Below are positions 1-64,000 of a stretch of 64,000 bases of DNA, piece after piece. Both the position numbers and the translations under genes were made by a program. The notes under the pieces were generated by a model. The model was not told the DNA's origin, made no database searches, and worked only from the letters and a program-made list of their open reading frames with translations. The DNA comes from an uncultured Alphaproteobacteria bacterium (GTDB lineage Bacteria > Pseudomonadota > Alphaproteobacteria > Micropepsales > Micropepsaceae): positions 1-64,000 of the forward strand of contig CAIOFO010000033.1 of assembly GCA_903857685.1 (NCBI GenBank). Reading direction: 5' to 3'. Within the stretch, counting starts at the first letter, position 1. Each line of letters begins with the position of its first letter.

Positions 1-585
1 AACGCCGGTCAGGCCGCTCGTCATGCTGCCGACGGCGATGTTGCGATAACGATAGTCAAGGAACAGATCGACATCATCCGACACCGAATAGGCGAGGCCG
101 GCGATGCCCTGATAGGCCAGGCCAACCTGCGCGCCATTAACAGCATCGAATTGCTGGGCGCCGAGGCCAAATGGCCCCCTCACATGCACATGGCTTCTGC
201 CGGCGCCAATGCCGGCCCCGATCGAAAGCTTCCAGGCTTCGTCGAGGGGAATGTCATACACCAGGTTCGCCATATCGGTTTCCACCGAGGTGTAGCCGCT
301 GCCGCCGCTGCCGCTGGGAGACTTTACCGTATGACCGCTCCAGCCGATTTCGTCTTCGAGGCGAAAACCGTTGTCCCAGGCATAACCAACCGAGCCGGCA
401 ACGAGCGCGCCACCGCTGGCTTTGGATTTTATCACGTAGGCGGGGACGGGAGCGGAGGTGAGCTTGATACCGCTCTGTTGATCCCAGCCAGCGCCAAGAC
501 CCAGATACCAGCCGTCTGCGGCCATTGCCGGTGTCGAAAGCGCAAGCGCCGCGACGCCTGCCAAGGCGATCATGCGAATTTTCAT
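1..585 (-). CDS. Outer-membrane beta-barrel protein (porin/Omp25-like), C-terminal part outside window
   Basis: Reads leftwards off the window edge: 195 codons are present and no stop is reached. The start at 585 is preceded by AGAGGG five bases upstream, a strong ribosome binding site. The protein begins with a signal peptide of about 22 residues (MKIRMIALAGVAALALSTP, ending near PAMAA). The mature part has alternating polar/hydrophobic strands rich in Gly and aromatics (DGWYLGLGAGW, GGALVAGSVGYAW, VDLFLDYRYRNI), as in eight-stranded surface-antigen or OmpA/Omp25-type barrels of alphaproteobacteria. It would sit in the outer membrane. It is separated from the downstream-reading btaB by 144 bp, so it likely has its own promoter there, which I could not place. 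Substrate or role cannot be given. Confidence 0.8.
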   Translation of the reverse strand, partial: MKIRMIALAGVAALALSTPAMAADGWYLGLGAGWDQQSGIKLTSAPVPAYVIKSKASGGALVAGSVGYAWDNGFRLEDEIGWSGHTVKSPSGSGGSGYTSVETDMANLVYDIPLDEAWKLSIGAGIGAGRSHVHVRGPFGLGAQQFDAVNGAQVGLAYQGIAGLAYSVSDDVDLFLDYRYRNIAVGSMTSGLTGV

Positions 586-729
586 TTTAACCCTCTGAAA
601 TGACCGACGGGCAGGAAAACCCCACCAAATTTCGCCAGAATGAATAGTTGCCCTTATAACGACGAAGCGGCCAAAAGTCTCCATCGCAACTGCACCATTG
701 GAATCGATTGGGCGGCTCTTGGCAAGGTT

Positions 730-1422
730 TTAGCCCTGTCCTGTGTCAGTCAGGCCACATGCTAATGATCCCAATTTACCTTTGGCCGCCGAAAGCCGGA
801 AAGCATAGCGCCCCGGGAACAGCGTAAGTCCCTTTGGAAACAGGTTTTCCAGGCTCGCCAGCAGCCGGATTCTGGGCGTGACATGAAACAGTCCCAGCCA
901 GGCCCGCAGCAGGGTTCTGCCGGGCAGAGTCTTGAAGTCGCCAAAATCCACAATATGCACATGGCCTTGATCGGAAAGCGCATTCGCAGCTGCAACAAGA
1001 GCTCGGCGCCAGTCCGGGATCATAGAGAGGCTGTAGGAGAACAGGACGCGCTCGAAGCCGTCCTGGCCGAACTGCGCCGGCGACAAATTTTCGGCCAGAC
1101 CGTGGACCAGGGTTACCCGTCCCGACAGACCCGCCCGTGCCAGTTGGGCCCGTGCGGTCATCAGCATCTGGGCCGAGGCATCCAGGCCGTACAACCGGGC
1201 GTTGGGGAAGCGCCTGGCGATGGCGATGAGGTTGCGCCCAGTGCCGCAGCCAATTTCGACCAGCCTCTCACCCGCTTCCAGACCCAGATCTGCAATCAGG
1301 GAATCGCGGCCCACGAGGTAATATTTCCTAGTGAAATCATAGACATAGCGCTGCCGCTGATAAACCTTGTCCATCAGCCCGGAATGGCCGCCTTCAGCAG
1401 AGTGGGCGACGGGAATAGACAT
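730..1422 (-). CDS. btaB: SAM-dependent methyltransferase BtaB-like (betaine lipid synthesis)
   Basis: Class I SAM methyltransferase of about 230 residues. Motif I is VEIGCGTGRN, followed by an acidic GLDAS motif II. The N-terminus MDKVYQRQRYVYDFTRKYYL is the signature of BtaB, which trimethylates diacylglyceryl-homoserine to DGTS, a phosphorus-free betaine lipid. Assignment is greatly strengthened by the upstream partner btaA, whose 3' end it overlaps by 29 bp with the chosen start (1422, MSIPVAHS). Another in-frame ATG at 1374 would start directly at MDKVYQ; the open frame also extends upstream to 1482. The enzyme should act at the inner membrane on lipid substrate. In other bacteria btaAB is induced by phosphate starvation; I see no clear Pho box here. 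Confidence 0.82.
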   Translation of the reverse strand: MSIPVAHSAEGGHSGLMDKVYQRQRYVYDFTRKYYLVGRDSLIADLGLEAGERLVEIGCGTGRNLIAIARRFPNARLYGLDASAQMLMTARAQLARAGLSGRVTLVHGLAENLSPAQFGQDGFERVLFSYSLSMIPDWRRALVAAANALSDQGHVHIVDFGDFKTLPGRTLLRAWLGLFHVTPRIRLLASLENLFPKGLTLFPGRYAFRLSAAKGKLGSLACGLTDTGQG

Positions 1423-2614
1423 GAAAGCCACCATAGATGGAGGAGCGGTCCTGGGCATGCAGCACCCGGCTCTGCCACTCATGGTAGAGCCACGGCGTCA
1501 GAAGGTCGGCAGGCAGTTTCTCCGGCAGCGGCGAATCCGGGCCTGCGGTGCGGAAAATCACCTTGGCGTCCCGCGAATCGGCCGTGCGGTCAATTTCGGC
1601 CCACAAGGCGGCAAGCTGCTGCGCGCTCATCCAGTCCTGCGAATCGAGCAGGACAAAGCGGTGAAGTGACTGGGCGGGCTGGCGCCGCAGATAGTCCACC
1701 AGGGAATCGTGATGCACGCTGACCAGTCCCAGCCGCGCCTTGAGGGTGGCGTAATTTTCCCGCCGCAAATAGGCCGGCACCGCCTCGCGGTGGTCCAGGT
1801 CGTAGGAGCGGCCAAAGGCCTGCCAGGCGAAATAATTGTCGCGCATGGGAAAATCGCAGGCCAGCCGCTCCACCCGCTCGCGAAGAACCTGGATGGCATC
1901 GCCATTGCTGGACGAAACCAGCGCGTCATATTGGGCGGGCGGTATCCCCAGGGCATAGAGCGAGAGCGGCGATTTTGATATCAGCTTCACCGCGGCGGAA
2001 TCGAACAAGGGCGCGATCAGCGTGTCGAAGGCGACCCTTTGTTCGCGGGCATTCTTGGCATCCAGCAAACCGCCCAGCTTTTTTCCATGCAGCCGCGCCA
2101 CCACATGCAGCAAACCGATGAAACGGCCCAGCAGCCCGTGGTAATAAAGCCCGCGCGCGAACATCTCGATGCGGCGGCGCGGCCCGATCTTCTTCTGCCA
2201 ATAGGCCAGGGTCTGTGAATCGAGCTTGGCGGCGAGGCAATCGTCGAAGAGCCGGATATTGGCCGCATCCGTGCCCATGCCGAAAAAGCGGAAAAAACTT
2301 TCGTGATCCGGCAGGTGCGCCAGCGCCGCCAGTTTCAACCGCGTCAGCGCGACGTGGTTGGGATTGAGGTCCAGGGCGATGATCTGCGCCTGCGCGCTGG
2401 CAAGGTAATTGAGAATATTGCAGCCGCCGCTGGCGATGGTCAGCACGCGATGATGGGGCGCAAGCTGCAGCGCCTCCAGGTCCACACTGGGATCTTCCCA
2501 GATCTGGTTGTAGACAAAGCCCTGGAACATCAGGGTGAACAGCCGTTCCAGCGCACCGCGCCCCGTGCTCAAAGGGCGTTGATGGGCGGCGCGTTCCAGG
2601 AGCAGATTGGCCAT
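1394..2614 (-). CDS. btaA: BtaA-like SAM:diacylglycerol 3-amino-3-carboxypropyl transferase (DUF3419)
   Basis: A 406-residue DUF3419 protein. The family hallmark FVYNQIWEDPSVDLEAL lies near residue 40, followed by a Rossmann-like glycine motif (LTIASGGCNILNYLA) and an acidic strand (IIALDLNPNH) expected to bind SAM. BtaA moves the 3-amino-3-carboxypropyl group of SAM to diacylglycerol, giving diacylglyceryl-homoserine, the substrate of BtaB encoded next. The start at 2614 (MANLLLERA) is favoured over the upstream ATG at 2662 because GAGGG lies nine bases before it and family members are about 400 aa. It is the first gene of a two-gene operon, divergent from tesB with 65 bp between starts. Together they predict that the cell can replace phospholipids with DGTS. 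Confidence 0.87.
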   Translation of the reverse strand: MANLLLERAAHQRPLSTGRGALERLFTLMFQGFVYNQIWEDPSVDLEALQLAPHHRVLTIASGGCNILNYLASAQAQIIALDLNPNHVALTRLKLAALAHLPDHESFFRFFGMGTDAANIRLFDDCLAAKLDSQTLAYWQKKIGPRRRIEMFARGLYYHGLLGRFIGLLHVVARLHGKKLGGLLDAKNAREQRVAFDTLIAPLFDSAAVKLISKSPLSLYALGIPPAQYDALVSSSNGDAIQVLRERVERLACDFPMRDNYFAWQAFGRSYDLDHREAVPAYLRRENYATLKARLGLVSVHHDSLVDYLRRQPAQSLHRFVLLDSQDWMSAQQLAALWAEIDRTADSRDAKVIFRTAGPDSPLPEKLPADLLTPWLYHEWQSRVLHAQDRSSIYGGFHVYSRRPLC

Positions 2615-2679
2615 AATGGGATACCCTCGCGAATCGACATGAAGGGGATAGGGCATTTGCATGACGGATTGGCGAAGCC

Positions 2680-3540
2680 ATGACGGATGACGCCAGGAAG
2701 GCCATCGCCGATGTTCTGGCCTTGCTCGATCTGGAGCTGATCGAGGAGAATATTTATCGCGGCGTCAGCCCGCCGGGGCGGCTCCAGCGCGTGTTCGGCG
2801 GCCAGGTTGCGGGCCAGGCGCTGGTGGCGGCGACGCGCACGGTCGAACCGTCACGCATTTGTCATTCTCTGCACGCCTATTTCCTGCGCCCCGGCGATCC
2901 CAGGATTCCGATCCTGTATGAAGTGGATCGTTCGCGCGATGGCCGCAGTTTCAGCGTCCGCCGGGTTGTGGCCATCCAGAACGGCAAGCAGATTTTCATT
3001 CTCGCCGCCTCCTTCCAGACACCGGAACAGGGCTATGAGCACCAGTTTCCCATGCCCGATGTGCCGCCGCCCGAATCCCTGGAAGACGAAATCGAGGTCC
3101 GGCGAAAAGACCCCGGCCAGATCCCCGAGCTGCTGCGCGAATGGCTGACGCAGGCGCGGCCGTTCGAAGTAAGGCCGGTCATCCTGGACCCGCCGGGCGA
3201 CCGGCCGCCGCGCCCGCCTTACAACAATATCTGGTTCCGCGCCGCCGGGCCGGTGCCCGCGGCGCTCACCCAGGCGCTGCTGGCCTATGCCTCGGACTCC
3301 TCGCTGCTTTCGACCTCGCTGCTGCCGCACGGCAAAGGCATTTTCTCGAATTTGCAGGTGGCCAGCCTGGATCACGCCATGTGGTTTCATCGCCCCTTCC
3401 GCTTCGATGACTGGCTGCTCTATGCCCAGGACAGCCCCTCGGCTTCGGGCGCGCGCGGCTTCAACCGCGGCGCGATTTACTTGCGGGATGGAACGCTGGT
3501 CGCTTCGGTGGCGCAGGAAGGGCTGATCCGGCCGCGTTGA
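2680..3540 (+). CDS. tesB: Acyl-CoA thioesterase II (TesB family)
   Basis: A 286-aa double-hotdog acyl-CoA thioesterase, the usual length for TesB. It hydrolyses acyl-CoA to free fatty acid and CoA in the cytoplasm. Visible family features are the N-terminal hotdog with RVFGGQVAGQAL and SLHAYFLRPGD, the strand DRSRDGRSFSVRRV, and the second hotdog with DSSLLSTSL, SLDHAMWFHRPFR and the terminal VASVAQEGLIR. The Asp, Ser/Thr and Gln of these last motifs correspond to the catalytic triad of E. coli TesB. It starts 65 bp from btaA on the opposite strand. Shared lipid context with btaAB is suggestive only; TesB is a common housekeeping gene. Confidence 0.92.
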   Translation: MTDDARKAIADVLALLDLELIEENIYRGVSPPGRLQRVFGGQVAGQALVAATRTVEPSRICHSLHAYFLRPGDPRIPILYEVDRSRDGRSFSVRRVVAIQNGKQIFILAASFQTPEQGYEHQFPMPDVPPPESLEDEIEVRRKDPGQIPELLREWLTQARPFEVRPVILDPPGDRPPRPPYNNIWFRAAGPVPAALTQALLAYASDSSLLSTSLLPHGKGIFSNLQVASLDHAMWFHRPFRFDDWLLYAQDSPSASGARGFNRGAIYLRDGTLVASVAQEGLIRPR

Positions 3541-3549
3541 CGCGCCGTT

Positions 3550-4122
3550 TTACGGACAGGTCGCGCCGGGAATCTGCGCCACGCGGCGCGGCTTGGAATA
3601 GAAGGTGCTGCTCATCGCATAGGGCCCGGACAGGTTGATGATGCCCGGGATGTTGATGGTGACCGGCAGGGAATAGCTGTAACTCACCTCGGTCATGATG
3701 ACGCTGCCGCCGCCGCCGGAGGTGATGACGCCCTGGGCAGCGGTGGGAAAGGTATAGGTGCTGTTGGCGGTCCGCGCCGTGCCGCCCTGGGTGCAGCTCC
3801 AGGCCACTTTGCCGCTGGTGGCCGTGTTGTTGTCGATCACGCTGGAAATGGTGATCTGGGCCGGCGTGGTGGAATAGGGATACAGCATCGCCGACAGGGC
3901 GCTGAACACATTGGTCATGTCGGAGGTGGTGATCGTGCTTTCCTGCGCCACCAGGTCCGATCCGACGCTGCTGAGATTGATGACATCGGCATGCACGCCC
4001 AGCGCCAATGCCAGCTCGGTCAGGCCGAAAAACATCCCGATCATCACCGGCGCGACAAAGGCGAATTCCACCGCGATGGCGCCGTCCCGACGGGTGATGA
4101 ATTGCAGCAGCCGCCCGAGCAT
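3550..4122 (-). CDS. TadE/TadG-type minor pilin or pilus assembly protein
   Basis: About 190 residues. Near the N-terminus it has the TadE-like segment RRDGAIAVEFAFVAPVM followed by a hydrophobic helix (IGMFFGLTELALAL), which is the pseudopilin-type signal cleaved at the Gly/Ala-Glu region. The rest is an extracytoplasmic, Ser/Thr-rich domain ending in a Cys-containing tail (IPGATCP). Second gene of a two-gene unit with the TadE at 4127-4744: the upstream TGA and this ATG are four bases apart. A start at 4158 (MSPTPPARS), overlapping the upstream gene, is possible but has no ribosome binding site. It probably works as a minor component of the Flp pilus encoded by this locus. Confidence 0.75.
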   Translation of the reverse strand: MLGRLLQFITRRDGAIAVEFAFVAPVMIGMFFGLTELALALGVHADVINLSSVGSDLVAQESTITTSDMTNVFSALSAMLYPYSTTPAQITISSVIDNNTATSGKVAWSCTQGGTARTANSTYTFPTAAQGVITSGGGGSVIMTEVSYSYSLPVTINIPGIINLSGPYAMSSTFYSKPRRVAQIPGATCP

Positions 4123-4126
4123 GGGA

Positions 4127-4744
4127 TCAGCAGACCGCGCCGGAGGTGTAGGGCTCATTGCGGAAGGCCGTGGTCGCCGACAGCAGATGCTGGCTGCCCG
4201 CCATGTTGACCAGGAAGAATGAGAGAACCGGCGTGATCACGGTCCAGTTGTAGGTGGCGCGCACCAGCACCACGTCGCAGGGTGCGCCGGGGCTGTAACT
4301 GTCCGCCACGGCCAGCAGGTTGCCGTTGACGTCGGTGGAATTGCTGAAATTGGTGCCGAAGCCGCCGCTGTAATTCTGCACATTGACATGCAGCGAGTTG
4401 GTGCAATCGGTCATCAGGCCGGAAATTCCGCAGCAGACCTGGTCCTTGAACCATTGCTGAGAGGAGGTATAGGCCCCGACAACGCCAGAACCGGAGCATT
4501 TGGTGGCGCTGGCATAGGCCGTGCCCTGCGCCGAGCCAGTGCGCACCAGGCGGCCGGTGGTCTGGACGGCATATCCCAGCGTGTTCTGGGCATAGAACAG
4601 GATTCCTGTTTCCATGATGCCCAGCAGCAGGGTGAAAAACACCGGCGCCAGAAACGCGAATTCGATTCCGGCCGCGGCACGATTCGCGTTGACACGCAGG
4701 TGGCGGCGCAGAACACGCAGTTTTTTTCGAAAGCGGAACGTCAC
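4127..4744 (-). CDS. tadE: TadE-family pseudopilin
   Basis: About 205 residues with an N-terminal basic stretch (RFRKKLRVLRRHLR), then NRAAAGIEFAFLAPVFFTLL, the conserved TadE prepilin-like motif with Glu after the cleavage region, and a membrane helix. The extracytoplasmic part is Cys-containing (CSGSG, QVCCGISG, SGAVC). I chose a GTG start at 4744 because GAGAGG lies eight bases upstream; the open frame continues to an ATG at 4792 without such a signal. In the Tad system TadE is processed by the CpaA/TadV peptidase and is needed for pilus formation. First gene of a leftward pair, divergent from tadG with 263 bp between. Confidence 0.8.
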   Translation of the reverse strand: MTFRFRKKLRVLRRHLRVNANRAAAGIEFAFLAPVFFTLLLGIMETGILFYAQNTLGYAVQTTGRLVRTGSAQGTAYASATKCSGSGVVGAYTSSQQWFKDQVCCGISGLMTDCTNSLHVNVQNYSGGFGTNFSNSTDVNGNLLAVADSYSPGAPCDVVLVRATYNWTVITPVLSFFLVNMAGSQHLLSATTAFRNEPYTSGAVC

Positions 4745-5007
4745 GGTTAAGCCTCTCCCGACCGCGGATTTGTAGCGTCTTGCCGGCAGCAAGCGAAGAC
4801 AAAGCGGCTTTCTTGCTCAACAAGCGGTTAAGCGGCTTGCCAATTGGTTAGCGGCCAGGCCGCGCGTTTACAGTTTCTTTACAAAGATTGACGTTGGAAG
4901 GTTCCGTCCGGTTTCACTAACTAAGCGGAAACCAGAACAACCAAAAGCAACTGCATTTTCATTCCTTTGCGCCATGATGGGCGGGCTTCGATAGGCATGA
5001 AAATCTG

Positions 5008-6756
5008 ATGCGAACAGTCTCAAGGCTTTGCGCGCGCGCGCGATCCTTCTTCACCGCGACCTCCGGCAATCTCGCCGTGATCCTGGCGCTGTCGGCGATT
5101 CCGCTGACGCTGGCGATGGGCGCGGGCGTGGACTATGCGCGCGGTCTGGTGGTGCATTCCAACATGGCCGATGCGCTGGACGCGGCCGGCCTGGCGGTCG
5201 GCGCCGCCGCCACCAAGCCCACTTCCTGTTCTTCCGACGGCAGCAGCAGTTCGACCACCGGCAATGGCGGCAGCAACAACACGCCCTGCGCCCCGCTGCA
5301 GCTTGTCGCCCAGCAATATTTCAACGCCAATTTCAAGCAGGACAGCGGCGCCGACACCGTCAGCAAGGTGAGCATTTCCATCGCCAACCAGGGCGTCACT
5401 TTGTCGGTGTCGGACAATGTGCCCACCACATTCCTGGCTGCCGCCGACCACCTGCTGAATTCCACCGCGCTCAACAACATGCTGGTCACCGCCAGTTCCA
5501 CCGTGGTGTGGGGCCAGACCAAATTGTGGGTTGCCCTGGTGCTCGACAATACCGGCTCCATGAGCCAGACCGATTCCAGCGGCACCAGCAAGATTTCCGC
5601 CCTGCAGACCGCCTCGCATAACCTGATCACCACGCTGCAAAGCGCCTCGACCACGGTCGGCGATGTCGAGATGTCGCTCGTCACCTTCGCCAAGCTGGTG
5701 AATATCGGAACGTCCTATGTCAATTCTTCCTATATCGACTGGACCGACTGGGACGCGCAGCCGCCGGGCGGGGCGCCTTCGACGTCCGTAGGGCCGGGCA
5801 GCAATTGCCCCTGGAGCAGTAACAGCAATGGCTTTGGCTGCGTTGACGGGCAAGCCACCAGCTGGTCCTCCTCGAGCGGCCCGAACACAAATTCGACCAA
5901 CACGGTGCCGTCCAGCGGCACCTATTCGGGCTATATCTGCCCGGGCGTAATTCAGACCTACACCTCCACCGGCAGCCTGGCGGGCCTGGGCGGCCATTAT
6001 TTCAACGGCTGCTATACCAGCACCGCCATCAACAATGTCGTCGGCTCCGGAAGGTTTGCCAGTTGCAACGGCTACAGCAATTGCACTTGCACGGGCAGCG
6101 GCAACGGCAAGGTCTGCACCCAGATTACGGGCTACAGCCACGCCTGGGTGACCAATCCCACCAGCAGCTGGAGCGGCTGCATCGAGGACCGCACCCAGAA
6201 TTACGACACCACCAACACCGCGCCCAGTTCCACCGCGACGAATTTTCCCGCCGCCAACGACGATAATTGTCCGACCACGACGGTGACGCCGCTGCCCGGA
6301 ACCTGGACTGCCGCGCAATGGACGACGCTGGGCACCGAGATTGACAATATGACGGCGCAGGGGTCCACCAACCAGACCATCGGCCTGGCGCATGGCTGGC
6401 AGAGCCTGACCAATGCCGGTCCCTATAGCGCCCCGGCTCTGCCGTCCAACACCAGCCAGTACATCATCCTGATCAGCGATGGGCTCAACACCATGGATCG
6501 CTGGTATGGCAATGGCTCGGCCCAGGCGAGCGGCGTGGATACCCGCATGGCCTTGGCCTGCACCAACGCCAAGGCCGCCGGAATCACCATCTACACCATT
6601 TTCGTGGACCTGAATGGCACCCAGGGCAACTCCACCGTGCTGCAGAATTGCGCCACCGACACAACCAAATATTTTGACCTGACGACCTCCGGCGCGATCA
6701 TCACCACCCTGAACGGCATCGCCTCGCAGATCACCAACTTGCGGGTGAGCAGATGA
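5008..6756 (+). CDS. tadG: TadG-like pilus assembly protein with von Willebrand factor A domain
   Basis: 582 residues. N-terminal TadG-like segment (TATSGNLAVILALSAIPLTL) with a membrane helix at about residues 22-42, then an extracytoplasmic part. A vWA domain starts near residue 175 with the metal-site motif DNTGSMS (D at about 181) and continues in the C-terminal third (YIILISDGLNTMD, ITIYTIFVDLNG). A long Ser/Thr/Gly-rich insertion with about ten cysteines (roughly residues 255-420) interrupts the vWA fold; its spacing suggests disulfides. The protein likely anchors or tunes Flp pili at the envelope. The stop overlaps the start of the following desaturase-like gene (ATGA). The start is preceded only by a weak AGG and by a three-codon ORF whose TGA overlaps this ATG. 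Confidence 0.85.
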   Translation: MRTVSRLCARARSFFTATSGNLAVILALSAIPLTLAMGAGVDYARGLVVHSNMADALDAAGLAVGAAATKPTSCSSDGSSSSTTGNGGSNNTPCAPLQLVAQQYFNANFKQDSGADTVSKVSISIANQGVTLSVSDNVPTTFLAAADHLLNSTALNNMLVTASSTVVWGQTKLWVALVLDNTGSMSQTDSSGTSKISALQTASHNLITTLQSASTTVGDVEMSLVTFAKLVNIGTSYVNSSYIDWTDWDAQPPGGAPSTSVGPGSNCPWSSNSNGFGCVDGQATSWSSSSGPNTNSTNTVPSSGTYSGYICPGVIQTYTSTGSLAGLGGHYFNGCYTSTAINNVVGSGRFASCNGYSNCTCTGSGNGKVCTQITGYSHAWVTNPTSSWSGCIEDRTQNYDTTNTAPSSTATNFPAANDDNCPTTTVTPLPGTWTAAQWTTLGTEIDNMTAQGSTNQTIGLAHGWQSLTNAGPYSAPALPSNTSQYIILISDGLNTMDRWYGNGSAQASGVDTRMALACTNAKAAGITIYTIFVDLNGTQGNSTVLQNCATDTTKYFDLTTSGAIITTLNGIASQITNLRVSR

Positions 6757-7580
6757 CCTGGACCTTTGTCCGCGAATCCGCCTGGCAATTCGCCCTGACG
6801 CTGTGGCATGTGCTGCCCTGGCTGGCGGCGATGGGCGCGGTGTTCAGCGTGCTGTCGCTGTTCATGCCCTGCAATCCCGGCCGCCCCTGGTGGCAGAAGA
6901 AGAATCTCGTCACGGATTTCGCCTACTGGATCTTCGTGCCGGTCTTCACCCGCTATCTGCGCGTCTGGCTGACGGTGATGGGCACCCTGCTGTTCTTCCA
7001 TATCACAGACGGGCAGGCGATCGCGGACTTCTACGACCACGGCCACGGCCCGCTGTCCACCCTGCCGCTCTGGGTGCAGGCCGCGATTTACCTGGTGATG
7101 GGCGACTTCGCGCTCTATTGGAGCCACCGCATGTTCCATGACGGCTTCTTGTGGAAATACCATGCCGTTCATCATGTCGAAAAAGAGGTGGAATGGATTT
7201 CCGCGGCGCGCTTTCATCCCGTCAACCTGCTGCTGGGCGCGGTCGCGGTGGATGTCGCGGCCCTGCTGGCCGGCATCTCGCCGGAGATTTTCATCGTCAT
7301 CGGCCCCTTCAACACCATCTATTCGGTGTTTGTGCACGCCAATCTCAACTGGCGGCTGGGCTGGTTCAAATATGTGCTGGTGAGCCCGGTGTTTCACCGC
7401 TGGCATCATGTCAGCGCGGTCCGCGACACGAATTACGCCAGCACCTTTCCCATCTGGGACCTGATGTTCGGGACATTCTATCTGCCCGAAGACGCGCTGC
7501 CGGACGGCTATGGCATCGAAGACGAGAAAATGCCGGCCGGCCTGGTGCCGCAGCTGCTGTATCCGCTGCTTCAGGAGTGA
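6753..7580 (+). CDS. Sterol desaturase / fatty acid hydroxylase superfamily membrane protein
   Basis: 275 residues with three or four membrane helices (LAAMGAVFSVLSLF; TVMGTLLFFHI; AAIYLVMGDFALYW; LLLGAVAVDVAALLA). The di-iron histidine boxes of the superfamily are complete: HRMFH, HAVHH and HRWHH, plus a further His in HANLNW. Members hydroxylate or desaturate lipid chains or sterols at the inner membrane using O2. The substrate cannot be told from sequence. Its ATG overlaps the TGA of tadG by four bases, so the two are co-translated, an unusual partner for a pilus gene. The stop is followed by a 185-bp gap containing two hairpin repeats. Confidence 0.88.
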   Translation: MTWTFVRESAWQFALTLWHVLPWLAAMGAVFSVLSLFMPCNPGRPWWQKKNLVTDFAYWIFVPVFTRYLRVWLTVMGTLLFFHITDGQAIADFYDHGHGPLSTLPLWVQAAIYLVMGDFALYWSHRMFHDGFLWKYHAVHHVEKEVEWISAARFHPVNLLLGAVAVDVAALLAGISPEIFIVIGPFNTIYSVFVHANLNWRLGWFKYVLVSPVFHRWHHVSAVRDTNYASTFPIWDLMFGTFYLPEDALPDGYGIEDEKMPAGLVPQLLYPLLQE

Positions 7581-7675
7581 GCTTGCGGCCGCGTTGCGCC
7601 GCGCATTCACCCAGGCGCAATTGCGCTGCCGCTACACTTCAAGAATGAGGTTGTTGCGCTGCGCGGCTTCGCCGC

Positions 7676-7700
7676 GTGGCACGACGCTGTCGCTAGCCAC
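7676..7700. repeat. Hairpin repeat, loop ACGACGCTGTCGCTA, copy 1
   Basis: Arms GTGGC and GCCAC enclose ACGACGCTGTCGCTA. Further pairing outside is possible (CGC before, CGCG after, one bulge). One of five related hairpins in the window; the loop is kept while the arms change together. Confidence 0.6.
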
Positions 7701-7731
7701 CGCGCAAAGCCGATTGCAGCGGCGACTACGC

Positions 7732-7756
7732 GCGACACGACGCTGTCGCTAGTCGC
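7732..7756. repeat. Hairpin repeat, loop ACGACGCTGTCGCTA, copy 2
   Basis: Arms GCGAC and GTCGC enclose exactly the same 15-base loop as the copy 31 bp to the left, although both arms differ from that copy. It ends ten bases before the stop of the leftward pilus N-domain gene. Confidence 0.6.
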
Positions 7757-7765
7757 CTACGCCGC

Positions 7766-8224
7766 CTATTGCCCGCCGGCGGCGCTCTTGGCGGCGGCGC
7801 TGTGGGTGGCCAGCTGGCTGTTGATGGCTTCAAAGGCGTCCTTGCCGTCACCCGGCTCCGGCATCGCCTCGCAATGGCTGGCCGTGCAGCTATAGGTGGC
7901 GCGCTGGGTGCCGCGATTGAGCACCAGGGTGGAATCGGCGCTGGCGGCGCTGGCCAGGACCGCGACGGTCGTATCGGAAACCTGCTTGCCGTCGCCATCC
8001 AGCGCCACGATGTTGGTGTTGCCGAAGCCCTTGCCGATGACGAATGCATGGCGGGCGTCGATCATGTTGATGTCGGCGATGGAAGGATTGCCGACATAGA
8101 CCGTGGCCACCGGCACGGCGAAACTCACGGTGCGCACTTCGTCCATCGCCAGCGCGATGCCGGCCGCAAAGGCGGGCGCGGGAAGGGCGAGGGCGAGGCT
8201 GGCGGCGAGGATCACTTTGCGCAT
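7766..8224 (-). CDS. Stand-alone pilus-assembly N-terminal domain protein (CpaC N-domain-like)
   Basis: 152 residues with a signal peptide (MRKVILAASLALALPAPAFA). The mature part, IALAMDEVRTVSFAVPVATVYVGNPSIADINMI..., matches the small N-terminal domain found in front of RcpA/CpaC secretins: compare the CpaC of this window (SLVVELDTEAHDVLVSSPDIVDAVV). No secretin domain follows, so this is a free periplasmic copy. A C-terminal tail carries two cysteines (YSCTASHCEAM). Start 8224 is chosen because it begins the signal peptide and has AAGG eleven bases upstream; the frame stays open to 8329. It lies back to back with the pilin gene. Function is inferred: perhaps secretin stabilisation or pilus anchoring. 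Confidence 0.75.
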   Translation of the reverse strand: MRKVILAASLALALPAPAFAAGIALAMDEVRTVSFAVPVATVYVGNPSIADINMIDARHAFVIGKGFGNTNIVALDGDGKQVSDTTVAVLASAASADSTLVLNRGTQRATYSCTASHCEAMPEPGDGKDAFEAINSQLATHSAAAKSAAGGQ

Positions 8225-8614
8225 GGCAAACCTTCGGAAATAACTGCGGCGCCACACTAGGGCGGGCGCCGTAAAATAAGTTTTAAGAGCTGGAATGCTC
8301 TTTGCTAGGCAATTGGGCAATTGTGCCATTGCGTTCCGCGGCGAAGGTCGCGCATGCGGATCGGCGAAAGGACGTGAAAAGCGGATTGTTCCGTCAATTT
8401 GCGCAGTACGGTAAACGCGGCGCTAAATTTAACGATAGGACATGCCTCAACAGGCCCTTTCCGTATCGTCCCGGCACAGTTCCGCTTTCTGGTGCGCTGC
8501 GCAATTAGGAGGAAATTAAACCCGCCTCGCTATTGTGGGATCGTCCGAGCGAACCGGCGGCGTATCTGCGGTTTCGAAAGGGCATCCTAGGGTGTCACTA
8601 AAGTGGAGACTATT
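8225..8614. promoter_or_regulatory. Divergent control region of pilus N-domain gene and flp pilin, with CtrA-like box
   Basis: 390 bp without a credible gene. At 8505-8519 there is TTAG-N7-TTAA, one base from the CtrA consensus TTAA-N7-TTAA, about 95 bp upstream of the pilin start. In Caulobacter CtrA drives the pilin gene, so the position is sensible, but one near-match can arise by chance. I could not assign a convincing -35/-10 pair. Confidence 0.35.
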
Positions 8615-8779
8615 ATGATCAACCTTTTTTCGCGCTTCGTCCGTGACGAGTCCGGCGCCACGGCCATCGAGTATGGCCTGATTGCCGCCCTCATCGCTGT
8701 CGTGATCATTACGGGCCTGACCTCGGTCGGCACGAACCTGAACACGAAACTGGCCTCAATCGCCACCAGCCTGCGCTAA
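8615..8779 (+). CDS. flp: Flp/Fap-type major pilin subunit
   Basis: A 54-residue prepilin, MINLFSRFVRDESGATAIEY and onward, with the diagnostic Flp motif: Gly followed by ATAIEYGLIAALIAVVII, in which the processed pilin keeps Glu5 and Tyr6 and a hydrophobic assembly helix. It ends TSLR. The CpaA peptidase encoded 70 bp downstream is expected to cut after the Gly, leaving a mature pilin of about 40 residues. The ribosome site GTGGAG lies about nine bases before the ATG. A stem-loop terminator follows, so pilin mRNA can be made in excess of the assembly genes. It is the only pilin gene seen in this locus. Confidence 0.93.
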   Translation: MINLFSRFVRDESGATAIEYGLIAALIAVVIITGLTSVGTNLNTKLASIATSLR

Positions 8780-8800
8780 TCCGCGCTGGCCTGAAAGCTA

Positions 8801-8834
8801 GAACGGCCGCCCCTGAAAAGGCGGCCGTTCGTTT
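8801..8834 (+). terminator. Stem-loop terminator after flp
   Basis: Perfect 11-bp stem: GAACGGCCGCC at 8801-8811 pairs with GGCGGCCGTTC at 8820-8830 around an eight-base loop, followed by GTTT. Likely an attenuating terminator between the abundant pilin message and cpaA. Confidence 0.75.
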
Positions 8835-8848
8835 AATAGGTCGTTGAC

Positions 8849-9358
8849 ATGCTCGCCGAAGCCCTTGTCCTTGTCGCGCTGCCGCTTCTGCTGGCCGCTG
8901 CCGCGGGCTGGGACCTGGCCAGTTTCACCATTCCCAATTTCCTGCAAGGCGCGCTGATCGCCTGCTTCGTCGCCTTTGCCGCCGCCGCCCGGCTGGGGGC
9001 GCCCGATATCGGCCTGCATCTGCTGGCCGGATCTATCGGCCTGGCAGTCGGTTTCACCCTGTTCGCCCTGGGCTATATTGGCGGCGGCGACGCCAAGCTG
9101 TTTGCCGCCGTGGTGTTGTGGCTGGGGCTGAGGGACCTGATGTCTTATGCCCTGGTCGCCACCGTGCTGGGCGGCGTTCTCACCCTGGCGCTGCTGGGTT
9201 TGCGCCGCCTGCCCTTGCCGGCCCTGCTCGCCCGCCAGACCTGGATCCTGCGGCTGCACGACAGCCATGCCGGCATTCCCTATGGCGTCGCCCTGGCCGC
9301 GGGCGTGCTCGTCATTCTTCCGGGTACGGAGATTTTTCGCCTCGCCGCTGCCGGCTAG
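8849..9358 (+). CDS. cpaA: Prepilin peptidase CpaA/TadV (A24 family)
   Basis: 169 residues, almost entirely hydrophobic with five or six membrane helices. The two catalytic aspartates of type IV prepilin peptidases are present: GWDLASFTIPN near residue 21 and GGGDAKLF near residue 75. It lacks the N-terminal methyltransferase domain, as usual for the Tad subclass. It would cleave the Flp pilin and the TadE-type pseudopilins at the inner membrane. The TAG stop is formed by the first three bases of a 55-bp dispersed palindromic repeat. 214 bp separate it from cpaB, so cpaB may have its own promoter. Confidence 0.92.
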   Translation: MLAEALVLVALPLLLAAAAGWDLASFTIPNFLQGALIACFVAFAAAARLGAPDIGLHLLAGSIGLAVGFTLFALGYIGGGDAKLFAAVVLWLGLRDLMSYALVATVLGGVLTLALLGLRRLPLPALLARQTWILRLHDSHAGIPYGVALAAGVLVILPGTEIFRLAAAG

Positions 9359-9410
9359 GAGCGCCGGCCCGGAAAAGTGGACTTCCCGGTTTTCCGTAGG
9401 CCGCGCGACC
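9356..9410. repeat. Palindromic ~56-bp dispersed repeat, copy A
   Basis: Begins TAGGAGCGCCGGCCCGG, then GGAAAAGTG, an inner CCGGTTTTCCG and ends GGCCGCGCGACC. GGAAAA and TTTTCC form the palindromic core. Three other copies occur at 20368, 21074 (both inverted) and 51574. The first three bases are the stop codon of cpaA. Confidence 0.85.
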
Positions 9411-9572
9411 TTCCAAAAAGGAGCGCAGCGGCGAAAGTGTGAAGCGGAAGTTAATGCCGCCGGAACATGCGCGAGTATTTGAAAGCCCGTGACTATTCTT
9501 TCTGCGCAGCTTCTTGTTAAGCAATTTCTAAGCGGTTTCGTGGTGCATTAGCGCCTGATAGGAGCCGTTTCC

Positions 9573-10394
9573 ATGAACACCAAGCGTATCATCGTGCTGG
9601 GCTTTGCCCTGGTGGCCGCAACTGCCGCTGCGCTTCTGGCGCGCGGCCTCATGGGCGGCGGCACGCCGAAGGTCGAAGCCAAGATTGCGCCGCCGCCAAT
9701 CGCGATGAGCGAAGTGCTGGTCGCCACTTCCAACATTCAGCCTGGACTGACGCTCAAGCCCGAGATGGTGAAATGGCAGAGCTGGCCCGCATCCGCCGTT
9801 GACGCCAGCTTCATCACGCACGCCAGCGCGCCCAATCTCGACGACGCCGTCAAGGGCACGGTGGTGCGCGTGCCGCTCTATGCCGGCCAACCCATCACCA
9901 CCATGGCCATCGTGCATGGCGACAGCGCCGGTTTCATGGCGGCGCAGCTTCAGCCCGGCATGCGCGCGGTCTCGATCGTCATCAGCGTCGATTCCGGCGC
10001 GGGCGGATTCATTCTGCCCAATGACCGCATCGATCTGATGCTCACCACCAAGACCAATGACAGTCCGCCCCACGTCAAGGTGAAAACCATCCTTGGCGAT
10101 GTGCGCGTGCTGGCGGTGGACCAGACCTTCAAGGAAGACAAGGACACCAAGACCGTGGTCGGCAAGACCGCGACTCTGGAATTGACGCCCGCCCAGGCCG
10201 AACTCGTCGCCGCGGCACAGAACACCGGCGTGCTGTCGCTGTCGCTGCGCGGCCTCGGCGACAACCAGGCGCTGGCCAGCAACACGAAAGCCGCCACCGG
10301 CGATGACGGTCCGGTTTCGGTAATCCGCTACGGCATCGCGCATGCCAACGACAGCGCTTCGACCGTGCAGGGCGAAAGGGAGAAAGCCCAATGA
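9573..10394 (+). CDS. cpaB: Flp pilus assembly protein CpaB/RcpC
   Basis: 273 residues. An N-terminal membrane anchor (IIVLGFALVAATAAALLARG) is followed by an SAF domain (VLVATSNIQPGLTLKPEMVK, about residues 47-66, through VPLYAGQPITTMAI) and the RcpC/CpaB region (GMRAVSIVISVDSGAGGFILP, then NDRIDLMLT). CpaB is a periplasmic partner of the CpaC secretin and may contact peptidoglycan. It opens the main assembly operon: its TGA overlaps the cpaC ATG by four bases. The gap upstream contains repeat copy A. Confidence 0.93.
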   Translation: MNTKRIIVLGFALVAATAAALLARGLMGGGTPKVEAKIAPPPIAMSEVLVATSNIQPGLTLKPEMVKWQSWPASAVDASFITHASAPNLDDAVKGTVVRVPLYAGQPITTMAIVHGDSAGFMAAQLQPGMRAVSIVISVDSGAGGFILPNDRIDLMLTTKTNDSPPHVKVKTILGDVRVLAVDQTFKEDKDTKTVVGKTATLELTPAQAELVAAAQNTGVLSLSLRGLGDNQALASNTKAATGDDGPVSVIRYGIAHANDSASTVQGEREKAQ

Positions 10395-12007
10395 TCCGCA
10401 AAGGACTCTTGCTGGGGGCGTGCCTGCTGCTGGTCATTCCGGCGGCCGCGGCGCCGCAGCGCATCGCCTTGTCGGATGACAACGCGCGCGTCATTCATGT
10501 TTCCACCTCGGGCGGCGCGGCGGTGCATCAGAGCATCACGCTCGGCATGGGCAAGTCGCTGGTGGTCGAACTCGACACCGAAGCGCATGACGTTCTGGTC
10601 TCCAGTCCCGATATCGTGGACGCGGTGGTTCGCAGCCCCAAGCGCATCTTTCTGCTGGGCCTGAAAACCGGCCAGACCAACGCATTCTTCTTTGACGCCG
10701 CCAACCACCAGATTCTGTCGCTCGACATCCGCGTCGAGAAGGATGTCACCGACCTGGCCGGCATGATGAAGGCCAATTTGCCCAATTCGGCGATCAAGGT
10801 TTCGGCGATGAACGATAATGTCGTGCTCTCGGGCAGTGTCAGTTCCGCCCAGGAATCCAGCCGCGCCGGCGCCTTGGCCGCCAGCTTTACCGGCGACCCC
10901 AAGAAAGTCGTCAACATGCTGGGCATCGCCGGCGGCGAGCAGGTGATGCTGAAAGTCCGCATTGCCGAGATGGACCGCAATATCGCCAAGCAGTTCGGCG
11001 TCAATCTGGGCGCGGCGGGCAATATCGGCGGCGTGCCGATGGCGGTGGCTACCGGCAATCCCTTCGGGCTTCTCGGCCATGCGCTCAGCGACGCGTCGGG
11101 CGGCACCTTCGGCCAGGCCTGTTCCGGCGCTTTCTTCCCCTCGGGCGGCACCAGCGTTACTTCCAGCGCCGCGACCGGCAACAGCACCGTCAACACCATC
11201 ACCAACGGCGTGGCCTCGACGGTGCAGACCATCACCAGCGGCGTGCCGACCGTGAACTCATCCAGCAACAGCGCCACGTCCTGCCTCAGCCCCAACAATG
11301 CCCAGGGCGTCCTGAACGCACTGGAGCAGGTGGGTCTGGTGCACATGCTGGCCGAGCCCAACCTCACCGCCGTGTCGGGCGAGACCGCGAAATTCCTCGC
11401 CGGCGGCGAATTCCCCGTTCCGGTGGCCAAGGACACGCAGGGCAACGTCACGGTGGAATTCAAGACCTTCGGCGTCGGCCTCAGCTTCACGCCGGTGGTA
11501 TTGTCGCCGGGCCGCATCAGCTTGCAGATTTCCACCGAGGACAGCGAGCTCAGCACCACGGGCGCTTTCTCGCTCCAGGGCGGCTCCAGCGTGGTCAACG
11601 GCGTCACCGTCACCACCCCCGGCCTTACCATTCCCGCCTTGTCGGTGCGCCGCGCCGAAACCACGGTGGAACTGCCGTCCGGCGGCAGCTTCGCCGTTGC
11701 CGGCCTGATGCAGCATCAGACCAAGCAGGTGATTGACGGCTTTCCCGGCCTGAAGGACATGCCGGTGCTGGGCGCGCTGTTCCGCAGCCGCGATTATCAG
11801 GACGATCAGACCGAACTGGTGGTGCTGGTCAGCGCCTATCTCGTCAATCCCACCACCGAAAGCGCCTTTGCCGCGCCGACCGACGGCTTCGTGGCGCCCA
11901 CCGATCCCGAAACCCTGCTCTTGGGCCGGCTCAACACCGTCTACAAGAAATCCGACAAGCCGCTGAAGCCGGAAGCCGCGGCCCCAGTCGGCTTTGTCGT
12001 GCGCTAG
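10391..12007 (+). CDS. cpaC: Outer-membrane secretin CpaC/RcpA of the Tad pilus
   Basis: 538 residues. Signal peptide (MIRKGLLLGACLLLVIPAAA), then the pilus N-domain (about residues 50-115), a BON-like segment (NSAIKVSAMNDNVVLSGSV), and the secretin domain from about residue 180 to 495 with the hallmark VELPSGGSFAVAGLM and GFPGLKDMPVLGALFRS. A Ser/Thr/Asn-rich insertion with two cysteines sits at about residues 235-300. The protein forms the gated outer-membrane channel through which the Flp pilus leaves. Translationally coupled to cpaB; cpaD follows immediately. Confidence 0.95.
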   Translation: MIRKGLLLGACLLLVIPAAAAPQRIALSDDNARVIHVSTSGGAAVHQSITLGMGKSLVVELDTEAHDVLVSSPDIVDAVVRSPKRIFLLGLKTGQTNAFFFDAANHQILSLDIRVEKDVTDLAGMMKANLPNSAIKVSAMNDNVVLSGSVSSAQESSRAGALAASFTGDPKKVVNMLGIAGGEQVMLKVRIAEMDRNIAKQFGVNLGAAGNIGGVPMAVATGNPFGLLGHALSDASGGTFGQACSGAFFPSGGTSVTSSAATGNSTVNTITNGVASTVQTITSGVPTVNSSSNSATSCLSPNNAQGVLNALEQVGLVHMLAEPNLTAVSGETAKFLAGGEFPVPVAKDTQGNVTVEFKTFGVGLSFTPVVLSPGRISLQISTEDSELSTTGAFSLQGGSSVVNGVTVTTPGLTIPALSVRRAETTVELPSGGSFAVAGLMQHQTKQVIDGFPGLKDMPVLGALFRSRDYQDDQTELVVLVSAYLVNPTTESAFAAPTDGFVAPTDPETLLLGRLNTVYKKSDKPLKPEAAAPVGFVVR

Positions 12008-12016
12008 GAGATGATG

Positions 12017-12703
12017 ATGGATATCAAAATTCTGCTTCGCGGACTTTCCCTCGCAGCTGTGCTGATGGCGGGAAGCTGCGCCGCTCCCGCCAATGGCGGC
12101 AACCAGATCACGGAAGACGGCGCGGCCAATCACCCCATCGAGGTTGAACCGTCCTATCAGTCCATCAAGCTGTATTATTCGCCCGCCGATACCGGCATTT
12201 CGCCCGCCGACCAGGCCCGCTTCGACAGTTTCGTCGCCGACTATCAGGAACATGGCAACGGCTCCATCGCGGTCAGCGCGCCGGCCGGCATCAATTCCCA
12301 GGCCATGATCGGCTTCTTCGCCCAGCGCATCAACGACATGGGCGTGTCCAAGGACCATATCCTGGTTGCCAGCCATGATGCCCCGGACGGCGATATGCGG
12401 GTGGAGATCAACTATGTCTCCTACCAGGCCCATACCGACAAATGCGGCGACTGGTCGGAAAACCTGGCCTATACCGCCGACAATCTCACGCCCAAGAATT
12501 TCGGCTGCGCCGTGCAGCAGAACATCGCCGCCCAGGTCGCCGATCCGCGCGATCTTTTGGGACCCCGCACCATGCAGGACGCCAGCGCCGTGCGCCGGGG
12601 CGTCGTCATGGGCAATTACGAGCAGGGCAAGGTCACCCAGGCCGACAAGAACAGCTCTAAGAAGGGCGACGAACAATCCGGCACATCTTCGGACGTCCAT
12701 TAA
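12017..12703 (+). CDS. cpaD: Pilus assembly lipoprotein CpaD
   Basis: About 228 residues; a CpaD-family protein (SAPAGINSQAMIGFFAQRIN; VEINYVSYQA; GCAVQQNIAAQVADPRDLLG). It starts with a lipoprotein signal (LSLAAVLMAGSCAAP) whose Cys would be lipidated. Three ATGs stand in a row at 12011, 12014 and 12017. The GGAG is directly in front of the first, so the third, six bases away, is the best spaced. CpaD helps localise or stabilise the CpaC secretin at the outer membrane. The C-terminal third is loosely conserved and polar. Confidence 0.9.
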   Translation: MDIKILLRGLSLAAVLMAGSCAAPANGGNQITEDGAANHPIEVEPSYQSIKLYYSPADTGISPADQARFDSFVADYQEHGNGSIAVSAPAGINSQAMIGFFAQRINDMGVSKDHILVASHDAPDGDMRVEINYVSYQAHTDKCGDWSENLAYTADNLTPKNFGCAVQQNIAAQVADPRDLLGPRTMQDASAVRRGVVMGNYEQGKVTQADKNSSKKGDEQSGTSSDVH

Positions 12704-12725
12704 GCGGCCGGGCAAAGGAACGATC

Positions 12726-13982
12726 ATGAGCAAACGTCCGGAAGAGGGTCAGGCATTCGGTGCCGCGCCGCATGAGCGGCCGGTGCCGCGCATTTCGATC
12801 CATGCTTTTTGCGAATTTCCCGACACCGGCGCCGCCCTGCAGCGCGCTGGCGCGGACCGCCGCCTTTCCAAGGCGCATCTGACGGTCCAGCTGGGCGGCA
12901 TCAACGCCGCGGTGGAATTCTACAATGGCCAGGTCACCCCCAACCTGCTGATCGTCGAGACGCGGCTGCATGGCCAGGCGGCGCTGGACGAACTGGAAAG
13001 GCTGGCCGAGGTCTGCGACCCCGCCACCAAGGTCGTGGTGATCGGCCGCACCAACGATGTCGAGCTCTATCGCGAATTGATGCGCCGCGGCGCTTCGGAA
13101 TATCTGGTGGCGCCGCTGGCGCCGCTGCAGCTGATCGAAGTGATTTCCGGCCTCTACCTGGATCCCGGTGCTTCCCCCATCGGCCGTGTCGTCGCCTTTA
13201 TCGGTGCGCGTGGCGGTGCCGGCTCGTCCACCCTGGCCCACAATGTCGGCTGGTGCATCGCCGAGGAACTGCACATCAATACCGCCATCGTGGATTTCGA
13301 CCTGCCGTTCGGCACTCTGGGCCTGGATTTCAACGACGAGGCCAGCCAGGGCGTTTCCGACGCGCTGTCCGCGCCGGAGCGGCTGGATGATGTGCTGCTC
13401 GATCGCCTTCTGATCAAGCGCGGCGAGCACCTGGCGCTGTTCACGGCGCCCGCGGCGCTGGAACGCGATTATGACGCGGTGCCGGAAGCCTATGAAGCGG
13501 TGATTGACGCGGTGCGCCAGTCCACGCCCTGCGTGGTGATCGACCTGCCGCATGCCTGGACACCCTGGATGAAGGCCTGCCTGATCGCCGCCGACGAGAT
13601 CGTCATCGTCGCCACGCCCGACCTGGCTAGCTTGCGCAACGCCAAGAACATCATCGAGCTGGTCAAGAATTCCCGGCCCAATGACGCCCATCCGCGCCTG
13701 GTGATCAACCAGGCCGGAACGCCCAAGCGGCCGGAAATCCCGGCCAAGGATTTCGCCGAAACCATGGGCACCGATCCCCTGGCGGTGCTGCCCTTCGATC
13801 CGGCCCTGTTCGGCCAGGCCGCCAACAACGGCCAGATGCTGATCGAATTGCAGCCCAAGGCGGCGGGCTCCGAAGCGGTGCGCCGGCTGGCGCGCGCCTT
13901 GACCGGCCGCACCGCGGCGGCGGCACCGGGCAAGAATACCAGTTCGCTGTTCTCGTTCCTCAAAGGCGCGAAGCAGGCCTAA
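12726..13982 (+). CDS. cpaE: Pilus localisation ATPase CpaE/TadZ
   Basis: 418 residues. The N-terminal half (about 40-145) is an atypical receiver domain without the usual phospho-acceptor context (NLLIVETRLHGQAAL). The second half is a ParA/MinD-like ATPase with deviant P-loop GARGGAGSSTLAHN near residue 160, switch motif IVDFDLPFGTLGLDF and VVIDLPHAW. The first P-loop lysine of the KGG pattern is Arg here. In Caulobacter CpaE places the secretin at the pole. The ORF is open upstream to 12366 but that stretch is cpaD in another frame; AAAGGA before 12726 supports the start given. Confidence 0.93.
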   Translation: MSKRPEEGQAFGAAPHERPVPRISIHAFCEFPDTGAALQRAGADRRLSKAHLTVQLGGINAAVEFYNGQVTPNLLIVETRLHGQAALDELERLAEVCDPATKVVVIGRTNDVELYRELMRRGASEYLVAPLAPLQLIEVISGLYLDPGASPIGRVVAFIGARGGAGSSTLAHNVGWCIAEELHINTAIVDFDLPFGTLGLDFNDEASQGVSDALSAPERLDDVLLDRLLIKRGEHLALFTAPAALERDYDAVPEAYEAVIDAVRQSTPCVVIDLPHAWTPWMKACLIAADEIVIVATPDLASLRNAKNIIELVKNSRPNDAHPRLVINQAGTPKRPEIPAKDFAETMGTDPLAVLPFDPALFGQAANNGQMLIELQPKAAGSEAVRRLARALTGRTAAAAPGKNTSSLFSFLKGAKQA

Positions 13983-13985
13983 AAC

Positions 13986-15440
13986 ATGTTCGGCAAGCGC
14001 ACCACCAGTGAGCCTGTGTTTGCAGGCAGTCCGGCCCGGGCGGCACCCGAAGCGCCGCCGCGCGTCGGGCCCGCCGAAGTCAAGGCCCCGGTCGCCGGCT
14101 TTCCGCCGGCCCAGGCCGCGCCGATTGCCTCCAAGGCCGCCACCCGCGTCGTGCCGGACAATCGCTCCGACGATTACTACCAGATCAAGTCCACCATATT
14201 TAATGCCCTGATCGACACGATCGACCTGGCCCAGCTGGCGCAGCTGGACCCGGAATCGGCGCGCGAGGAAATTCGCGACATCGTCAACGAGATCATCTCG
14301 ATCAAGGCGGTGGTGATGTCCATCGCCGAGCAGGAACATCTGCTGCAGGATATCTGCAACGATGTCCTTGGCTATGGTCCGCTGGAACCGCTGCTGGCGC
14401 GCGACGATATTTCCGACATCATGGTCAATGGCGCCAACCGCGTCTTCATCGAAGTCGCCGGCAAGGTGCAGCTCACCAATATCCGCTTCCGCGACAATGC
14501 CCAGCTGATGAATATCTGCCAGCGCATCGTCAGCCAGGTCGGCCGCCGGGTGGACGAAAGCTCGCCCATCTGCGATGCGCGCCTGCTCGACGGCAGCCGC
14601 GTCAACGTCATCGCCCCGCCTTTGTCGCTGGACGGTGCCACACTGACCATTCGAAAGTTCAAGAAGGACAAGCTCACCCTCGAAGACCTGGTCAAGTTCG
14701 GCTCCATCAGTCCGGACGCGGCCCGCGTGCTTCAGGTCATCGGCCGCTGCCGCTGCAATGTGCTGATTTCCGGCGGTACCGGTTCGGGCAAGACCACGCT
14801 GCTGAACTGCATGACCGCCTATATTGATGCGGAAGAACGCGTCATTACCTGCGAGGACGCCGCCGAACTTCAGCTGCAGCAGCCCCATGTGGTGCGCCTG
14901 GAAACCCGCCCGCCGAACCTGGAAGGCCAGGGCATGATCTCGATGCGCGACCTGGTCCGCAACTGCCTGCGCATGCGTCCCGAACGCATCATAGTGGGCG
15001 AAGTGCGCGGACCCGAGGCGTTCGACCTCTTGCAGGCCATGAACACCGGCCATGACGGCTCAATGGGCACGCTGCACTCAAACTCCCCGCGCGAGGCCAT
15101 GGGCCGTTTGGAATCCATGATCACCATGGGCGGCTTCCAGCTGCCCTCCAAGACCATCCGCGAGATGATCGTGGGCTCGATCGACATCATCATCCAGGCC
15201 GAACGCCTGCGCGACGGCTCGCGCCGCATCACCAAGATCACCGAAGTGATCGGCACCGAAGGCGAAGTCGTCATCACCCAGGACCTGGTGACCTACGAAA
15301 TCCAGGGCGAAGACGAAACAGGCCGCCTCAAGGGCAAGCATATGGGCACCGGCATCGTGCGTCCCAATTTTTGGGAGCGCGCCCGCTATTACAATCTCGA
15401 ACGCGAACTGGCCGACGCACTGGACAAGGTCAATCAATGA
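13986..15440 (+). CDS. cpaF: Tad pilus assembly ATPase CpaF/TadA
   Basis: 484 residues of the VirB11/TadA secretion ATPase family. After a Pro/Ala-rich leader (1-55) come the N-terminal domain (GYGPLEPLLARDDISDIMVN), Walker A GGTGSGKTTLLN near residue 262, the acidic Walker B region (RIIVGEVRGPEAFDLLQAM), and the histidine box GHDGSMGTLHSN. It powers pilus polymerisation at the cytoplasmic face, working with TadB and TadC. The final ATGA overlaps the tadB start. Confidence 0.96.
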   Translation: MFGKRTTSEPVFAGSPARAAPEAPPRVGPAEVKAPVAGFPPAQAAPIASKAATRVVPDNRSDDYYQIKSTIFNALIDTIDLAQLAQLDPESAREEIRDIVNEIISIKAVVMSIAEQEHLLQDICNDVLGYGPLEPLLARDDISDIMVNGANRVFIEVAGKVQLTNIRFRDNAQLMNICQRIVSQVGRRVDESSPICDARLLDGSRVNVIAPPLSLDGATLTIRKFKKDKLTLEDLVKFGSISPDAARVLQVIGRCRCNVLISGGTGSGKTTLLNCMTAYIDAEERVITCEDAAELQLQQPHVVRLETRPPNLEGQGMISMRDLVRNCLRMRPERIIVGEVRGPEAFDLLQAMNTGHDGSMGTLHSNSPREAMGRLESMITMGGFQLPSKTIREMIVGSIDIIIQAERLRDGSRRITKITEVIGTEGEVVITQDLVTYEIQGEDETGRLKGKHMGTGIVRPNFWERARYYNLERELADALDKVNQ

Positions 15441-16405
15441 TCATCGCTTTCGTCCTGCTGGCGACAATGGCGCTGGGCGGGGCGGTCTTCGCCTTCTCGG
15501 GCGGCAATGAACGCTCCGAGAAACGCGTTGCCGCCGTCGCCAAGCCTTCCGCGCAATTGCGCGGTGGCCGCGACCAGGCCGAAATCGTCGCCAAGCGCGC
15601 CAAGAATCTCGCGGCCCAGCTCAAGGACATCGAGAAAAACCAGGCGCGCAAGAAGGAAAAGCCCACCATGCGCCGCCGCCTGGAGCAGGCGGGCTTCCCC
15701 AACACCACGCCGCGCACCTTCTGGATCGTTTGCGCGGTCCTGGGCGTGCTGGCTGCTTTCGGCTGCTATGTGACCCACCAGACTCCGCTGGTGATCGGCC
15801 TGGCGGCATTCGCCATGGGAATCGGCTTTCCGCGCTGGGCGCTGAGTTTTCTCACCAACCGCCGGCGCAAGAAATTCACCTCGGAATTCGCCAATGCGAT
15901 CGACGTAATCGTGCGCTCGGTCAAATCGGGACTGCCGACCAATGAGGCGCTCCGCATCGTCGCAAAGGAATCGCCCGACCCGGTGGGCAGCGAATTCAGC
16001 CGCCTGGTCGAAGGCATGAAGGTCGGCATCACGCTGGAGCAGGGCCTCAAGCGCATGTTTGACGCCATGCCCACCCCGGAAGTGGGCTTCTTCAGCATCG
16101 TGATGACCATCCAGTCCAGGTCGGGCGGCAACCTGTCCGAGGCGCTGGGCAATCTGGCGGCCGTGCTGCGCGACCGCAAGCGCCTGGAAGGCAAGATCCG
16201 CGCGATGTCGTCGGAAGCCAAGGCGTCCTCCATGATCATCGGCTCGCTGCCGCCGGGCGTCATGCTGCTCGTCTATATCACCACGCCTGCCTATATCAGC
16301 CTGCTGTTCACGGAAAAGATGGGCAATCTGATGCTGGCCGGCTGCGCCGTCTGGATGGGCGTGGGCATATTCGTGATGCGCAAAATGATCAACTTCAAGA
16401 CGTGA
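15437..16405 (+). CDS. tadB: Tad pilus inner-membrane platform protein TadB
   Basis: 322 residues, T2SS-F/GspF family. One N-terminal helix (MIIAFVLLATMALGGAVFAF), a basic cytoplasmic stretch (about 25-90), two helices near 95-145, the GspF domain (FANAIDVIVRSVKSGLPTNEAL; SFR-type SRSGGNLSEALGNLA) and C-terminal helices. The start at 15437 overlaps the cpaF stop by four bases; the frame is open further upstream but inside cpaF. TadB with TadC forms the platform that CpaF drives. Confidence 0.94.
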   Translation: MIIAFVLLATMALGGAVFAFSGGNERSEKRVAAVAKPSAQLRGGRDQAEIVAKRAKNLAAQLKDIEKNQARKKEKPTMRRRLEQAGFPNTTPRTFWIVCAVLGVLAAFGCYVTHQTPLVIGLAAFAMGIGFPRWALSFLTNRRRKKFTSEFANAIDVIVRSVKSGLPTNEALRIVAKESPDPVGSEFSRLVEGMKVGITLEQGLKRMFDAMPTPEVGFFSIVMTIQSRSGGNLSEALGNLAAVLRDRKRLEGKIRAMSSEAKASSMIIGSLPPGVMLLVYITTPAYISLLFTEKMGNLMLAGCAVWMGVGIFVMRKMINFKT

Positions 16406-16409
16406 CCCC

Positions 16410-17399
16410 ATGCTGAGCGTCGGCCTGTTCAATATTCTGTTCGACAAGTCGTTCCTCGCCACGGCGCTGGCGGCGATTCTGGCCTTTGCCACCATTGTCA
16501 CATTGGGCCTGCCATTGGCCGAACGCGATGGGCTCGGCGCCCGCCTCAAATCGGTGGCCCAGCGCCGCGAGGAACTGCGCGCCCGGCATCATGCCGCCCT
16601 GAACGCCAAGCGCGGCGCTCTGCGCACCGAACCCGTCAGCTACATGAAAAGCACGCTGGAGCGCTTCAAGTTGGGCAACATGCTGGAATCCGAGAACAGC
16701 AAGGACAAGCTGGCCCAGGCCGGCTTCCGCGGCCCGGCGCCGATGATCGCCTTCATGTTCTTCCGCTTTGTCATGCCGCCCATCGTGTTTGTGGTCATGC
16801 TGCTCTATCTGTTCGTGGTGACGAATTTCCACTACTCCTTCATGATGAAGGTGACGGCGTCCTTCGCCGGAGCGTTGTTCGGCTATTACCTGCCCGATTT
16901 GTGGGTCACCAACACCATGACACGCCGCCAGCAATCCATCATGCGCGCCTTTCCCGATGCGCTCGACCTGATGCTGATCTGCGTCGAATCCGGCATGTCG
17001 ATCGAAAGCGCCTTCACCAAGGTCGCCGCCGAGATCGGCACCCAGTCCGCCGAACTGGCCGAGGAACTGGCGCTCACCACCGCCGAACTGTCCTATCTTC
17101 CCGACCGCCGCCAGGCCTTCGACAATCTGGCCAAGCGCTGCGGCCATCAGGGCGTCAAGGCGGTGGCAGTGGCGCTGAACCAGGCGGAAAAATACGGTAC
17201 GCCCATGGGCCAGGCCCTGCGCGTGACGGCGACGGAAAACCGCGAAATGCGCATGCAGGAAGCCGAACGCAAGGCCGCCTCGCTGCCCGCCAAGCTGACC
17301 GTGCCGATGATCATCTTCTTCCTGCCCTGCCTGTTCGTGGTGATCATGGGGCCGGCGGTCATGAAGCTAATGCATCTGGGCAGCCCGCTCAGCCACTGA
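16410..17399 (+). CDS. tadC: Tad pilus inner-membrane platform protein TadC
   Basis: 329 residues, GspF family. Helices at about 12-34, 105-160 and a C-terminal pair (PMIIFFLPCLFVVIMGPAV). Core motif FPDALDLMLICVESGMSIE and QAEKYGTPMGQALRV are typical of TadC. It lies four bases after tadB and ends the cpaB-tadC operon. Its last eleven bases overlap the end of an oppositely oriented, truncated acetyltransferase reading frame. Confidence 0.94.
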   Translation: MLSVGLFNILFDKSFLATALAAILAFATIVTLGLPLAERDGLGARLKSVAQRREELRARHHAALNAKRGALRTEPVSYMKSTLERFKLGNMLESENSKDKLAQAGFRGPAPMIAFMFFRFVMPPIVFVVMLLYLFVVTNFHYSFMMKVTASFAGALFGYYLPDLWVTNTMTRRQQSIMRAFPDALDLMLICVESGMSIESAFTKVAAEIGTQSAELAEELALTTAELSYLPDRRQAFDNLAKRCGHQGVKAVAVALNQAEKYGTPMGQALRVTATENREMRMQEAERKAASLPAKLTVPMIIFFLPCLFVVIMGPAVMKLMHLGSPLSH

Positions 17400-17625
17400 A
17401 GTCGGCGCTGGTATTTTGCATCGTGTCGCCGCAGCCCTGTACCCCATCCTGCGTCCGCGCGACAAAAAAGCGAATATGCGGCTGGAATATCGCATTCAAC
17501 GACAATCCGTGCCGCTGCTCCAGCGCGTAGCTTCCCGCCAGTTCCTGATCGAGTTCGGCGATCAATTCGCGAATATCGCTTGTGGCGGCCGTTGCGCGTT
17601 CAAGTCTGACGGAAACGGCATTCAT
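17389..17625 (-). pseudogene. Truncated GNAT-family acetyltransferase (C-terminal half missing)
   Basis: The frame from 17625 encodes MNAVSVRLERATAATSDIRE and onward through LIAELDQELAGSYALEQRHGLSLNAIFQPHIRFFVARTQDG. It looks like the first half of a GNAT N-acetyltransferase in which GCGG would normally lead into the acetyl-CoA-binding strand. Here the match stops at VQGCG and runs into an unrelated tail (DTMQNTSADFSG) that overlaps tadC. The acetyl-CoA-binding motif (R/Q-x-x-G-x-G/A) is absent, so the product cannot be a working enzyme. The break point, about 17425, suggests a deletion joining the tad operon end to this gene. The frame is also open from 17682. Recognition is by pattern only. 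Confidence 0.6.
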
Positions 17626-17683
17626 GCGCGGGCGTCGTTTCTTGATGGGGCTTAACGCTATACGATTCGTCTGGCGCAACAAG

Positions 17684-17710
17684 AAGGCGCAGATTGCCCT
17701 GCGCCTTTTG
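17684..17710 (-). terminator. Stem-loop between acetyltransferase remnant and DUF4177 gene
   Basis: AAGGCGCAG (17684-17692) pairs perfectly with CTGCGCCTT (17699-17707) around a six-base loop; on the minus strand CTTGTTG follows. Most likely ends transcription of the small gene at 17743-17910. It could also stop read-through from tadC. Confidence 0.55.
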
Positions 17711-17742
17711 CGTCTGCCAGGATGGGGAAACCCGGCTACAGC

Positions 17743-17910
17743 CTAGCTGGCAGTGGGGCGCTTGAAAAAAGCACGGAAAAGATGGGCTACGTCCTGGACG
17801 GGAACAACTTCAATTAATTCCCACCCGGCGGCGCCAAGCTCATTCAATTGGGCCGGATGGACATCTTGGGGATCAATCTCTATGCGGCAGGACATATATT
17901 CCCAGGTCAT
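17743..17910 (-). CDS. Small DUF4177-like protein
   Basis: A 55-residue ORF. It starts MTWEYMSCRIEID, has the central motif LNELGAAGWELIEVVPVQD and ends LFRAFFKRPTAS. The order W-E-Y, then LNxLGxxGWELV, then FKR near the end is that of DUF4177, a family of very small proteins of unknown role. GAGG lies eight bases before the ATG. It is flanked by a terminator on its 3' side and is not part of the tad operon. No function can be given. Confidence 0.7.
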   Translation of the reverse strand: MTWEYMSCRIEIDPQDVHPAQLNELGAAGWELIEVVPVQDVAHLFRAFFKRPTAS

Positions 17911-17997
17911 GGCGTCGCCTCGCTGCCGCTAAAGTCACAGCCCTGATGCCTCCGCCGCAAAGAAGCAGCACAAGGCAATTCAGGCCCGACCGATAAA

Positions 17998-19146
17998 TCA
18001 GTACGCGTTTGCACTCATGCGCAGCGCCGGAATCTGATCCTTGGCGGCGGCCTTGACCGGAATCGCCTTTGCGCCCGGCTTGGCGGCATCGGGCTTGGCC
18101 GGCGCGGCTTTGGCATCGGCGGTCTTCACGGCGGACGGCTTTGCGGCCGGCGGGTCCGGAATGATGACGAATTTCGGCGGCACAAGAGCGGCCGTCGCGG
18201 CTTTGGCCGCGGCCGGAACCACCGCCACGCGCGGCGCATGCACCACCGGTTTCACAGGGCCGGCCAGCGGATCGAACGGCACCGCCTGCATCACCACTCC
18301 TCTGGGCTGCACGGGCGCGGCGGCGACTTGCTGCCGCTGCTGCTGCTGCTGCGGGGCCGCGGGCATATTGGGAACAATGGGGCGGGGCGCGTTCTGGGCC
18401 ACCGGAGCGCGCATGGGCTGCGGGCGGGGCATTGTCGCCGGCGGCGCATTGGCAACAACGGGGGCCGCCTGCCTGGCGGGCGTGGCGGCGGGCTTCTCAG
18501 CCACGGCAACATTTTGCACGGGCGCCGGGTCGATCTTGTTCAGCAGCGCGATATTGGAAGCGATCTTGGCGTCGCTGCCGCCGCCCGCTTGCTGGGCGCG
18601 GCCGATCAGGATGCGGGCGCCATCGGTATCGCCCGCCAGCATGCGCGAGAGCGCGTAATTGTTCAGCACGCTGGGTTCTTCCGGGCGCAGCGCCAGGGCA
18701 TGCTCATAGGCCGCCCGGGCCGAAACCTGGTTGCCGAGCTGGTCGTAGGAAACGCCGAGCGCCGAATAAAGCGTCCAGTCATTGCCGGAAAGCTCGATGC
18801 CGCGATTGAGAAACTCGACCGCATCCTGGGCGCGGCCCTTTTCGGCGAGCGTCTTGCCGTATTCGGAGACAACGCGCGGATCATCCGACGCCACCAGCAT
18901 CAGTTGGGACAGGGTGTGAATCGCATCGTCATAATGACCGGCCAGGCGCATCAGCTGGGCCTGGCGTATGCCGCCTTCCAGATCGGTCGGCGCGGTCTTG
19001 TCGATCGCGGCGGCTTCTTTCCTGGCATGGCCGGCCTGGGTATCGCCGCCGGTCAGCTTGGCGACATCGGGGTGCGCGGTGGCGCAGCCGGCAAGCATGG
19101 TTCCGCACAGCAGAACAAAAATCACTCGGGGGGCGATACGCAGCAT
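17998..19146 (-). CDS. tadD: TadD-like TPR lipoprotein
   Basis: About 382 residues. Begins with a lipoprotein signal (MLRIAPRVIFVLLCGTMLAG then Cys). Residues about 60-200 hold three or four tetratricopeptide repeats (YDDAIHTLSQLMLVASDDPR; EYGKTLAEKGRAQDAVEFLN; LGVSYDQLGNQVSARAAYEH). The C-terminal half, about 180 residues, is Pro/Ala/Gln-rich and low-complexity, probably spanning the periplasm. TadD proteins assist Flp pilus secretion, and the position after tadC on the other strand fits. Start 19146 is chosen for the signal peptide; the frame is open to 19212. Confidence 0.82.
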   Translation of the reverse strand: MLRIAPRVIFVLLCGTMLAGCATAHPDVAKLTGGDTQAGHARKEAAAIDKTAPTDLEGGIRQAQLMRLAGHYDDAIHTLSQLMLVASDDPRVVSEYGKTLAEKGRAQDAVEFLNRGIELSGNDWTLYSALGVSYDQLGNQVSARAAYEHALALRPEEPSVLNNYALSRMLAGDTDGARILIGRAQQAGGGSDAKIASNIALLNKIDPAPVQNVAVAEKPAATPARQAAPVVANAPPATMPRPQPMRAPVAQNAPRPIVPNMPAAPQQQQQRQQVAAAPVQPRGVVMQAVPFDPLAGPVKPVVHAPRVAVVPAAAKAATAALVPPKFVIIPDPPAAKPSAVKTADAKAAPAKPDAAKPGAKAIPVKAAAKDQIPALRMSANAY

Positions 19147-19249
19147 GGAAAGGCCCTTAGCCACTCTTCCCCGCCAGTGTGCCAAGGCCCCAGTCAACAA
19201 ACCCTTAAACATATTGGATCATATAGATAAAAGGGTTCGGTGGCCTTTC

Positions 19250-19274
19250 GTTGCCTACGCTGCCGCTAGGCAAC
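19250..19274. repeat. Hairpin repeat, loop TACGCTGCCGCTA, copy 3
   Basis: Perfect eight-base arms GTTGCCTA and TAGGCAAC around CGCTGCCGC. It lies in the 170-bp divergent gap between the TadD-like gene and the TAXI protein gene. Same loop as the other copies with one T-to-C change. Confidence 0.6.
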
Positions 19275-19316
19275 CCGTCCAAAATCCGACGCAATGGGGG
19301 AGTTGGTTAACAACCC

Positions 19317-20363
19317 ATGAAGCATCGCCTCGCAGCCGTGATCGGTATGGCCGGATTTTCGGCCCTGGTGCTGGCTGCCCTGGTGTGGAGCGGCTCCCGG
19401 ATCGCGGCCGACACGCCGCCCCCCGCCACGACGGCGGCGCGGATTTCCTTCCAGATTGCCACCGGCTCGACCGCCGGCACCTTCTTTCCCGTTGGCGAAG
19501 CCATTGCCGGCCTGATCAGCCATCCCCCCGGCGTGGACCGCTGCGACAAGACCGGTGTCTGCGGTCCCACCGGCCTGATCGTCAGCGCCCGCACCTCGGA
19601 AGGGGCGGTGGACAATCTGATGGCCGTCAATCGCGGCGATATGGAATCCGGCCTGGCGCAAAGTGATGTGATCGCCGCCGCGGTCAAGGGCGACGGGCCC
19701 TTCCATCGCCTCGGCCCGCAAAAGCATGTGCGGGTGATCGCCTCGCTGTTTGCCGAACAGGTGCATCTGGTGGTCGCCGCAAAATCCAGGATCCACGGCG
19801 TGGCGGACCTGAAAGGCAAGCGCGTCTCGCTGGGCAGCGATGGCTCTGGCGTCGGCATCACCGCGCGCGAGATTCTCGCCGCCTACCATGTCCCGGAATC
19901 CGCGATGAAAACCGCGCATGAGGATGTCTTCAATGCCGCCACCTTGATGAAGGCCGGCAAGCTTGATGCCTTCTTCGCGGTGGGCGGCGTGCCGCTCGAC
20001 CCCGTCGGCAATCTGGTCACACAGGGCCTGGCGCGGCTGGCGCCGATCGATGGGCCGGGCCGCGACCGGTTGCTGAAAGCGGTGCCGTCCTTCTCACCGG
20101 CGACCATTTCCGCCGGCGCCTATGGCGGCAATGCCGTCGTCCAGACGGTCTCGGCCCGCGCCCTGTGGGTGGTGCGCGACAGTGAACCCGATGCCTTGGT
20201 CTATGGCATCACCCGCGCCTTGTTCAATCCGGGCAATTATGGTGCGCTGGCTGCCAGCCATCCCTCCGCGCGCGAGATCGGGCTTGCCACCGCTTCGCTG
20301 GCGCCGCCCGCGCCGCTGCATCCCGGCGCCGCCCGCTTTTACAGCGAATCCGCCAAGCGTTGA
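19317..20363 (+). CDS. TAXI-family TRAP transporter solute-binding protein
   Basis: 348 residues. N-terminal signal or anchor (AAVIGMAGFSALVLAALVW). The binding-protein core opens with FQIATGSTAGTFFPVGEAIA, the TAXI-family hallmark. It continues with GDMESGLAQSDVIAAAVKG and VADLKGKRVSLGSDGSGVGI. Such proteins capture small acids in the periplasm and pass them to a DctQM-type permease. No permease gene is next to it, so it is an orphan here and its ligand is unknown. The 3' end is followed by an inverted copy of the 56-bp repeat. Confidence 0.88.
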   Translation: MKHRLAAVIGMAGFSALVLAALVWSGSRIAADTPPPATTAARISFQIATGSTAGTFFPVGEAIAGLISHPPGVDRCDKTGVCGPTGLIVSARTSEGAVDNLMAVNRGDMESGLAQSDVIAAAVKGDGPFHRLGPQKHVRVIASLFAEQVHLVVAAKSRIHGVADLKGKRVSLGSDGSGVGITAREILAAYHVPESAMKTAHEDVFNAATLMKAGKLDAFFAVGGVPLDPVGNLVTQGLARLAPIDGPGRDRLLKAVPSFSPATISAGAYGGNAVVQTVSARALWVVRDSEPDALVYGITRALFNPGNYGALAASHPSAREIGLATASLAPPAPLHPGAARFYSESAKR

Positions 20364-20367
20364 TTTT

Positions 20368-20424
20368 GGTCGCGCGGCCTGCGGAAAACCGCGGGGCCGC
20401 ACTTTTCCTGGCCGACGCTCCTAG
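20368..20424. repeat. Palindromic ~56-bp dispersed repeat, copy B (inverted)
   Basis: Inverted relative to copy A: starts GGTCGCGCGGCC, has GCGGAAAACCGCG, then GCACTTTTCC and ends GACGCTCCTA. Read on the minus strand it begins TAGGAGCGTCGG, and that TAG is the stop codon of the glutathione S-transferase gene. Confidence 0.85.
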
Positions 20425-21056
20425 ACAATACCTTCCGCCACTTCTTTCTGAGACGCCGCAAGCCAGTTCTGCATTCCCGGCAGGGCCCAGATTTTTTCCA
20501 TATAGCTTTTGATCCTGGGCGGCACCGGCACGTCATAGGTGGTAAAGCGCGACACCACCGGCGCATAGACGCAATCGGCGATGGAAAATTTTCCGAACAG
20601 AAAATCGCCGCTGTGCGCCGCCAGCGCTTCATCCCAGGCGGAAATGATGCGGTCCAGTTGCACCCTGGTGTCGGGCCGCAATTCCGGCAGCGGCAGCTTG
20701 CGCGAGAAATCCAAGCCAAGCTGGTCGCGGACATCGGGGAAACCGGAGTGCATTTCGCAGGCATAGGCCCGCGCCCGCGCCCGCATATCGGCATCCGCCG
20801 GCCACAGCTGGGCCTCAGGATGCCGCTCCGCCAGGGTCTCGCAGATGGCAAGGCTGTCCCAGACCGTCTTGCCGTCATATTTCAGCACCGGCACTTTGCC
20901 CGCCGGGGAATATTTCAGGATGGTCTGGCGGCTGGTATTGGGCATCCGCAGCCGCACCACTTCCATCTCGAACGGCGTGCCGGTGGCCATCAGGGCGAGA
21001 TAGGGCCGCAGGCTCCAGCTCGACCAGCTCTGGGTACCGACAATCAGGGTATACAT
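20421..21056 (-). CDS. Glutathione S-transferase family protein
   Basis: 211 residues with the thioredoxin-like N-terminal domain (MYTLIVGTQSWSSWSLRPYL), the cis-Pro segment AGKVPVLKYDG and the glutathione-contact DSLAICETLAER. The all-alpha C-terminal domain includes SIADCVYAPVVSRF. SWSSWSLRP places it with the bacterial GSTs that have Ser in the active-site position. Cytoplasmic; likely conjugates or reduces electrophiles, substrate unknown. Flanked on both sides by inverted copies of the dispersed repeat, one of which provides its stop codon. Confidence 0.9.
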   Translation of the reverse strand: MYTLIVGTQSWSSWSLRPYLALMATGTPFEMEVVRLRMPNTSRQTILKYSPAGKVPVLKYDGKTVWDSLAICETLAERHPEAQLWPADADMRARARAYACEMHSGFPDVRDQLGLDFSRKLPLPELRPDTRVQLDRIISAWDEALAAHSGDFLFGKFSIADCVYAPVVSRFTTYDVPVPPRIKSYMEKIWALPGMQNWLAASQKEVAEGIV

Positions 21057-21073
21057 AAGAGCTCCTTATTCAT

Positions 21074-21129
21074 GGTCGCGCGGCCGGACGGGAAACCGCG
21101 AGGCCGCACTTTCCCTGGCCGGCGCTCCT
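21074..21129. repeat. Palindromic ~56-bp dispersed repeat, copy C (inverted)
   Basis: GGTCGCGCGGCCGG at the left, GGGAAACCGCGAGGCCGC in the middle, GCACTTTCCCTGG and GGCGCTCCTT at the right. The most diverged copy, same orientation as B, between the GST start and the aminopeptidase start. It does not supply a stop codon (AAGGAGCG instead of TAGGAGCG). Confidence 0.8.
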
Positions 21130-21185
21130 TGGCAAGCGGCCCCCGCATTCATAAAGTCCCCTGCGCCTTTGAGTAAGCCCCCGCC

Positions 21186-22535
21186 ATGCATGCGAGCTTT
21201 GTGAAATCCGGTAAAAACGCGATCCCGCTGCATGCCGTGGCGGCGAAGGATTTGAAAGCTTTTCTCGCGCGATATCCTTACCTGAAAGCCAGCGGCTTCA
21301 CCGCCAGGGAAGGCGAACTGCGTCTTCTGCCCGGCAAAGGCGGCCTGTCGGCGGCGGTGCTGGGCCTTGGCAAAAGCGCTGACGCGCTGGCGCTGGCGGC
21401 ATTTTCGGAAAGCCTGCCCGATGGCGTCTACCGTCTTGGCGAGGTGCCCGCATTCTGCGGCGGCGCGCAGGCCGCGCTGGCCTGGGCGTTGGGGCTGTAT
21501 CAGTTCAGCCGCTACAAGAAGCCTTCCAAGCGCGCGCCCAGGCTGGTGCTGCCGCCGGACGTGGATGGCGAAGAGATCAGCCGCATCGCCGAAGCTGTTT
21601 TTCTCGCCCGCGACCTCATCAATACACCGCCCAACGACATGGGTCCGGACGAATTGGCGGCCGCCGCCGCCGCGCTTGGCCGGCAGCATGGCGCCAAATT
21701 CCGCGTCATCAGTGGCGCGGTGCTGAAAAAGGACTATCCGCTGATTCACGCGGTGGGGCAGGGCTCGGCGCGGCCGCCGCGCCTGATCGAACTGGTGTGG
21801 GGCAGCGGCCCCAAGGTCACGATTGTGGGCAAGGGCGTCTGTTTCGACACCGGCGGCTATGACCTCAAGCCCGCCAGCGGCATGGCGACCATGAAGAAAG
21901 ACATGGGCGGGGCTGCGGTGGCATTGGCGGTGGCCGGCATGGTAATGGGCGCAAAGCTCAAGCTGCGCCTGCGGGTGCTGATTCCGGCGGCGGAAAATTC
22001 GGTCTCCGGCACCGCCTATCGTCCCTCCGATGTCTTCAAGAGCCGCAAGGGCCTGACGGTCGAGATCGGCAATACCGATGCCGAGGGCAGGCTGGTGCTG
22101 GCCGATGCCCTGGCCGATGCCGATGACGAAGCGCCCGCGCTGCTGATAGACATCGCCACTCTCACCGGGGCCGCGCGCATGGCCACCGGCATGGAGCTGC
22201 CGCCATTCTTCACCGATGATGAAACACTGGCCGCCGACCTGATGCGCCATGCCGCGGCCACCGCCGATCCGCTCTGGCGGCTGCCGCTGTGGCGCGGCTA
22301 TGAGCCGACGCTCGCCAGCACTGTTGCCGATCTCACCAACAATCCCAGCTACGGCTATGCCGGCGCCATCACCGCCGCCCTGTTCCTGGGCCGCTTTGTC
22401 GAAAAAGCCAAAAGCTGGGTGCATCTGGATATCGCCGGCTGGACCGACCGGCTCAGGCCCGGCCGCAAGCTGGGCGGCGAGGCCAACAGCGCCCGCACGC
22501 TCTATGCCCTGCTGAAAGAGCGTTATGGCCGATAA
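21186..22535 (+). CDS. Leucyl aminopeptidase family protein (M17)
   Basis: 449 residues. The M17 catalytic domain is complete: VGKGVCFDTGGYDLKPASG (metal-binding Lys and Asp), MKKDMGGAAVALAVAG and the signature NTDAEGRLVLADAL (metal-binding Asp and Glu). The N-terminal domain (about 1-150) is short, as in the PepB-like branch of alphaproteobacteria. It removes N-terminal residues from peptides in the cytoplasm. The last eleven bases overlap the NlpC/P60 gene, so the two are co-translated, which hints at a shared role in processing cell-wall or other peptides. Confidence 0.92.
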   Translation: MHASFVKSGKNAIPLHAVAAKDLKAFLARYPYLKASGFTAREGELRLLPGKGGLSAAVLGLGKSADALALAAFSESLPDGVYRLGEVPAFCGGAQAALAWALGLYQFSRYKKPSKRAPRLVLPPDVDGEEISRIAEAVFLARDLINTPPNDMGPDELAAAAAALGRQHGAKFRVISGAVLKKDYPLIHAVGQGSARPPRLIELVWGSGPKVTIVGKGVCFDTGGYDLKPASGMATMKKDMGGAAVALAVAGMVMGAKLKLRLRVLIPAAENSVSGTAYRPSDVFKSRKGLTVEIGNTDAEGRLVLADALADADDEAPALLIDIATLTGAARMATGMELPPFFTDDETLAADLMRHAAATADPLWRLPLWRGYEPTLASTVADLTNNPSYGYAGAITAALFLGRFVEKAKSWVHLDIAGWTDRLRPGRKLGGEANSARTLYALLKERYGR

Positions 22536-23355
22536 GAGAATCACTCCCGCCCGCCCCGATCTCGCCGCCGCGCACCTGAAGGGCAAGGTGGAAGCGGCCA
22601 AATTTGTTGAAGGCGAAAAATGGCGTGTTCGCCATGGGCACGTGCCGTTGCGTGCGGGCGGCGGCGACAATACGGAACAAGTCAGTGAGTTACTGTTTGG
22701 CGAGGAATTCACTGTTTATGAGCGCGGGCCTGGAATGGCCTGGGGGCAAGCAACAAACGATCATTATGTCGGTTATGTGCCGGAAGGTGCGCTTGGACCA
22801 ATTATGGAGGCCAACAAGCGTGTCACCGCGTTGATGACGCCTGTTTTTTCTCAACCCAACATCAAATCACCGGTCGTGGATTTCCTGCCGCTCAATGCAG
22901 TCCTTGAGCAGGACGACATGCTTGGCGATTTCGTCCACATCAGACAGGGCCACTTTGTCCATTACCGGCATCTCGCGCCGCTGAACGAACACGCCACCGA
23001 TTTCGTCGCTGTCGCGGAACGCTTTTTGGGTACGCCCTATGTCTGGGGCGGCAAGACGGCGGCGGGACTGGACTGTTCCGGCCTGATCCAGACGTCGCTG
23101 CAGGCGGCGGGAATTTCGAGCCCACGCGACACCGACATGATGGAAAAGGCATTGGGGCTGCCGGTTGTACAGGACCAGGTCCAGCGCGGCGACTTGGTGT
23201 TCTGGAAAGGCCATATGGGCGTGATGCTCGACGGCAGCCGGTTGCTGCACGCCAATGGCTTTCACATGGAAGTGTTTGAAGAACCCCTGGACCAGGCCGT
23301 CGCCCGCATCGCCAAAACCGCCACCGGCCCGGTGACTTCGATCAAGCGCCTTTAA
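22525..23355 (+). CDS. NlpC/P60 (C40) family cysteine peptidase
   Basis: 276 residues. SH3-like N-terminal domains (about 30-135: RVRHGHVPLRAG; FVHIRQGHFVHYRHLAP) precede a C40 catalytic domain with the active-site Cys in GLDCSGLIQTSLQAAG, followed by the His of GHMGVML and the polar residue in LLHANGFHM. The family cleaves D-glutamyl-diaminopimelate bonds in peptidoglycan peptides. No signal peptide is visible, so it probably acts on recycled muropeptides in the cytoplasm. That fits coupling with the M17 aminopeptidase. Its TAA overlaps the TAA of the convergent ghrA-like gene. Confidence 0.9.
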   Translation: MADKRITPARPDLAAAHLKGKVEAAKFVEGEKWRVRHGHVPLRAGGGDNTEQVSELLFGEEFTVYERGPGMAWGQATNDHYVGYVPEGALGPIMEANKRVTALMTPVFSQPNIKSPVVDFLPLNAVLEQDDMLGDFVHIRQGHFVHYRHLAPLNEHATDFVAVAERFLGTPYVWGGKTAAGLDCSGLIQTSLQAAGISSPRDTDMMEKALGLPVVQDQVQRGDLVFWKGHMGVMLDGSRLLHANGFHMEVFEEPLDQAVARIAKTATGPVTSIKRL

Positions 23356-24287
23356 TAGCCGCGCTCCAGCGCAACGATGTCCTGGGGCAGGCGGCCCGCT
23401 TCCATCTCGCGGACACAGGCTTCGACATGGCGCTGCGCCACGCGCGTATCGGTGATGCCGGCAATATGCGGCGTCACCGTGATGCCGGGATGGCGCCACA
23501 GCGGGCTGTCCTCCGGCAGCGGTTCGGTCTGGAATACATCCAGCACCGCGCCCTCCAGATGGCCGCTGTCCAGTGCCGCGATCAGGTCTTCTTCCACCAG
23601 CATGGCTCCGCGCGCCACATTGATCACCCAGGCGCCGCGCGGCAGGTGTGCGAACAGCGCGGCATTCATCATGTTCCGCGTCTCCGGCGTCAGCGGCAAC
23701 ACGCAGACCAGCATATCGCATCCCGCCAGAAAATCATTGCGCTCGGTGTCGCCGGCAAAGCTGCGGATACCGGGCAGGGCCTTGCGGGTGCGGCTCCAGC
23801 CCGACACCGCAAAGCCCAGCGCCGCCAGGTGACCGGCAATAGTGCCGCCGATTTCGCCCAGGCCCAATATCCCGATGCGGGTCTTGTCGGTGGGGCGCGG
23901 CAGAGTCCTTTGCCGCCAGGCATGCTCGGCCTGGGCCCGGTCGAAATAGCGCTGCTGGCGATGGATCATCAGCACATGCAGGACGACGTATTGCGCCATT
24001 TCCTGCGCCAGGGAGACATCCGTGAATCGCACCAGCGGCACATGCTTTGGAAATTGCGGATCGTCCAGGAAGCCGTCCACGCCCGCGCCCAGTGAAATCA
24101 CCAGCTTGAGATTGACCAGGCTTTTCAGAAAGCCGCGCGGCGGCCGGAAGCCGACGAAATAATCCACTTGCCCGGGCTGGTAATCGTCGCTGTCCTGCAG
24201 CAGCACGTCATAGGCCGGGCTGGCGAATGTTTCCCTGCCCAGGCCCTTCCAGGCCGGTGGCAGCAGGAACAGGACCTTGGGTTTCAC
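23352..24287 (-). CDS. ghrA: D-2-hydroxyacid dehydrogenase, glyoxylate/hydroxypyruvate reductase A-like
   Basis: 311 residues, the length of GhrA. The NAD(P)-binding motif is GILGLGEIGGTIAGHLAALG near residue 140. The catalytic Arg lies in INVARGAMLVEEDL and the catalytic His in HPGITVTPHIAGIT. Reduces glyoxylate and hydroxypyruvate. Lies three bases downstream of the cytochrome c gene on the same strand, with which it may be co-transcribed although no functional link is evident. Converges on the NlpC/P60 gene with overlapping stop codons. Confidence 0.88.
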   Translation of the reverse strand: MKPKVLFLLPPAWKGLGRETFASPAYDVLLQDSDDYQPGQVDYFVGFRPPRGFLKSLVNLKLVISLGAGVDGFLDDPQFPKHVPLVRFTDVSLAQEMAQYVVLHVLMIHRQQRYFDRAQAEHAWRQRTLPRPTDKTRIGILGLGEIGGTIAGHLAALGFAVSGWSRTRKALPGIRSFAGDTERNDFLAGCDMLVCVLPLTPETRNMMNAALFAHLPRGAWVINVARGAMLVEEDLIAALDSGHLEGAVLDVFQTEPLPEDSPLWRHPGITVTPHIAGITDTRVAQRHVEACVREMEAGRLPQDIVALERGY

Positions 24288-24290
24288 GCC

Positions 24291-24953
24291 TTACGGCGCG
24301 CCGGCTTTACCCGGCGCGACGTTGCCGGCCGGTGCGGCGGGTGTTGCCCCGCCCGCTGCCGGAGCTGCAGCAGGAGCAGCGGCTGGTGCCGCGGCCGCCT
24401 TGGGCGCGGGCGCGGGGATCGGCGCCGGGCTGTCGGCATTGCTGCGCAGGAAGGCAATCAGGTTGATGCGGTCCTCGGCGCGCGACAGACCGGCAAGGCT
24501 CATCTTGGTGCCGGGGATATAGGCGCCGGGCGACTTGGTGAACTTGAAGATCTCGTCATAGGTCCAGCTGCCACCCTTGGCTTTCAATGCGCTGGAATAA
24601 TCGAAACCGGCCACCGAGGCGCGGGCGCGATCCACCACGCCGAACAGCGGCGGGCCGATTTTCGAGGTCTTGGCGCTGCTGGTGTCATGGCACTGCTCGC
24701 ACTTCACCGAGACAGTCTTGCCGGCCGCGACATCGGCGGCGGCCAGCACGGTGCTCCAATCGGGCATGGCTTCCTCGGCGGGTGCGGCGGCGCCGGCGCC
24801 ACCGGCGGCTTCCGCCACGCCCTGGACGGCATAGCCGGGCTTGGCCGGCATTTCCGGCTCATAGACCGCTTCGGCGACCAGACGAATGACGAAGATGAAA
24901 ATCAGGGTGCCGAGGACCGCGCCGGCGATCTTGTTCCACTCAAAGGAATCCAT
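24291..24953 (-). CDS. Membrane-anchored cytochrome c (CycM-like)
   Basis: 220 residues. An uncleaved N-terminal helix (IAGAVLGTLIFIFVIRLVAE) anchors it to the inner membrane. A class I cytochrome c domain (about 70-170) has one heme site, CEQCH, and the distal Met ligand in PGTKMSLAGL. The C-terminal 45 residues are almost all Ala, Pro and Gly and probably unstructured. Membrane-bound cytochromes of this type carry electrons from the bc1 complex to oxidases in alphaproteobacteria. Confidence 0.9.
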   Translation of the reverse strand: MDSFEWNKIAGAVLGTLIFIFVIRLVAEAVYEPEMPAKPGYAVQGVAEAAGGAGAAAPAEEAMPDWSTVLAAADVAAGKTVSVKCEQCHDTSSAKTSKIGPPLFGVVDRARASVAGFDYSSALKAKGGSWTYDEIFKFTKSPGAYIPGTKMSLAGLSRAEDRINLIAFLRSNADSPAPIPAPAPKAAAAPAAAPAAAPAAGGATPAAPAGNVAPGKAGAP

Positions 24954-25114
24954 TCGGCAAGCTCCCTAGACGGGGCTTGGTGTCCCCGGCGAATACGGGG
25001 CGACATTACCCGCCCAAACCCGCAAATCATTGCGGCGAAGCGTCGCATAAAATCCAGCCTGCGGCTGGCTTTAGCCGGAAACTGGGCCTAAACACGCTGC
25101 CCAGGGAACCCCGC

Positions 25115-25846
25115 ATGAATCCGATCCTGTTGATCCCCACCCGCATGGCTTCGACCCGGCTGCCGGGCAAGCCTTTGGCCGATATCGCGGGCCGTCCCAT
25201 GATCGTGCGCGTCTGGGAACGCGCGATGGCGGCGAATCTGGGTCCCGTGCTGGTGGCGGCGGCAGAACCCGAAATCGTGGCGGCGATCACCGCCGCCGGG
25301 GGCCGGGCCGTCCTGACCGACCCCGGCTTGCCCTCCGGCTCGGACCGCATCTTTGCCGCCCTCCAGACCCTGGACCCTGACGGCCGCCATGACGTGGTGG
25401 TGAATTTGCAGGGCGACCTGCCGGCGCTGGAAGCGCCCGTCATCCGTGCGGTGGTGGGCGCGCTGCCCGGCGCCGAGATCGCCACCCTGGCCGCCGAGAT
25501 CACCGACCCCGCCGAGCGCGACAATCCATCCGTGGTCAAGGCCGTGGTGGCCTGGGATGCGGACGGCCAAAAGGGCCGCGCGCTCTATTTCACGCGGGCC
25601 ACCGCGCCGTCGGGCGATGGCCCGCTGTTTCATCATGTGGGAATTTACGCTTTCACGCGGGCGGCCCTGGCGCGCTTTGTCGCCCTGCCGCCCTCGCCCC
25701 TGGAAAAGCGCGAAAAGCTGGAGCAGCTGCGGGCGCTGGAAGCGAATATGAGCATTGCAGTGGCGCGCGTGGACAGGGTGCCGCTGTCCGTCGATACTCC
25801 GGCCGATCTCGAACGCGCCAATATTCTTCTGAAGAACGCCCCATGA
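25115..25846 (+). CDS. kdsB: 3-deoxy-manno-octulosonate cytidylyltransferase
   Basis: 243 residues. Activates Kdo as CMP-Kdo for the inner core of LPS. Signature residues: IPTRMASTRLPGKPLADIAG at the N-terminus (nucleotide binding), SGSDRIFAAL and VVNLQGDLP (metal-binding Asp), and HHVGIYAFTRAAL. The start at 25115 follows CCAGGGAACC; the frame is open to 24977 but the family begins at MNPILL. The stop overlaps pheA by four bases. Confidence 0.95.
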   Translation: MNPILLIPTRMASTRLPGKPLADIAGRPMIVRVWERAMAANLGPVLVAAAEPEIVAAITAAGGRAVLTDPGLPSGSDRIFAALQTLDPDGRHDVVVNLQGDLPALEAPVIRAVVGALPGAEIATLAAEITDPAERDNPSVVKAVVAWDADGQKGRALYFTRATAPSGDGPLFHHVGIYAFTRAALARFVALPPSPLEKREKLEQLRALEANMSIAVARVDRVPLSVDTPADLERANILLKNAP

Positions 25847-26700
25847 TCCAGGTCATCAGCCACGCCAAGCGCATTGCCTTCCAGGGCGAGCCGGGGGCCT
25901 ATGCCAACCTGGCGGCGCGCGAGGCGGTGGAACATGCCGCGGCCATTCCCAAGCCCAGCTTCGAGGACGCCATCGAAGCGGTGAAGAGCGGCGATTGCGA
26001 CCTCTGCATCATCCCGGTGGAAAATTCGCTGATGGGCCGCATCGCCGACATCCATCATCTGCTGCCGGATTCGGGGCTGTACATCGTGGGCGAGCATTTC
26101 CTGCCCATCCGGCATCAATTGCTGGGCCTGAAAAGCGCGCAGCTTTCCGGGATCAAGAGCCTCTACAGCCAGGCGCCTGCGCTGGCGCAATGCCGCAAGC
26201 TGATCGCCGAACTGAAGCCGGTGATTCACAACTGGTATGACACGGCGGGCTCGGCCAAGCATGTCGCGGAACTGGGCGACAACAGCGCCGCCGCCATCGC
26301 CTCGACCCTGGCCGGCGAGCTCTATGGCCTCAAGGTGCTGCGCGCCGATGTGGAAGACGAACATCACAACATGACGCGCTTCCTCATCATGTCGCGCCAG
26401 CGCGATGATGCCCCGCCGGGCGGCAAGGTGGTGACCACCTTCGTGTTCCAGGTGAAGAATGTTCCCGCCGCGCTTTACAAGGCGATGGGCGGCTTTGCCA
26501 CCAATGGCGTCAACATGACAAAGCTGGAATCCTACCAGCTGGGTGGCTCGTTCAACGCCACCCAATTCTATGCCGACATCCAGGGCCATCCCGACGACGC
26601 CCCGGTGAAGCGTGCGCTGGAGGAACTGGCCTTCTACACCACGCGGCTGACCATCCTGGGGGCCTATCCTGCGCACCCCTTCCGCGAAGATATGCCCTAG
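25843..26700 (+). CDS. pheA: Prephenate dehydratase
   Basis: 285 residues: a PDT domain (about 8-190) beginning RIAFQGEPGAYANLAA, with the catalytic TRF motif in HNMTRFLIMS, and a C-terminal ACT domain (about 200-280; KLESYQLGGSFNATQFYADI) for allosteric control by phenylalanine. Converts prephenate to phenylpyruvate. No chorismate mutase domain is fused, as usual in alphaproteobacteria. Coupled to kdsB by an ATGA overlap. A large inverted repeat just after the stop may end the transcript. Confidence 0.95.
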   Translation: MIQVISHAKRIAFQGEPGAYANLAAREAVEHAAAIPKPSFEDAIEAVKSGDCDLCIIPVENSLMGRIADIHHLLPDSGLYIVGEHFLPIRHQLLGLKSAQLSGIKSLYSQAPALAQCRKLIAELKPVIHNWYDTAGSAKHVAELGDNSAAAIASTLAGELYGLKVLRADVEDEHHNMTRFLIMSRQRDDAPPGGKVVTTFVFQVKNVPAALYKAMGGFATNGVNMTKLESYQLGGSFNATQFYADIQGHPDDAPVKRALEELAFYTTRLTILGAYPAHPFREDMP

Positions 26701-26707
26701 CGCGGTT

Positions 26708-26789
26708 ATTTTGGGGCATAGGTTCGTCGCGCCGTCTCTCATGGCCGTCTTGGCCACATCGCTAGGCGCTCCCGCCTACGCCCCAAAAT
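26708..26789. repeat. Large stem-loop downstream of pheA
   Basis: ATTTTGGGGCATAGG (26708-26722) pairs at 14 of 15 positions with CCTACGCCCCAAAAT (26775-26789), enclosing 52 bp. A smaller pair, TAGGCG/CGCCTA, is nested at the right. It could terminate kdsB-pheA or the leftward ffs transcript. There is no T-run. Confidence 0.5.
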
Positions 26790-26825
26790 CTCTCGCGCTA
26801 TCGGTGGCGGCTTGATTTTCTGGAA

Positions 26826-26920
26826 GGTGGAAGCCGGCGCGACCCGAAGCAAATTCGTTACGGCTGCTTCGTTCCCGACCTGACCGGGTTGGCGACAGCT
26901 TCGTCCGCACCGACTTCCGA
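26826..26920 (-). ncRNA. ffs: Signal recognition particle RNA (4.5S, small bacterial type)
   Basis: On the minus strand the conserved SRP domain IV core is plain: GGTCAGGTCGGGAACGAAGC followed by AGCCGTAACG. The ends close with a perfect 12-bp helix, GGAAGTCGGTGC (from 26918) with GCGCCGGCTTCC (to 26829), allowing G-T pairs. The inner helix GACGAAGCTG / TTTGCTTCGGGTC continues the hairpin. Length about 95 nt. The RNA binds Ffh and targets nascent membrane proteins. A -10-like TATATA (26926-26931) lies seven bases before the predicted 5' end. Divergent position next to dnaX is the Caulobacter arrangement. Confidence 0.92.
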
Positions 26921-26925
26921 GCCGG

Positions 26926-26985
26926 TATATAAGCCCTGGGGACGCTTTTTGCGAGTCGCAAAATCCGCTCCTGGCTTGCTATAAT
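26926..26985. promoter_or_regulatory. Divergent ffs/dnaX promoter region with TTTTGCGAGTCGCAAAA palindrome
   Basis: Leftward: TATATA at 26926-26931, seven bases from the ffs 5' end. Rightward: perfect TATAAT at 26980-26985, seven bases before the dnaX ATG. Between them at 26947-26963 is a perfect palindrome with eight-base arms around one G. Its centre is GAGTC, a GANTC site of the cell-cycle methyltransferase CcrM. I see no clear -35 boxes at standard spacing. Confidence 0.6.
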
Positions 26986-26991
26986 CCCGCC

Positions 26992-28698
26992 ATGGCCGAA
27001 GACCTTTCATTCGATCTGGGCGCGCCGCCCGAGCCTTACCGCGTGTTGGCGCGCAAATACCGTCCCTCCGATTTCACCGGATTGATCGGCCAGGAAGCGC
27101 TGGTCCGCACCCTGTCCAACGCCTTCGCCTCGGGGCGCATCGCCCATGCCTTCATGCTCACCGGGGTGCGCGGCGTGGGCAAGACCACCACGGCGCGCAT
27201 CATCGCCCGCGCCCTCAACTGCATCGGGCCGGACGGCAAGCGCAAGGACCCCACCATCCATCCCTGCGGCGTCTGCGATCCCTGCGTCACCATCGCGGAA
27301 TCCCGCAACATGGATGTGCAGGAGATGGACGCCGCCAGCCGCACCGGCATTGACGATGTCCGCGAGATCATTGAGGGCGTGCGCTATGCCCCCGCCTCGG
27401 CTCGCTACAAGGTCTATATCATTGACGAAGTGCACATGCTCTCCAAGCAGGCCTTCAACGGACTGCTCAAGACGCTGGAAGAACCGCCGCCGCATGTGAA
27501 ATTCATTTTCGCCACCACCGAAATCCGCAAGGTGCCGGTGACGGTGCTGTCGCGCTGCCAGCGATTCGACCTGCGCCGCATAGACAGCGCCGAACTGGCC
27601 GCCTATCTCGCCGCCATTGCGGAAAAAGAGAATGTGAAGATCGAGGCTGGCGCCCTGGCCCTGATCGCCCGCGCCGCCGAAGGCTCGGCCCGCGATGCCC
27701 TGTCGCTCCTGGATCAGGCCATGGCGCATGGTGAAGGCGGCGATGTGATCGCCGCAGTGACCATCCGCGACATGCTGGGCCTGGCCGATCGCGGCCGGGT
27801 GCTGGATCTGTTTGAAAAAGTCATGGGCGGAAAGATTGCCGAGGCGCTCACCGACCTGCAGGGGCTTTACGATTCCGGCGCCGATCCCCTGGCGGTGATG
27901 CAGGACCTGCTGGAGATCGCCCATTTCCTCACCCGGGTGAAAGTCGCGCCCGCCGCGCAAGGCTTCTTTGACGGCGGCTCGGGCGAGGCCAAACGCGCCG
28001 GCGAGCTGGCGGGACGGCTCACCGTAGCTTCGCTCACCCGCGCCTGGCAGATGTTGCTCAAGGGCCTGTTCGAGGTGCGCGACGCCACCCGCCCCATCCT
28101 GGCCTGCGAAATGGCGCTGATCCGGCTGGCCTATGCCGCCGAATTGCCGCCCACCGACAAGCTGGTGCGCGACGTATTGGACAATGTTGCTCCCCGCCCG
28201 CCCGCATCCGGCACGCCGCAATCGCGGGGTGGTTCATCGTCATCGCCCTCAGCCTCCGCCGCACCCAGGCTGAATCCGGCGCCGCAACCAGACGGCGCCC
28301 CGGTGCTCAAAGGCCTGGAAGACATCGCCCTCCTGGCCTCGGCCAATCACGCCCCGGTGCTGAAGGTGCATATCGAAAACGATATCCACCTGGTCAAGCT
28401 GGAGCCGGGCCGGCTGGAATTCCGCCCCGGCCCCCGCGCGCCGCGCACCCTGGCGGGCGATCTGCAGCAGAAACTGCGCGACTGGACGGGCGCGCGCTGG
28501 AGCGTCTCGGTCACCAATGAAGGCGGCGCCCCGACCCTTGCCGAGCAGAAGAAAAACGCCAAGGCCGCGCGCATTGAAAGCGTGATGCAGGCGCCGCTGG
28601 TGCGGGCGGTGCTGGACCGCTTTCCCGGCGCGGAAATCATCGCGGTGCGCGATCGCGACGACGCCGCCCCGGATTCCCCCCCGGATTCACAGGACTAG
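26992..28698 (+). CDS. dnaX: DNA polymerase III subunit gamma/tau
   Basis: 568 residues. Clamp-loader ATPase: Walker A LTGVRGVGKTTTARI near residue 60, the four-cysteine zinc module (LNC...HPCGVCDPC), Walker B VYIIDEVHMLS, sensor 1 FATTEIRKVP and the SRC motif LSRCQRFDL. After about residue 400 there is a Pro/Ser-rich linker and the alpha-binding tau domain. TATAAT sits so close to the ATG that the transcript probably starts at the A of ATG. No ribosome binding site is visible, matching the leaderless dnaX mRNA known in Caulobacter. I see no A-AAA-AAG slippery site, so only full-length tau is expected. Confidence 0.96.
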   Translation: MAEDLSFDLGAPPEPYRVLARKYRPSDFTGLIGQEALVRTLSNAFASGRIAHAFMLTGVRGVGKTTTARIIARALNCIGPDGKRKDPTIHPCGVCDPCVTIAESRNMDVQEMDAASRTGIDDVREIIEGVRYAPASARYKVYIIDEVHMLSKQAFNGLLKTLEEPPPHVKFIFATTEIRKVPVTVLSRCQRFDLRRIDSAELAAYLAAIAEKENVKIEAGALALIARAAEGSARDALSLLDQAMAHGEGGDVIAAVTIRDMLGLADRGRVLDLFEKVMGGKIAEALTDLQGLYDSGADPLAVMQDLLEIAHFLTRVKVAPAAQGFFDGGSGEAKRAGELAGRLTVASLTRAWQMLLKGLFEVRDATRPILACEMALIRLAYAAELPPTDKLVRDVLDNVAPRPPASGTPQSRGGSSSSPSASAAPRLNPAPQPDGAPVLKGLEDIALLASANHAPVLKVHIENDIHLVKLEPGRLEFRPGPRAPRTLAGDLQQKLRDWTGARWSVSVTNEGGAPTLAEQKKNAKAARIESVMQAPLVRAVLDRFPGAEIIAVRDRDDAAPDSPPDSQD

Positions 28699-29286
28699 AT
28701 GGCATCCGGCAGCGAAATAGAGCGCCTGATCCAGCTCCTCGCCAAGCTGCCCGGCCTGGGGCCCCGCTCGGCGCGGCGCGCGGCATTGGTGCTTTTGAAA
28801 AAGCGCGACCTGCTGCTGGAGCCCCTGGCCGCCGCCATGCAGGATGCCGCCGCCGCCACCCGCGACTGCGAAATCTGCGGCAATCTCGACACCATCAGCC
28901 CTTGCGCCATCTGCCGCGATCCGCGCCGCGATCCGCATCTGCTCTGCGTGGTGGAAGATGTCGCCGATCTCTGGGCGCTGGAGCGGGCGGGGGTGTTCCG
29001 CGGCCGCTATCATGTGCTGGGCGGGGCGCTGTCGGCGCTGGACGGCATCACGCCCGAACGCCTCAGCGTCGCGCCCTTGCTGGAACGGGTCAAACATGGC
29101 GTGGACGAAGTCATCCTGGCGATGAACGCCACGGTCGAGGGCCAGACCACGGCACATTACCTGATGGACATGCTGGGCGGCATGAAGGTCACCCGCCTGG
29201 CGCATGGCGTGCCGGTGGGCGGCGAGCTCGATTATCTCGACGAAGGCACATTGTCTGCCGCCTTCAAGGCCCGTCGCGCGCTTTAG
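28699..29286 (+). CDS. recR: Recombination mediator RecR
   Basis: 195 residues: helix-hairpin-helix ([17 protein letters not shown]), C4 zinc finger ([18 protein letters not shown], about residues 56-73), TOPRIM domain ([15 protein letters not shown]) and C-terminal Walker B-like part ([20 protein letters not shown]). Loads RecA with RecFO at gaps. The ATG follows the dnaX stop with no spacer. The usual ybaB gene between dnaX and recR is absent from this junction. Confidence 0.96.
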
Positions 29287-29383
29287 GCGCGGGTCTTTTG
29301 CGCCCTGAGTTAGTCGCGCGTGCTCACGTACGTCCGTACGCTCCGCACGACGCTCCTGCTCAGGTCACAAAATTCCTCGCGCC

Positions 29384-30439
29384 TCAAGAAAGAGTTTTCG
29401 GTTCAGCCGGCGCCAGTTCCACCCGCTCGATCTTCTCGCCCCGGCTGATGATTTTATCGGTGGATATGGTGATGTCCTTGAGATCGGCTTCGGCCTGGCC
29501 GAAATGCGATTGCAGCTTGGCCACCCGCTCGCCCAACCGCTTCACATCCATCACCAGCACGCCAACCTCGTTGCGGATCAGGTCGGCCTGTTCGCGCATT
29601 CTTGCATCCTTCATCACCGTCTGGATGGTGTTGATCGCCAGCATCAAAATGTTGGGCGACACCACCATCACCTGGGCGCGATGGGCCTTCTGGATCAGCT
29701 CGTCGAACTCGGCATGCAGGTCGGCATAGATGGATTCCGACGGCACGAACATGATGGCCGGGCTCTGCACCTCGCCGGGGATCAGGTATTTCTCGGCAAT
29801 GTCGCTGACATGCTTGGAGACATCGCTCTTCACCCGCGCCGTCGCAACCTTCTTTTCTTCGTCATTGGCGGACTTGCGCAGCAGGGTGAAGCATTCCAGG
29901 GGAAATTTGGCGTCAATCACCAGCAGCGCGCCATTGCCCGGGATGCGGATGACGCAGTCGGGCCGGTTGCGGTTGGAAAGCGTAAACTGGAAATCGTAAA
30001 GCGAGGGCGGCAATCCGTCCCGCACGATGCTTTCCATCTGCACCTGGGCGAAGGCGCCGCGCGCCTGCTTGTTCGACAGGACATGCTGCAGCGACACCAC
30101 CTGGCCCGACAGGTCCGAGATATTCTTCTGCGCCTCGTCAATCACCGTCAGCCGCGCCTGGATGCCGCCCAGCGTCTCGCCGGTCTTGCTGGCGCTCTCT
30201 TTCAGATTTTCGCCCAGCCGCTTGTCCAGCGCCTCGATCCGCTCGGCCAGGGAACGCGATAGCTGCGCCTGCGCTTCCAGGGTGGCCTGGAACTGTCCGG
30301 CGATGGCGCCCTGGCCGGAAATCACCGTGTCCAGCCGGGGATCGGAGCGGGCCTCGGCCACGGGTTTGGGACGGGCAAAGGCGAAAATCGCCGCCGCCGC
30401 CACCACCGCAACCGCCAGAATTATAAGCCCGATTTCCAT
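29384..30439 (-). CDS. rmuC: DNA recombination protein RmuC
   Basis: 351 residues: N-terminal membrane helix (IGLIILAVAVVAAAAIFAF), a long coiled coil (about 45-125) and the RmuC domain of restriction-endonuclease fold (DCVIRIPGNGALLVIDAKFP, with core Asp and DAK motif; AIMFVPSESIYADLHAEF). The family limits inversion and other rearrangements at repeats. Divergent from def with 41 bp between. The 97-bp gap downstream towards recR is GC-rich with the small palindrome ACGTACGTCCGTACG and nothing else I recognise. Confidence 0.92.
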   Translation of the reverse strand: MEIGLIILAVAVVAAAAIFAFARPKPVAEARSDPRLDTVISGQGAIAGQFQATLEAQAQLSRSLAERIEALDKRLGENLKESASKTGETLGGIQARLTVIDEAQKNISDLSGQVVSLQHVLSNKQARGAFAQVQMESIVRDGLPPSLYDFQFTLSNRNRPDCVIRIPGNGALLVIDAKFPLECFTLLRKSANDEEKKVATARVKSDVSKHVSDIAEKYLIPGEVQSPAIMFVPSESIYADLHAEFDELIQKAHRAQVMVVSPNILMLAINTIQTVMKDARMREQADLIRNEVGVLVMDVKRLGERVAKLQSHFGQAEADLKDITISTDKIISRGEKIERVELAPAEPKTLS

Positions 30440-30480
30440 GCTTCTTGACCCTTTTGGCAGCCTCGCCTATCTGAAAAGGC

Positions 30481-30996
30481 ATGGCCATCCGCCCCATCCT
30501 TACCGCGCCCGACCCGCGCCTGAAAGCGGTCTCCACCGCTGTCAAAAAAGTGGATGGGGAAATCCGCAAGCTGGCCCAGGACATGGCCGATTCCATGTAT
30601 GCCGCCGACGGCATCGGCCTGGCCGCGGTGCAGATCGGGGTACCAAGCCGCGTCATCGTGATGGACCTGGACCAGAAGGATGGCAAGAAGGACTGGCGGG
30701 TTTTCATCAATCCCAAAATTCTCTGGGCTTCGGACGAACTGGCCACATACGAGGAAGGCTGCCTTTCGGTGCCCGAGATTTACGACGATGTCGAACGCCC
30801 GGCCCGCATCCGCGCCGAATATCTGGATCTCGACGGCAAAAGGGTGGAGATCGAGGCCGATGGCATGCTCGCCACCTGCCTGCAGCATGAGATGGACCAT
30901 CTCGAAGGCGTGCTGTTCATCGATCATCTCTCCAAGCTCAAGCGCGCCATGCTGCTCAAGAAGCTGACCAAGGCGAAGAAAGCCATCGCAGGATGA
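30481..30996 (+). CDS. def: Peptide deformylase
   Basis: 171 residues with all three metal-site motifs: GIGLAAVQIG (motif I), EGCLSVPEIYDD (motif II, metal Cys) and QHEMDHLEGVLFID (motif III, two metal His and catalytic Glu). Removes the N-formyl group from nascent proteins at the ribosome. Followed by fmt, the enzyme that adds that formyl group, after a 73-bp gap with a hairpin repeat. Confidence 0.97.
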   Translation: MAIRPILTAPDPRLKAVSTAVKKVDGEIRKLAQDMADSMYAADGIGLAAVQIGVPSRVIVMDLDQKDGKKDWRVFINPKILWASDELATYEEGCLSVPEIYDDVERPARIRAEYLDLDGKRVEIEADGMLATCLQHEMDHLEGVLFIDHLSKLKRAMLLKKLTKAKKAIAG

Positions 30997-31023
30997 CTTT
31001 AAGACTCATGCTTCGCCGCCCCC

Positions 31024-31046
31024 GGCCATACGCTGTCGCTATGGCC
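31024..31046. repeat. Hairpin repeat, loop TACGCTGTCGCTA, copy 4
   Basis: Arms GGCCATA and TATGGCC enclose CGCTGTCGC. It lies in the short def-fmt gap, 24 bases before the fmt start. Confidence 0.6.
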
Positions 31047-31069
31047 TCGGTGAGTGAGAGGCTGTTGTA

Positions 31070-31987
31070 ATGACCTTGCGGCTCGCATTCCTCGGTACGC
31101 CGGACTTCGCGGTTCCGGCGTTGGCCGAGCTGATTGCCCAGGGCCATGACATCGCCGCCGTTTACTCCCAGCCGCCGCGTCCCGGTGGCCGCGGCATGGA
31201 AACCACGCCCGGCCCGGTGCACAAATTCGCCCAGACGGCGGGGCTCGAAGTCCGCACGCCGCTCTCCCTGAAAAATCCGGACGAACAGGCCGCCTTCGCC
31301 GCTCTCAATCTGGATGCCGCGGTGGTTGTCGCTTACGGACTTCTCTTGCCAAAAGCCATTCTCGAGGCGCCCAAGCTGGGCTGCTTCAACCTGCACGGCT
31401 CGCTGTTGCCGCGCTGGCGCGGCGCCGCACCGATCCAGCGGGCCGTGATGGCGGGCGATCTCGAGACCGGAGTGATGGTGATGCACATGGACGAGGGCCT
31501 GGACACCGGCCCGGTCCTGATGGCCGAACGTGTCACAATCGGGCGCAAGACCGCGGGCGAATTGGCCGATCTGCTTTCGCGCCTGGGCGCCGACCTGATG
31601 GTGCGGGCGCTGGGCGCCCTGGAACGCGGCCAGGCCGTCGAACAGCTGCAATCCAGCGAGGGCGTCACCTACGCCAGGAAAATCGCCAAGGACGAAGCGC
31701 GCATCGACTGGAACAAGAGCGCGGCGGAACTTGACTGCCTGGTCCGCGGCCTGTCGCCATCGCCCGGCGCTTTTTCCGAAGTGAATGGCGAGCGGTTGAA
31801 AATTCTCAATGCCGAACCTGTGCTGGGCCAAGGCAATCCCGGCGAAGTTATTGACGGCGATCTCACCATCGCCTGCGGCAGCGGTGCCCTGCGTCCGCTG
31901 AAGGTTCAGCGCGCCGGCGGCAAGGCAATGGCGGCGGCCGATCTGCTCAAGGGCTTTGCGCTGCCGCCCGGCACGCGCTTCACATGA
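31070..31987 (+). CDS. fmt: Methionyl-tRNA formyltransferase
   Basis: 305 residues. N-terminal formyltransferase Rossmann domain opening [18 protein letters not shown], with the catalytic signature [18 protein letters not shown] and GLDTGPVLM, then the C-terminal OB-like tRNA-binding domain from about residue 210 ([20 protein letters not shown]). Transfers formyl from 10-formyl-THF to Met-tRNAi. The last four bases overlap truA. Confidence 0.97.
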
Positions 31988-32721
31988 CCCGCTATCGCCT
32001 GTTGGTGGAATATGATGGCGGTCCGTTCGTCGGCTGGCAGCGCCAGGACAATGGCGCATCGGTGCAGGGCGCGCTGGAAGATGCCATCGAAAAATTGTCC
32101 GGCGCCCGCGTCACCGTCACCGGCGCCGGCCGCACCGATGCCGGGGTTCATGCCTATGGCCAGGTGGCGCATTTCGACCTGGAAAAGCATTTCGAGCCGG
32201 GCAAGGTGCGTGACGCGCTCAATCATTATCTGCGGCCCGCGCCGGTGGTCGTGCTGGATGCGGCGGTGGCGGACGGCGAATTTCACGCCCGTTTTTCCGC
32301 CACGGCCCGGCATTACCTCTATCGCATTCTCAACCGCCGCAGCCCGCCCGCGCTGGACGATGGCCGGGTCTGGCATGTCAGTACCAGGCTGGATGCCGAG
32401 GCCATGCATCACGCGGCGCAGGCCCTGGTGGGGCAGCATGACTTTACCACCTTTCGCGCCGCCGAATGCCAGGCGCAGTCACCGGTCAAGACACTCGACA
32501 GGCTGGACGTCAGCCAGCGCGGCGAGGAAATCCATATCGAGGCTTCGGCGCGCTCCTTCCTGCATCACCAGATCCGCTCTTTTGCCGGAACGCTAAAACT
32601 GGTGGGCGAAGGCAAATGGGCGCCGCGCGAAGTGGCCACGGCCCTGGCGGCCAAGGACCGTGCCGCCTGCGGTCCAGTGGCGCCGCCGGATGGACTCTAT
32701 CTGGTTCGCGTGGATTATTAG
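31984..32721 (+). CDS. truA: tRNA pseudouridine(38-40) synthase TruA
   Basis: 245 residues. Starts [18 protein letters not shown]; the catalytic Asp is in [18 protein letters not shown] near residue 52. Other TruA motifs are YLYRILNR and [13 protein letters not shown]. Modifies U38-U40 in the anticodon stem. Coupled to fmt by ATGA overlap and convergent with murI, whose stop codon overlaps its own. Confidence 0.97.
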
Positions 32722-33530
32722 AGGTCCACCACTTCCACGCTGCCCGGATCGATCGGGCTGCCGAGAAAAATCTCTCCCACATTGGCGAAGCGGTCAGGCG
32801 CATCGGTGGCCAGAAACAGCGCCGAGCCGCCGGGCGCATCATTAAGCAGACCCTGTTCCGCCAGCATCCGCGCCACGCTCAGCGCCGTGGTCTGGGCGCT
32901 GTCCACCAGCGTCACATCAGGGCCCGCCACCGATGCGATCATCTCCTTCAGGGCCGGAAAATGCGTGCAGCCCAGCACCAAGGCGCGCGGCCGCGGCAGG
33001 GTGGCCAGCAGCGGTTTCAAGTAACGCTCCACCGCCAGCCGCGCGATCTCGCCCCTGACCAATCCTTCTTCCGCCAGCGGCACAAGCAAAGGCGCGGCCT
33101 GCTGCACCACCGGCATGCGCGGGGACAGCGCCTGGATGGCGCGCACATAGGCGCCGCCCTTGACCGTGCCTTCGGTGGCGATCACCGCGATGGGGCCTTC
33201 CTTGGCCGCCGCCACCGCCGCGGCTGCGCCGGGCGCGATCACGCCGATCACCGGCAGCGGTTCCAGCGCGGTTTGCAGGATCGGCAGCGCCACGGAGGCG
33301 GCCGTGTTGCAGGCAACCACCAGCATCTTGATGTCGCGTGCGATCAGGGCGCGGGCCGCCTGTACGGCGTAGCGCGTCACGGTATCGCCGCTCTTGGTGC
33401 CGTAGGGCAGGCGCGCGGTATCGCCCAGATAGATGAAATTCTCGTTGGGCAGGCGGTCCCGCAGTGCGCGCATGACAGTCAACCCGCCCATCCCGGAATC
33501 GAAAATCCCGATCGGACGCGGGTCACTCAT
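32718..33530 (-). CDS. murI: Glutamate racemase
   Basis: 270 residues. [18 protein letters not shown] carries the first catalytic region, with the paired catalytic cysteines in VVACNTAAS and LVLGCTHFP. Converts L- to D-glutamate for peptidoglycan. The ATG at 33530 overlaps the dapE stop (ATGA), so the long upstream extension of the open frame is not coding. Last gene of the nucleotidase-dapD-dapE-murI operon. Confidence 0.96.
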
Positions 33531-34678
33531 GCCGGAGGCTTTTTGAAATATGCGGTCAACAAGGCGGCGTAGATGTCGGTCAGGGCCGCGATCTCCGAGA
33601 CCGCCACGCACTCGTCTTTCTTGTGCATGGTGCCGCCCGCCAGCCCCAGTTCGACCACCGGGCAGAAATCTTTGATGAAGCGCGCATCCGAGGTACCGCC
33701 CGTGGTGGAGAAAATCGGCGACTGGCCGGTGACGCTGGCCACGGTATCGCTGACCATCTGGGTGAATTTTCCGGGTGTGGTGACAAAGGACACGCCGCTG
33801 ACCTGGTGCGTCACCACGATCTGGCAACCGCTTTCCTTGGCCAGGCGCTGGCTGCGGTCGGTCACCCAGCCGATCAGGCTGTCGGGCGTGTGCCTGTCGT
33901 TGAAGCGGATATTGAAGGCGGCGCGTGCTTCGCCCGGAATCACATTGGTGGCGTCGTTGCCGACATCCATGCTGGTGAAGGACAGGCTGGAGGGATCGAA
34001 ATGGGCATTGCCCTTGTCCAGTGTATGATCCGCCAGCTGGTTCACCAGCTGCGCCAGCACCGGAATGGGATTTTTCGCCTTTTGCGGATAGCCGACATGG
34101 CCCTGCGCCCCGCTCACCACCAGCTTGAAATTGATCGAGCCGCGGCGGCCGATCTTCAGCGTGTCGCCGGCGCGGGTAGAGGAAGTCGGCTCACCCACCA
34201 CGCAATGATCCAGCTTTTCGCCCCTGTCTTTCAGCCAGGCCAGGATTTTCGGAGTGCCGTTGAGGCCGGGGCCTTCCTCGTCGCCGGTAATGAGCAGGCT
34301 GATCGAGCCCTTGACCGGTCCGGCGGCAAGCACCCGCTCCGCCGCCGCGACAAACGCGGCGATGGCCGACTTCATGTCGGCGGCGCCGCGTCCATAGAGG
34401 ACGCCGTCGTGAATTTCTGCCGCGAAGGCCGGGTATTGCCAGCCTTCGCCGGGCGGGACCACGTCGGTATGGCCGGCGAAACAGAAATGCGGTGCGGCAT
34501 CACCAATGCGGGCATAGAGATTTTCAACCGCCGCCGCGCCCGCTTCTTCAAAGCGCAGCCGGTGACAGGCAAAGCCCAGCCGGTAGAGCTCCGTTTCCAG
34601 AATGGCCAGCGCACCGGCATCGGCCGGCGTGACCGAGGCGCAGCGGATTAGCTTTTGGGAAAGTGCGAGCGCATCCAT
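33527..34678 (-). CDS. dapE: Succinyl-diaminopimelate desuccinylase
   Basis: 383 residues of the M20 family. Metal-site motifs: FAGHTDVVPPGEGW (His and Asp), LYGRGAADMKSAIAAF (bridging Asp), ITGDEEGPGLNGT (catalytic Glu pair) and a late His in GGTMHKKDE. The dimerisation domain starts near KIGRRGSINFKLVVSGAQGH. Produces LL-diaminopimelate for lysine and peptidoglycan. The start is one base after the dapD stop; the open frame extends to 34729 inside dapD. Confidence 0.96.
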   Translation of the reverse strand: MDALALSQKLIRCASVTPADAGALAILETELYRLGFACHRLRFEEAGAAAVENLYARIGDAAPHFCFAGHTDVVPPGEGWQYPAFAAEIHDGVLYGRGAADMKSAIAAFVAAAERVLAAGPVKGSISLLITGDEEGPGLNGTPKILAWLKDRGEKLDHCVVGEPTSSTRAGDTLKIGRRGSINFKLVVSGAQGHVGYPQKAKNPIPVLAQLVNQLADHTLDKGNAHFDPSSLSFTSMDVGNDATNVIPGEARAAFNIRFNDRHTPDSLIGWVTDRSQRLAKESGCQIVVTHQVSGVSFVTTPGKFTQMVSDTVASVTGQSPIFSTTGGTSDARFIKDFCPVVELGLAGGTMHKKDECVAVSEIAALTDIYAALLTAYFKKPPA

Positions 34679-34679
34679 G

Positions 34680-35498
34680 TCAGTCGCGCAACAGGTCGTT
34701 GATGGAGGTCTTGGCGCGGGTTTTCTCATCCACCCGCTTGACGATCACGGCGCAATAGAGCGACGGACCGTTTCCTTGCGGCAGCGAACCGGACACCACC
34801 ACCGAATAGGGCGGCACCTTGCCCATATGAATTTCCCCCGTGGCGCGATCCACGATCTTGGTCGAGCCGGAGAGGTAAACCCCCATGGACAGCACGCTGC
34901 CTTCGCCCACGATCACGCCCTCGGCCACTTCGGCGCGTGCGCCGATAAAGCAATTATCCTCGATGATGGTGGGCGCGGCCTGCAGCGGCTCCAGCACCCC
35001 GCCCAGTCCCGCGCCGCCGGAAATATGGCAATGCGATCCCACCTGGGCGCAGGAGCCCACCGTCGCCCAGGTGTCGATCATTGTGCCTTCGCCGACCCGG
35101 GCGCCGACATTGACGAAGCTTGGCATCAAGACTGCGCCTTTGGCGATGAATGCGGAGCGCCGCACAATGGCACCCGGCACGGCCCGGAAACCGGCGGCGC
35201 GAAACCGCGCTTCGTCCCAGCCGAGAAATTTGGAATCGACCTTGTCCCACCACACCGCGCCGCCCGGCGCGTCCGTAATGATCTTCATGTCATTGAGACG
35301 GAAGGCCAGAAGCACCGCCTTCTTCAGCCATTGATGGACCTGCCACACGCCGCCGATCTTTTCGGCGACCCGCAAGCTGCCATTGTCCAGCCCTTCCAGC
35401 GCCGCTTCCACGGCATCGCGGTGCGCGCCTTTGCTGGTGACGCTTAGGGTCTCGCGCGCCTCCCAGGCCGCTTCAATGCTGGCTACCAATCCGGTCAT
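34680..35498 (-). CDS. dapD: 2,3,4,5-tetrahydropyridine-2,6-dicarboxylate N-succinyltransferase
   Basis: 272 residues. N-terminal helical domain ([20 protein letters not shown]) followed by a left-handed beta-helix of hexapeptide repeats ([40 protein letters not shown]). Uses succinyl-CoA to acylate tetrahydrodipicolinate, the step before DapC and DapE. Starts one base after the stop of the nucleotidase gene, so the operon is tightly packed. Confidence 0.97.
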
Positions 35499-35499
35499 T

Positions 35500-36219
35500 T
35501 CAAATCCTGATGCGGTTTAAAAACTGAGTGAGGTCCCTGGTTTCATGATCTATGTGCAAGGCCGACGCAACCGGAATTTCCGGGCCCTGACGGCCCCAGA
35601 CCGCATCGGTGTTCAGCCATACCGTGGTCATGCCCAGGGCATGCGCCTCCACCAGATTGTGCGCGATATCGTCGAACATCGCCGCCTTTTCCGGCGCAAA
35701 TCCGCCCCGCGCGACAATGCGACGATAGGCGGCGGCATCGGGCTTGGGCACAAAGCCCAGATCGCGAATGTCCCAGACATCGTCAAACAGGTGCGTGAGG
35801 CCCAGCCGCGCCAGCACCCGCCCGGCATGATGAGCGCAGCCATTGGTGAAGACATGGCGGCTGCCCGGCAGCCTCTCGATGGCGAAGGTCAGCGCCCCAT
35901 CGGGATTGAGGTCGGTCAGGTCGATCTGGTGGACGAAGTCCAGATAGGGCTCGGGGTCGATGCCATGCTCCTTGATCAACCCGTTCAGGGTGGTGCCGTG
36001 GTCCCGGTACAGCGTCTTCTGCACGGCGCGGGCGGCAGTCTTTTCCAGGCCCAGAAATTTGGCGACGAATTCCGTCATGCGCGCGTCAATGCGCGCGAAG
36101 ACGCCGCTGTCGGCGCGATAAAGCGTATTGTCCAGATCGAACACCCAATGCTTCACGTGCCGGAAATCGGGACGCGAGTCCGGCGTTTCCTGGGAGCTTT
36201 GGGGGGAATATCCGGGCAT
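35500..36219 (-). CDS. HAD-family pyrimidine 5'-nucleotidase
   Basis: 239 residues. HAD motif [18 protein letters not shown] (nucleophile and acid Asp), motif II TNG ([12 protein letters not shown]), motif III Lys in [11 protein letters not shown] and motif [10 protein letters not shown]. The arrangement and the [12 protein letters not shown] cap segment match the SDT1/PHM8-type pyrimidine 5'-nucleotidases that precede dapD in many alphaproteobacteria. Dephosphorylates nucleoside monophosphates. First gene of the leftward operon; its promoter must lie in or next to the inverted-repeat element at 36237-36533. Confidence 0.88.
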
Positions 36220-36236
36220 GACGGGCGAAACATGGC

Positions 36237-36533
36237 CTCAGAGCAAGTTAGGGTCAAATTGAACCGCTGCGTCGGAGGGGTTTTGTGCTGTGGGCAGGGT
36301 TTCCTAGCGACAGCGTAGGCAACGGGCGCAGCACGTAGCGGGGACTACGGGCAAGCCCTTCGACGCTCCCACGGCGCAAAAGTCCCCGGCCCCCAAGGGG
36401 TTGCGTCCCGGCGGGCGCCTGCGGCCTCGCCGCGCTCGACCGTATTTCCTATACGCCCTTCGCGCGGCTCCAGGCGGTCACCTCGCCGGGAACGCAACGC
36501 AGCTGATTCAATTTGACCCTAACGTGCTCTCAG
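36237..36533. mobile_element. 297-bp element with ~36-bp terminal inverted repeats (MITE-like)
   Basis: Left end CTCAGAGCAAGTTAGGG continuing TCAAATTGAACCGCTGCGT; right end, reverse-complemented, CTGAGAGCACGTTAGGG continuing TCAAATTGAATCAGCTGCGT. The shared core GTTAGGGTCAAATTGAA is identical (36247-36263 and 36507-36523). Inside are a 14-bp stem (GTTGCGTCCCGGCG at 36400-36413 with its partner at 36484-36498, one bulge) and a copy of the CGCTGTCGC hairpin at 36303-36319. There is no ORF of note and no clear target duplication. It fills the divergent gap between the nucleotidase and DUF2336 genes. The mobile nature is inferred. Confidence 0.5.
36298..36324. repeat. Hairpin repeat, loop TACGCTGTCGCTA, copy 5 (inverted)
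   Basis: On the minus strand GTTGCC-TACGCTGTCGCTA-GGAAAC: five of six arm pairs form. It lies inside the 297-bp inverted-repeat element. Confidence 0.5.
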
Positions 36534-36630
36534 CCGGGCCGCTGGCAAGTTTGTTAACGCGGGGAAACCAAGCTTGTTTAACAGCTCTTAACGGCCAAAG
36601 TCCGACACTGCGCCCCGTCAGGGAGTGCGC

Positions 36631-37896
36631 ATGAAAAAATCCGCGCCGTATCGGGATTTGCCCGAACAAGGCGGTCTCAGCCCGCGCCATGCGCTCGACA
36701 TATTGGAGATACGCGCGCGCGAAACCCAGTCCTATCTGGCCCAGCGCACCGATGCCGGCGACGCCGTGCTGCAGTATCTGGCCGAACATGGCGCACCCGC
36801 CACCCGTGCCGCTGTCGCCGCCAATGTCGCCGCCCCCGCCGCGGTCAACCGCTTTCTGGCCGAAGACGATGATGAGAATGTGCGCGTCGAACTGGCGGTC
36901 AAGATCGCCCGCCTGATGCCGGGGCTCGATGCGCAGCATAGCGCCCATATCATCGCCCTCACCATCGAGACGCTGGAGTTTCTCGCCACCGACTCCGCCA
37001 CGCGCGTGCGTGCCGTTCTGGCCGAGGAGATCAAGCATCTCACCAATGTGCCGCGCGATATCGTGTTGGCCCTGGCGCGTGATCTGGAACAGATCGTCGC
37101 CATGCCCGTGCTGGAATATTCCCCCCTGCTGTCGGATGCCGACCTGATCGAGATTATCGCCTGCGGCCAGGTGCGCGAAGTGCTGGTGGCCGTGGCGCGC
37201 CGCCGCCCGCTCAGCGAAAACGTATCCGCCTGTCTGGTGCAGTCGCTCGACGTCCCCGCCGTGGCGGCGCTGCTGGTCAACCCGGACGCGAAAATTCGCA
37301 AGGAAACGCTTGAGCGGGTTGTCTCGGAAGCGGAGGAAATAGAATCCTGGCAACTGCCGCTGGCGCTGCGCGCCGATCTGTCCGCCCGGGCAATCCGGCG
37401 CATTGCCGGCTTTGTCGGCGCCGCCATCATCGAGCGGCTGGCGGCGCGCCATGATCTGGCGCCGGCCACGCGAACCCATCTGAACCGCCAGCTGCGCCTG
37501 CGGCTGGAGGAAAAGACCGATGCCGTGGAAGCGGCGGCCGCTGCTGCCGGCAATGTCGCAAAGGCCAAGGCGGGTCATTCGCTCAACGGAAATTTCGTCG
37601 AGGACGCGGCGCTGGCCGGGCACCGCGAAAGTGTGATCCTGGCTCTGGCGGAATTGGCGCTGGTTCCCGCAGCCAATGTGCGGCGCATTCTGGCGTCCGG
37701 CCGCGCCAAGCCGCTGGTGGCCCTGGTCTGGCGCGCCAAGCTGTCCATGCGGGTGGCGTTCAAGATCCAGACCTTTGTGATGAAATTGCCGGGCCACGCA
37801 TTGCTGCCGGCCCGTGACGGCGTGGGCTTTCCGCTGACTCCGGAAGAGATGAACCGGCAGCTGTCCTGTTTCGACATACAGGAATTGCCGCGCTAG
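36631..37896 (+). CDS. DUF2336 domain-containing protein
   Basis: 421 residues from the ATG at 36631, which has CAGGGAG six bases upstream (a GTG lies two codons earlier). Almost wholly helical, made of HEAT-like helical pairs (AVAANVAAPAAVNRFLAEDD; DSATRVRAVLAEEIKHL; VNPDAKIRKETLERVV). This is the pattern of DUF2336, a family almost confined to alphaproteobacteria and of unknown function. No signal peptide or membrane helix, so cytoplasmic. Converges on the DUF1036 gene with a 13-bp gap. Confidence 0.8.
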   Translation: MKKSAPYRDLPEQGGLSPRHALDILEIRARETQSYLAQRTDAGDAVLQYLAEHGAPATRAAVAANVAAPAAVNRFLAEDDDENVRVELAVKIARLMPGLDAQHSAHIIALTIETLEFLATDSATRVRAVLAEEIKHLTNVPRDIVLALARDLEQIVAMPVLEYSPLLSDADLIEIIACGQVREVLVAVARRRPLSENVSACLVQSLDVPAVAALLVNPDAKIRKETLERVVSEAEEIESWQLPLALRADLSARAIRRIAGFVGAAIIERLAARHDLAPATRTHLNRQLRLRLEEKTDAVEAAAAAAGNVAKAKAGHSLNGNFVEDAALAGHRESVILALAELALVPAANVRRILASGRAKPLVALVWRAKLSMRVAFKIQTFVMKLPGHALLPARDGVGFPLTPEEMNRQLSCFDIQELPR

Positions 37897-37909
37897 CGGA
37901 CGATCCGCT

Positions 37910-38890
37910 CTAGCGCATAAGGCCTTGCGCGCCGATATGGGCGACATAGCCGGCAAGCCCGCGCCCGGCGGTGGAAACAAATCCGGATTCGTTCATGCCG
38001 CGCGCGGCGCAATTGCCGCGATTTTCAACTTCAAACGCCACGGCGGTGGTGCAGAATTTTTCATTGCCGGCCACCAGCGGCGTGCCGCCCAGCTTCTGGG
38101 CCAGAAGATAGACCGGGCCCGCCAGGGGCGCGGCCAGCAGGCGGGCGCAGGCCTTGGGCGTGATCCGCCACCAGCCGCGTGAGGTGGGCTTGCCCGGACC
38201 GGTCTGCGCGATGGCGGCCAGCAGCGGCTCGGCGGAATCATTGCACACCGCATAGCCCTGGGGCGCGCTGATGGTTTGCGCCCGCTTTTCCAGCGCGGCG
38301 AACAGGACGGTGTTGTCGTCTCCGGGCTTGAATTTCATTTTGTTCCGGAAGTCCGTCAGCGCCGTTCCGGTGGGTTTGTCGGGCTTTCCGTCAATCGCGC
38401 CCACCTTGTAGCCATTGTCGCTGAGCAGCCGCTTGACGCCGGCCAGTTGCGCCGCGGTCAGGGAGGCCAGCGCGGGCGTCTCGTCGAAATCCATCGTCCA
38501 GTCGCGGCGATTCTTGAAATTCACCGGCGCGAAGGGCAATGCGAAGGTATCCGGCGACGTGCAATAGGGCTGGGTGACGGCCTGGTGCAAGGTGAAATCA
38601 CTATCCCTGACACAGACCGGAAAGGCGCCGCCCCAGGCGCGCTCAGGTCCGGCATGAGCCAGCGACGTGCGGGCATAGACCAGGTAACTGGCGGCCAGCG
38701 GGCTCTTGATGGCAATGGCGCAGTCGCCGGGAATGATGCGGGTCCAGCCTTGCGTCAGGCTGTCGGTGTTCTTGATGGTGGATGTGGCGGCTTCCAGAAC
38801 ATAGCTGGTGCGATTGCACAGCTTGAGATCGGCGCGCGCCGGATGCGGCAAGAGCACAAGAAGCAGGGCCACAAGGAGCGCGCCGCGCAT
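37910..38890 (-). CDS. Secreted protein with two DUF1036 domains around a peptidoglycan-binding-like linker
   Basis: 326 residues. Signal peptide ([20 protein letters not shown]). DUF1036 occurs twice: about 21-110 (LKLCNRTSYVLEAATSTIKN, GWTRIIPGDC) and about 225-310 (YAVCNDSAEPLLAAIAQTGP, GWWRITPKAC). The piece between (ALASLTAAQLAGVKRLLSDN, GAIDGKPDKPTGTALTDF) resembles a PG_binding_1 fold. Cysteines at matching positions suggest disulfides in both halves. Exported, role unknown. Its ATG shares an A with the argB stop (TGATG), so it rides at the end of the rpmH-argB operon. Confidence 0.82.
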   Translation of the reverse strand: MRGALLVALLLVLLPHPARADLKLCNRTSYVLEAATSTIKNTDSLTQGWTRIIPGDCAIAIKSPLAASYLVYARTSLAHAGPERAWGGAFPVCVRDSDFTLHQAVTQPYCTSPDTFALPFAPVNFKNRRDWTMDFDETPALASLTAAQLAGVKRLLSDNGYKVGAIDGKPDKPTGTALTDFRNKMKFKPGDDNTVLFAALEKRAQTISAPQGYAVCNDSAEPLLAAIAQTGPGKPTSRGWWRITPKACARLLAAPLAGPVYLLAQKLGGTPLVAGNEKFCTTAVAFEVENRGNCAARGMNESGFVSTAGRGLAGYVAHIGAQGLMR

Positions 38891-39810
38891 CAGGCGGCCG
38901 TGATCAGCGTTCCGGCGCCATGCTCGGTGAAGAGTTCGAGCAGCAACACATGCGGGATGCGCCCGTCCAGGATGACGGCGGCATTGACGCCGCCTTCCAC
39001 CGCGTCGATCGCGGTCTGGATCTTCGGTATCATGCCGCCGGAGATGGTGCCGTCGGCGATCAGGGCGCGCGCTTCCGGCACCGTCAGGCGCGGGATCACC
39101 TTCTTGTCCTGGTCCAGCACGCCTTCGACATCGGTCAGCAGGATCAGGCGCTCGGCGTTCAGGGCGCAGGCCACGGCCCCTGACACGGTGTCGGCATTGA
39201 TGTTGTAGGTCTCGCCCTTGGGGCCGACGCCGATGGGCGCGATCACCGGAATGGTTTCCGATTTCATGATCGCATGCAGCACTTCGGGATTGATCTTGTC
39301 GGGTTCGCCGACGAAACCCATGTCCACCGCTTCCTTCGCGCCGGTGGCCGGATCGGTCCTGGTCATGGCCAGCTTGCGGGCCACCACCAGGTTGCCGTCC
39401 TTGCCCGAAAGCCCGATGGCGCGGCCGCCCGCGGCATTGATGGCCGTGACCAGATGCTTGTTGATGGACCCGCTCAGCACCATCTCGACCACTTCCACCG
39501 CCGCTTCGTCGGTGACGCGCAGCCCGTCAATGAAAGTGGAATTGATGTTCAACCGCTTCAGCATGGCGCCGATCTGCGGCCCGCCGCCATGCACCACCAC
39601 TGGATCAATGCCGGTCTGCTTCATCAGGACGATGTCCTGGGAAAAATCATCGGTGCCGGTGCCGGTCATGGCGTTGCCGCCATATTTCACCACGATGGTC
39701 TTCTGGTCATATTTGAGAATGAAGGGCAACGCCTCGACCAGCACCCGGCCGGTCTGGCGCCAGCGCGCCATCAGGCGGAGATTTTTCTCCTGGTCGGTAT
39801 CGTCGGCCAT
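38890..39810 (-). CDS. argB: Acetylglutamate kinase
   Basis: 306 residues of the amino-acid kinase family: [13 protein letters not shown] (phosphate-binding Lys), [47 protein letters not shown] and [15 protein letters not shown]. Phosphorylates N-acetylglutamate in arginine synthesis. The N-terminal helix preceding the core is typical of the arginine-inhibited hexameric type. Follows engB with a 54-bp gap. Confidence 0.97.
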
Positions 39811-39864
39811 GGCCGTTGGGCCCCAAAAAGTCCGGGGCCTTATACGCGCGGCAGGGGTAGGGCG

Positions 39865-40485
39865 CTACCCCTTTTGCGCCAGCGCCGCCAGCTGGCTTCG
39901 CAATTCTTCCATTCCCGCGCCGGTCAGGGCGGAGGTGACCGCAGTCTCGGCCAATGCGGCGGTATGCTTGCGGGCTTCGGCTGCGACCGCGGCTGCGACC
40001 TGCGCGATTCCGGCGGGCTTTTGTTCATCGCTTTTGGTCAGCACAAGTTCGTAGGAGACGGCGGCGCGGTCGAGCAGCTCCATCACCGCCAGGTCGCTGC
40101 TCATGATCCCCCGCCGCGCGTCAATCAGCACCGCGACGCGGGACAAGGTGGCGCGTCCGCTCATATAGGAAAAGGCAAGGGTCTGCCATTCCTGGGCCAG
40201 GCTGCGCGACGCCTTGGCATAGCCATAACCGGGCAGGTCCACCAGCATCAGCTTGCCGCCCAGGTTGAAGAAATTGATCTCACGGGTGCGGCCTGGCGTC
40301 TGCGATACCCGCGCCACCGTCTTGCGCCCGGTCAGGGCATTGATGAGCGAGGATTTTCCCACATTGGAACGGCCGACAAAAGCCACTTCCGGCAGGCTCT
40401 GCGGCGGCAGATTGTTGATATTGCTGGCGCCCCAGATGAATTCGCACGGCCCGGCGAAGAGTTTGCGCGCGAATTCATCGCCCAC
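39865..40485 (-). CDS. engB: Ribosome biogenesis GTPase EngB (YihA/YsxC)
   Basis: 206 residues from a GTG at 40485 that overlaps the yidC TAG by one base. GTPase motifs: G1 FVGRSNVGKSSLINAL, G3 LVDLPGYGYAKAS, G4 LTKSDE; the G2 threonine lies in TPGRTREINFF. It acts in large-subunit assembly. The open frame continues 28 codons into yidC, but family length and the stop-start overlap favour the GTG. Confidence 0.94.
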   Translation of the reverse strand: MGDEFARKLFAGPCEFIWGASNINNLPPQSLPEVAFVGRSNVGKSSLINALTGRKTVARVSQTPGRTREINFFNLGGKLMLVDLPGYGYAKASRSLAQEWQTLAFSYMSGRATLSRVAVLIDARRGIMSSDLAVMELLDRAAVSYELVLTKSDEQKPAGIAQVAAAVAAEARKHTAALAETAVTSALTGAGMEELRSQLAALAQKG

Positions 40486-42284
40486 TATTTCTTGGCCTTG
40501 TGGGCGGGGCGCAGCTTCAGATTCTCGAACAGGTGAATCTCCACGCCTTCCTTGTGCATGATGAACCATTGCTGGGCAACGGTGAGAAGATTGTTCCAGG
40601 TGTAATAAATCACCAGCCCGGCGGGGAAGGTCGCGAACATGAAGGCGAAAATCACGGGCATCAGCGCGAACATCCTGGCCTGCACCGGATCGGACGGCGC
40701 GGGGTTCAGCTTGGTCTGCACGAACTGGGTCATGCCCATCAGGATCGGCCAGATGCCGATCGACAGGATGGCCAGGAAGCCCGGCAGCACGGCGTGCGGA
40801 TCGAAGGGCAGGAGCCCGAACAAATTGATGATCGAGGTCGGGTCCGGCGCGGAAAGGTCGTGAATCCAGCCGTAAAACGGCGCCTGGCGCATTTCGATGG
40901 TGACGTAGAGCACCTTGTAGAGCGAGAAGAACACCGGAATCTGGATCAGCATCGGCAGGCAGCCGGTCAGCGGATTCACTTTTTCCCGCTTGTACATTTC
41001 CATGATCGCCATCTGCTGTTTCTGCGCATCATCGGCATGCAGCTTTTTCAAGCGCTCCATTTCCGGCTGCACCTTCTTCATCCGGCTCATGGACTTGAAC
41101 GAGGTGTTGGCCAGGGGGAAGAACAGCAGCTTCACCGCCACGGTCAGCATCAGGATAGCGATGCCGAAATTGCCGATGAATTTGTAGAAAACGTCCAGCA
41201 GCCAGAACAGCGGCTGGGTGATGAACCAGAACCAGCCCCAGTCCACCGCCTTGTCGAAACCGGCGACACCCTGGCCGCTTTCATAACCGCGCAGAATGTC
41301 CACCACCTTGGCGCCGGCGAACAGATTGTGAGTGACGCTGAGCGAGGCGCCGGGCGCGACGGTGCGCGCGCCCAGGCGATAATAGGCTTGATAGGCCTTG
41401 GTGGACGGATTGATATCGGTGCCGCGATAGGCGCCGTTATAAGTCTCGTTCTGCGGCGGAATGACAGCCGCCATCCAGTATTTGTCGGTAATGCCGACCC
41501 AGCCGCCGGTGGACGAAAATTCCTTGGCCGGGGTGGCGGCATCCTTGAAGTCGTCATATTTCGCATCCACTTCGCTGCCGCCCGCGACGCCGACAAAGCC
41601 AAGATGCAGAATGTAGGAGGTGGTGGCCTTGGGGGCGCCTTCGCGCGCCACATAGGCAAAGGGATAAAGCGTCGCTGCCGCGCCGGATGTATTGGCGACG
41701 CTGTCGGCGACGCTGAACATGTATTTGTCGTCAATGGCGATGACGCGGCTGAAGACAAGGCCATGGCCATTGTCCCAGCTCAGGGTCACCGGATGGCCCG
41801 GCGAAAGCGCGCCGCCGCCCGTCTGGCTCCAGACCGTCTGGTCGCCCGGCATGTTGCCGGCACCGCCGCTGCCGATCCAGCCGAACTCGGCATAATAGGG
41901 AAAGTCCGTGCTCTTGGGCGCCAGCAGCACGATTTCCGGACTCTTGGGGTCCGGGGTCTCGCGATATTTCTTCAGCCGCAAATCGTCCAGCTTGGCGCCC
42001 TTGAGCGCGATGGAGCCGTCCAGCATCGGCGTATCAATGGCGACGCGTGCGCCTTCCGCCTTCAGCGCGGCATCGCGCGACATGTGCACATTGGCGCCGC
42101 CGGCGGGAAGGCCCGGACCCGGCGCACCGGGAGCCGCCTGTACGGGCTGCGTTTTTTCCTGATGGGCCAGGGCGGCCTGGCGGGCCTGCTCGGCGCGCAT
42201 CTGCGGCATGGCGATAAACCATTGCCAGCCGAACAGCACCAGGGCCGAGAGCGCGAAAGTGACGATCAGGTTTTTGTTGTTCAT
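40485..42284 (-). CDS. yidC: Membrane protein insertase YidC
   Basis: 599 residues, full length for the Gram-negative type: first helix ([20 protein letters not shown]), large periplasmic beta-domain (about 60-370) and the five-helix insertase core (about 375-590: [40 protein letters not shown]). The conserved Arg of the hydrophilic groove is not obvious at a glance, but Lys occurs in VAVKLLFFP. Coupled to yidD by an ATGA overlap and to engB downstream. Confidence 0.97.
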
Positions 42285-42541
42285 GGCTGCCGGTGTTGGG
42301 AAGGAGGAACGGGATCAAAACCCGAGGCGCCGCCAAGCCAGCGTATGGGATGGCAGCGGGCAAGACGCTTGATGGCAAGAACAAGACCGTGGATCGGGCC
42401 GTGGACATGAATGGCTTCCAGCGCATAGGCCGAGCAGCTGGGCTGAAAGCGGCAGGCGGGCGGCAGCAGCACTGACAGAAAGCGGCGATAGAAATGGATC
42501 GGGGCGGAAAGGGAAGCAATACCCAGGCGGCGGATCGTCAT
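42281..42541 (-). CDS. yidD: Membrane protein insertion efficiency factor YidD
   Basis: 86 residues. Family core: [20 protein letters not shown], then [12 protein letters not shown] and RLARCHPI, then [11 protein letters not shown]. The three conserved cysteines are present. Peripheral inner-membrane protein helping YidC. ATG at 42541 is two bases after the rnpA stop; a TTG at 42547 that overlaps rnpA is an alternative. Confidence 0.95.
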
Positions 42542-42543
42542 GC

Positions 42544-42972
42544 TCAATTTCCACCTCCTGCTCTGGCGTCCAGCTTGCCATGGGCCGCCGTCATCGCGGC
42601 CACAAGATCACCAAGCAGGGCCTGGAAATCCCGCGTCAGGATGCTGGCGCGGGCGACCAGAACATAGTCATGGCCGGCGCGACCTGAAAGGGGAAGCGTG
42701 GCGCGTACTGCCGCACGCAACCGCCGCTTGGCGCGATTGCGCGCCACGGCATTGCCGATCTTGCGGCTGGCGGTAAAGCCGATGCGGGCCTGGCCATCCC
42801 GGCGCGCAAGTTCGGGGGTGGGCGTGAGTTCCAGGGTGATGGCGCCAGACACTTTGCGGATAGCGCGCGCGGCCGCCAGGAAATCGGCACGCCTGGTCAG
42901 ATGGGCCAGCTTGACAGGGCTGAGGGTGAGCGGCGCGGCCGCTGGCTCAGGCGGAGAGTTTCTTGCGGCCAT
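42544..42972 (-). CDS. rnpA: Ribonuclease P protein component
   Basis: About 142 residues. The RNR motif is [20 protein letters not shown] followed by RRLRAAVRA; the N-terminal RNA-contact segment is [13 protein letters not shown]. The ATG at 42972 overlaps the last 26 bases of rpmH. No better start lies downstream, because codons close to [11 protein letters not shown] are not start codons. The frame stays open across most of rpmH (to 43035). Partners with the RNase P RNA to mature tRNA 5' ends. Confidence 0.93.
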
Positions 42973-43081
42973 GGGCCCGGCGGCGGGCCAGAACCTTGCG
43001 GCCGCCGGCAGTGGCCATGCGGGAGCGAAAGCCATGGCGGCGCTTGCGCACGAGTTTGCTCGGCTGATAGGTGCGCTTCAT
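42947..43081 (-). CDS. rpmH: 50S ribosomal protein L34
   Basis: A 44-residue protein beginning [20 protein letters not shown] and ending [12 protein letters not shown], which is L34 at its canonical length. First gene of the rpmH-rnpA-yidD-yidC-engB-argB-DUF1036 unit. A good promoter stands 50 to 79 bases upstream. The 3' end overlaps rnpA. Confidence 0.98.
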
Positions 43082-43130
43082 GGGTTCTCAAGGCTCCGAA
43101 AAGGGCCCCAAAAGGCCCGAAAGAGGGCGG

Positions 43131-43160
43131 GTTCTAGGCGTCTAAAGGGGGGCCTGTCAA
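43131..43160 (-). promoter_or_regulatory. Housekeeping promoter of rpmH operon
   Basis: On the minus strand a perfect -35 TTGACA (43155-43160) and -10-like TAGAAC (43131-43136) are separated by 18 bases. The predicted transcript start is about 45 bases before the rpmH ATG. GGGCC(CC)-rich sequence follows in the leader. Confidence 0.65.
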
Positions 43161-43211
43161 CGCAGAAACCCCTGCGCAACAATATTTCAATGAGCCTGCG
43201 GTGGGCGGCCC

Positions 43212-44918
43212 TTAATCCCCCAGGGCGATACCGTCGCGGCGGGGGTCGGCGGCGCCGATATAACCGCCCTTTACCTTCATGATGCCGTGCAGGCCGCTGC
43301 CTTCCTGGCTGGGGATCTGCACCGTATGGCCCATGGCCGTCAGCCCGGCCGCCAACTGGTCCACGCCAGGGCCCTTTTCCAGCAGGGTGGCGCCATTCAT
43401 GTTGAGTTCGCGCGGCATCGAAATCGCGTCCTTGGGACTCATCTTGCCGTCCAGGATGGCGGAGAGTGTCTGGGCGACATAATCGATAATGGCGGGACCG
43501 CCCGGCGATCCCACCGAAAGCAGGAAGCGATTATCCTTGTCGAACACGATGGTGGGCGACATGGCGCTGAGCGGCAGCTTTCCCGGCGCCGGAGCATTGG
43601 CGACGGGCAGCCCGTCCCGCACCGGCTGGAAGGAAAAATCGGTGAGCGTATTGTCCAGGATAAATCCCCTGGCCATGATTTCGGCGCCGAAGATGAATTC
43701 CACCGACGTGGTCATCGCCACCACATCGCCGCTGTCATCCACAATCGTCATGTGACTGGTGCCGTGCAGCACCGGGCTGACCTGCGGCGCATAGCGCGCA
43801 TGTTTTTCATCGGGCGGCGTTCCGGCATCGGCGGTGCCCATGTCTTTTGCGGGATCAATCAGCGCGGCGCGGCTGGCGATATAATTCCTGTCAATCAGGC
43901 CCGCGACGGGAACATGCACGAAAGCCGGATCGCCGAGATATTTGGCGCGGTCGGCATAGGCCAGACGGCTGGCTTCGGCGAACAGATGCGCATCACTGAT
44001 GGTTCCGGGCGCCAGCTGCGAGGCGGGAAAGCGTTGCAGCTCGCCCAATATCTGAAGCACGGCGATGCCGCCGGAACTGGGCGGCCCCATCGAGCAGACA
44101 TGATATTCGCGGTAGCCGCCGCAGACCGGATCGCGTTCCTGGGCGCGGTAATTCGCCAGGTCGGCCAGCGTCATGCCGCCCTGCTGGCCCGGCGCATGCT
44201 GAACCGCGTCCACGATCGCCTGCGCGATATCACCCTTGTAGAATCCGTCCGGGCCTTCCGCCGCGATCTTGCGCAGGCTCGCGGCATATTCGGGATTCTT
44301 GTAGGTCTCGCCTTCCTGCAGCGGCGTGCCGTCGGGATGATAGAAATGGCTCTTGATGTCGGGCATCTTGGCGCCCGCCGTGAAGCTGGAAATGGTGCGG
44401 GCCAGTTTGGGCCCCACCGGAAAGCCGTCTTCCGCCAGCTTGATGGCGGGCTGGAACAGCCGGGCCCAGGGCAGCTTGCCGTATTTCCTGTGCGCCAGGT
44501 CCAGCATCCGCACCACGCCGGGAATGCCGACGGAAAGGCCGCCGGGAATGGCGTCGAAATGGGCGCGAGGCTTGCCGTCCGGTCCCAGGAACATGCCCGG
44601 CGTGGCCGAGGCCGGCGCCATTTCGCGGCCGTCGAAGCTGGTGGTTTTGCGGCTCTTGCCGTCATAGACCAGCATGAAGGCGCCGCCGCCGATACCCGAT
44701 GATTCCGGCTCGACCAGCCCCAGCACCATCTGGGTGGCGATGGCGGCGTCCACCGCCGAACCGCCGGCGCGCAACATTTCCAGGCCCGCTTCCGCGGCAT
44801 GCGGATTGGCCGCCGCGATCATGTGGCGATGGGCGATGGTCTCGGTGACCTGCGCCTGCACGGGCAGCACCGGCAGGGACAACAGGACAAACACAAACAG
44901 CAGAGCGAGGCGCTTCAT
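43212..44918 (-). CDS. ggt: Gamma-glutamyltransferase
   Basis: 568 residues with signal peptide (LALLFVFVLLSLPVLPVQAQ). Autoprocessing would occur before the nucleophile Thr of HGTSHMTIVDDSGD near residue 385, giving large and small subunits. Other signatures: RAGGSAVDAAIATQMVLGLV, ESSGIGGGAFMLVYD with the substrate Arg in GREMAP, MGPPSSGGIAVLQIL and the late glycine motif SVGSPGGPAIIDYV. Periplasmic enzyme that cleaves glutathione and gamma-glutamyl peptides. Single gene with a strong stem-loop upstream belonging to its neighbour. Confidence 0.95.
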   Translation of the reverse strand: MKRLALLFVFVLLSLPVLPVQAQVTETIAHRHMIAAANPHAAEAGLEMLRAGGSAVDAAIATQMVLGLVEPESSGIGGGAFMLVYDGKSRKTTSFDGREMAPASATPGMFLGPDGKPRAHFDAIPGGLSVGIPGVVRMLDLAHRKYGKLPWARLFQPAIKLAEDGFPVGPKLARTISSFTAGAKMPDIKSHFYHPDGTPLQEGETYKNPEYAASLRKIAAEGPDGFYKGDIAQAIVDAVQHAPGQQGGMTLADLANYRAQERDPVCGGYREYHVCSMGPPSSGGIAVLQILGELQRFPASQLAPGTISDAHLFAEASRLAYADRAKYLGDPAFVHVPVAGLIDRNYIASRAALIDPAKDMGTADAGTPPDEKHARYAPQVSPVLHGTSHMTIVDDSGDVVAMTTSVEFIFGAEIMARGFILDNTLTDFSFQPVRDGLPVANAPAPGKLPLSAMSPTIVFDKDNRFLLSVGSPGGPAIIDYVAQTLSAILDGKMSPKDAISMPRELNMNGATLLEKGPGVDQLAAGLTAMGHTVQIPSQEGSGLHGIMKVKGGYIGAADPRRDGIALGD

Positions 44919-44975
44919 GAAAACCTTCGCAAAAGCTTCACGCCATCGTAGGCGCGCTTTTCATCGCGCACAAAA

Positions 44976-45007
44976 CAAAAAGCCCTGCCGCGACAGCAGG
45001 GCTTTTT
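44976..45007 (-). terminator. Rho-independent terminator of the OmpA-like lipoprotein gene
   Basis: AAAAAGCCCTGC pairs with GCAGGGCTTTTT around a seven-base loop, with T-runs on both strands. It stands 20 bases after the stop at 45027 on the minus strand and also insulates ggt. Confidence 0.85.
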
Positions 45008-45026
45008 GCCGAAAGCCTTAAGCAAA

Positions 45027-46184
45027 TTATCGAACGAAAACCCGCACTTCGCTGCCGGCAGCGCCCGGATCGGTGGACGAAGCCACACCCATGCGCGTGG
45101 CGGGCACGCCCATATCGGTCATGGAACGCATGACTTCCTGGGCATAGCGCTTGGCGGTGGTCTGGGCGATCTGCACCGAGGCGGCATTGCCGCGGGTGGG
45201 CGAGACGGCGACAACCTCGAAGCCGGCATTGGGACGGGACTGCAGCGCCTGATTCAGCGCGGCATAGAGAATTTGCTGATAATCCACGCCGGGATGATCA
45301 AAGCGGATCACCACCAGCGGCGCGCCGGCGGTGGCAAGCTGGACGCCGCCCGATGCCGCCTGGGCGGTGATGCCCGGGGTGCCGCCATAGAGCTCGCCAT
45401 TCTTGATGGCGGCGGCCAGGGTGGTGAGCCCGCCGCGCTCATTGGCGACATAGGCGGTCTGGCGCTGCACCGAGTCGGAGACTTCGCTCAGCAGCCGGTC
45501 AATCATCACCAGGGTCTGGCTGGTTTCATCCTGCAGTAGCGACAATTGGCGATGGTCTTCGTCCACCGCGCCCGAGACATTGAAGGTGGCGCCGATCTGG
45601 TCGAGCGCGAAATGGGCGGTTGAGGAATCCGTGGCGACTTCGGTGCCCAGCGCATTAAGGCCGTTGATATTGGCCGAGAGCGCATCCAGCGAAGCCTGGG
45701 CGGAATTCCATTCGCTCACCAGTTCAGGATTGCCCTTGGTGGTGCCGACCTGGAGCCGGGTGGTGATCTGCGCCTTGGTCTGCTGATAGGCGCTGGCGGA
45801 CGCGGCGCCGCCATTGCGCAAATCGCTGAGGCGCGCGGCATTGGCCGCCAGCTTGGATTCCAGGCCGGAAACCTGCGCACGCAGGGACTGGATGGTCTTG
45901 TTGACGGCGGTGCCGGTGTCGCTGCCCGCCTCAATGGCGACGGGCGTGATGGTGACGGCCGGGGCAAGGCCGCCGCGATTGGCGGCGGCGGTGCTGGTGG
46001 TCGGGGCTGCTGCGGTCGGCGCGCTGCCGGCATCGGGCGGCGGTCCGGCATCGGCGGCGGCCTCGGTGTCGTCGCCGAAAAGGTTGTCGATATCGGAACA
46101 GGCAGTCAGGCCCAATCCGGTGGTCAGCGCAAAAGCCAGGACAATGCTCCGTTTGAGCCCCGTTTTCGCTGAAAATCCCCTCAT
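45027..46184 (-). CDS. Putative lipoprotein with coiled coil and OmpA-like C-terminal domain
   Basis: 385 residues from the ATG at 46184, which has GGAGAG six bases upstream. Lipoprotein signal (IVLAFALTTGLGLTAC), an Ala/Pro/Thr-rich linker (about 35-80), a long helical/coiled-coil region (about 95-270: IQSLRAQVSGLESKLAANAA) and a C-terminal domain (about 290-385: LVVIRFDHPGVDYQQILYAA, KRYAQEVMRSMTDMGVPATR, EVRVFVR). This last has the beta-alpha-beta layout and helix spacing of OmpA-like peptidoglycan binders but lacks the exact NxxLSxxRA motif. Probably links outer membrane and wall. Single-gene unit with its own terminator. Confidence 0.65.
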   Translation of the reverse strand: MRGFSAKTGLKRSIVLAFALTTGLGLTACSDIDNLFGDDTEAAADAGPPPDAGSAPTAAAPTTSTAAANRGGLAPAVTITPVAIEAGSDTGTAVNKTIQSLRAQVSGLESKLAANAARLSDLRNGGAASASAYQQTKAQITTRLQVGTTKGNPELVSEWNSAQASLDALSANINGLNALGTEVATDSSTAHFALDQIGATFNVSGAVDEDHRQLSLLQDETSQTLVMIDRLLSEVSDSVQRQTAYVANERGGLTTLAAAIKNGELYGGTPGITAQAASGGVQLATAGAPLVVIRFDHPGVDYQQILYAALNQALQSRPNAGFEVVAVSPTRGNAASVQIAQTTAKRYAQEVMRSMTDMGVPATRMGVASSTDPGAAGSEVRVFVR

Positions 46185-46484
46185 TTCTGCTCTCCGCTGT
46201 CGGCGATTGGCCTGAAAAAAATGGCCGCGCCGAACCCCAACTCCACCTCGCCGCCTGAGCGGAAGGTCCCTGCCCTCAAGTCTTAACGAGGCGACCCCTG
46301 CCGGACAAGGGCTGCGGCGCCTGCTTTGCTGCATTTTGTACCGTATGACGGGGGGGGGGTAGTGCGGATTCCGCCCTCTCGCGACTGTGGGTCGCGGGGG
46401 ACGGGGCCGGGCGGGCTTCCAGCTTGCCTTTGGAGGCCTTGCCCCATAGCTTCCCCGCCCTGATCCGGGCCCCGGGTCAATTGC
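46185..46484. other. Intergenic stretch with G10 tract
   Basis: 300 bp between the lipoprotein start and tRNA-Arg. It contains a run of ten G (46350-46359) and GC-rich sequence with short inverted repeats. The tRNA promoter should be here but I could not place it confidently. No ORF worth reporting. Confidence 0.4.
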
Positions 46485-46561
46485 GCGCTCGTAGCTCAGC
46501 TGGATAGAGCATCAGACTACGAATCTGAGGGCCGGGAGTTCGAATCTCTCCGAGCGCGCCA
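46485..46561 (+). tRNA. tRNA-Arg (anticodon ACG)
   Basis: 77 nt. Acceptor arms GCGCTCG / CGAGCGC, discriminator G and encoded CCA. D-arm AGCTCAGCTGGATAGAGC, anticodon stem TCAGA/TCTGA with loop CTACGAA (anticodon ACG, read as ICG after TadA deamination), T-arm GGGAGTTCGAATCTCTC. All arms pair. Confidence 0.97.
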
Positions 46562-46585
46562 CTATTCCAGGGTTTGCCCCTTGGC

Positions 46586-47680
46586 CTACTGCCGCCGCTT
46601 CGGCTTTTTGAGCGTGGCATGGAAAGGCCGTGGCGCGGTCCATTCCCGCCACAGGGATACCAGGGCCACCATCAGGGCCGGTCCCAAAAACAGGCCCAGA
46701 ATGCCGAAGGTGGCAAGGCCGCCGAAGATGCCCAGAAACACCCAAAGGAATGGCAGCTTGGCATTGCCGCCGATCAGGACCGGCCGGAGGAAATGGTCGG
46801 CCACGAAAATCACGATGCTGCCGAACACCAGAAGGCCGACGGCGAAGGGCATGGCGCCCTTGGCCATCAAGAGCAGGCAGGCGACTGCCAAAGCGGCAGG
46901 CGCACCGAACGGGATCATGGCGAACAGCGCGGTCAGCGAGCCCAGCAATCCGGCATGCGGCACGCCGGTGATGAGATAACCGAGCCCGAGCAGCGTGCCG
47001 ACGCCGATGCCGACCAGCACCACGCCGTCGGATGTGCCGCGCACCGCAAAGACCATCAGGGTGGACAATTCCAGGCCCTTGCGGCCCAGCACCCGGCGCA
47101 CCAGCACCTGCACCCGGCGTCCGAACGAGGCGCCATCGCGGAACAGGAAGAACAAGGTCAGCACCGTGACGACGAAAAAGGTAAAGCTGCGAGCGATGAA
47201 GATGGCGGTGCGCTGCGTCACCCGCGCCAGGGTCGCGGTGTCGACATGGGCGAAGCGATCAGTGATGGCGCCCTCATTCACCATATTGGCGCGCCACCAG
47301 TCGGCGATGGTGTCGCCAATAAGCGGAAGCTTGTCCATATAATCGGGCACCACGCTGCCGCCATGATCGGCATCGCGCAGCCACGCCACCAGCCCGTTCA
47401 ACTCGCGCCCCATCTCCACCGCGCCCAGCAGCAGCGGCAAGACGAAAAGCAAGGTGATGGTGACGGTGAAGATCAGCGGCGCCATATCGCGCCGCCAGTT
47501 GGGCGGCAGCGCCAGATTGAAACGCTGATAGAGCGGCCAGGTGGCGATCGCCAGCACCACGGCCCAGCCCAGGGGTGCGAAAAAGGCGCTGAGCACATAA
47601 AGGCCCGACATGATAATGAGCCCCGCCAGCACAAGCCGGGCGGCCTGTTGCGGCGACCAATCGGACAGAAAACGCCTCAT
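46586..47680 (-). CDS. AI-2E family transporter (PerM/YdiK-like)
   Basis: 364 residues with about eight membrane helices: paired helices near 15-60 (LVLAGLIIMSGLYVLSAFFA; LGWAVVLAIATWPLYQRF), one at 70-90, and the conserved C-terminal block (VGIGVGTLLGLGYLITGVPH; ALFAMIPFGAPAALAVACLL; PFLWVFLGIFGGLATFG). Members export autoinducer-2 or act as ion antiporters; which applies here is unknown. Start 47680 is chosen for a typical N-terminus; the frame is open to 47758. Confidence 0.87.
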   Translation of the reverse strand: MRRFLSDWSPQQAARLVLAGLIIMSGLYVLSAFFAPLGWAVVLAIATWPLYQRFNLALPPNWRRDMAPLIFTVTITLLFVLPLLLGAVEMGRELNGLVAWLRDADHGGSVVPDYMDKLPLIGDTIADWWRANMVNEGAITDRFAHVDTATLARVTQRTAIFIARSFTFFVVTVLTLFFLFRDGASFGRRVQVLVRRVLGRKGLELSTLMVFAVRGTSDGVVLVGIGVGTLLGLGYLITGVPHAGLLGSLTALFAMIPFGAPAALAVACLLLMAKGAMPFAVGLLVFGSIVIFVADHFLRPVLIGGNAKLPFLWVFLGIFGGLATFGILGLFLGPALMVALVSLWREWTAPRPFHATLKKPKRRQ

Positions 47681-47769
47681 TATCACGCCTGTGGAATTGC
47701 GCGCGCAACCTACAGAGTTTTTGCATTTGGGGAAACGGGGGGCATTATAAGACATCAAAGGAGATCGGC

Positions 47770-49386
47770 TTGCTTCCCGAAGCGCTTCCCGTCGGATTCG
47801 CCCTTGTTGCCGTAACGGCCGCCTCGGCAGCGCTGGCGCGCCGTTCCCTGGCGCCGCCTTCGATCCTTCTGGTGCTGGTGGGACTGGCGCTGGGCTTCGT
47901 GCCCGGGGTGCCGCGCATCGAATTGCGTCCCGAACTGGTACTCAGCCTGCTTCTGCCGCCGCTGCTTTATTCCTCGGGCGTCGGAATGAGCTGGCGCGGT
48001 TTCAAGCAGAACCTGCAGCCCATTCTTTCGCTGGCGGTGGGCTGCGTGATTTTCACCGCCTGTGCCACCGCGGCAGTGATTCACGCACTGCTGGGCGTTC
48101 CCTGGGCGGTGGGCTTTGTGCTGGGCGCGGTGGTGTCGCCGCCCGATGCGGTGGCGCCGATGGCCATCGCGCGGCGCTTCGCGGTGCCCAGCCGCATTCT
48201 CACCGTCCTGGAAGGCGAAGGACTGGTGAATGACGCCACCGCGCTGATCCTGTTCAGCTTCGCGGTGGCGGCGGTGGCGGAAGGCGGACGCTTTTCCCTG
48301 TCCGCCGCCGCGGGCGAGTTCGCCGCCGTGGTGGTGGGCGAGATTGCCTGGGGCCTGTTCATTGCCTGGGGGGCGCTGTCCCTGCGCCGTATGGCCAAGG
48401 AGCCGCAGATCGAAATGGTGCTGGCGCTGCTGACGCCGTTCGCCGCCTTCTGGGTGCCCGAAGCGCTGGGGGGCTCGGGTGTGCTGGCGACGGTAACGGC
48501 GGGACTGTTCGTCAGCTGGAATGGACCGCGCTTCATTTCGCCCGCCACGCGCCTGCAGGGATTTTTCGTCTGGGGCCTGGTCAATTACCTGATTGAAGGC
48601 GTGATCTTTCTTCTGATGGGATTGCAGGCGGTGGTGATCATCGATCATCTGGATCTCGATGAATGGAAGCGGCTGGCGCTGGCGGCCGCCCTTGTCTCGG
48701 CATCCATCATTGTGGTGCGCTTCGTCTGGGTCTTTACCGCGACCTATCTGCCGCGCCTGGTGTGGCCGCCCTTGCAGCGCCGCTCGTCGCCGACGCCCTG
48801 GCGGCATGTATTCGTGGTAGGCTTCACCGGCATACGCGGCGTGGTGCCCCTGGCCGCCGCGCTTTCCATTCCGCTGATGGTGAACGATGCGCCTTTTCCC
48901 GATCGCGGCATGCTGCTGCTTGTCACGTTCGCGGTGATCCTGGTGACGCTGGTGGGGCAGGGCCTGACCTTCGAATGGCTCATCAAGACGCTGGGGTTGG
49001 TGGATGTCGGGCGCCGCGAGGCTGCGGATGCCAAGCGCCAGGAAGTCGCGGCGCGCATTGCCGGCATAGACGCGGCGCTGGCGCAACTGGAAAGCCTGGA
49101 AGGCGCGGGGGCTTCACCGGCCGCGGTGGAAGCGATCAAGCGGCGGCACGGCGACCGGCGCGCCTATTTCGTGGCCGCCTGCAAGGACCTGGAAAGCGGC
49201 GAAGTGGGCGGCGCATATACGGCGCTGCAACTGCGCTTTCTGGAGGCCGAACGCGCCGGCATCGCGGCATTATACGCCAAGGGCGCGCTGGACGATGAAG
49301 CGCGGCGCCGGATCGAGCGCGAACTCGACCTCGACGATTCGCGTATCCGCCATGCCGCCGCCAGCGGCGCCAGCCGCCTTGTGTAA
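47770..49386 (+). CDS. CPA1-family Na+/H+ antiporter
   Basis: 538 residues. Starts at TTG 47770, for which AAAGGAG at 47757-47763 is a perfect ribosome site. About twelve membrane helices, with the CPA1 hallmarks GAVVSPPDAVAPMAIARRF and EGEGLVNDATALILF (the ND ion-binding pair) and GFTGIRGVVPLAAALSIP. A cytoplasmic tail of about 140 residues (from 395) is helical and charged (EVAARIAGIDAALAQLESLE). Exchanges Na+ for H+ for pH and salt balance. Confidence 0.92.
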   Translation: MLPEALPVGFALVAVTAASAALARRSLAPPSILLVLVGLALGFVPGVPRIELRPELVLSLLLPPLLYSSGVGMSWRGFKQNLQPILSLAVGCVIFTACATAAVIHALLGVPWAVGFVLGAVVSPPDAVAPMAIARRFAVPSRILTVLEGEGLVNDATALILFSFAVAAVAEGGRFSLSAAAGEFAAVVVGEIAWGLFIAWGALSLRRMAKEPQIEMVLALLTPFAAFWVPEALGGSGVLATVTAGLFVSWNGPRFISPATRLQGFFVWGLVNYLIEGVIFLLMGLQAVVIIDHLDLDEWKRLALAAALVSASIIVVRFVWVFTATYLPRLVWPPLQRRSSPTPWRHVFVVGFTGIRGVVPLAAALSIPLMVNDAPFPDRGMLLLVTFAVILVTLVGQGLTFEWLIKTLGLVDVGRREAADAKRQEVAARIAGIDAALAQLESLEGAGASPAAVEAIKRRHGDRRAYFVAACKDLESGEVGGAYTALQLRFLEAERAGIAALYAKGALDDEARRRIERELDLDDSRIRHAAASGASRLV

Positions 49387-49476
49387 GATGCGGGCTGTCC
49401 TGCCGCCGTGAATTCCGCTTGTCTCGGCGCCGGTCCGGCGCAATGCTCGGCGATGAATTTTTCGCGGGAATCCGGA

Positions 49477-51576
49477 ATGAAGTGCTTATCGCTGGCCGGC
49501 GCGGTGCTGGCCTGGTCCGTCTCCACTGCCCTTGCCGCGGGCCCGTTCGATGCGCCCAGCCCGCTGCCCTATCACGCGCCGCAGTTCGACAAGATCAAGG
49601 ACGGCGACTATGCCCCCGCCTTCGCGCAGGGCATCAAGGAGCAGCAGGCGGAGATTGACGCCATCGCCGGCAACAAGGCCGCGCCGACATTCGAGAATAC
49701 CGTTATGGCCATGGAAAAATCCGGCCGCATGCTGGACCGGGTGAGCAATACCTTTTTCAACATCCAGCAGGCCAACACCGATCCCGCCCTGGACAAGGTG
49801 CAGAGCGATGTCGCGCCCCTGCTGGCGGCGCACCAGGATTCCATCTATCTCAACGCCAGGCTCTTCGCCCGGGTCAAGACGGTTTATGACGCGCGCGCGT
49901 CCTTGAAGCTGGACGCCGAGGCGCTGCAGCTTCTCACTCTCTACTACCGCCAGTTCCTGCATGCCGGCGCCAATCTCTCGGATGCCGACAAGAGCAAGCT
50001 GCGCGACATCAACAAGCGCGACGCCAGCCTGGAAGCGGCGTTCGAGCAGAAACTGGTCGCCGCCACCAAGGCGGGTGCGCTGGTGCTGGACAGCAAGCCC
50101 CAGCTGGCGGGATTGAGCGACGACCAGATCGCCACGGCCGCCCATGAGGCCGAGAGCCGGGGCCGACACGGCAAGTTCGTCATTCCGTTGCAGAACACCA
50201 CCCAGCAGCCGCTGCTGCTGTCGCTCGCCGACCGCAGCGCGCGCGAGAAGCTGTACAATGCCCGCTGGACCGCCACCGAGAAGGGCGACAAGAACGACAC
50301 CCGCGCCGCCATCGCCGAAATCGCGCAGTTGCGTGCCCGCAAGGCCAAATTGCTGGGTTATCCCGACTACGCGTCCTACACGCTCTACGACCAGATGGCG
50401 AACACGCCCGCCAAGGTGAACAGCTTTCTGGAACAGCTGGTGGCGCCCGCCGGAACCAAGGCGAAGGAAGAGGCAAGGCTGATCCAGGCTGCCATCGACA
50501 AGAGCGGGCCCCATTTCGACCTCAGGCCCTGGGACTGGGAACGCTATGCCGACCAGGTGCAGAAGCAGCGCTATGACCTGGATGACAGCGAGCTGCGCCC
50601 CTATTTCGAACTCGACAATGTCTTGCGGAACGGCGTCTTCTATGCCGCGAACAAGCTGTATGGCGTCACCTTCAAGGAACGCCACGACCTGCCGGTCTAT
50701 CAGCCCGATGTCCGTGTGTTCGAAGTGTTCGACAAGGACGGCTCGACGCTGGGGCTGATGTATTTCGATTATTTCAAGCGCGACAACAAATCGGGCGGCG
50801 CCTGGATGAACAATTTCGTGATCCAGTCCAGGCTGCTGGGCACCAAGCCGGTGATCTACAATGTCGCCAATTTCACCAAGCCGGCGCCCGGCCAGCCCGC
50901 CCTGCTCAGCTATGACGATGTCACCACCATGTTCCACGAATTCGGCCATGCCCTGCACGGCTTTTTCGCCGACCAGACCTATCCCACCGTCTCGGGCACC
51001 AATGTGGCGCGCGACTTTGTCGAATTTCCTTCCCAGTTCAACGAGCATTGGGCGCTTTATCCCGATGTGCTGAAACATTATGCGGTGAATATCAAAACCC
51101 ATCAGCCGATCCCGCAATCGCTGGTGGACAAGATCAAGAAATCCCAGGACTGGGGGCAGGGTTATGCCCTGGCCGAATTGCTGGCGGCCTCCGAACTCGA
51201 CATGCAATGGCACGCGCTGAAAGACGGGGCGCCGCGCCAGGACGTGGACAAGTTCGAAACACAGGCGCTGAAAAACACGCACACCGATTATCCCGATGTG
51301 CCGACGCGTTACCGCACCAGCTATTTCCTCCACATCTGGGCCAACGGCTATGCCGCGGGCTATTACGCCTATCAATGGACCGTGATGCTGGATGACGACA
51401 GCTATGACTGGTTCATCCGCCACGGCGGGTTGACGCGCGCCAACGGCCAGCGCTTCCGCGACATGATCCTGTCCAAGGGGCACACCATGGATTACGGCCC
51501 GATGTTCCGCGCCTTTTACGGCAAGGATCCCGATATCGGTCCCATGCTGGCGAATCGCGGCCTCAAGCCCAACTAG
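49477..51576 (+). CDS. dcp: M3-family metallopeptidase, peptidyl-dipeptidase Dcp-like
   Basis: About 699 residues. Zinc motif FHEFGHALHGF near residue 487 with the third ligand Glu about 25 residues on (VEFPSQFNEHW). The 49477 start yields a signal peptide (MKCLSLAGAVLAWSVSTALA), so a periplasmic enzyme that takes C-terminal dipeptides off peptides. The frame is open from a GTG at 49408 and an ATG at 49453. The substrate-loop region GYAAGYYAYQWTVMLDDDSY matches Dcp/OpdA. The TAG stop is the first codon of the dispersed repeat copy D. Confidence 0.92.
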   Translation: MKCLSLAGAVLAWSVSTALAAGPFDAPSPLPYHAPQFDKIKDGDYAPAFAQGIKEQQAEIDAIAGNKAAPTFENTVMAMEKSGRMLDRVSNTFFNIQQANTDPALDKVQSDVAPLLAAHQDSIYLNARLFARVKTVYDARASLKLDAEALQLLTLYYRQFLHAGANLSDADKSKLRDINKRDASLEAAFEQKLVAATKAGALVLDSKPQLAGLSDDQIATAAHEAESRGRHGKFVIPLQNTTQQPLLLSLADRSAREKLYNARWTATEKGDKNDTRAAIAEIAQLRARKAKLLGYPDYASYTLYDQMANTPAKVNSFLEQLVAPAGTKAKEEARLIQAAIDKSGPHFDLRPWDWERYADQVQKQRYDLDDSELRPYFELDNVLRNGVFYAANKLYGVTFKERHDLPVYQPDVRVFEVFDKDGSTLGLMYFDYFKRDNKSGGAWMNNFVIQSRLLGTKPVIYNVANFTKPAPGQPALLSYDDVTTMFHEFGHALHGFFADQTYPTVSGTNVARDFVEFPSQFNEHWALYPDVLKHYAVNIKTHQPIPQSLVDKIKKSQDWGQGYALAELLAASELDMQWHALKDGAPRQDVDKFETQALKNTHTDYPDVPTRYRTSYFLHIWANGYAAGYYAYQWTVMLDDDSYDWFIRHGGLTRANGQRFRDMILSKGHTMDYGPMFRAFYGKDPDIGPMLANRGLKPN

Positions 51577-51629
51577 GAGCGTCGGCCCGGAAAAGTGTGG
51601 CCTCGCGGTTTTCCGCAGGCCGCGCGACC
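51574..51629. repeat. Palindromic ~56-bp dispersed repeat, copy D
   Basis: TAGGAGCGTCGGCCCGG, GGAAAAGTG, CGCGGTTTTCCGC and GGCCGCGCGACC in the same order as copy A, to which it is very close. Its leading TAG is the stop codon of the M3 peptidase gene. It ends six bases before the 3' end of glcB. Confidence 0.85.
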
Positions 51630-51634
51630 AATCA

Positions 51635-53803
51635 TCAGCGCTCGGCTTTCTTGTTGCGCCGCGCCTGGTGCAGCAGCGGCTCGGTATAGCCGTTGGGCTG
51701 GGTGAGGCCCTTGAACACCAGGTCGCTGGCGGCGCGGAAGGCGATGCCGTCAAAGCCGGGCGCCATCGGCTGGTAGAGCGGGTCCTTGGCGTTCTGGTAA
51801 TCCACAATCTTGGCCATGCGCTGAAAGGCGGCGCGCACTTCGGCTTCGTTGGTGACGCCGTGCAGCAGCCAGTTGGCGACATGCTGGCTGGAGATGCGCA
51901 AGGTGGCGCGGTCTTCCATCAGGCCGATATTGTGGATGTCGGGGACCTTGGAACAGCCCACGCCCTGGTCGATCCAGCGCACCACATAGCCCAATATGCC
52001 CTGGATATTATTGTCCAGCTCCTCGCGCACCTCGGCGTCGGACCAGTTGGGACGGTCGGCAACGGGAATGGCGAGAATTGCGCCAACGGGAGTTTTGGCG
52101 CGTGACTTGATGGCATCCTGCCGCTGCTTCACATCGACCTTGTGATAATGCAGGGCATGCAGGGTGGCGGCGGTGGGTGACGGCACCCAGGCGGTGTTGG
52201 CGCCGGATTCGGGATGGGCGATCTTTGCCTTCAGCATGTCGGCCATGCGATCGGGCATCGCCCACATGCCCTTGCCGATCTGGGCCTTGCCCTGGAAGCC
52301 GCAGGCCAGGCCGATATCCACGTTGCGGTCCTCATAGCCCTTGAGCCAGGCGGAAGATTTCATTTCGCCTTTGCGGATCATCGGGCCGGCCTGCATCGAG
52401 GTGTGCATCTCGTCGCCGGTACGGTCCAGGAAGCCGGTGTTGATGAAGATGATGCGGCTTGCCGCGGCGCGGATGACTTCCTTCAAATTGACCGAGGTGC
52501 GGCGTTCTTCGTCCATCACGCCCATCTTGATGGCGCCCCGCGAAAGGCCCAGCAGGTCTTCGACGGCGTCGAAAATCTCGCCCGCGAACGCCACTTCGGC
52601 GGGGCCATGCATCTTGGGCTTGACGATATAGATGGAATGTTTGCGGCTGTTGCCCTGGCGCGCCCCGCGCTTCAGGTCGTGCAGCGCGATCAGGCTGGTG
52701 ACCACCGCATCCAGGATGCCCTCGGGAATTTCGCTGCCATCTGCCAGGAGCACCGCATCGCTGGTCATCAGATGGCCGACATTGCGAATGAACAGCAGAC
52801 TGCGGCCCTGAAGGGTCAGGGTGCCGCCGCCGGGTTTGGCAAAGTCGCGGTCCGGATTGAGTGCCCGCTGCATCATCTTGCCGGCTTTTTCAAAACTGGC
52901 GGTCAGCGTGCCCTGCATAAGGCCGAGCCAGTTGCGATAGGTGGCGACCTTGTCTTGCGCGTCCACCGCGGCGATGGAATCTTCCAGGTCCATGATGGTG
53001 CTGAGCGCCGATTCCAGCACCACATCGCTGATCCCCGCCGCATCGCTCTTGCCGATGGGCGAGCCGCGGTCGAACACGATTTCGATATGCAGGCCGTTAT
53101 GGGTCAGCAGCAGCGAGGCAGGGGCGCTCGCATCGCCGGTGAAGCCGGCCAATTGTTTGGGATCGGCCAGGCCCGTCTGGGTTCCATTCGCAAGCTGGAC
53201 CGACAGCGCGCCGCCGCTCACGGCATAGGTTTTGGCGTCCTTGTGAGAAGCGCCCCCCAGCGGCGCGGCTTCGTCCAGGAAGGCGCGCGCGAAACCGATG
53301 ACCGCTTGCCCACGTTTTTCATTATAGCCCTTGCCCGGCGCCAGATCGCCTTCCAGCGAAATCGCATCGGTGCCGTACAGCGCGTCATACAGGCTGCCCC
53401 AGCGGGCATTGGCCGCGTTCAGCGCGAAACGCGCATTGGACAGGGGCACCACCAGTTGCGGTCCCGCCAGCATTGCCACTTCCGGGTCCACGTCCGGCGT
53501 GGTGATGGAAAAGTCGGCGCCTTCGGGCTCCAGATAGCCGATGCCGCGCAGAAAATTTTCATATTCAGCGCGGTCGATCACCTTGCCGCGCCGCGCGCTG
53601 TGCCATTCGTCAATCTGGCTTTGCAGCCTGTCGCGGGTGCCCAGCAGAGCGCGGTTTTTGGGCACCAGACTGTTCGCCAGGCCGGCAAAGCCGCGCCAGA
53701 AGGCATTGGCGTCGATGCCGGTGCCCGGCAGCACCTCTTTCTCGATGAAGTCGAACAGCACAGGCGCGACCTGAAGCCCTTGAACCGTGATCCTGTCCGC
53801 CAT
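51635..53803 (-). CDS. glcB: Malate synthase G
   Basis: 722 residues, the size of the monomeric G isoform. Family landmarks: [20 protein letters not shown], the TIM-barrel motifs [20 protein letters not shown] (acidic Mg site) and [40 protein letters not shown] and the C-terminal catalytic region [20 protein letters not shown]. Condenses glyoxylate with acetyl-CoA. The lactate permease gene is just upstream on the same strand but a strong terminator separates them. No isocitrate lyase is in the window. Confidence 0.97.
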
Positions 53804-53856
53804 GGCGTTCTTCTTCTCGAAAGACGGCCATAGCGTAAGACAGCAGGGGCCGAAAT

Positions 53857-53886
53857 GGAAAGGCCGGGCAATTGCCCGGCCTTTCC
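53857..53886 (-). terminator. Perfect 30-bp palindrome, terminator of lldP
   Basis: GGAAAGGCCGGGCAA followed directly by its reverse complement, 24 bases after the lldP stop on the minus strand; a short T-rich stretch (ATTTCG) follows. The same hairpin could form leading into glcB. Confidence 0.7.
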
Positions 53887-53909
53887 AACGGCATTGATGC
53901 CCGTGGCTA

Positions 53910-55580
53910 TCAGCCCAGCGGAACCGTCAGGGTGAAGGGCCAGACATAGGCCTGCAGCATGGCCAGCACGCCGACGGCGCTGCCCAGGATCACCGAGGCC
54001 CAAAAGACAAAGCGCAGGATGCGCGACTCGCCGCCCTGCCAGTTGGTGGCCGCCACCGCCACCACGATGGACGAGATGCAGATCATCTTGCCCATCACGC
54101 CGCCGGTGGAGTTGGAACCCGCCATCAGTACCGCGGAAATCCCCAACTGGTGCGAAGTGACCATCTGAAGCCCGCCGAACAGGGCATTGGCCGCCGTGTC
54201 CGAACCCGTCGCCGCCACCCCCAGCCATCCCAGCATGGTGCCGAAGAAGGGATAGAAGAAACCGGTGCGGGCAAAGGCCAGCCCCTGCGTGCCATTCATG
54301 CTCGATGCGCTGGTCACCGCCGCCAGCGACAGCATGGCGGTGATGGTCAGGATGGGATAGCGCACGACATACAGGGTCTTCATATAGTGCTTGAACAGCG
54401 AAACCGGCCCGAAGCCCATCACCAGGCCGGCGATGATCGCCGCCACCAGAATGCCGGTGCCGGCATAGCTGATAAAGGCGAAGCGCAGCACTTCCGGCAG
54501 CGGCGTCGGCTTTTCGAAGGCCGGCGGCATCTGGATGATCATCTTGTCCACGCCGGGCAGGTGATAGACCGGCGAGAACAGCGGATCGACAATGTGCTTG
54601 AAGAAGTCGGTCGCCCACAGCGCCACGATCACGCACAGGATGATCCATGGCACCCAGGCATTGATCATCTGCCCCGTGGTCGGGGCGACGGTCAGGGCGG
54701 CCGGCGGTTTCACATCGCTGTGCGAGTCGTCGAAAATGCGCAGCTTGGTCGAGGTCATGATTTCCTTGGGCTGCCAGACGCGCAGGAACAGCACCGTGCT
54801 GGCCAGTGCCACGGCGCCCGCCACCACATCCACGATATAGGGATTGGAATAGTTGGAAATCAGATAGGCCGGAATGGTGAAGCCCAGCGAAGCCACCAGC
54901 AAGGCGGGCCACACTTCCCACATCTTCTTCCAGCCGCAGAACATGAAGACCATGACAAAAGGGATTACCAGCGAGAAGACGCAGGATTGGCGGCCGATGA
55001 TCTGGCTCAGCACCATCGGGTCCAGCCCGGTGGAGGCAGCCAGGGCGGTGATCGGCGCGCCCAGGGCGCCAAAGGCGACAGTGGCGGTGTCCGCCAGCAT
55101 CGATATGCCGGACGCTGCCAGGGGCGAGAAACCCAGGCCCATCAGCATGGCGGAGGAGACCGCCACCGGGGTGCCGAAGCCCGCCGCGCCTTCAAAGAAG
55201 GCGCCGAAGCAGAAGGCGATGATGACCAGCTGCAAACGGCGGTCGGGCGTGATCTGGCCCATCGAATGCTGGAAGACGGCGAAATAGCCTTTGTCCACCG
55301 TCAGGCGGTAGAGGAAGATCACATTGACGATGATCCAGCCGATGGGGAAGAAGCCATTGACGAAACCCAGGCCGGTCACCTTCACCGCCATGCCGGTCGG
55401 CATGCCATAGGCCAGGATGGCGACCGCCACGGTGGCGCCCAGGGCGATCAGCGCCGCCCAATGGGACTTGATCTTGCCGCTGGCGATCAGGCCCAGCAGC
55501 AGCACAATCGGAAAGGCCGCCACGACGGTCGACAGGATCGCGTTATTGAATGGATCGTAGACTTGCGTGAACGTGCCCAT
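53910..55580 (-). CDS. lldP: L-lactate permease
   Basis: 556 residues with about thirteen membrane helices; LctP family. Characteristic stretches: [60 protein letters not shown] and [18 protein letters not shown]. Symports lactate or glycolate with H+ across the inner membrane. GGGGG lies five to six bases before the ATG. With malate synthase G next door, uptake of lactate/glycolate and entry via glyoxylate is a reasonable guess. No lactate dehydrogenase or GntR regulator is adjacent. Confidence 0.95.
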
Positions 55581-55851
55581 AATTACCCCCAGTTAATGCT
55601 TATTTTGCGCCCGTTAGAGCAAAAAAAGTCGCGGCGGCCAAGGGCATAAAGACGGTGCAGTGCACCATTTCCCGGCGCAAAACGTCACAAAGTCGTAACG
55701 CGTCAACTTCAGCGCGAAAGTGGTGACAGGCCCGCTGACGCGGGCAGTTCGCCGGGACAAAGACTTGTGCTTATCCAGTGCATGGCCAGCGCCCGCTGGC
55801 GCGGGCGTTCGCCCGGGCGAAAGCTCCACTGGAGCTTTCGCTAGACCGGGC
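55581..55851. repeat. Intergenic region with two 33-bp hairpin direct repeats and a palindrome
   Basis: GCCCGCTGACGCGGGC... at 55730-55762 and GCCCGCTGGCGCGGGC... at 55791-55823 are direct repeats (about 28 of 33 positions alike). Each can fold through GCCCGC/GCGGGC. They are followed by the palindrome CGAAAGCTCCA-C-TGGAGCTTTCG (55818-55840), which ends 12 bases beyond the YkgJ-like stop and may terminate it. The lldP promoter should be in 55581-55700. Confidence 0.6.
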
Positions 55852-56247
55852 TCACTTATTCCAGGTGGATGCGACATGCGTGGGGTCTTCCTGCGAATTG
55901 CGCTCGGCGCGCAGGAAATCGTAATAGCCGCAGCTCTTGCCGCCGGGATATTCGCGGCAGATGCCGGGGCGGGCGGTGTAGATGGTGCAGCGGCGCGCCT
56001 CGGTATCGAAGAAGCGGCAGATGCGCCCGTAATGCTCGTCCGCCTTGCGCCGCATGGCATAAGGTTCATCGCCATCCACCTTGGTGAATTTCCGGCGCGC
56101 ATCCTTGAAGCCCAGGCCGAAATGATCGGCCAGGCGCTGCACATCTTTCTTGGTCAGGGGGATCACGGGATAGGAACAGCAGTAACCAGGGCATTTCGAA
56201 CAGTTATAAGCCACGAAAATATGCCTTCCCGAGACGTTGCTGTTCAA
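55852..56247 (-). CDS. YkgJ-family cysteine-cluster protein
   Basis: 131 residues with the eight-Cys pattern of the family: NCSKCPGYCCSYPV at the N-terminus, ICRFFDTEARRCTIYTARPG then ICREYP in the centre, and SCGYYDFL near the end. The cysteines probably bind zinc or an iron-sulfur cluster. Function unknown, with some members tied to metal handling or methylation. Monocistronic, divergent from the large polysaccharide gene with 136 bp between. Confidence 0.85.
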   Translation of the reverse strand: MNSNVSGRHIFVAYNCSKCPGYCCSYPVIPLTKKDVQRLADHFGLGFKDARRKFTKVDGDEPYAMRRKADEHYGRICRFFDTEARRCTIYTARPGICREYPGGKSCGYYDFLRAERNSQEDPTHVASTWNK

Positions 56248-56383
56248 CCGTTAGCACAGCCGCGCTTGGCCATGGCTGACTTTCTTGTGGTTCCCGCCGG
56301 AATTTCGCCATCACTTGCACCTATCTTAGGGTCTCAAGATGGCGGGTGCTAAGCTTCGATTCGGGCGGCTGTAAAAACAGGCA

Positions 56384-59300
56384 ATGGCCAATAAACCAGT
56401 CTTTTTCGATATTACGGGCCGGCGTGCGGCGCGCCTCTCGGCCTTGGGCTGGAGCGCGGCCGTCATCAGCACGATTCTGGGAATTGGTTTTGTCGCCAGC
56501 CTGTTGATCGCCCCGCCCACCCCCAATGTGGATCTGCCGGGCCGGTCGGTGGCGGTCAATCCACCCCAGCTTGTCGCCCGCGCGGTGGCGCCGGGGCTGC
56601 TCAAATCGGCGGCAAGGCTGGCGGCGGAAGCCCGCAACAGGCGCCTGGAAATTCAGCGCCTGCGCCACTTCCGCACGACCATGCCGGCGCGGGTTCCCGC
56701 GGTTCTCAAGCCGCAAGCCGGCCGGGCGCTGGCGATCGGTTTTTACGTCAACTGGGGCTCCTCGGCGGATGCCAGTTTTTCATCGCTCAAGCGCAACCTG
56801 CCGCGGCTGGACTGGGTGATCCCCAGCTGGCTGACGCTGGATGGGCCGGATCTCGCCTTCAAACCCAATCTCGATCTCAGATCGCTGAACTATATCCGCA
56901 CCCGCAAGCCGGACGTCGCCATCCTGCCTATGCTGCAGAATGCCTCCGGCGGGCACTGGTACGGACCGGAATTGGGCAAGCTGCTGGCGGATCCGGCGCG
57001 GCGTGCGGCGCTGCTGAACCAGCTTGTGGCGTTTCTCACCGCCAACAAGCTGCAAGGCGTCACGGTGGATTTCGAGAATGTGCAGACGGCCGACCACAAG
57101 AATCTGGAAACTTTTCTTTCCGAGATGTCGGCAGCCTTCGCCCAGCACGGCTGGATCATCGCCCAGGCGGCGCCGTTTGACGATGACAGCTGGCCTTATG
57201 CGGCCTATGCCAATATCGTCGATTACACGGTGCTGATGGCCTATGACGAGGCGGATGATGGGTCGCCGCCCGGCGCCATCGCGGGCGAGGACTGGTATGA
57301 GCGCGTGCTGGACAAGCGCATGCGCCAGCTTTCCGCCGACTCGACCATCATTGCGCTGGGCAATTACGGCTATGACTGGGTCCAGGGCGAGGCGCAGGCC
57401 ACCACCAAGGAATTTTCCGAGGCGATGGTGGATGCGCGCGATTCCGGTGCATCCATCCAGTTCGACGAAGTCAGCAACAATCCGCATTTTTCCTATGCGG
57501 AAAGCGACGGCACCAAGCATACTGTCTGGTTCCTGGACGCGGTCACCACCTTCAACCAGATGCACGCCGCCGATGTCTTCCAGCCCGCAGGCTATGCGCT
57601 GTGGCGGCTGGGCACCGAGGACCCTTCAATCCTGCCGCTGCTCGGCCGGCCTTACAATTTGCCGGCGCCGGCCAGCCTGCATTCCATCCCGACCAATGAC
57701 GATGTGGATTTCGATGGCGAGGGCGAAATCCTGCGCGTCGAATCCGGCCCCATCACCGGGGTGCGCGAATTCCGCCTCGACAAGGACAGCGGAGACATCA
57801 TCAGCGAGAATTATTCCAGCCTGCCGACCAATTATGTCATCCGCCGCGTCGGCCAGGTCGCCAAGAAACTGGCATTGACCTTTGACGACGGGCCCGATCC
57901 GGAATGGACGCCGCAGATCCTCGACATCCTGAAAGCCAAGCATGTGCCGGCGACCTTTTTCGTCATCGGCTCCAACATGGAAGCCCATCCCGGCCTGGTG
58001 CAGCGGATCCTGCGCGAAGGCCATGAAGTCGGCAATCACACCTATACGCATCCCAACCTGGCCGACACGCCGCTGGCGGCCGTGCGGCTGGAACTGAATG
58101 CCACCCAGCGCCTGTTCGAAGCGCTGACTGGCCGCTCGATGCGGCTGCTCCGGCCGCCCTATCTGGGCGATGCCGAGCCCAGCGACGCGGATGAGATCGT
58201 GCCGATCGAGGAAGCGCAGAAGCTGGGTTACGTCACCATCGGCACCCATGTCGATACGCTGGACTGGCAGATGCTTCCCGTGCCCACGATGATGGGCCTT
58301 GTGCTGAAGGAAGTCGGCGACCCCAATCCCGATGCGCGGGGAAATATCATCCTGCTGCATGATTCCGGCGGCGACCGTTCCCAGACCGTCAAGCTGCTGC
58401 CGGAACTGATCGATACCATGCGGGCGCGCGGTTTCAGCTTTGTGCCGGTGTCGGAACTGGGCGGCTTCACGCGCGAACAGGTCATGCCGTCCCAGCCGCT
58501 GACCGTGATGCTGTATGAAAACCGGGTGGTGTTCCTCACCATCTCCTTCCTGGGACAGGTGCTATATTATTGTTTCCTGGGGGCGATCATCCTGGGCGTG
58601 GGGCGGCTGATCATGCTGTGCGGGCTGGCGGTGCTCAACCGGCTGCGCAAGAAGCCCGAACCTGCGATCGTCAATGGCGGCCACCCCGTCACGGTGCTGA
58701 TCCCGGCCTTCAACGAAGAGAAAGTGATCGTCAGCACCGTCGAGCGCATTCTGGCCAGCGATTATCGCGAGCTGGAAGTGCTGGTGATTGACGACGGCTC
58801 CAAGGATCACACCGCCTATATCGTGCGCTCGCATTTCATGCGCGACGGCCGCGTTGGGGTGATTTCCATCCCCAATGGCGGCAAGGCCAATGCCCTGAAT
58901 GTGGGACTGTCCAACGCCAGGGGCGAAGTGGTGGTGGCGCTGGACGCCGACACCCAGTTCAATGCGGACACGATATCGCGGCTGGTGCGCTGGTTCGACG
59001 ATCCCCAGGTCGGCGCCGTGGCAGGCAACGCCAAGGTCGGCAACCGCATCAACATGATCACGCGCTGGCAGGCGCTGGAATATATCGTGGCGCAAAATCT
59101 GGAACGCCGCGCCTTGTCGGCGCTGGACACGCTGACCGTGGTGCCCGGCGCGGTGGGCGCCTGGCGACGCGAGGCTTTGACAAGGCTGGGCGGCTTTCCC
59201 GCCGACACGCTGGCCGAAGACCAGGACCTGACCATCGCCATCCAGGTTGCCGGCTATAGCGTGCTGTTTGATTCCAGCGCCATTGCCTGGACCGAAGCAC

Positions 59301-59806
59301 CCGCCACGGTCAGCGGCCTCAGCAAGCAGCGTTTCCGCTGGGCTTACGGCACCCTGCAATGCCTGTGGAAATACCGCCGCATCACCTTCAACCGGAAGTT
59401 TCCGCAATTGGGCATGATTGCGCTGCCGCAGGTCTGGCTGTTCCAGATTGTGCTGACCACGCTGGCGCCGCTGGCCGATCTGCTGCTGGTCTGGCAGCTG
59501 GTGGGACAGTGGATCAACTATTCCCAGCATGGCGCCGAATTCCAGAGCAATGATCTGCGAACCATCGGCATCTATTACTGCGTGTTCATCGTGGTGGACC
59601 TGCTCGCCGCCGCCATCGGCTTCCTGATGGAACGGCGCGAGGACTGGAATCTGCTGTGGTGGCTGATGTTGCAGCGCTTCGGTTACCGCCAGATCATGTA
59701 CTATGTCGTGGTGCGTTCCATCGCCACCGCGCTGCGCGGCCCGTTCGTCGGCTGGGGCAAGCTGGAGCGCCACGGCACCGTCAAGGCGGCCTATTCCACA
59801 AAATAG
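56384..59806 (+). CDS. Tri-domain GH18-like / polysaccharide deacetylase (CE4) / GT2 glycosyltransferase
   Basis: 1140 residues. A membrane helix (about 24-45) leads to a periplasmic GH18-like barrel (about 115-440) with the catalytic strand GVTVDFENVQ (Glu at about 231). Next is a CE4 NodB domain (about 490-695) with all motifs: TFDDGPD (about 500), HTYTHPN (about 552), RPPYLGD, LDWQ and LLHDSGG. Helices at about 708-745 bring the chain to the cytoplasm for a processive GT2 domain (VTVLIPAFNEE about 769, DDGSKDHT, DADTQF about 853, EDQDL, QRFRWAYGT about 981), then several C-terminal helices. Probably builds, deacetylates and trims a beta-linked GlcNAc polymer such as PNAG in one chain. Product not proven. 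Confidence 0.9.
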   Translation: MANKPVFFDITGRRAARLSALGWSAAVISTILGIGFVASLLIAPPTPNVDLPGRSVAVNPPQLVARAVAPGLLKSAARLAAEARNRRLEIQRLRHFRTTMPARVPAVLKPQAGRALAIGFYVNWGSSADASFSSLKRNLPRLDWVIPSWLTLDGPDLAFKPNLDLRSLNYIRTRKPDVAILPMLQNASGGHWYGPELGKLLADPARRAALLNQLVAFLTANKLQGVTVDFENVQTADHKNLETFLSEMSAAFAQHGWIIAQAAPFDDDSWPYAAYANIVDYTVLMAYDEADDGSPPGAIAGEDWYERVLDKRMRQLSADSTIIALGNYGYDWVQGEAQATTKEFSEAMVDARDSGASIQFDEVSNNPHFSYAESDGTKHTVWFLDAVTTFNQMHAADVFQPAGYALWRLGTEDPSILPLLGRPYNLPAPASLHSIPTNDDVDFDGEGEILRVESGPITGVREFRLDKDSGDIISENYSSLPTNYVIRRVGQVAKKLALTFDDGPDPEWTPQILDILKAKHVPATFFVIGSNMEAHPGLVQRILREGHEVGNHTYTHPNLADTPLAAVRLELNATQRLFEALTGRSMRLLRPPYLGDAEPSDADEIVPIEEAQKLGYVTIGTHVDTLDWQMLPVPTMMGLVLKEVGDPNPDARGNIILLHDSGGDRSQTVKLLPELIDTMRARGFSFVPVSELGGFTREQVMPSQPLTVMLYENRVVFLTISFLGQVLYYCFLGAIILGVGRLIMLCGLAVLNRLRKKPEPAIVNGGHPVTVLIPAFNEEKVIVSTVERILASDYRELEVLVIDDGSKDHTAYIVRSHFMRDGRVGVISIPNGGKANALNVGLSNARGEVVVALDADTQFNADTISRLVRWFDDPQVGAVAGNAKVGNRINMITRWQALEYIVAQNLERRALSALDTLTVVPGAVGAWRREALTRLGGFPADTLAEDQDLTIAIQVAGYSVLFDSSAIAWTEAPATVSGLSKQRFRWAYGTLQCLWKYRRITFNRKFPQLGMIALPQVWLFQIVLTTLAPLADLLLVWQLVGQWINYSQHGAEFQSNDLRTIGIYYCVFIVVDLLAAAIGFLMERREDWNLLWWLMLQRFGYRQIMYYVVVRSIATALRGPFVGWGKLERHGTVKAAYSTK

Positions 59807-59813
59807 CGCTGCG

Positions 59814-61202
59814 CTAGCGCCGTTCCAGGAAAACGCCGTTATCGTCCTGGCGCACGGTACGGTAATGCGCCAGCAGCACGCTTTTCAGGTGCGGGCCCAG
59901 GGCAAAAGGCGTCATGCTGCTGAGCGCAATGCTGCTGAAATATTGCGTCTCCAGCAGATGCGCCAGTTCGGCATCGCTGCGCGCGCCGATGGCGATGGCT
60001 TCCGACAGGTTGAAGACATCCACCGGGTCTTCCTTGCCCGCCCAGAAGCACAGCGTCAGGTCTTCGCACAAGGCGGGGCCGGGATGAACGCGCACGAAGC
60101 CGATATCCTGCGGCGCTTCGCGGGCAAAGGATTCGGAGAAGGGAAAATTCGACGTGGTGATATTTTTTTCCAGATACAGGGCAAGCGGCAGGGCCGCGAA
60201 CAGCGCCAGCGGCCCCACCCACCGCTTCGGGATATTCCGTAGGCCCAGGCCGGCGCAGAGGCTGAGCGCAATGGCGGCATCGAAGAAGATATTGGCGTCC
60301 ACGCCGTCGCCAAAAGCGAACACCCCGCCCACCAGCAAGGCGATCCCGGCATAGAGCGTCATCAGCCGCACCGCAGGGTCCCCGGACGTTCGCCAGGCCA
60401 GCGCGGCGGCGGCGATCAGGGTCGTGCCGCTCCAGCTGAGAAATTGCCCCGTCCCGCTGATGAAATTCTTCATCGCCCATATCCGCGATGACGCCAGCGC
60501 GGTGATCAGGTTTACATTCAGCAGCAACCGGGCCAGCACCAGGCCGGCGACACACAATACCAGGCCGCTGACGGCAAAGCGGATGCCGTCGCGCCGGTCC
60601 TGCCAGGTCAGCCATAGCGCCGCCGCCAGCGGCAGGGCGACAAGATTGTGTTTGACGAACAGGCCCGCCGCCATTGCCAGGGCCGCGGGAACGATTTCGC
60701 GCCGGGACTGCAGCAGCAGGGACAATCCTCCCAATTGCAGGGCGTGGCCCAGAAGCTGGGGATCGTCCATCGCGACATAGTCGCTGGCGGCCAAGAGCCC
60801 GGTGGTGAAGAACAGGCTGCCGAACAGGGCCGCCAGCACAGTCACCCCCATCTCGCGCAGGATGACGATGATGCTGCCGGCAGCGGCCACGAATCCCGCC
60901 AGCGACAGCAACCGTCCCGCCAGGATGGGATCGCCGGTGATGCTGCCCAGCGCCCCCACGACATAAAAGGACAAGGGTGGATAATTGTTGATCATCAGCC
61001 CTTGCGGATAAAGCGGCGCGCCGGTCATGGCGGCATGGGCGAGATAGGCGTTCCAGCCTTCATCGGGATCGCGCGGGATATGGACGGCGATGGCGACGAC
61101 GTTGCGCAGCAGCAGCGATGCGGCGGCAAAGGCCAGCGCCATCAGCACCAGCTTGAAAAGGATGTCCGACAGGCTGTCTTTCGCCGTTCCGGGAATCGTC
61201 AT
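59814..61202 (-). CDS. GT39-like integral membrane protein (ArnT/PMT-type)
   Basis: 462 residues with about eleven helices. The first periplasmic loop has PRDPDEGWNAYLAHAAMTGA and YPQGLMINNYPPLSFYVVGA, the acidic D-E and Y-PP pattern of lipid-linked-sugar mannosyl/arabinosyl transferases (GT39/GT83). The C-terminal soluble part is short (VHPGPALCEDLTLCFWAGKE, two Cys). Likely transfers a sugar from a polyprenyl carrier onto lipid or polymer. Convergent with the GH18-CE4-GT2 gene seven bases away, so co-regulation by one promoter is excluded, but a joint envelope role is possible. Confidence 0.75.
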   Translation of the reverse strand: MTIPGTAKDSLSDILFKLVLMALAFAAASLLLRNVVAIAVHIPRDPDEGWNAYLAHAAMTGAPLYPQGLMINNYPPLSFYVVGALGSITGDPILAGRLLSLAGFVAAAGSIIVILREMGVTVLAALFGSLFFTTGLLAASDYVAMDDPQLLGHALQLGGLSLLLQSRREIVPAALAMAAGLFVKHNLVALPLAAALWLTWQDRRDGIRFAVSGLVLCVAGLVLARLLLNVNLITALASSRIWAMKNFISGTGQFLSWSGTTLIAAAALAWRTSGDPAVRLMTLYAGIALLVGGVFAFGDGVDANIFFDAAIALSLCAGLGLRNIPKRWVGPLALFAALPLALYLEKNITTSNFPFSESFAREAPQDIGFVRVHPGPALCEDLTLCFWAGKEDPVDVFNLSEAIAIGARSDAELAHLLETQYFSSIALSSMTPFALGPHLKSVLLAHYRTVRQDDNGVFLERR

Positions 61203-61255
61203 GGCGGCATCCTGCCCGACCCGGGTTCGAAGCGCCCGATTAATAATTCATGTGG

Positions 61256-64000
61256 TCAGCGGAAATCCCGCGACGGCGGCAGGATGCGGACATTGCGGGG
61301 GTGACGTCCCGTGGCCGGGGCGGGCGCCAGGTTTTCGCCGGACAGGACCGCCAGGTCGGCGCTGCGATCCAGCAGCCTTTCCGCCATCAGATGCACCACC
61401 CCTTCCGGACTTTTTTGCACCCGGCCCTCCGCCAGCAGCAGGCGGGCGCCCATCACCTCCTTGCGGAAATTCTCGAACAATCGCGCCCACACCACCACAT
61501 TGCAGACGCCGCTCTCGTCGCTGAGGGTGATGAAAACCGCATTGCCTTCGCCGGGCCGCTGGCGCACCAGCACCACGCCGGCGCAGCGCACAAAGGCGCC
61601 ATCCGCCAGCTCGCCGACATGGGCGCAGGGCGTAAACCCCTCCGCGTCGAACCGCACCCGCAGAAATTCGGTGGGATAGGCCTTGAGTGACAGGCGGATG
61701 GTGCGGTAATCGGTCAGCACATGTTCGCCCAGCGGCATGGCGGGCAGCGGCGCGATCATCTCGGCGCCCTGGTCGGGAGCGGCGCGGTGTTCAAACAACG
61801 GCAGCCTCTTGCCGTCCGGCAAGCGGCGCACCGCCCACAAGCCTTCACGCCGGTCCAGGCCGAAGCCGCGAAACGCATCTGCTTCGGCCAGGATCACCAG
61901 GGCATGGCGGCCAAGTCCGGTGCGGCGGACGAAATCGGCGAAATTGGCGTAACCGCCGCCGCGATGCTGCATGATCGCAAGGCCGTCCGTTTCGGCCAGG
62001 CCGCCGATCTGGCGCAGGCCCAGCCGCAGGCAAAGAACATTCTGCGCGTCGCGTTCCAGGGTGCAATCCCAGTCGCTGACCGTGGCATCGGGATGCAGCA
62101 CCGGAACCTTGTGATCGCGGGCATCGCGGACAATCTCGGCGGGGGCGTAAAATCCCATCGGCTGGGAATTGAGCAGCGCCGCCGCGAAGGCCGCGGGATG
62201 ATGACATTTGATCCAGGCCGAAACATAGACCAGCAGCGCGAAGCTGGCGGCATGACTTTCGGGAAAGCCGTAGGAGCCGAAGCCCTTGATCTGCTCGAAG
62301 CAGGCGGCGGCGAAATCATGGGCATAGCCGCGCCGCGTCATGCCGGTGATGAATTTGTCCTGGAAGCTGCCGATGGTGCCAAGATTGCGGAAAGTCGCCA
62401 TGGCGCGGCGCAGGCCATTGGCTTCATCCGGGGTGAATTCCGCGGCGACGATGGCCAGCTTCATCGCCTGTTCCTGGAACAGGGGAATACCCAGCGTCTT
62501 GCGCAACACATTTTCCAGTTCCCGGGGATCGTGCGGCGGGGCCGGCCTGGGGAAGTCAAAAACCTTGTCCGGATTTTCCAGCTTCTGCTTCCGGCGTTTC
62601 AGGTAGGGGTGCACCATGCCGCCCTGGATCGGGCCGGGGCGCACGATCGCCACCTCCACCACCAGGTCATAGAATTCCCGAGGGCGCAGGCGCGGCAGCA
62701 TGTTCATCTGGGCGCGGCTTTCCACCTGGAAGACGCCCACGGCATCGGCCTTGCACAGCATGTCGTAAACTTCGGGCCGTTCCCGGGGCAGGTTGGCCAA
62801 AGTGAGTTTCTCGCCGCCGCTGCAGGCATGAATAAGGTCGAAGGCCTTGCGCACGCAGGTCAGCATGCCCAGCGCCAGCACGTCCACTTTCATGATCTCC
62901 AGCGTGTCGAGATCGTCCTTGTCCCATTCGATGAAGTAACGCTCCGCCATCGCGGCCGGGCCGATGGGCACGATGCTGTCGAGATAATCCTCGGTCAGGA
63001 CAAAACCGCCGACATGCTGGGAGAGATGGCGGGGAAAGCCGGCCAGTTCCCCGGCATAATGCACCGCCCTGGCGATCAGGTCGTTGGCCGGATCGCAGTC
63101 GCCCTGGCGCACCTGGCTGTTCTTCAGGCCCTCGCCATAATGGCCCCAGACGCTGTCGGCCAGCTTGCCGGTGACATCCTCGGTAAGGCCGAAGACCTTG
63201 CCGACTTCGCGGATGGCGCTGCGCGAGCGATAGCAGATCACGGTGGCGGTCAGGGCGGCGCGGCGATAGCCATAGCGCGCATAGATATGCTGGATCACTT
63301 CTTCGCGCCGCTCATGCTCGAAATCCACGTCAATGTCGGGCGGTTCGCGCCGCTGCGCATTGAGGAAGCGTTCGAACAGAACATCGAACTTGTCGGGGTC
63401 CACGGCGGTGATGCCCAGCACATAGCAGACCGCGGAATTGGCCGCCGAGCCGCGTCCCTGGCAGAGAATTCCCTGGCTGCGGGCAAAATCGACAATGTCA
63501 TGCACGGTCAGGAAGTAATGCGCGATCTCCTTGAGCCTGATGAATTTCAGTTCCTTGACGGCCAGCCGCCGCACCTTGATGGGTGCGCCACCGGGATAAT
63601 ATTTCCGAAGCCCCGCCCTGGTGAGATCCCGCAGATGCCCGTCGGCGCTTTTGCCGGGCGGCACCGGCTCATGGGGATAATTCTGCTTGAGTTCGCCCAA
63701 GGTGAAAGTGATGCGGCCGGCGAAGTTCAGCGTTTCGGCAACGGCCTGCGGGTGGCTGCGAAACAGCCGCGCCATCTCCAGAGGCGTTTTCAGATGCCGT
63801 TCGGCATTGGCCTGAAGCCTTGTCCCGGCCTGGTCCAGGGTGAGATGCTCGCGGATGCAGGTGACAATATCCTGCAATGGCCGCTGACGCTGGTGATGGT
63901 AGAGCGCATCATTGACGGCGATCAGCTTGACGCCGGCTTCGCGAGCGATGCGGGCCAGGACTTTCAGGCGGCGGCGATCCTCGCCGGCGTACAGCATGGC
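61256..64000 (-). CDS. dnaE2: Error-prone DNA polymerase DnaE2 (ImuC), N-terminus outside window
   Basis: 915 codons present, reading leftwards from the right edge; the start and the first part of the PHP domain are missing. C-family polymerase motifs are clear: GRGSAANSAVCYVLGITAVD, the catalytic PDIDVDFEHERREEV, GGFVLTEDYLDSIVPIG, the fingers ALTATVICYRSRSAIREVGK and the C-terminal OB fold (LVRQRPGEGNAVFITLSDES). It lacks the tau-binding extension of DnaE1 and has the tail typical of DnaE2. It makes mutations during translesion synthesis after damage together with ImuA and ImuB, whose genes would normally lie just upstream, beyond the window. Confidence 0.94.
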   Translation of the reverse strand, partial: AMLYAGEDRRRLKVLARIAREAGVKLIAVNDALYHHQRQRPLQDIVTCIREHLTLDQAGTRLQANAERHLKTPLEMARLFRSHPQAVAETLNFAGRITFTLGELKQNYPHEPVPPGKSADGHLRDLTRAGLRKYYPGGAPIKVRRLAVKELKFIRLKEIAHYFLTVHDIVDFARSQGILCQGRGSAANSAVCYVLGITAVDPDKFDVLFERFLNAQRREPPDIDVDFEHERREEVIQHIYARYGYRRAALTATVICYRSRSAIREVGKVFGLTEDVTGKLADSVWGHYGEGLKNSQVRQGDCDPANDLIARAVHYAGELAGFPRHLSQHVGGFVLTEDYLDSIVPIGPAAMAERYFIEWDKDDLDTLEIMKVDVLALGMLTCVRKAFDLIHACSGGEKLTLANLPRERPEVYDMLCKADAVGVFQVESRAQMNMLPRLRPREFYDLVVEVAIVRPGPIQGGMVHPYLKRRKQKLENPDKVFDFPRPAPPHDPRELENVLRKTLGIPLFQEQAMKLAIVAAEFTPDEANGLRRAMATFRNLGTIGSFQDKFITGMTRRGYAHDFAAACFEQIKGFGSYGFPESHAASFALLVYVSAWIKCHHPAAFAAALLNSQPMGFYAPAEIVRDARDHKVPVLHPDATVSDWDCTLERDAQNVLCLRLGLRQIGGLAETDGLAIMQHRGGGYANFADFVRRTGLGRHALVILAEADAFRGFGLDRREGLWAVRRLPDGKRLPLFEHRAAPDQGAEMIAPLPAMPLGEHVLTDYRTIRLSLKAYPTEFLRVRFDAEGFTPCAHVGELADGAFVRCAGVVLVRQRPGEGNAVFITLSDESGVCNVVVWARLFENFRKEVMGARLLLAEGRVQKSPEGVVHLMAERLLDRSADLAVLSGENLAPAPATGRHPRNVRILPPSRDFR

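Follow-up and report, generated by a model that had tools for sequence, protein, structure and literature searches.

The locus raised the question of what the gene-less stretch of 297 bp at positions 36,237 to 36,533 is, and how it came to lie between two divergent genes of an uncultured member of the Micropepsaceae (Alphaproteobacteria). It belongs to a 64,000-nucleotide window at the start of contig CAIOFO010000033.1 (assembly GCA_903857685.1) and separates the HAD hydrolase gene, the first of the HAD-dapD-dapE-murI operon, from the DUF2336 gene. The initial annotation, made from the letters alone, regarded it as a miniature inverted-repeat element that fills the whole divergent zone. It proposed comparison with the empty site in relatives, and it named an orthologous site filled throughout the order, with no copies elsewhere, as the outcome that would speak for a conserved regulatory region instead.

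Of 68 genomes of the genus, 61 had the HAD gene; 30 of these 61 loci, the window's own included, were compared. The gap between the HAD and DUF2336 genes was measured in 27 of the 29 relatives (L068, with no DUF2336 match, and L087, which was partial, were dropped) and spanned 106 to 197 bp in all 27, as against 411 bp in the window. The 297-base stretch is an insertion. The empty site in the two nearest relatives is CTTAAG, and they read CGGCTTAAGGCCATGTTT and CGCTTAAGGCCATGTTT, where the window, on the strand matching these reads, has CGGC-TGA-element-TGA-GGCCATGTTT. The flanks are thus CTTAAG in the relatives, TA on both sides of other copies, and CA and TC around the window copy. Given TA at either end of other copies, the window copy is most simply explained by entry into T-TA-A, duplication of TA and two later changes; its flanks TCA...TCA can also be read as a putative 3-bp duplication. 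The divergent zone is not filled completely, since some 18 bp separate the element from the HAD start codon and, toward DUF2336, roughly 100 bp of the ancestral spacer are left. That the stretch is a conserved regulatory part of the divergent promoter without mobility, as its position between divergent genes of conserved order would suggest, is refuted by the empty gap in 27 of 27 measured relatives; related elements at unrelated loci speak against it as well, and it can practically be dismissed. The pattern of a site always filled, with no other copies, was tested for and not seen. The features of the locus are listed in Table 1.

Table 1. Coordinates of the element, its parts, the neighboring genes and hexamers, and its single-domain relatives in the window
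Feature	Position	Strand	Basis
Putative mobile element proper, GAGC...GCTC, 289 bp	36241..36529	+ (orientation as in covariance model R1)	Empty site and alignment to other copies set boundaries
Left target dinucleotide: CA in this copy, mostly TA in the family	36239..36240	.	Empty site and flanks of other copies
Right target dinucleotide: TC in this copy, mostly TA in the family	36530..36531	.	Empty site and flanks of other copies
Left arm (terminal inverted repeat)	36241..36264	+	Inverted-repeat pairing
Right arm (terminal inverted repeat)	36506..36529	-	Inverted-repeat pairing
First hairpin domain (L), contains 17-bp palindrome CCTAGCGACAGCGTAGG	36268..36389	+	Fold alignment of copies
Short junction hairpin GCCCCCAAGGGG	36389..36400	+	Fold alignment of copies
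Second hairpin domain (R), L homologue in inverted orientation	36400..36499	-	Fold alignment and domain model
TTGACC in arm, -35-like, 17 bp from CATGTT	36252..36257	-	Sequence match
CATGTT, retained -10-like hexamer of HAD operon	36229..36234	-	Sequence match
TTGCCA, ancestral -35-like hexamer, now ~300 bp from partner	36543..36548	-	Sequence match
HAD hydrolase gene, first downstream of split promoter	35500..36219	-	Gene annotation
DUF2336 gene, opposite side of element	36625..37896	+	Gene annotation
Single-domain relative, model positions 34-132, 49.2 bits	29287..29382	-	Covariance model R1
Single-domain relative, model positions 34-132, 29.5 bits	26700..26798	-	Covariance model R1

The ends of the stretch are inverted repeats, as the initial annotation had stated, and their length was corrected: the ungapped arms (36237-36263 and 36507-36533) measure 27 nt, of which 25 are paired (93% complementary), with 243 nt between them, and the annotated 36 bp requires gaps taking in a GCTGCG piece. 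The internal inverted repeats quoted there were found (14 nt and 8 nt), and the entire stretch folds into one long fold-back (z = -7.68), equaled by none of 100 shuffles. A 15-mer arm core occurred in the window solely in the two arms, each with 0 mismatches; when up to 3 mismatches were permitted, two or more matches also arose in 10 of 100 shuffles. Genome-wide (own genome, 2,995,451 bases in 160 contigs), the search returned the two arms and one match with 2 mismatches, against 1 match in the control. BLAST of positions 36200-36570 against the own genome recovered the stretch itself and its arms, plus five short matches that all fall on one internal palindrome, and by covariance model search the two-domain form is a single copy there. 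The palindrome of domain L (window 36298-36320, also 19249-19276) is itself a dispersed repeat that recurs in the own genome and elsewhere in the genus.

Copies of the element were found across the class. In a BLAST search of 96 family genomes, seven besides the own one had long matches to the interior, and the other matches among the 33 positive genomes were short. With covariance model R1, matches at E ≤ 1e-12 were obtained in 11 of 96 genomes of the order (the 96 of the BLAST set) and, own included, matches at E ≤ 1e-10 in at least 27 of 289 alphaproteobacterial genomes, from at least 24 of 223 genera; the class-wide counts are lower bounds because six candidates were scored per genome, and part of these matches are single-domain or partial. 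Three named plasmids carry full elements, those of Terrarubrum flagellatum (172 bits), Agrobacterium sp. MA01 (128 bits) and Thalassospira marina (125 bits). An exact-pattern search of named genomes returned nine stretches, all in alphaproteobacterial metagenome assemblies. No match was obtained for one exact pattern among viral contigs, for one copy among phages, or for two other copies among plasmids, and a match in Paracoccus carries no element. The median length was 272 bp over 78 copies, with 67 of the 78 at 262-280 bp. No frame was open in more than 19 of the 78 copies; with frames not conserved, a coding role was ruled out, in agreement with the annotated lack of a gene.

The element is short and without coding capacity, it has terminal inverted repeats, and its copies are dispersed at unrelated loci, as in miniature inverted-repeat transposable elements (MITEs). 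Its probable mobilizer was indicated by the target. The joined flanks were counted in 58 of 59 class-wide copies (L285 was left out, its flank being cut by a contig end; the set of 59 excludes L273, where the element reaches the contig end, and 19 family-level copies), and they matched YTAR in 52 of 58 and CTAG in 26 of 58, which fits duplication of TA. IS630 elements use TA as their target, which is duplicated on insertion (PMC2170065), and a preference for TA within CTAG is reported in a title cited by the same source. Around the DDE_3 genes of carriers elsewhere in the class, five IS630 elements were delimited, each 1,051-1,054 bp long and bounded by YTA and an inverted repeat starting GAG(C/T). 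The one in G366 has 17 perfect outer positions, TA counted; its two open frames scored 142.5 and 58.6 bits against the NCBIfam IS630 transposase (cut-off 100, the second alone falling below it) and gave DDE_3 and an IS630 helix-turn-helix in Pfam. Eight of ten IS630 ends shared at least 12 of 16 positions with one of the element arms, compared to 1 of 432 control sites, which were not confined to those beginning TAG.

On this evidence, the element is very likely non-autonomous and of the IS630 (Tc1/mariner) kind, that is, an IS630-type MITE with an unusual structured interior. The annotation as a miniature inverted-repeat element is borne out by the empty site in 27 of 27 relatives, the copies elsewhere, the YTAR flanks and the IS630 elements with like ends in the class. 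Those ends, together with insertion into TA and the preferred CTAG, are in common with autonomous IS630 elements of other genomes; an IS630 transposase was not found in the own genome. DDE_3 (PF13358) had a match in 9 of 20 carrier genomes, 7 of them above the cut-off, and none at E ≤ 0.001 in 11 of 20, and there were 0 matches in the own genome, which stands against an IS630-type MITE, as do the window flanks CA and TC instead of TA and arms that vary between copies far beyond expectation for the ends of one transposase. The initial annotation had suggested BLAST for full-length transposons with the same ends: the own genome gave arms only, and the five IS630 elements came from other genomes of the class. 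No autonomous IS630 element with element-type ends was found inside the own family, and the pattern TAGAGCMNGWT was not in excess of its reverse, used as control, across six genomes (15 versus 18 in the own genome). Draft genomes can be incomplete by a gene, and loss following insertion is frequent; the absence of DDE_3 from the own genome therefore limits the claim to the origin of the element and not its present activity. As all IS630 evidence comes from other genomes, we infer mobility, and mobilization in trans, from sequence comparison.

By the proposed mechanism, a transposase supplied in trans would bind the arms, cut out the element and paste it into TA, which would be duplicated. In the own lineage, the site of entry would have been the spacer between the two promoter hexamers (-35-like and -10-like) of the HAD-dapD-dapE-murI operon, and since the own genome shows no DDE_3 transposase, the window copy is probably stranded now. 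At an IS630-type gene, L312 (G320), the possible ends ATACCAACGAGCATTGA resemble the differently starting arms of L257 (G321) and L293 (Agrobacterium sp. MA01); from these ends, arm types may follow transposase types.

The arms proved to be matched within a copy and variable between copies. Over positions 3-25, the two arms of a copy agreed at 93.8% (111 mismatches in 1,794), compared to 45% agreement between left arms of different copies and 68.5% within one genome (for the latter two figures, a register shift of up to 3 was permitted in pairing arms, which slightly favors matching). Mismatches between arms showed no G.T excess (G.T 32 versus A.C 42), the pattern of a DNA feature. In 73 same-genome pairs, 239 sites had changed alike in both arms and 207 in one arm or discordantly, and the arm pairing reaches about 25 positions in the element, fading after about 17 in IS630 elements. 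Both results are in line with template switching at replication, by which one arm would be copied onto the other without selection by a transposase, and template switching is reported both to create perfect hairpins and to keep them perfect (PMC8794818). The same pattern is expected if two equal transposase sites, or the stem, are under selection, and the pairs of copies are not independent; template switching is a serious candidate to which we give somewhat less than an even chance. The copy L238 (G175) has arms of different types (15 of 24 alike), each like arms of other G175 copies, which would fit a swap of halves between two copies.

The interior is organized differently. A consensus fold over fourteen full copies had 96.1% of cells paired, and 178 cells were changed on both sides, compared to 49 in shuffles and at most 39 with slid pairing. 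The domain-model test took 73 of the 78 copies, those outside 255-300 bp being left out. The sequence model of domain L scored more than 10 bits on the reverse complement of domain R in 65 of 73 copies; no control reached this score (0 of 73 forward strands, 0 of 365 shuffles and 0 of 73 reversed sequences). By these alignments, the interior is composed of two homologous hairpin domains in inverted orientation, common across the class. Interior identity, mismatches and loops were counted in 79 rows, the first (best) strand per source. Identity was 58-59% between genomes and 77-82% within a genome. The folded interior is thus better kept than the ends, though not sharply, an unusual arrangement that reverses the usual MITE pattern.

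The mismatches within the domains differed in sense, with G.T 74 versus A.C 40 in domain L and G.T 37 versus A.C 63 in the inverted domain R, and in rows that are related and fitted to a model this asymmetry hints at selection on a folded single strand, each domain in its own sense. It is one of the observations that would fit a dispersed structured RNA family, with the interior transcribed and acting as RNA and mobility secondary; the strong interior covariation and the junction loops of UNCG type (37 of 79) are the others. UNCG on one strand is GNA on the other, which is a known stable DNA loop, and for this reason the loops are not decisive for RNA. The lack of a G.T excess in the arms also counts against RNA, as do the kinship of the rows and their alignment to a model. 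Rfam gave no match at E ≤ 1 for the window stretch and, for 18 loci with copies, a single miRNA match of 32.8 bits that is not credible against a gathering score of 69. We consider an RNA family doubtful, and an IS630-type MITE is retained as the reading of the element.

RIME and ABC of Rhizobium are palindromic intergenic repeats of alphaproteobacteria. The element is alike in kind to these and to Bru-RS of Brucella, the latter listed at 103-105 bp as against 272 bp here. It shares with CIR of Caulobacter and Brucella the alphaproteobacterial intergenic location, two hairpins and TA ends (PMC2229807). CIR is about 110 bp long with unpaired ends and GANTC in the terminal loop, by the description in the same source, whereas the ends of the present element pair, its length is 272 bp and any GANTC occurs only in 36 of 78 copies; by length, end pairing and GANTC it was not assigned to CIR as described. 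RUP of Streptococcus pneumoniae is likewise a gene-less intergenic repeat with TA at its ends, which resemble those of an IS630 element (IS630-Spn1), and it is proposed to be moved in trans (PMC2229807, PMC3049150). RUP has 107 bp, a 9-bp terminal inverted repeat and a near-uniform sequence in one species complex, unlike the present family with its 272 bp, arms of about 25 bp differing between copies, inverted-dimer interior, many genera and no IS630 in the own genome.

REP dimers of the GTAG and CGTC families also consist of two inverted palindromic units able to fold together, some within outer palindromes (PMC3733652). This likeness would allow an element of REP type, mobilized by a tyrosine transposase (Y1/RAYT) via single-stranded hairpins, and recognition by structure would account for the variable arms. 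The source describes REPs of 20-40 bp with GTAG or CGTC tags (PMC3733652), whereas the domains here are about 100 nt, the ends IS630-like and no such tag was seen by eye; with a length of 272 bp and no tag, the element was not classed as a REP. Y1_Tnp was absent from the own genome and from 6 of 9 carriers, the existing Y1 genes are flanked by another repeat, GGGGTCAGAGT, and TA duplication and YTAR do not fit. With no Y1 transposase flanked by the element, a RAYT-mobilized REP was rejected, and movement of this kind is very unlikely. Of the Y1 genes L204, L205 and L207 (G024, G063), the first two adjoin a repeat with GGGGTCAGAGT or its complement and L207 a related tract, of a kind known for TIR-associated tyrosine transposases (PMC3733652).

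By their descriptions, RUP, CIR, REP dimers and Bru-RS are different from the element in length, in its inverted dimer, in its class-wide spread and in its matched-pair variable ends. The 272-bp family was undescribed in the literature searched on palindromic alphaproteobacterial repeats, RIME, ABC, CIR and rhizobial IS630 MITEs; most subscription papers lay outside this search, and absence from print is not claimed. A search combining TTAGGGTCA with palindromic and transposase gave no match, and among the matches listed for GAGCATGATC none concerned bacterial repeats by title. Most small gene-less bacterial repeats had no known mobilizer at the date of one review, which names RUP as the exception (PMC2229807). 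For the present family, a candidate mobilizer (IS630), a target (YTAR) and an empty site are known, which makes movement in trans directly testable.

The domains also occur singly. In the own genome, R1 gave 17 matches, consisting of the window element on two strands and 15 weaker matches, two of these in the window, and the weaker ones that were viewed, L094 not among them, look single-domain (about 100 bp). Single-domain relatives (the two in the window and 13 elsewhere in the own genome) have ends such as TAGGCGCG/CGCGCCTA. Next to one of them, a segment of about 138 bp (window ~26824-26961) is inverted relative to its flanks in 4 of 4 relatives searched. At the site orthologous to 29287-29382 in G080 (L210, L218), a 12-bp perfect palindrome, TAGGCGCGCCTA, replaces the single-domain element, as would result from loss of the interior and fusion of the ends. 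G003 and G024 (L170, L175-L178, L180, L184, L194, L195, L197) and G063 (L193) have palindromes made up of arms only, 35-40 bp long apart from one 70-bp form, which look like what deletion would leave of full elements. Because the empty site at the HAD gene has no palindrome, the arm-only palindromes and the G080 remnant are read as deletion remnants and not as targets.

Upstream of the HAD gene, 24 of 29 relatives have TTG separated by a spacer of 17 bp from a CATGTT-like hexamer; in L065, L069 and L070 the spacing is kept and the second hexamer is changed (by eye), and L085 and L089 had no match. The insertion point lies between the two conserved hexamers, and the near arm supplies TTGACC exactly at the conserved spacing from CATGTT. 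When the ends of all copies were placed at this site, 14 of 156 offered TTG, and TTGAC occurred only in the window copy's own two. Since the near arm offers TTGACC at the ancestral spacing, the operon is probably still on, and a fair reading is that the arm-borne hexamer was a selected or lucky rescue of the operon. The suggestion that the element may have brought promoters therefore stands at the level of a split hexamer pair and a matching arm hexamer; a consensus promoter scan of the locus called no promoter. The companion suggestion of a terminator found no support within the element, as two terminator-like matches at the right edge compare with a shuffle mean of 1.1.

Taken jointly, the results tentatively suggest a class-wide inverted-dimer family of about 272 nt, in which the conserved spreading unit would be the folded interior and not the ends. 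The IS630-type ends would drift or swap as matched pairs, each domain of about 100 nt would be a strand-specific folded RNA or single-stranded DNA recognized by a host factor and would also spread alone as a unit of about 100 bp, and the window copy would have been taken into the promoter of the lysine and cell wall operon, rebuilding half of it. This composite is possible and is offered with reserve. Variable ends around a conserved interior raise the question of what the interior is for, and the locus itself would be a clear example of a conserved promoter broken by an insertion that also made good the missing half.
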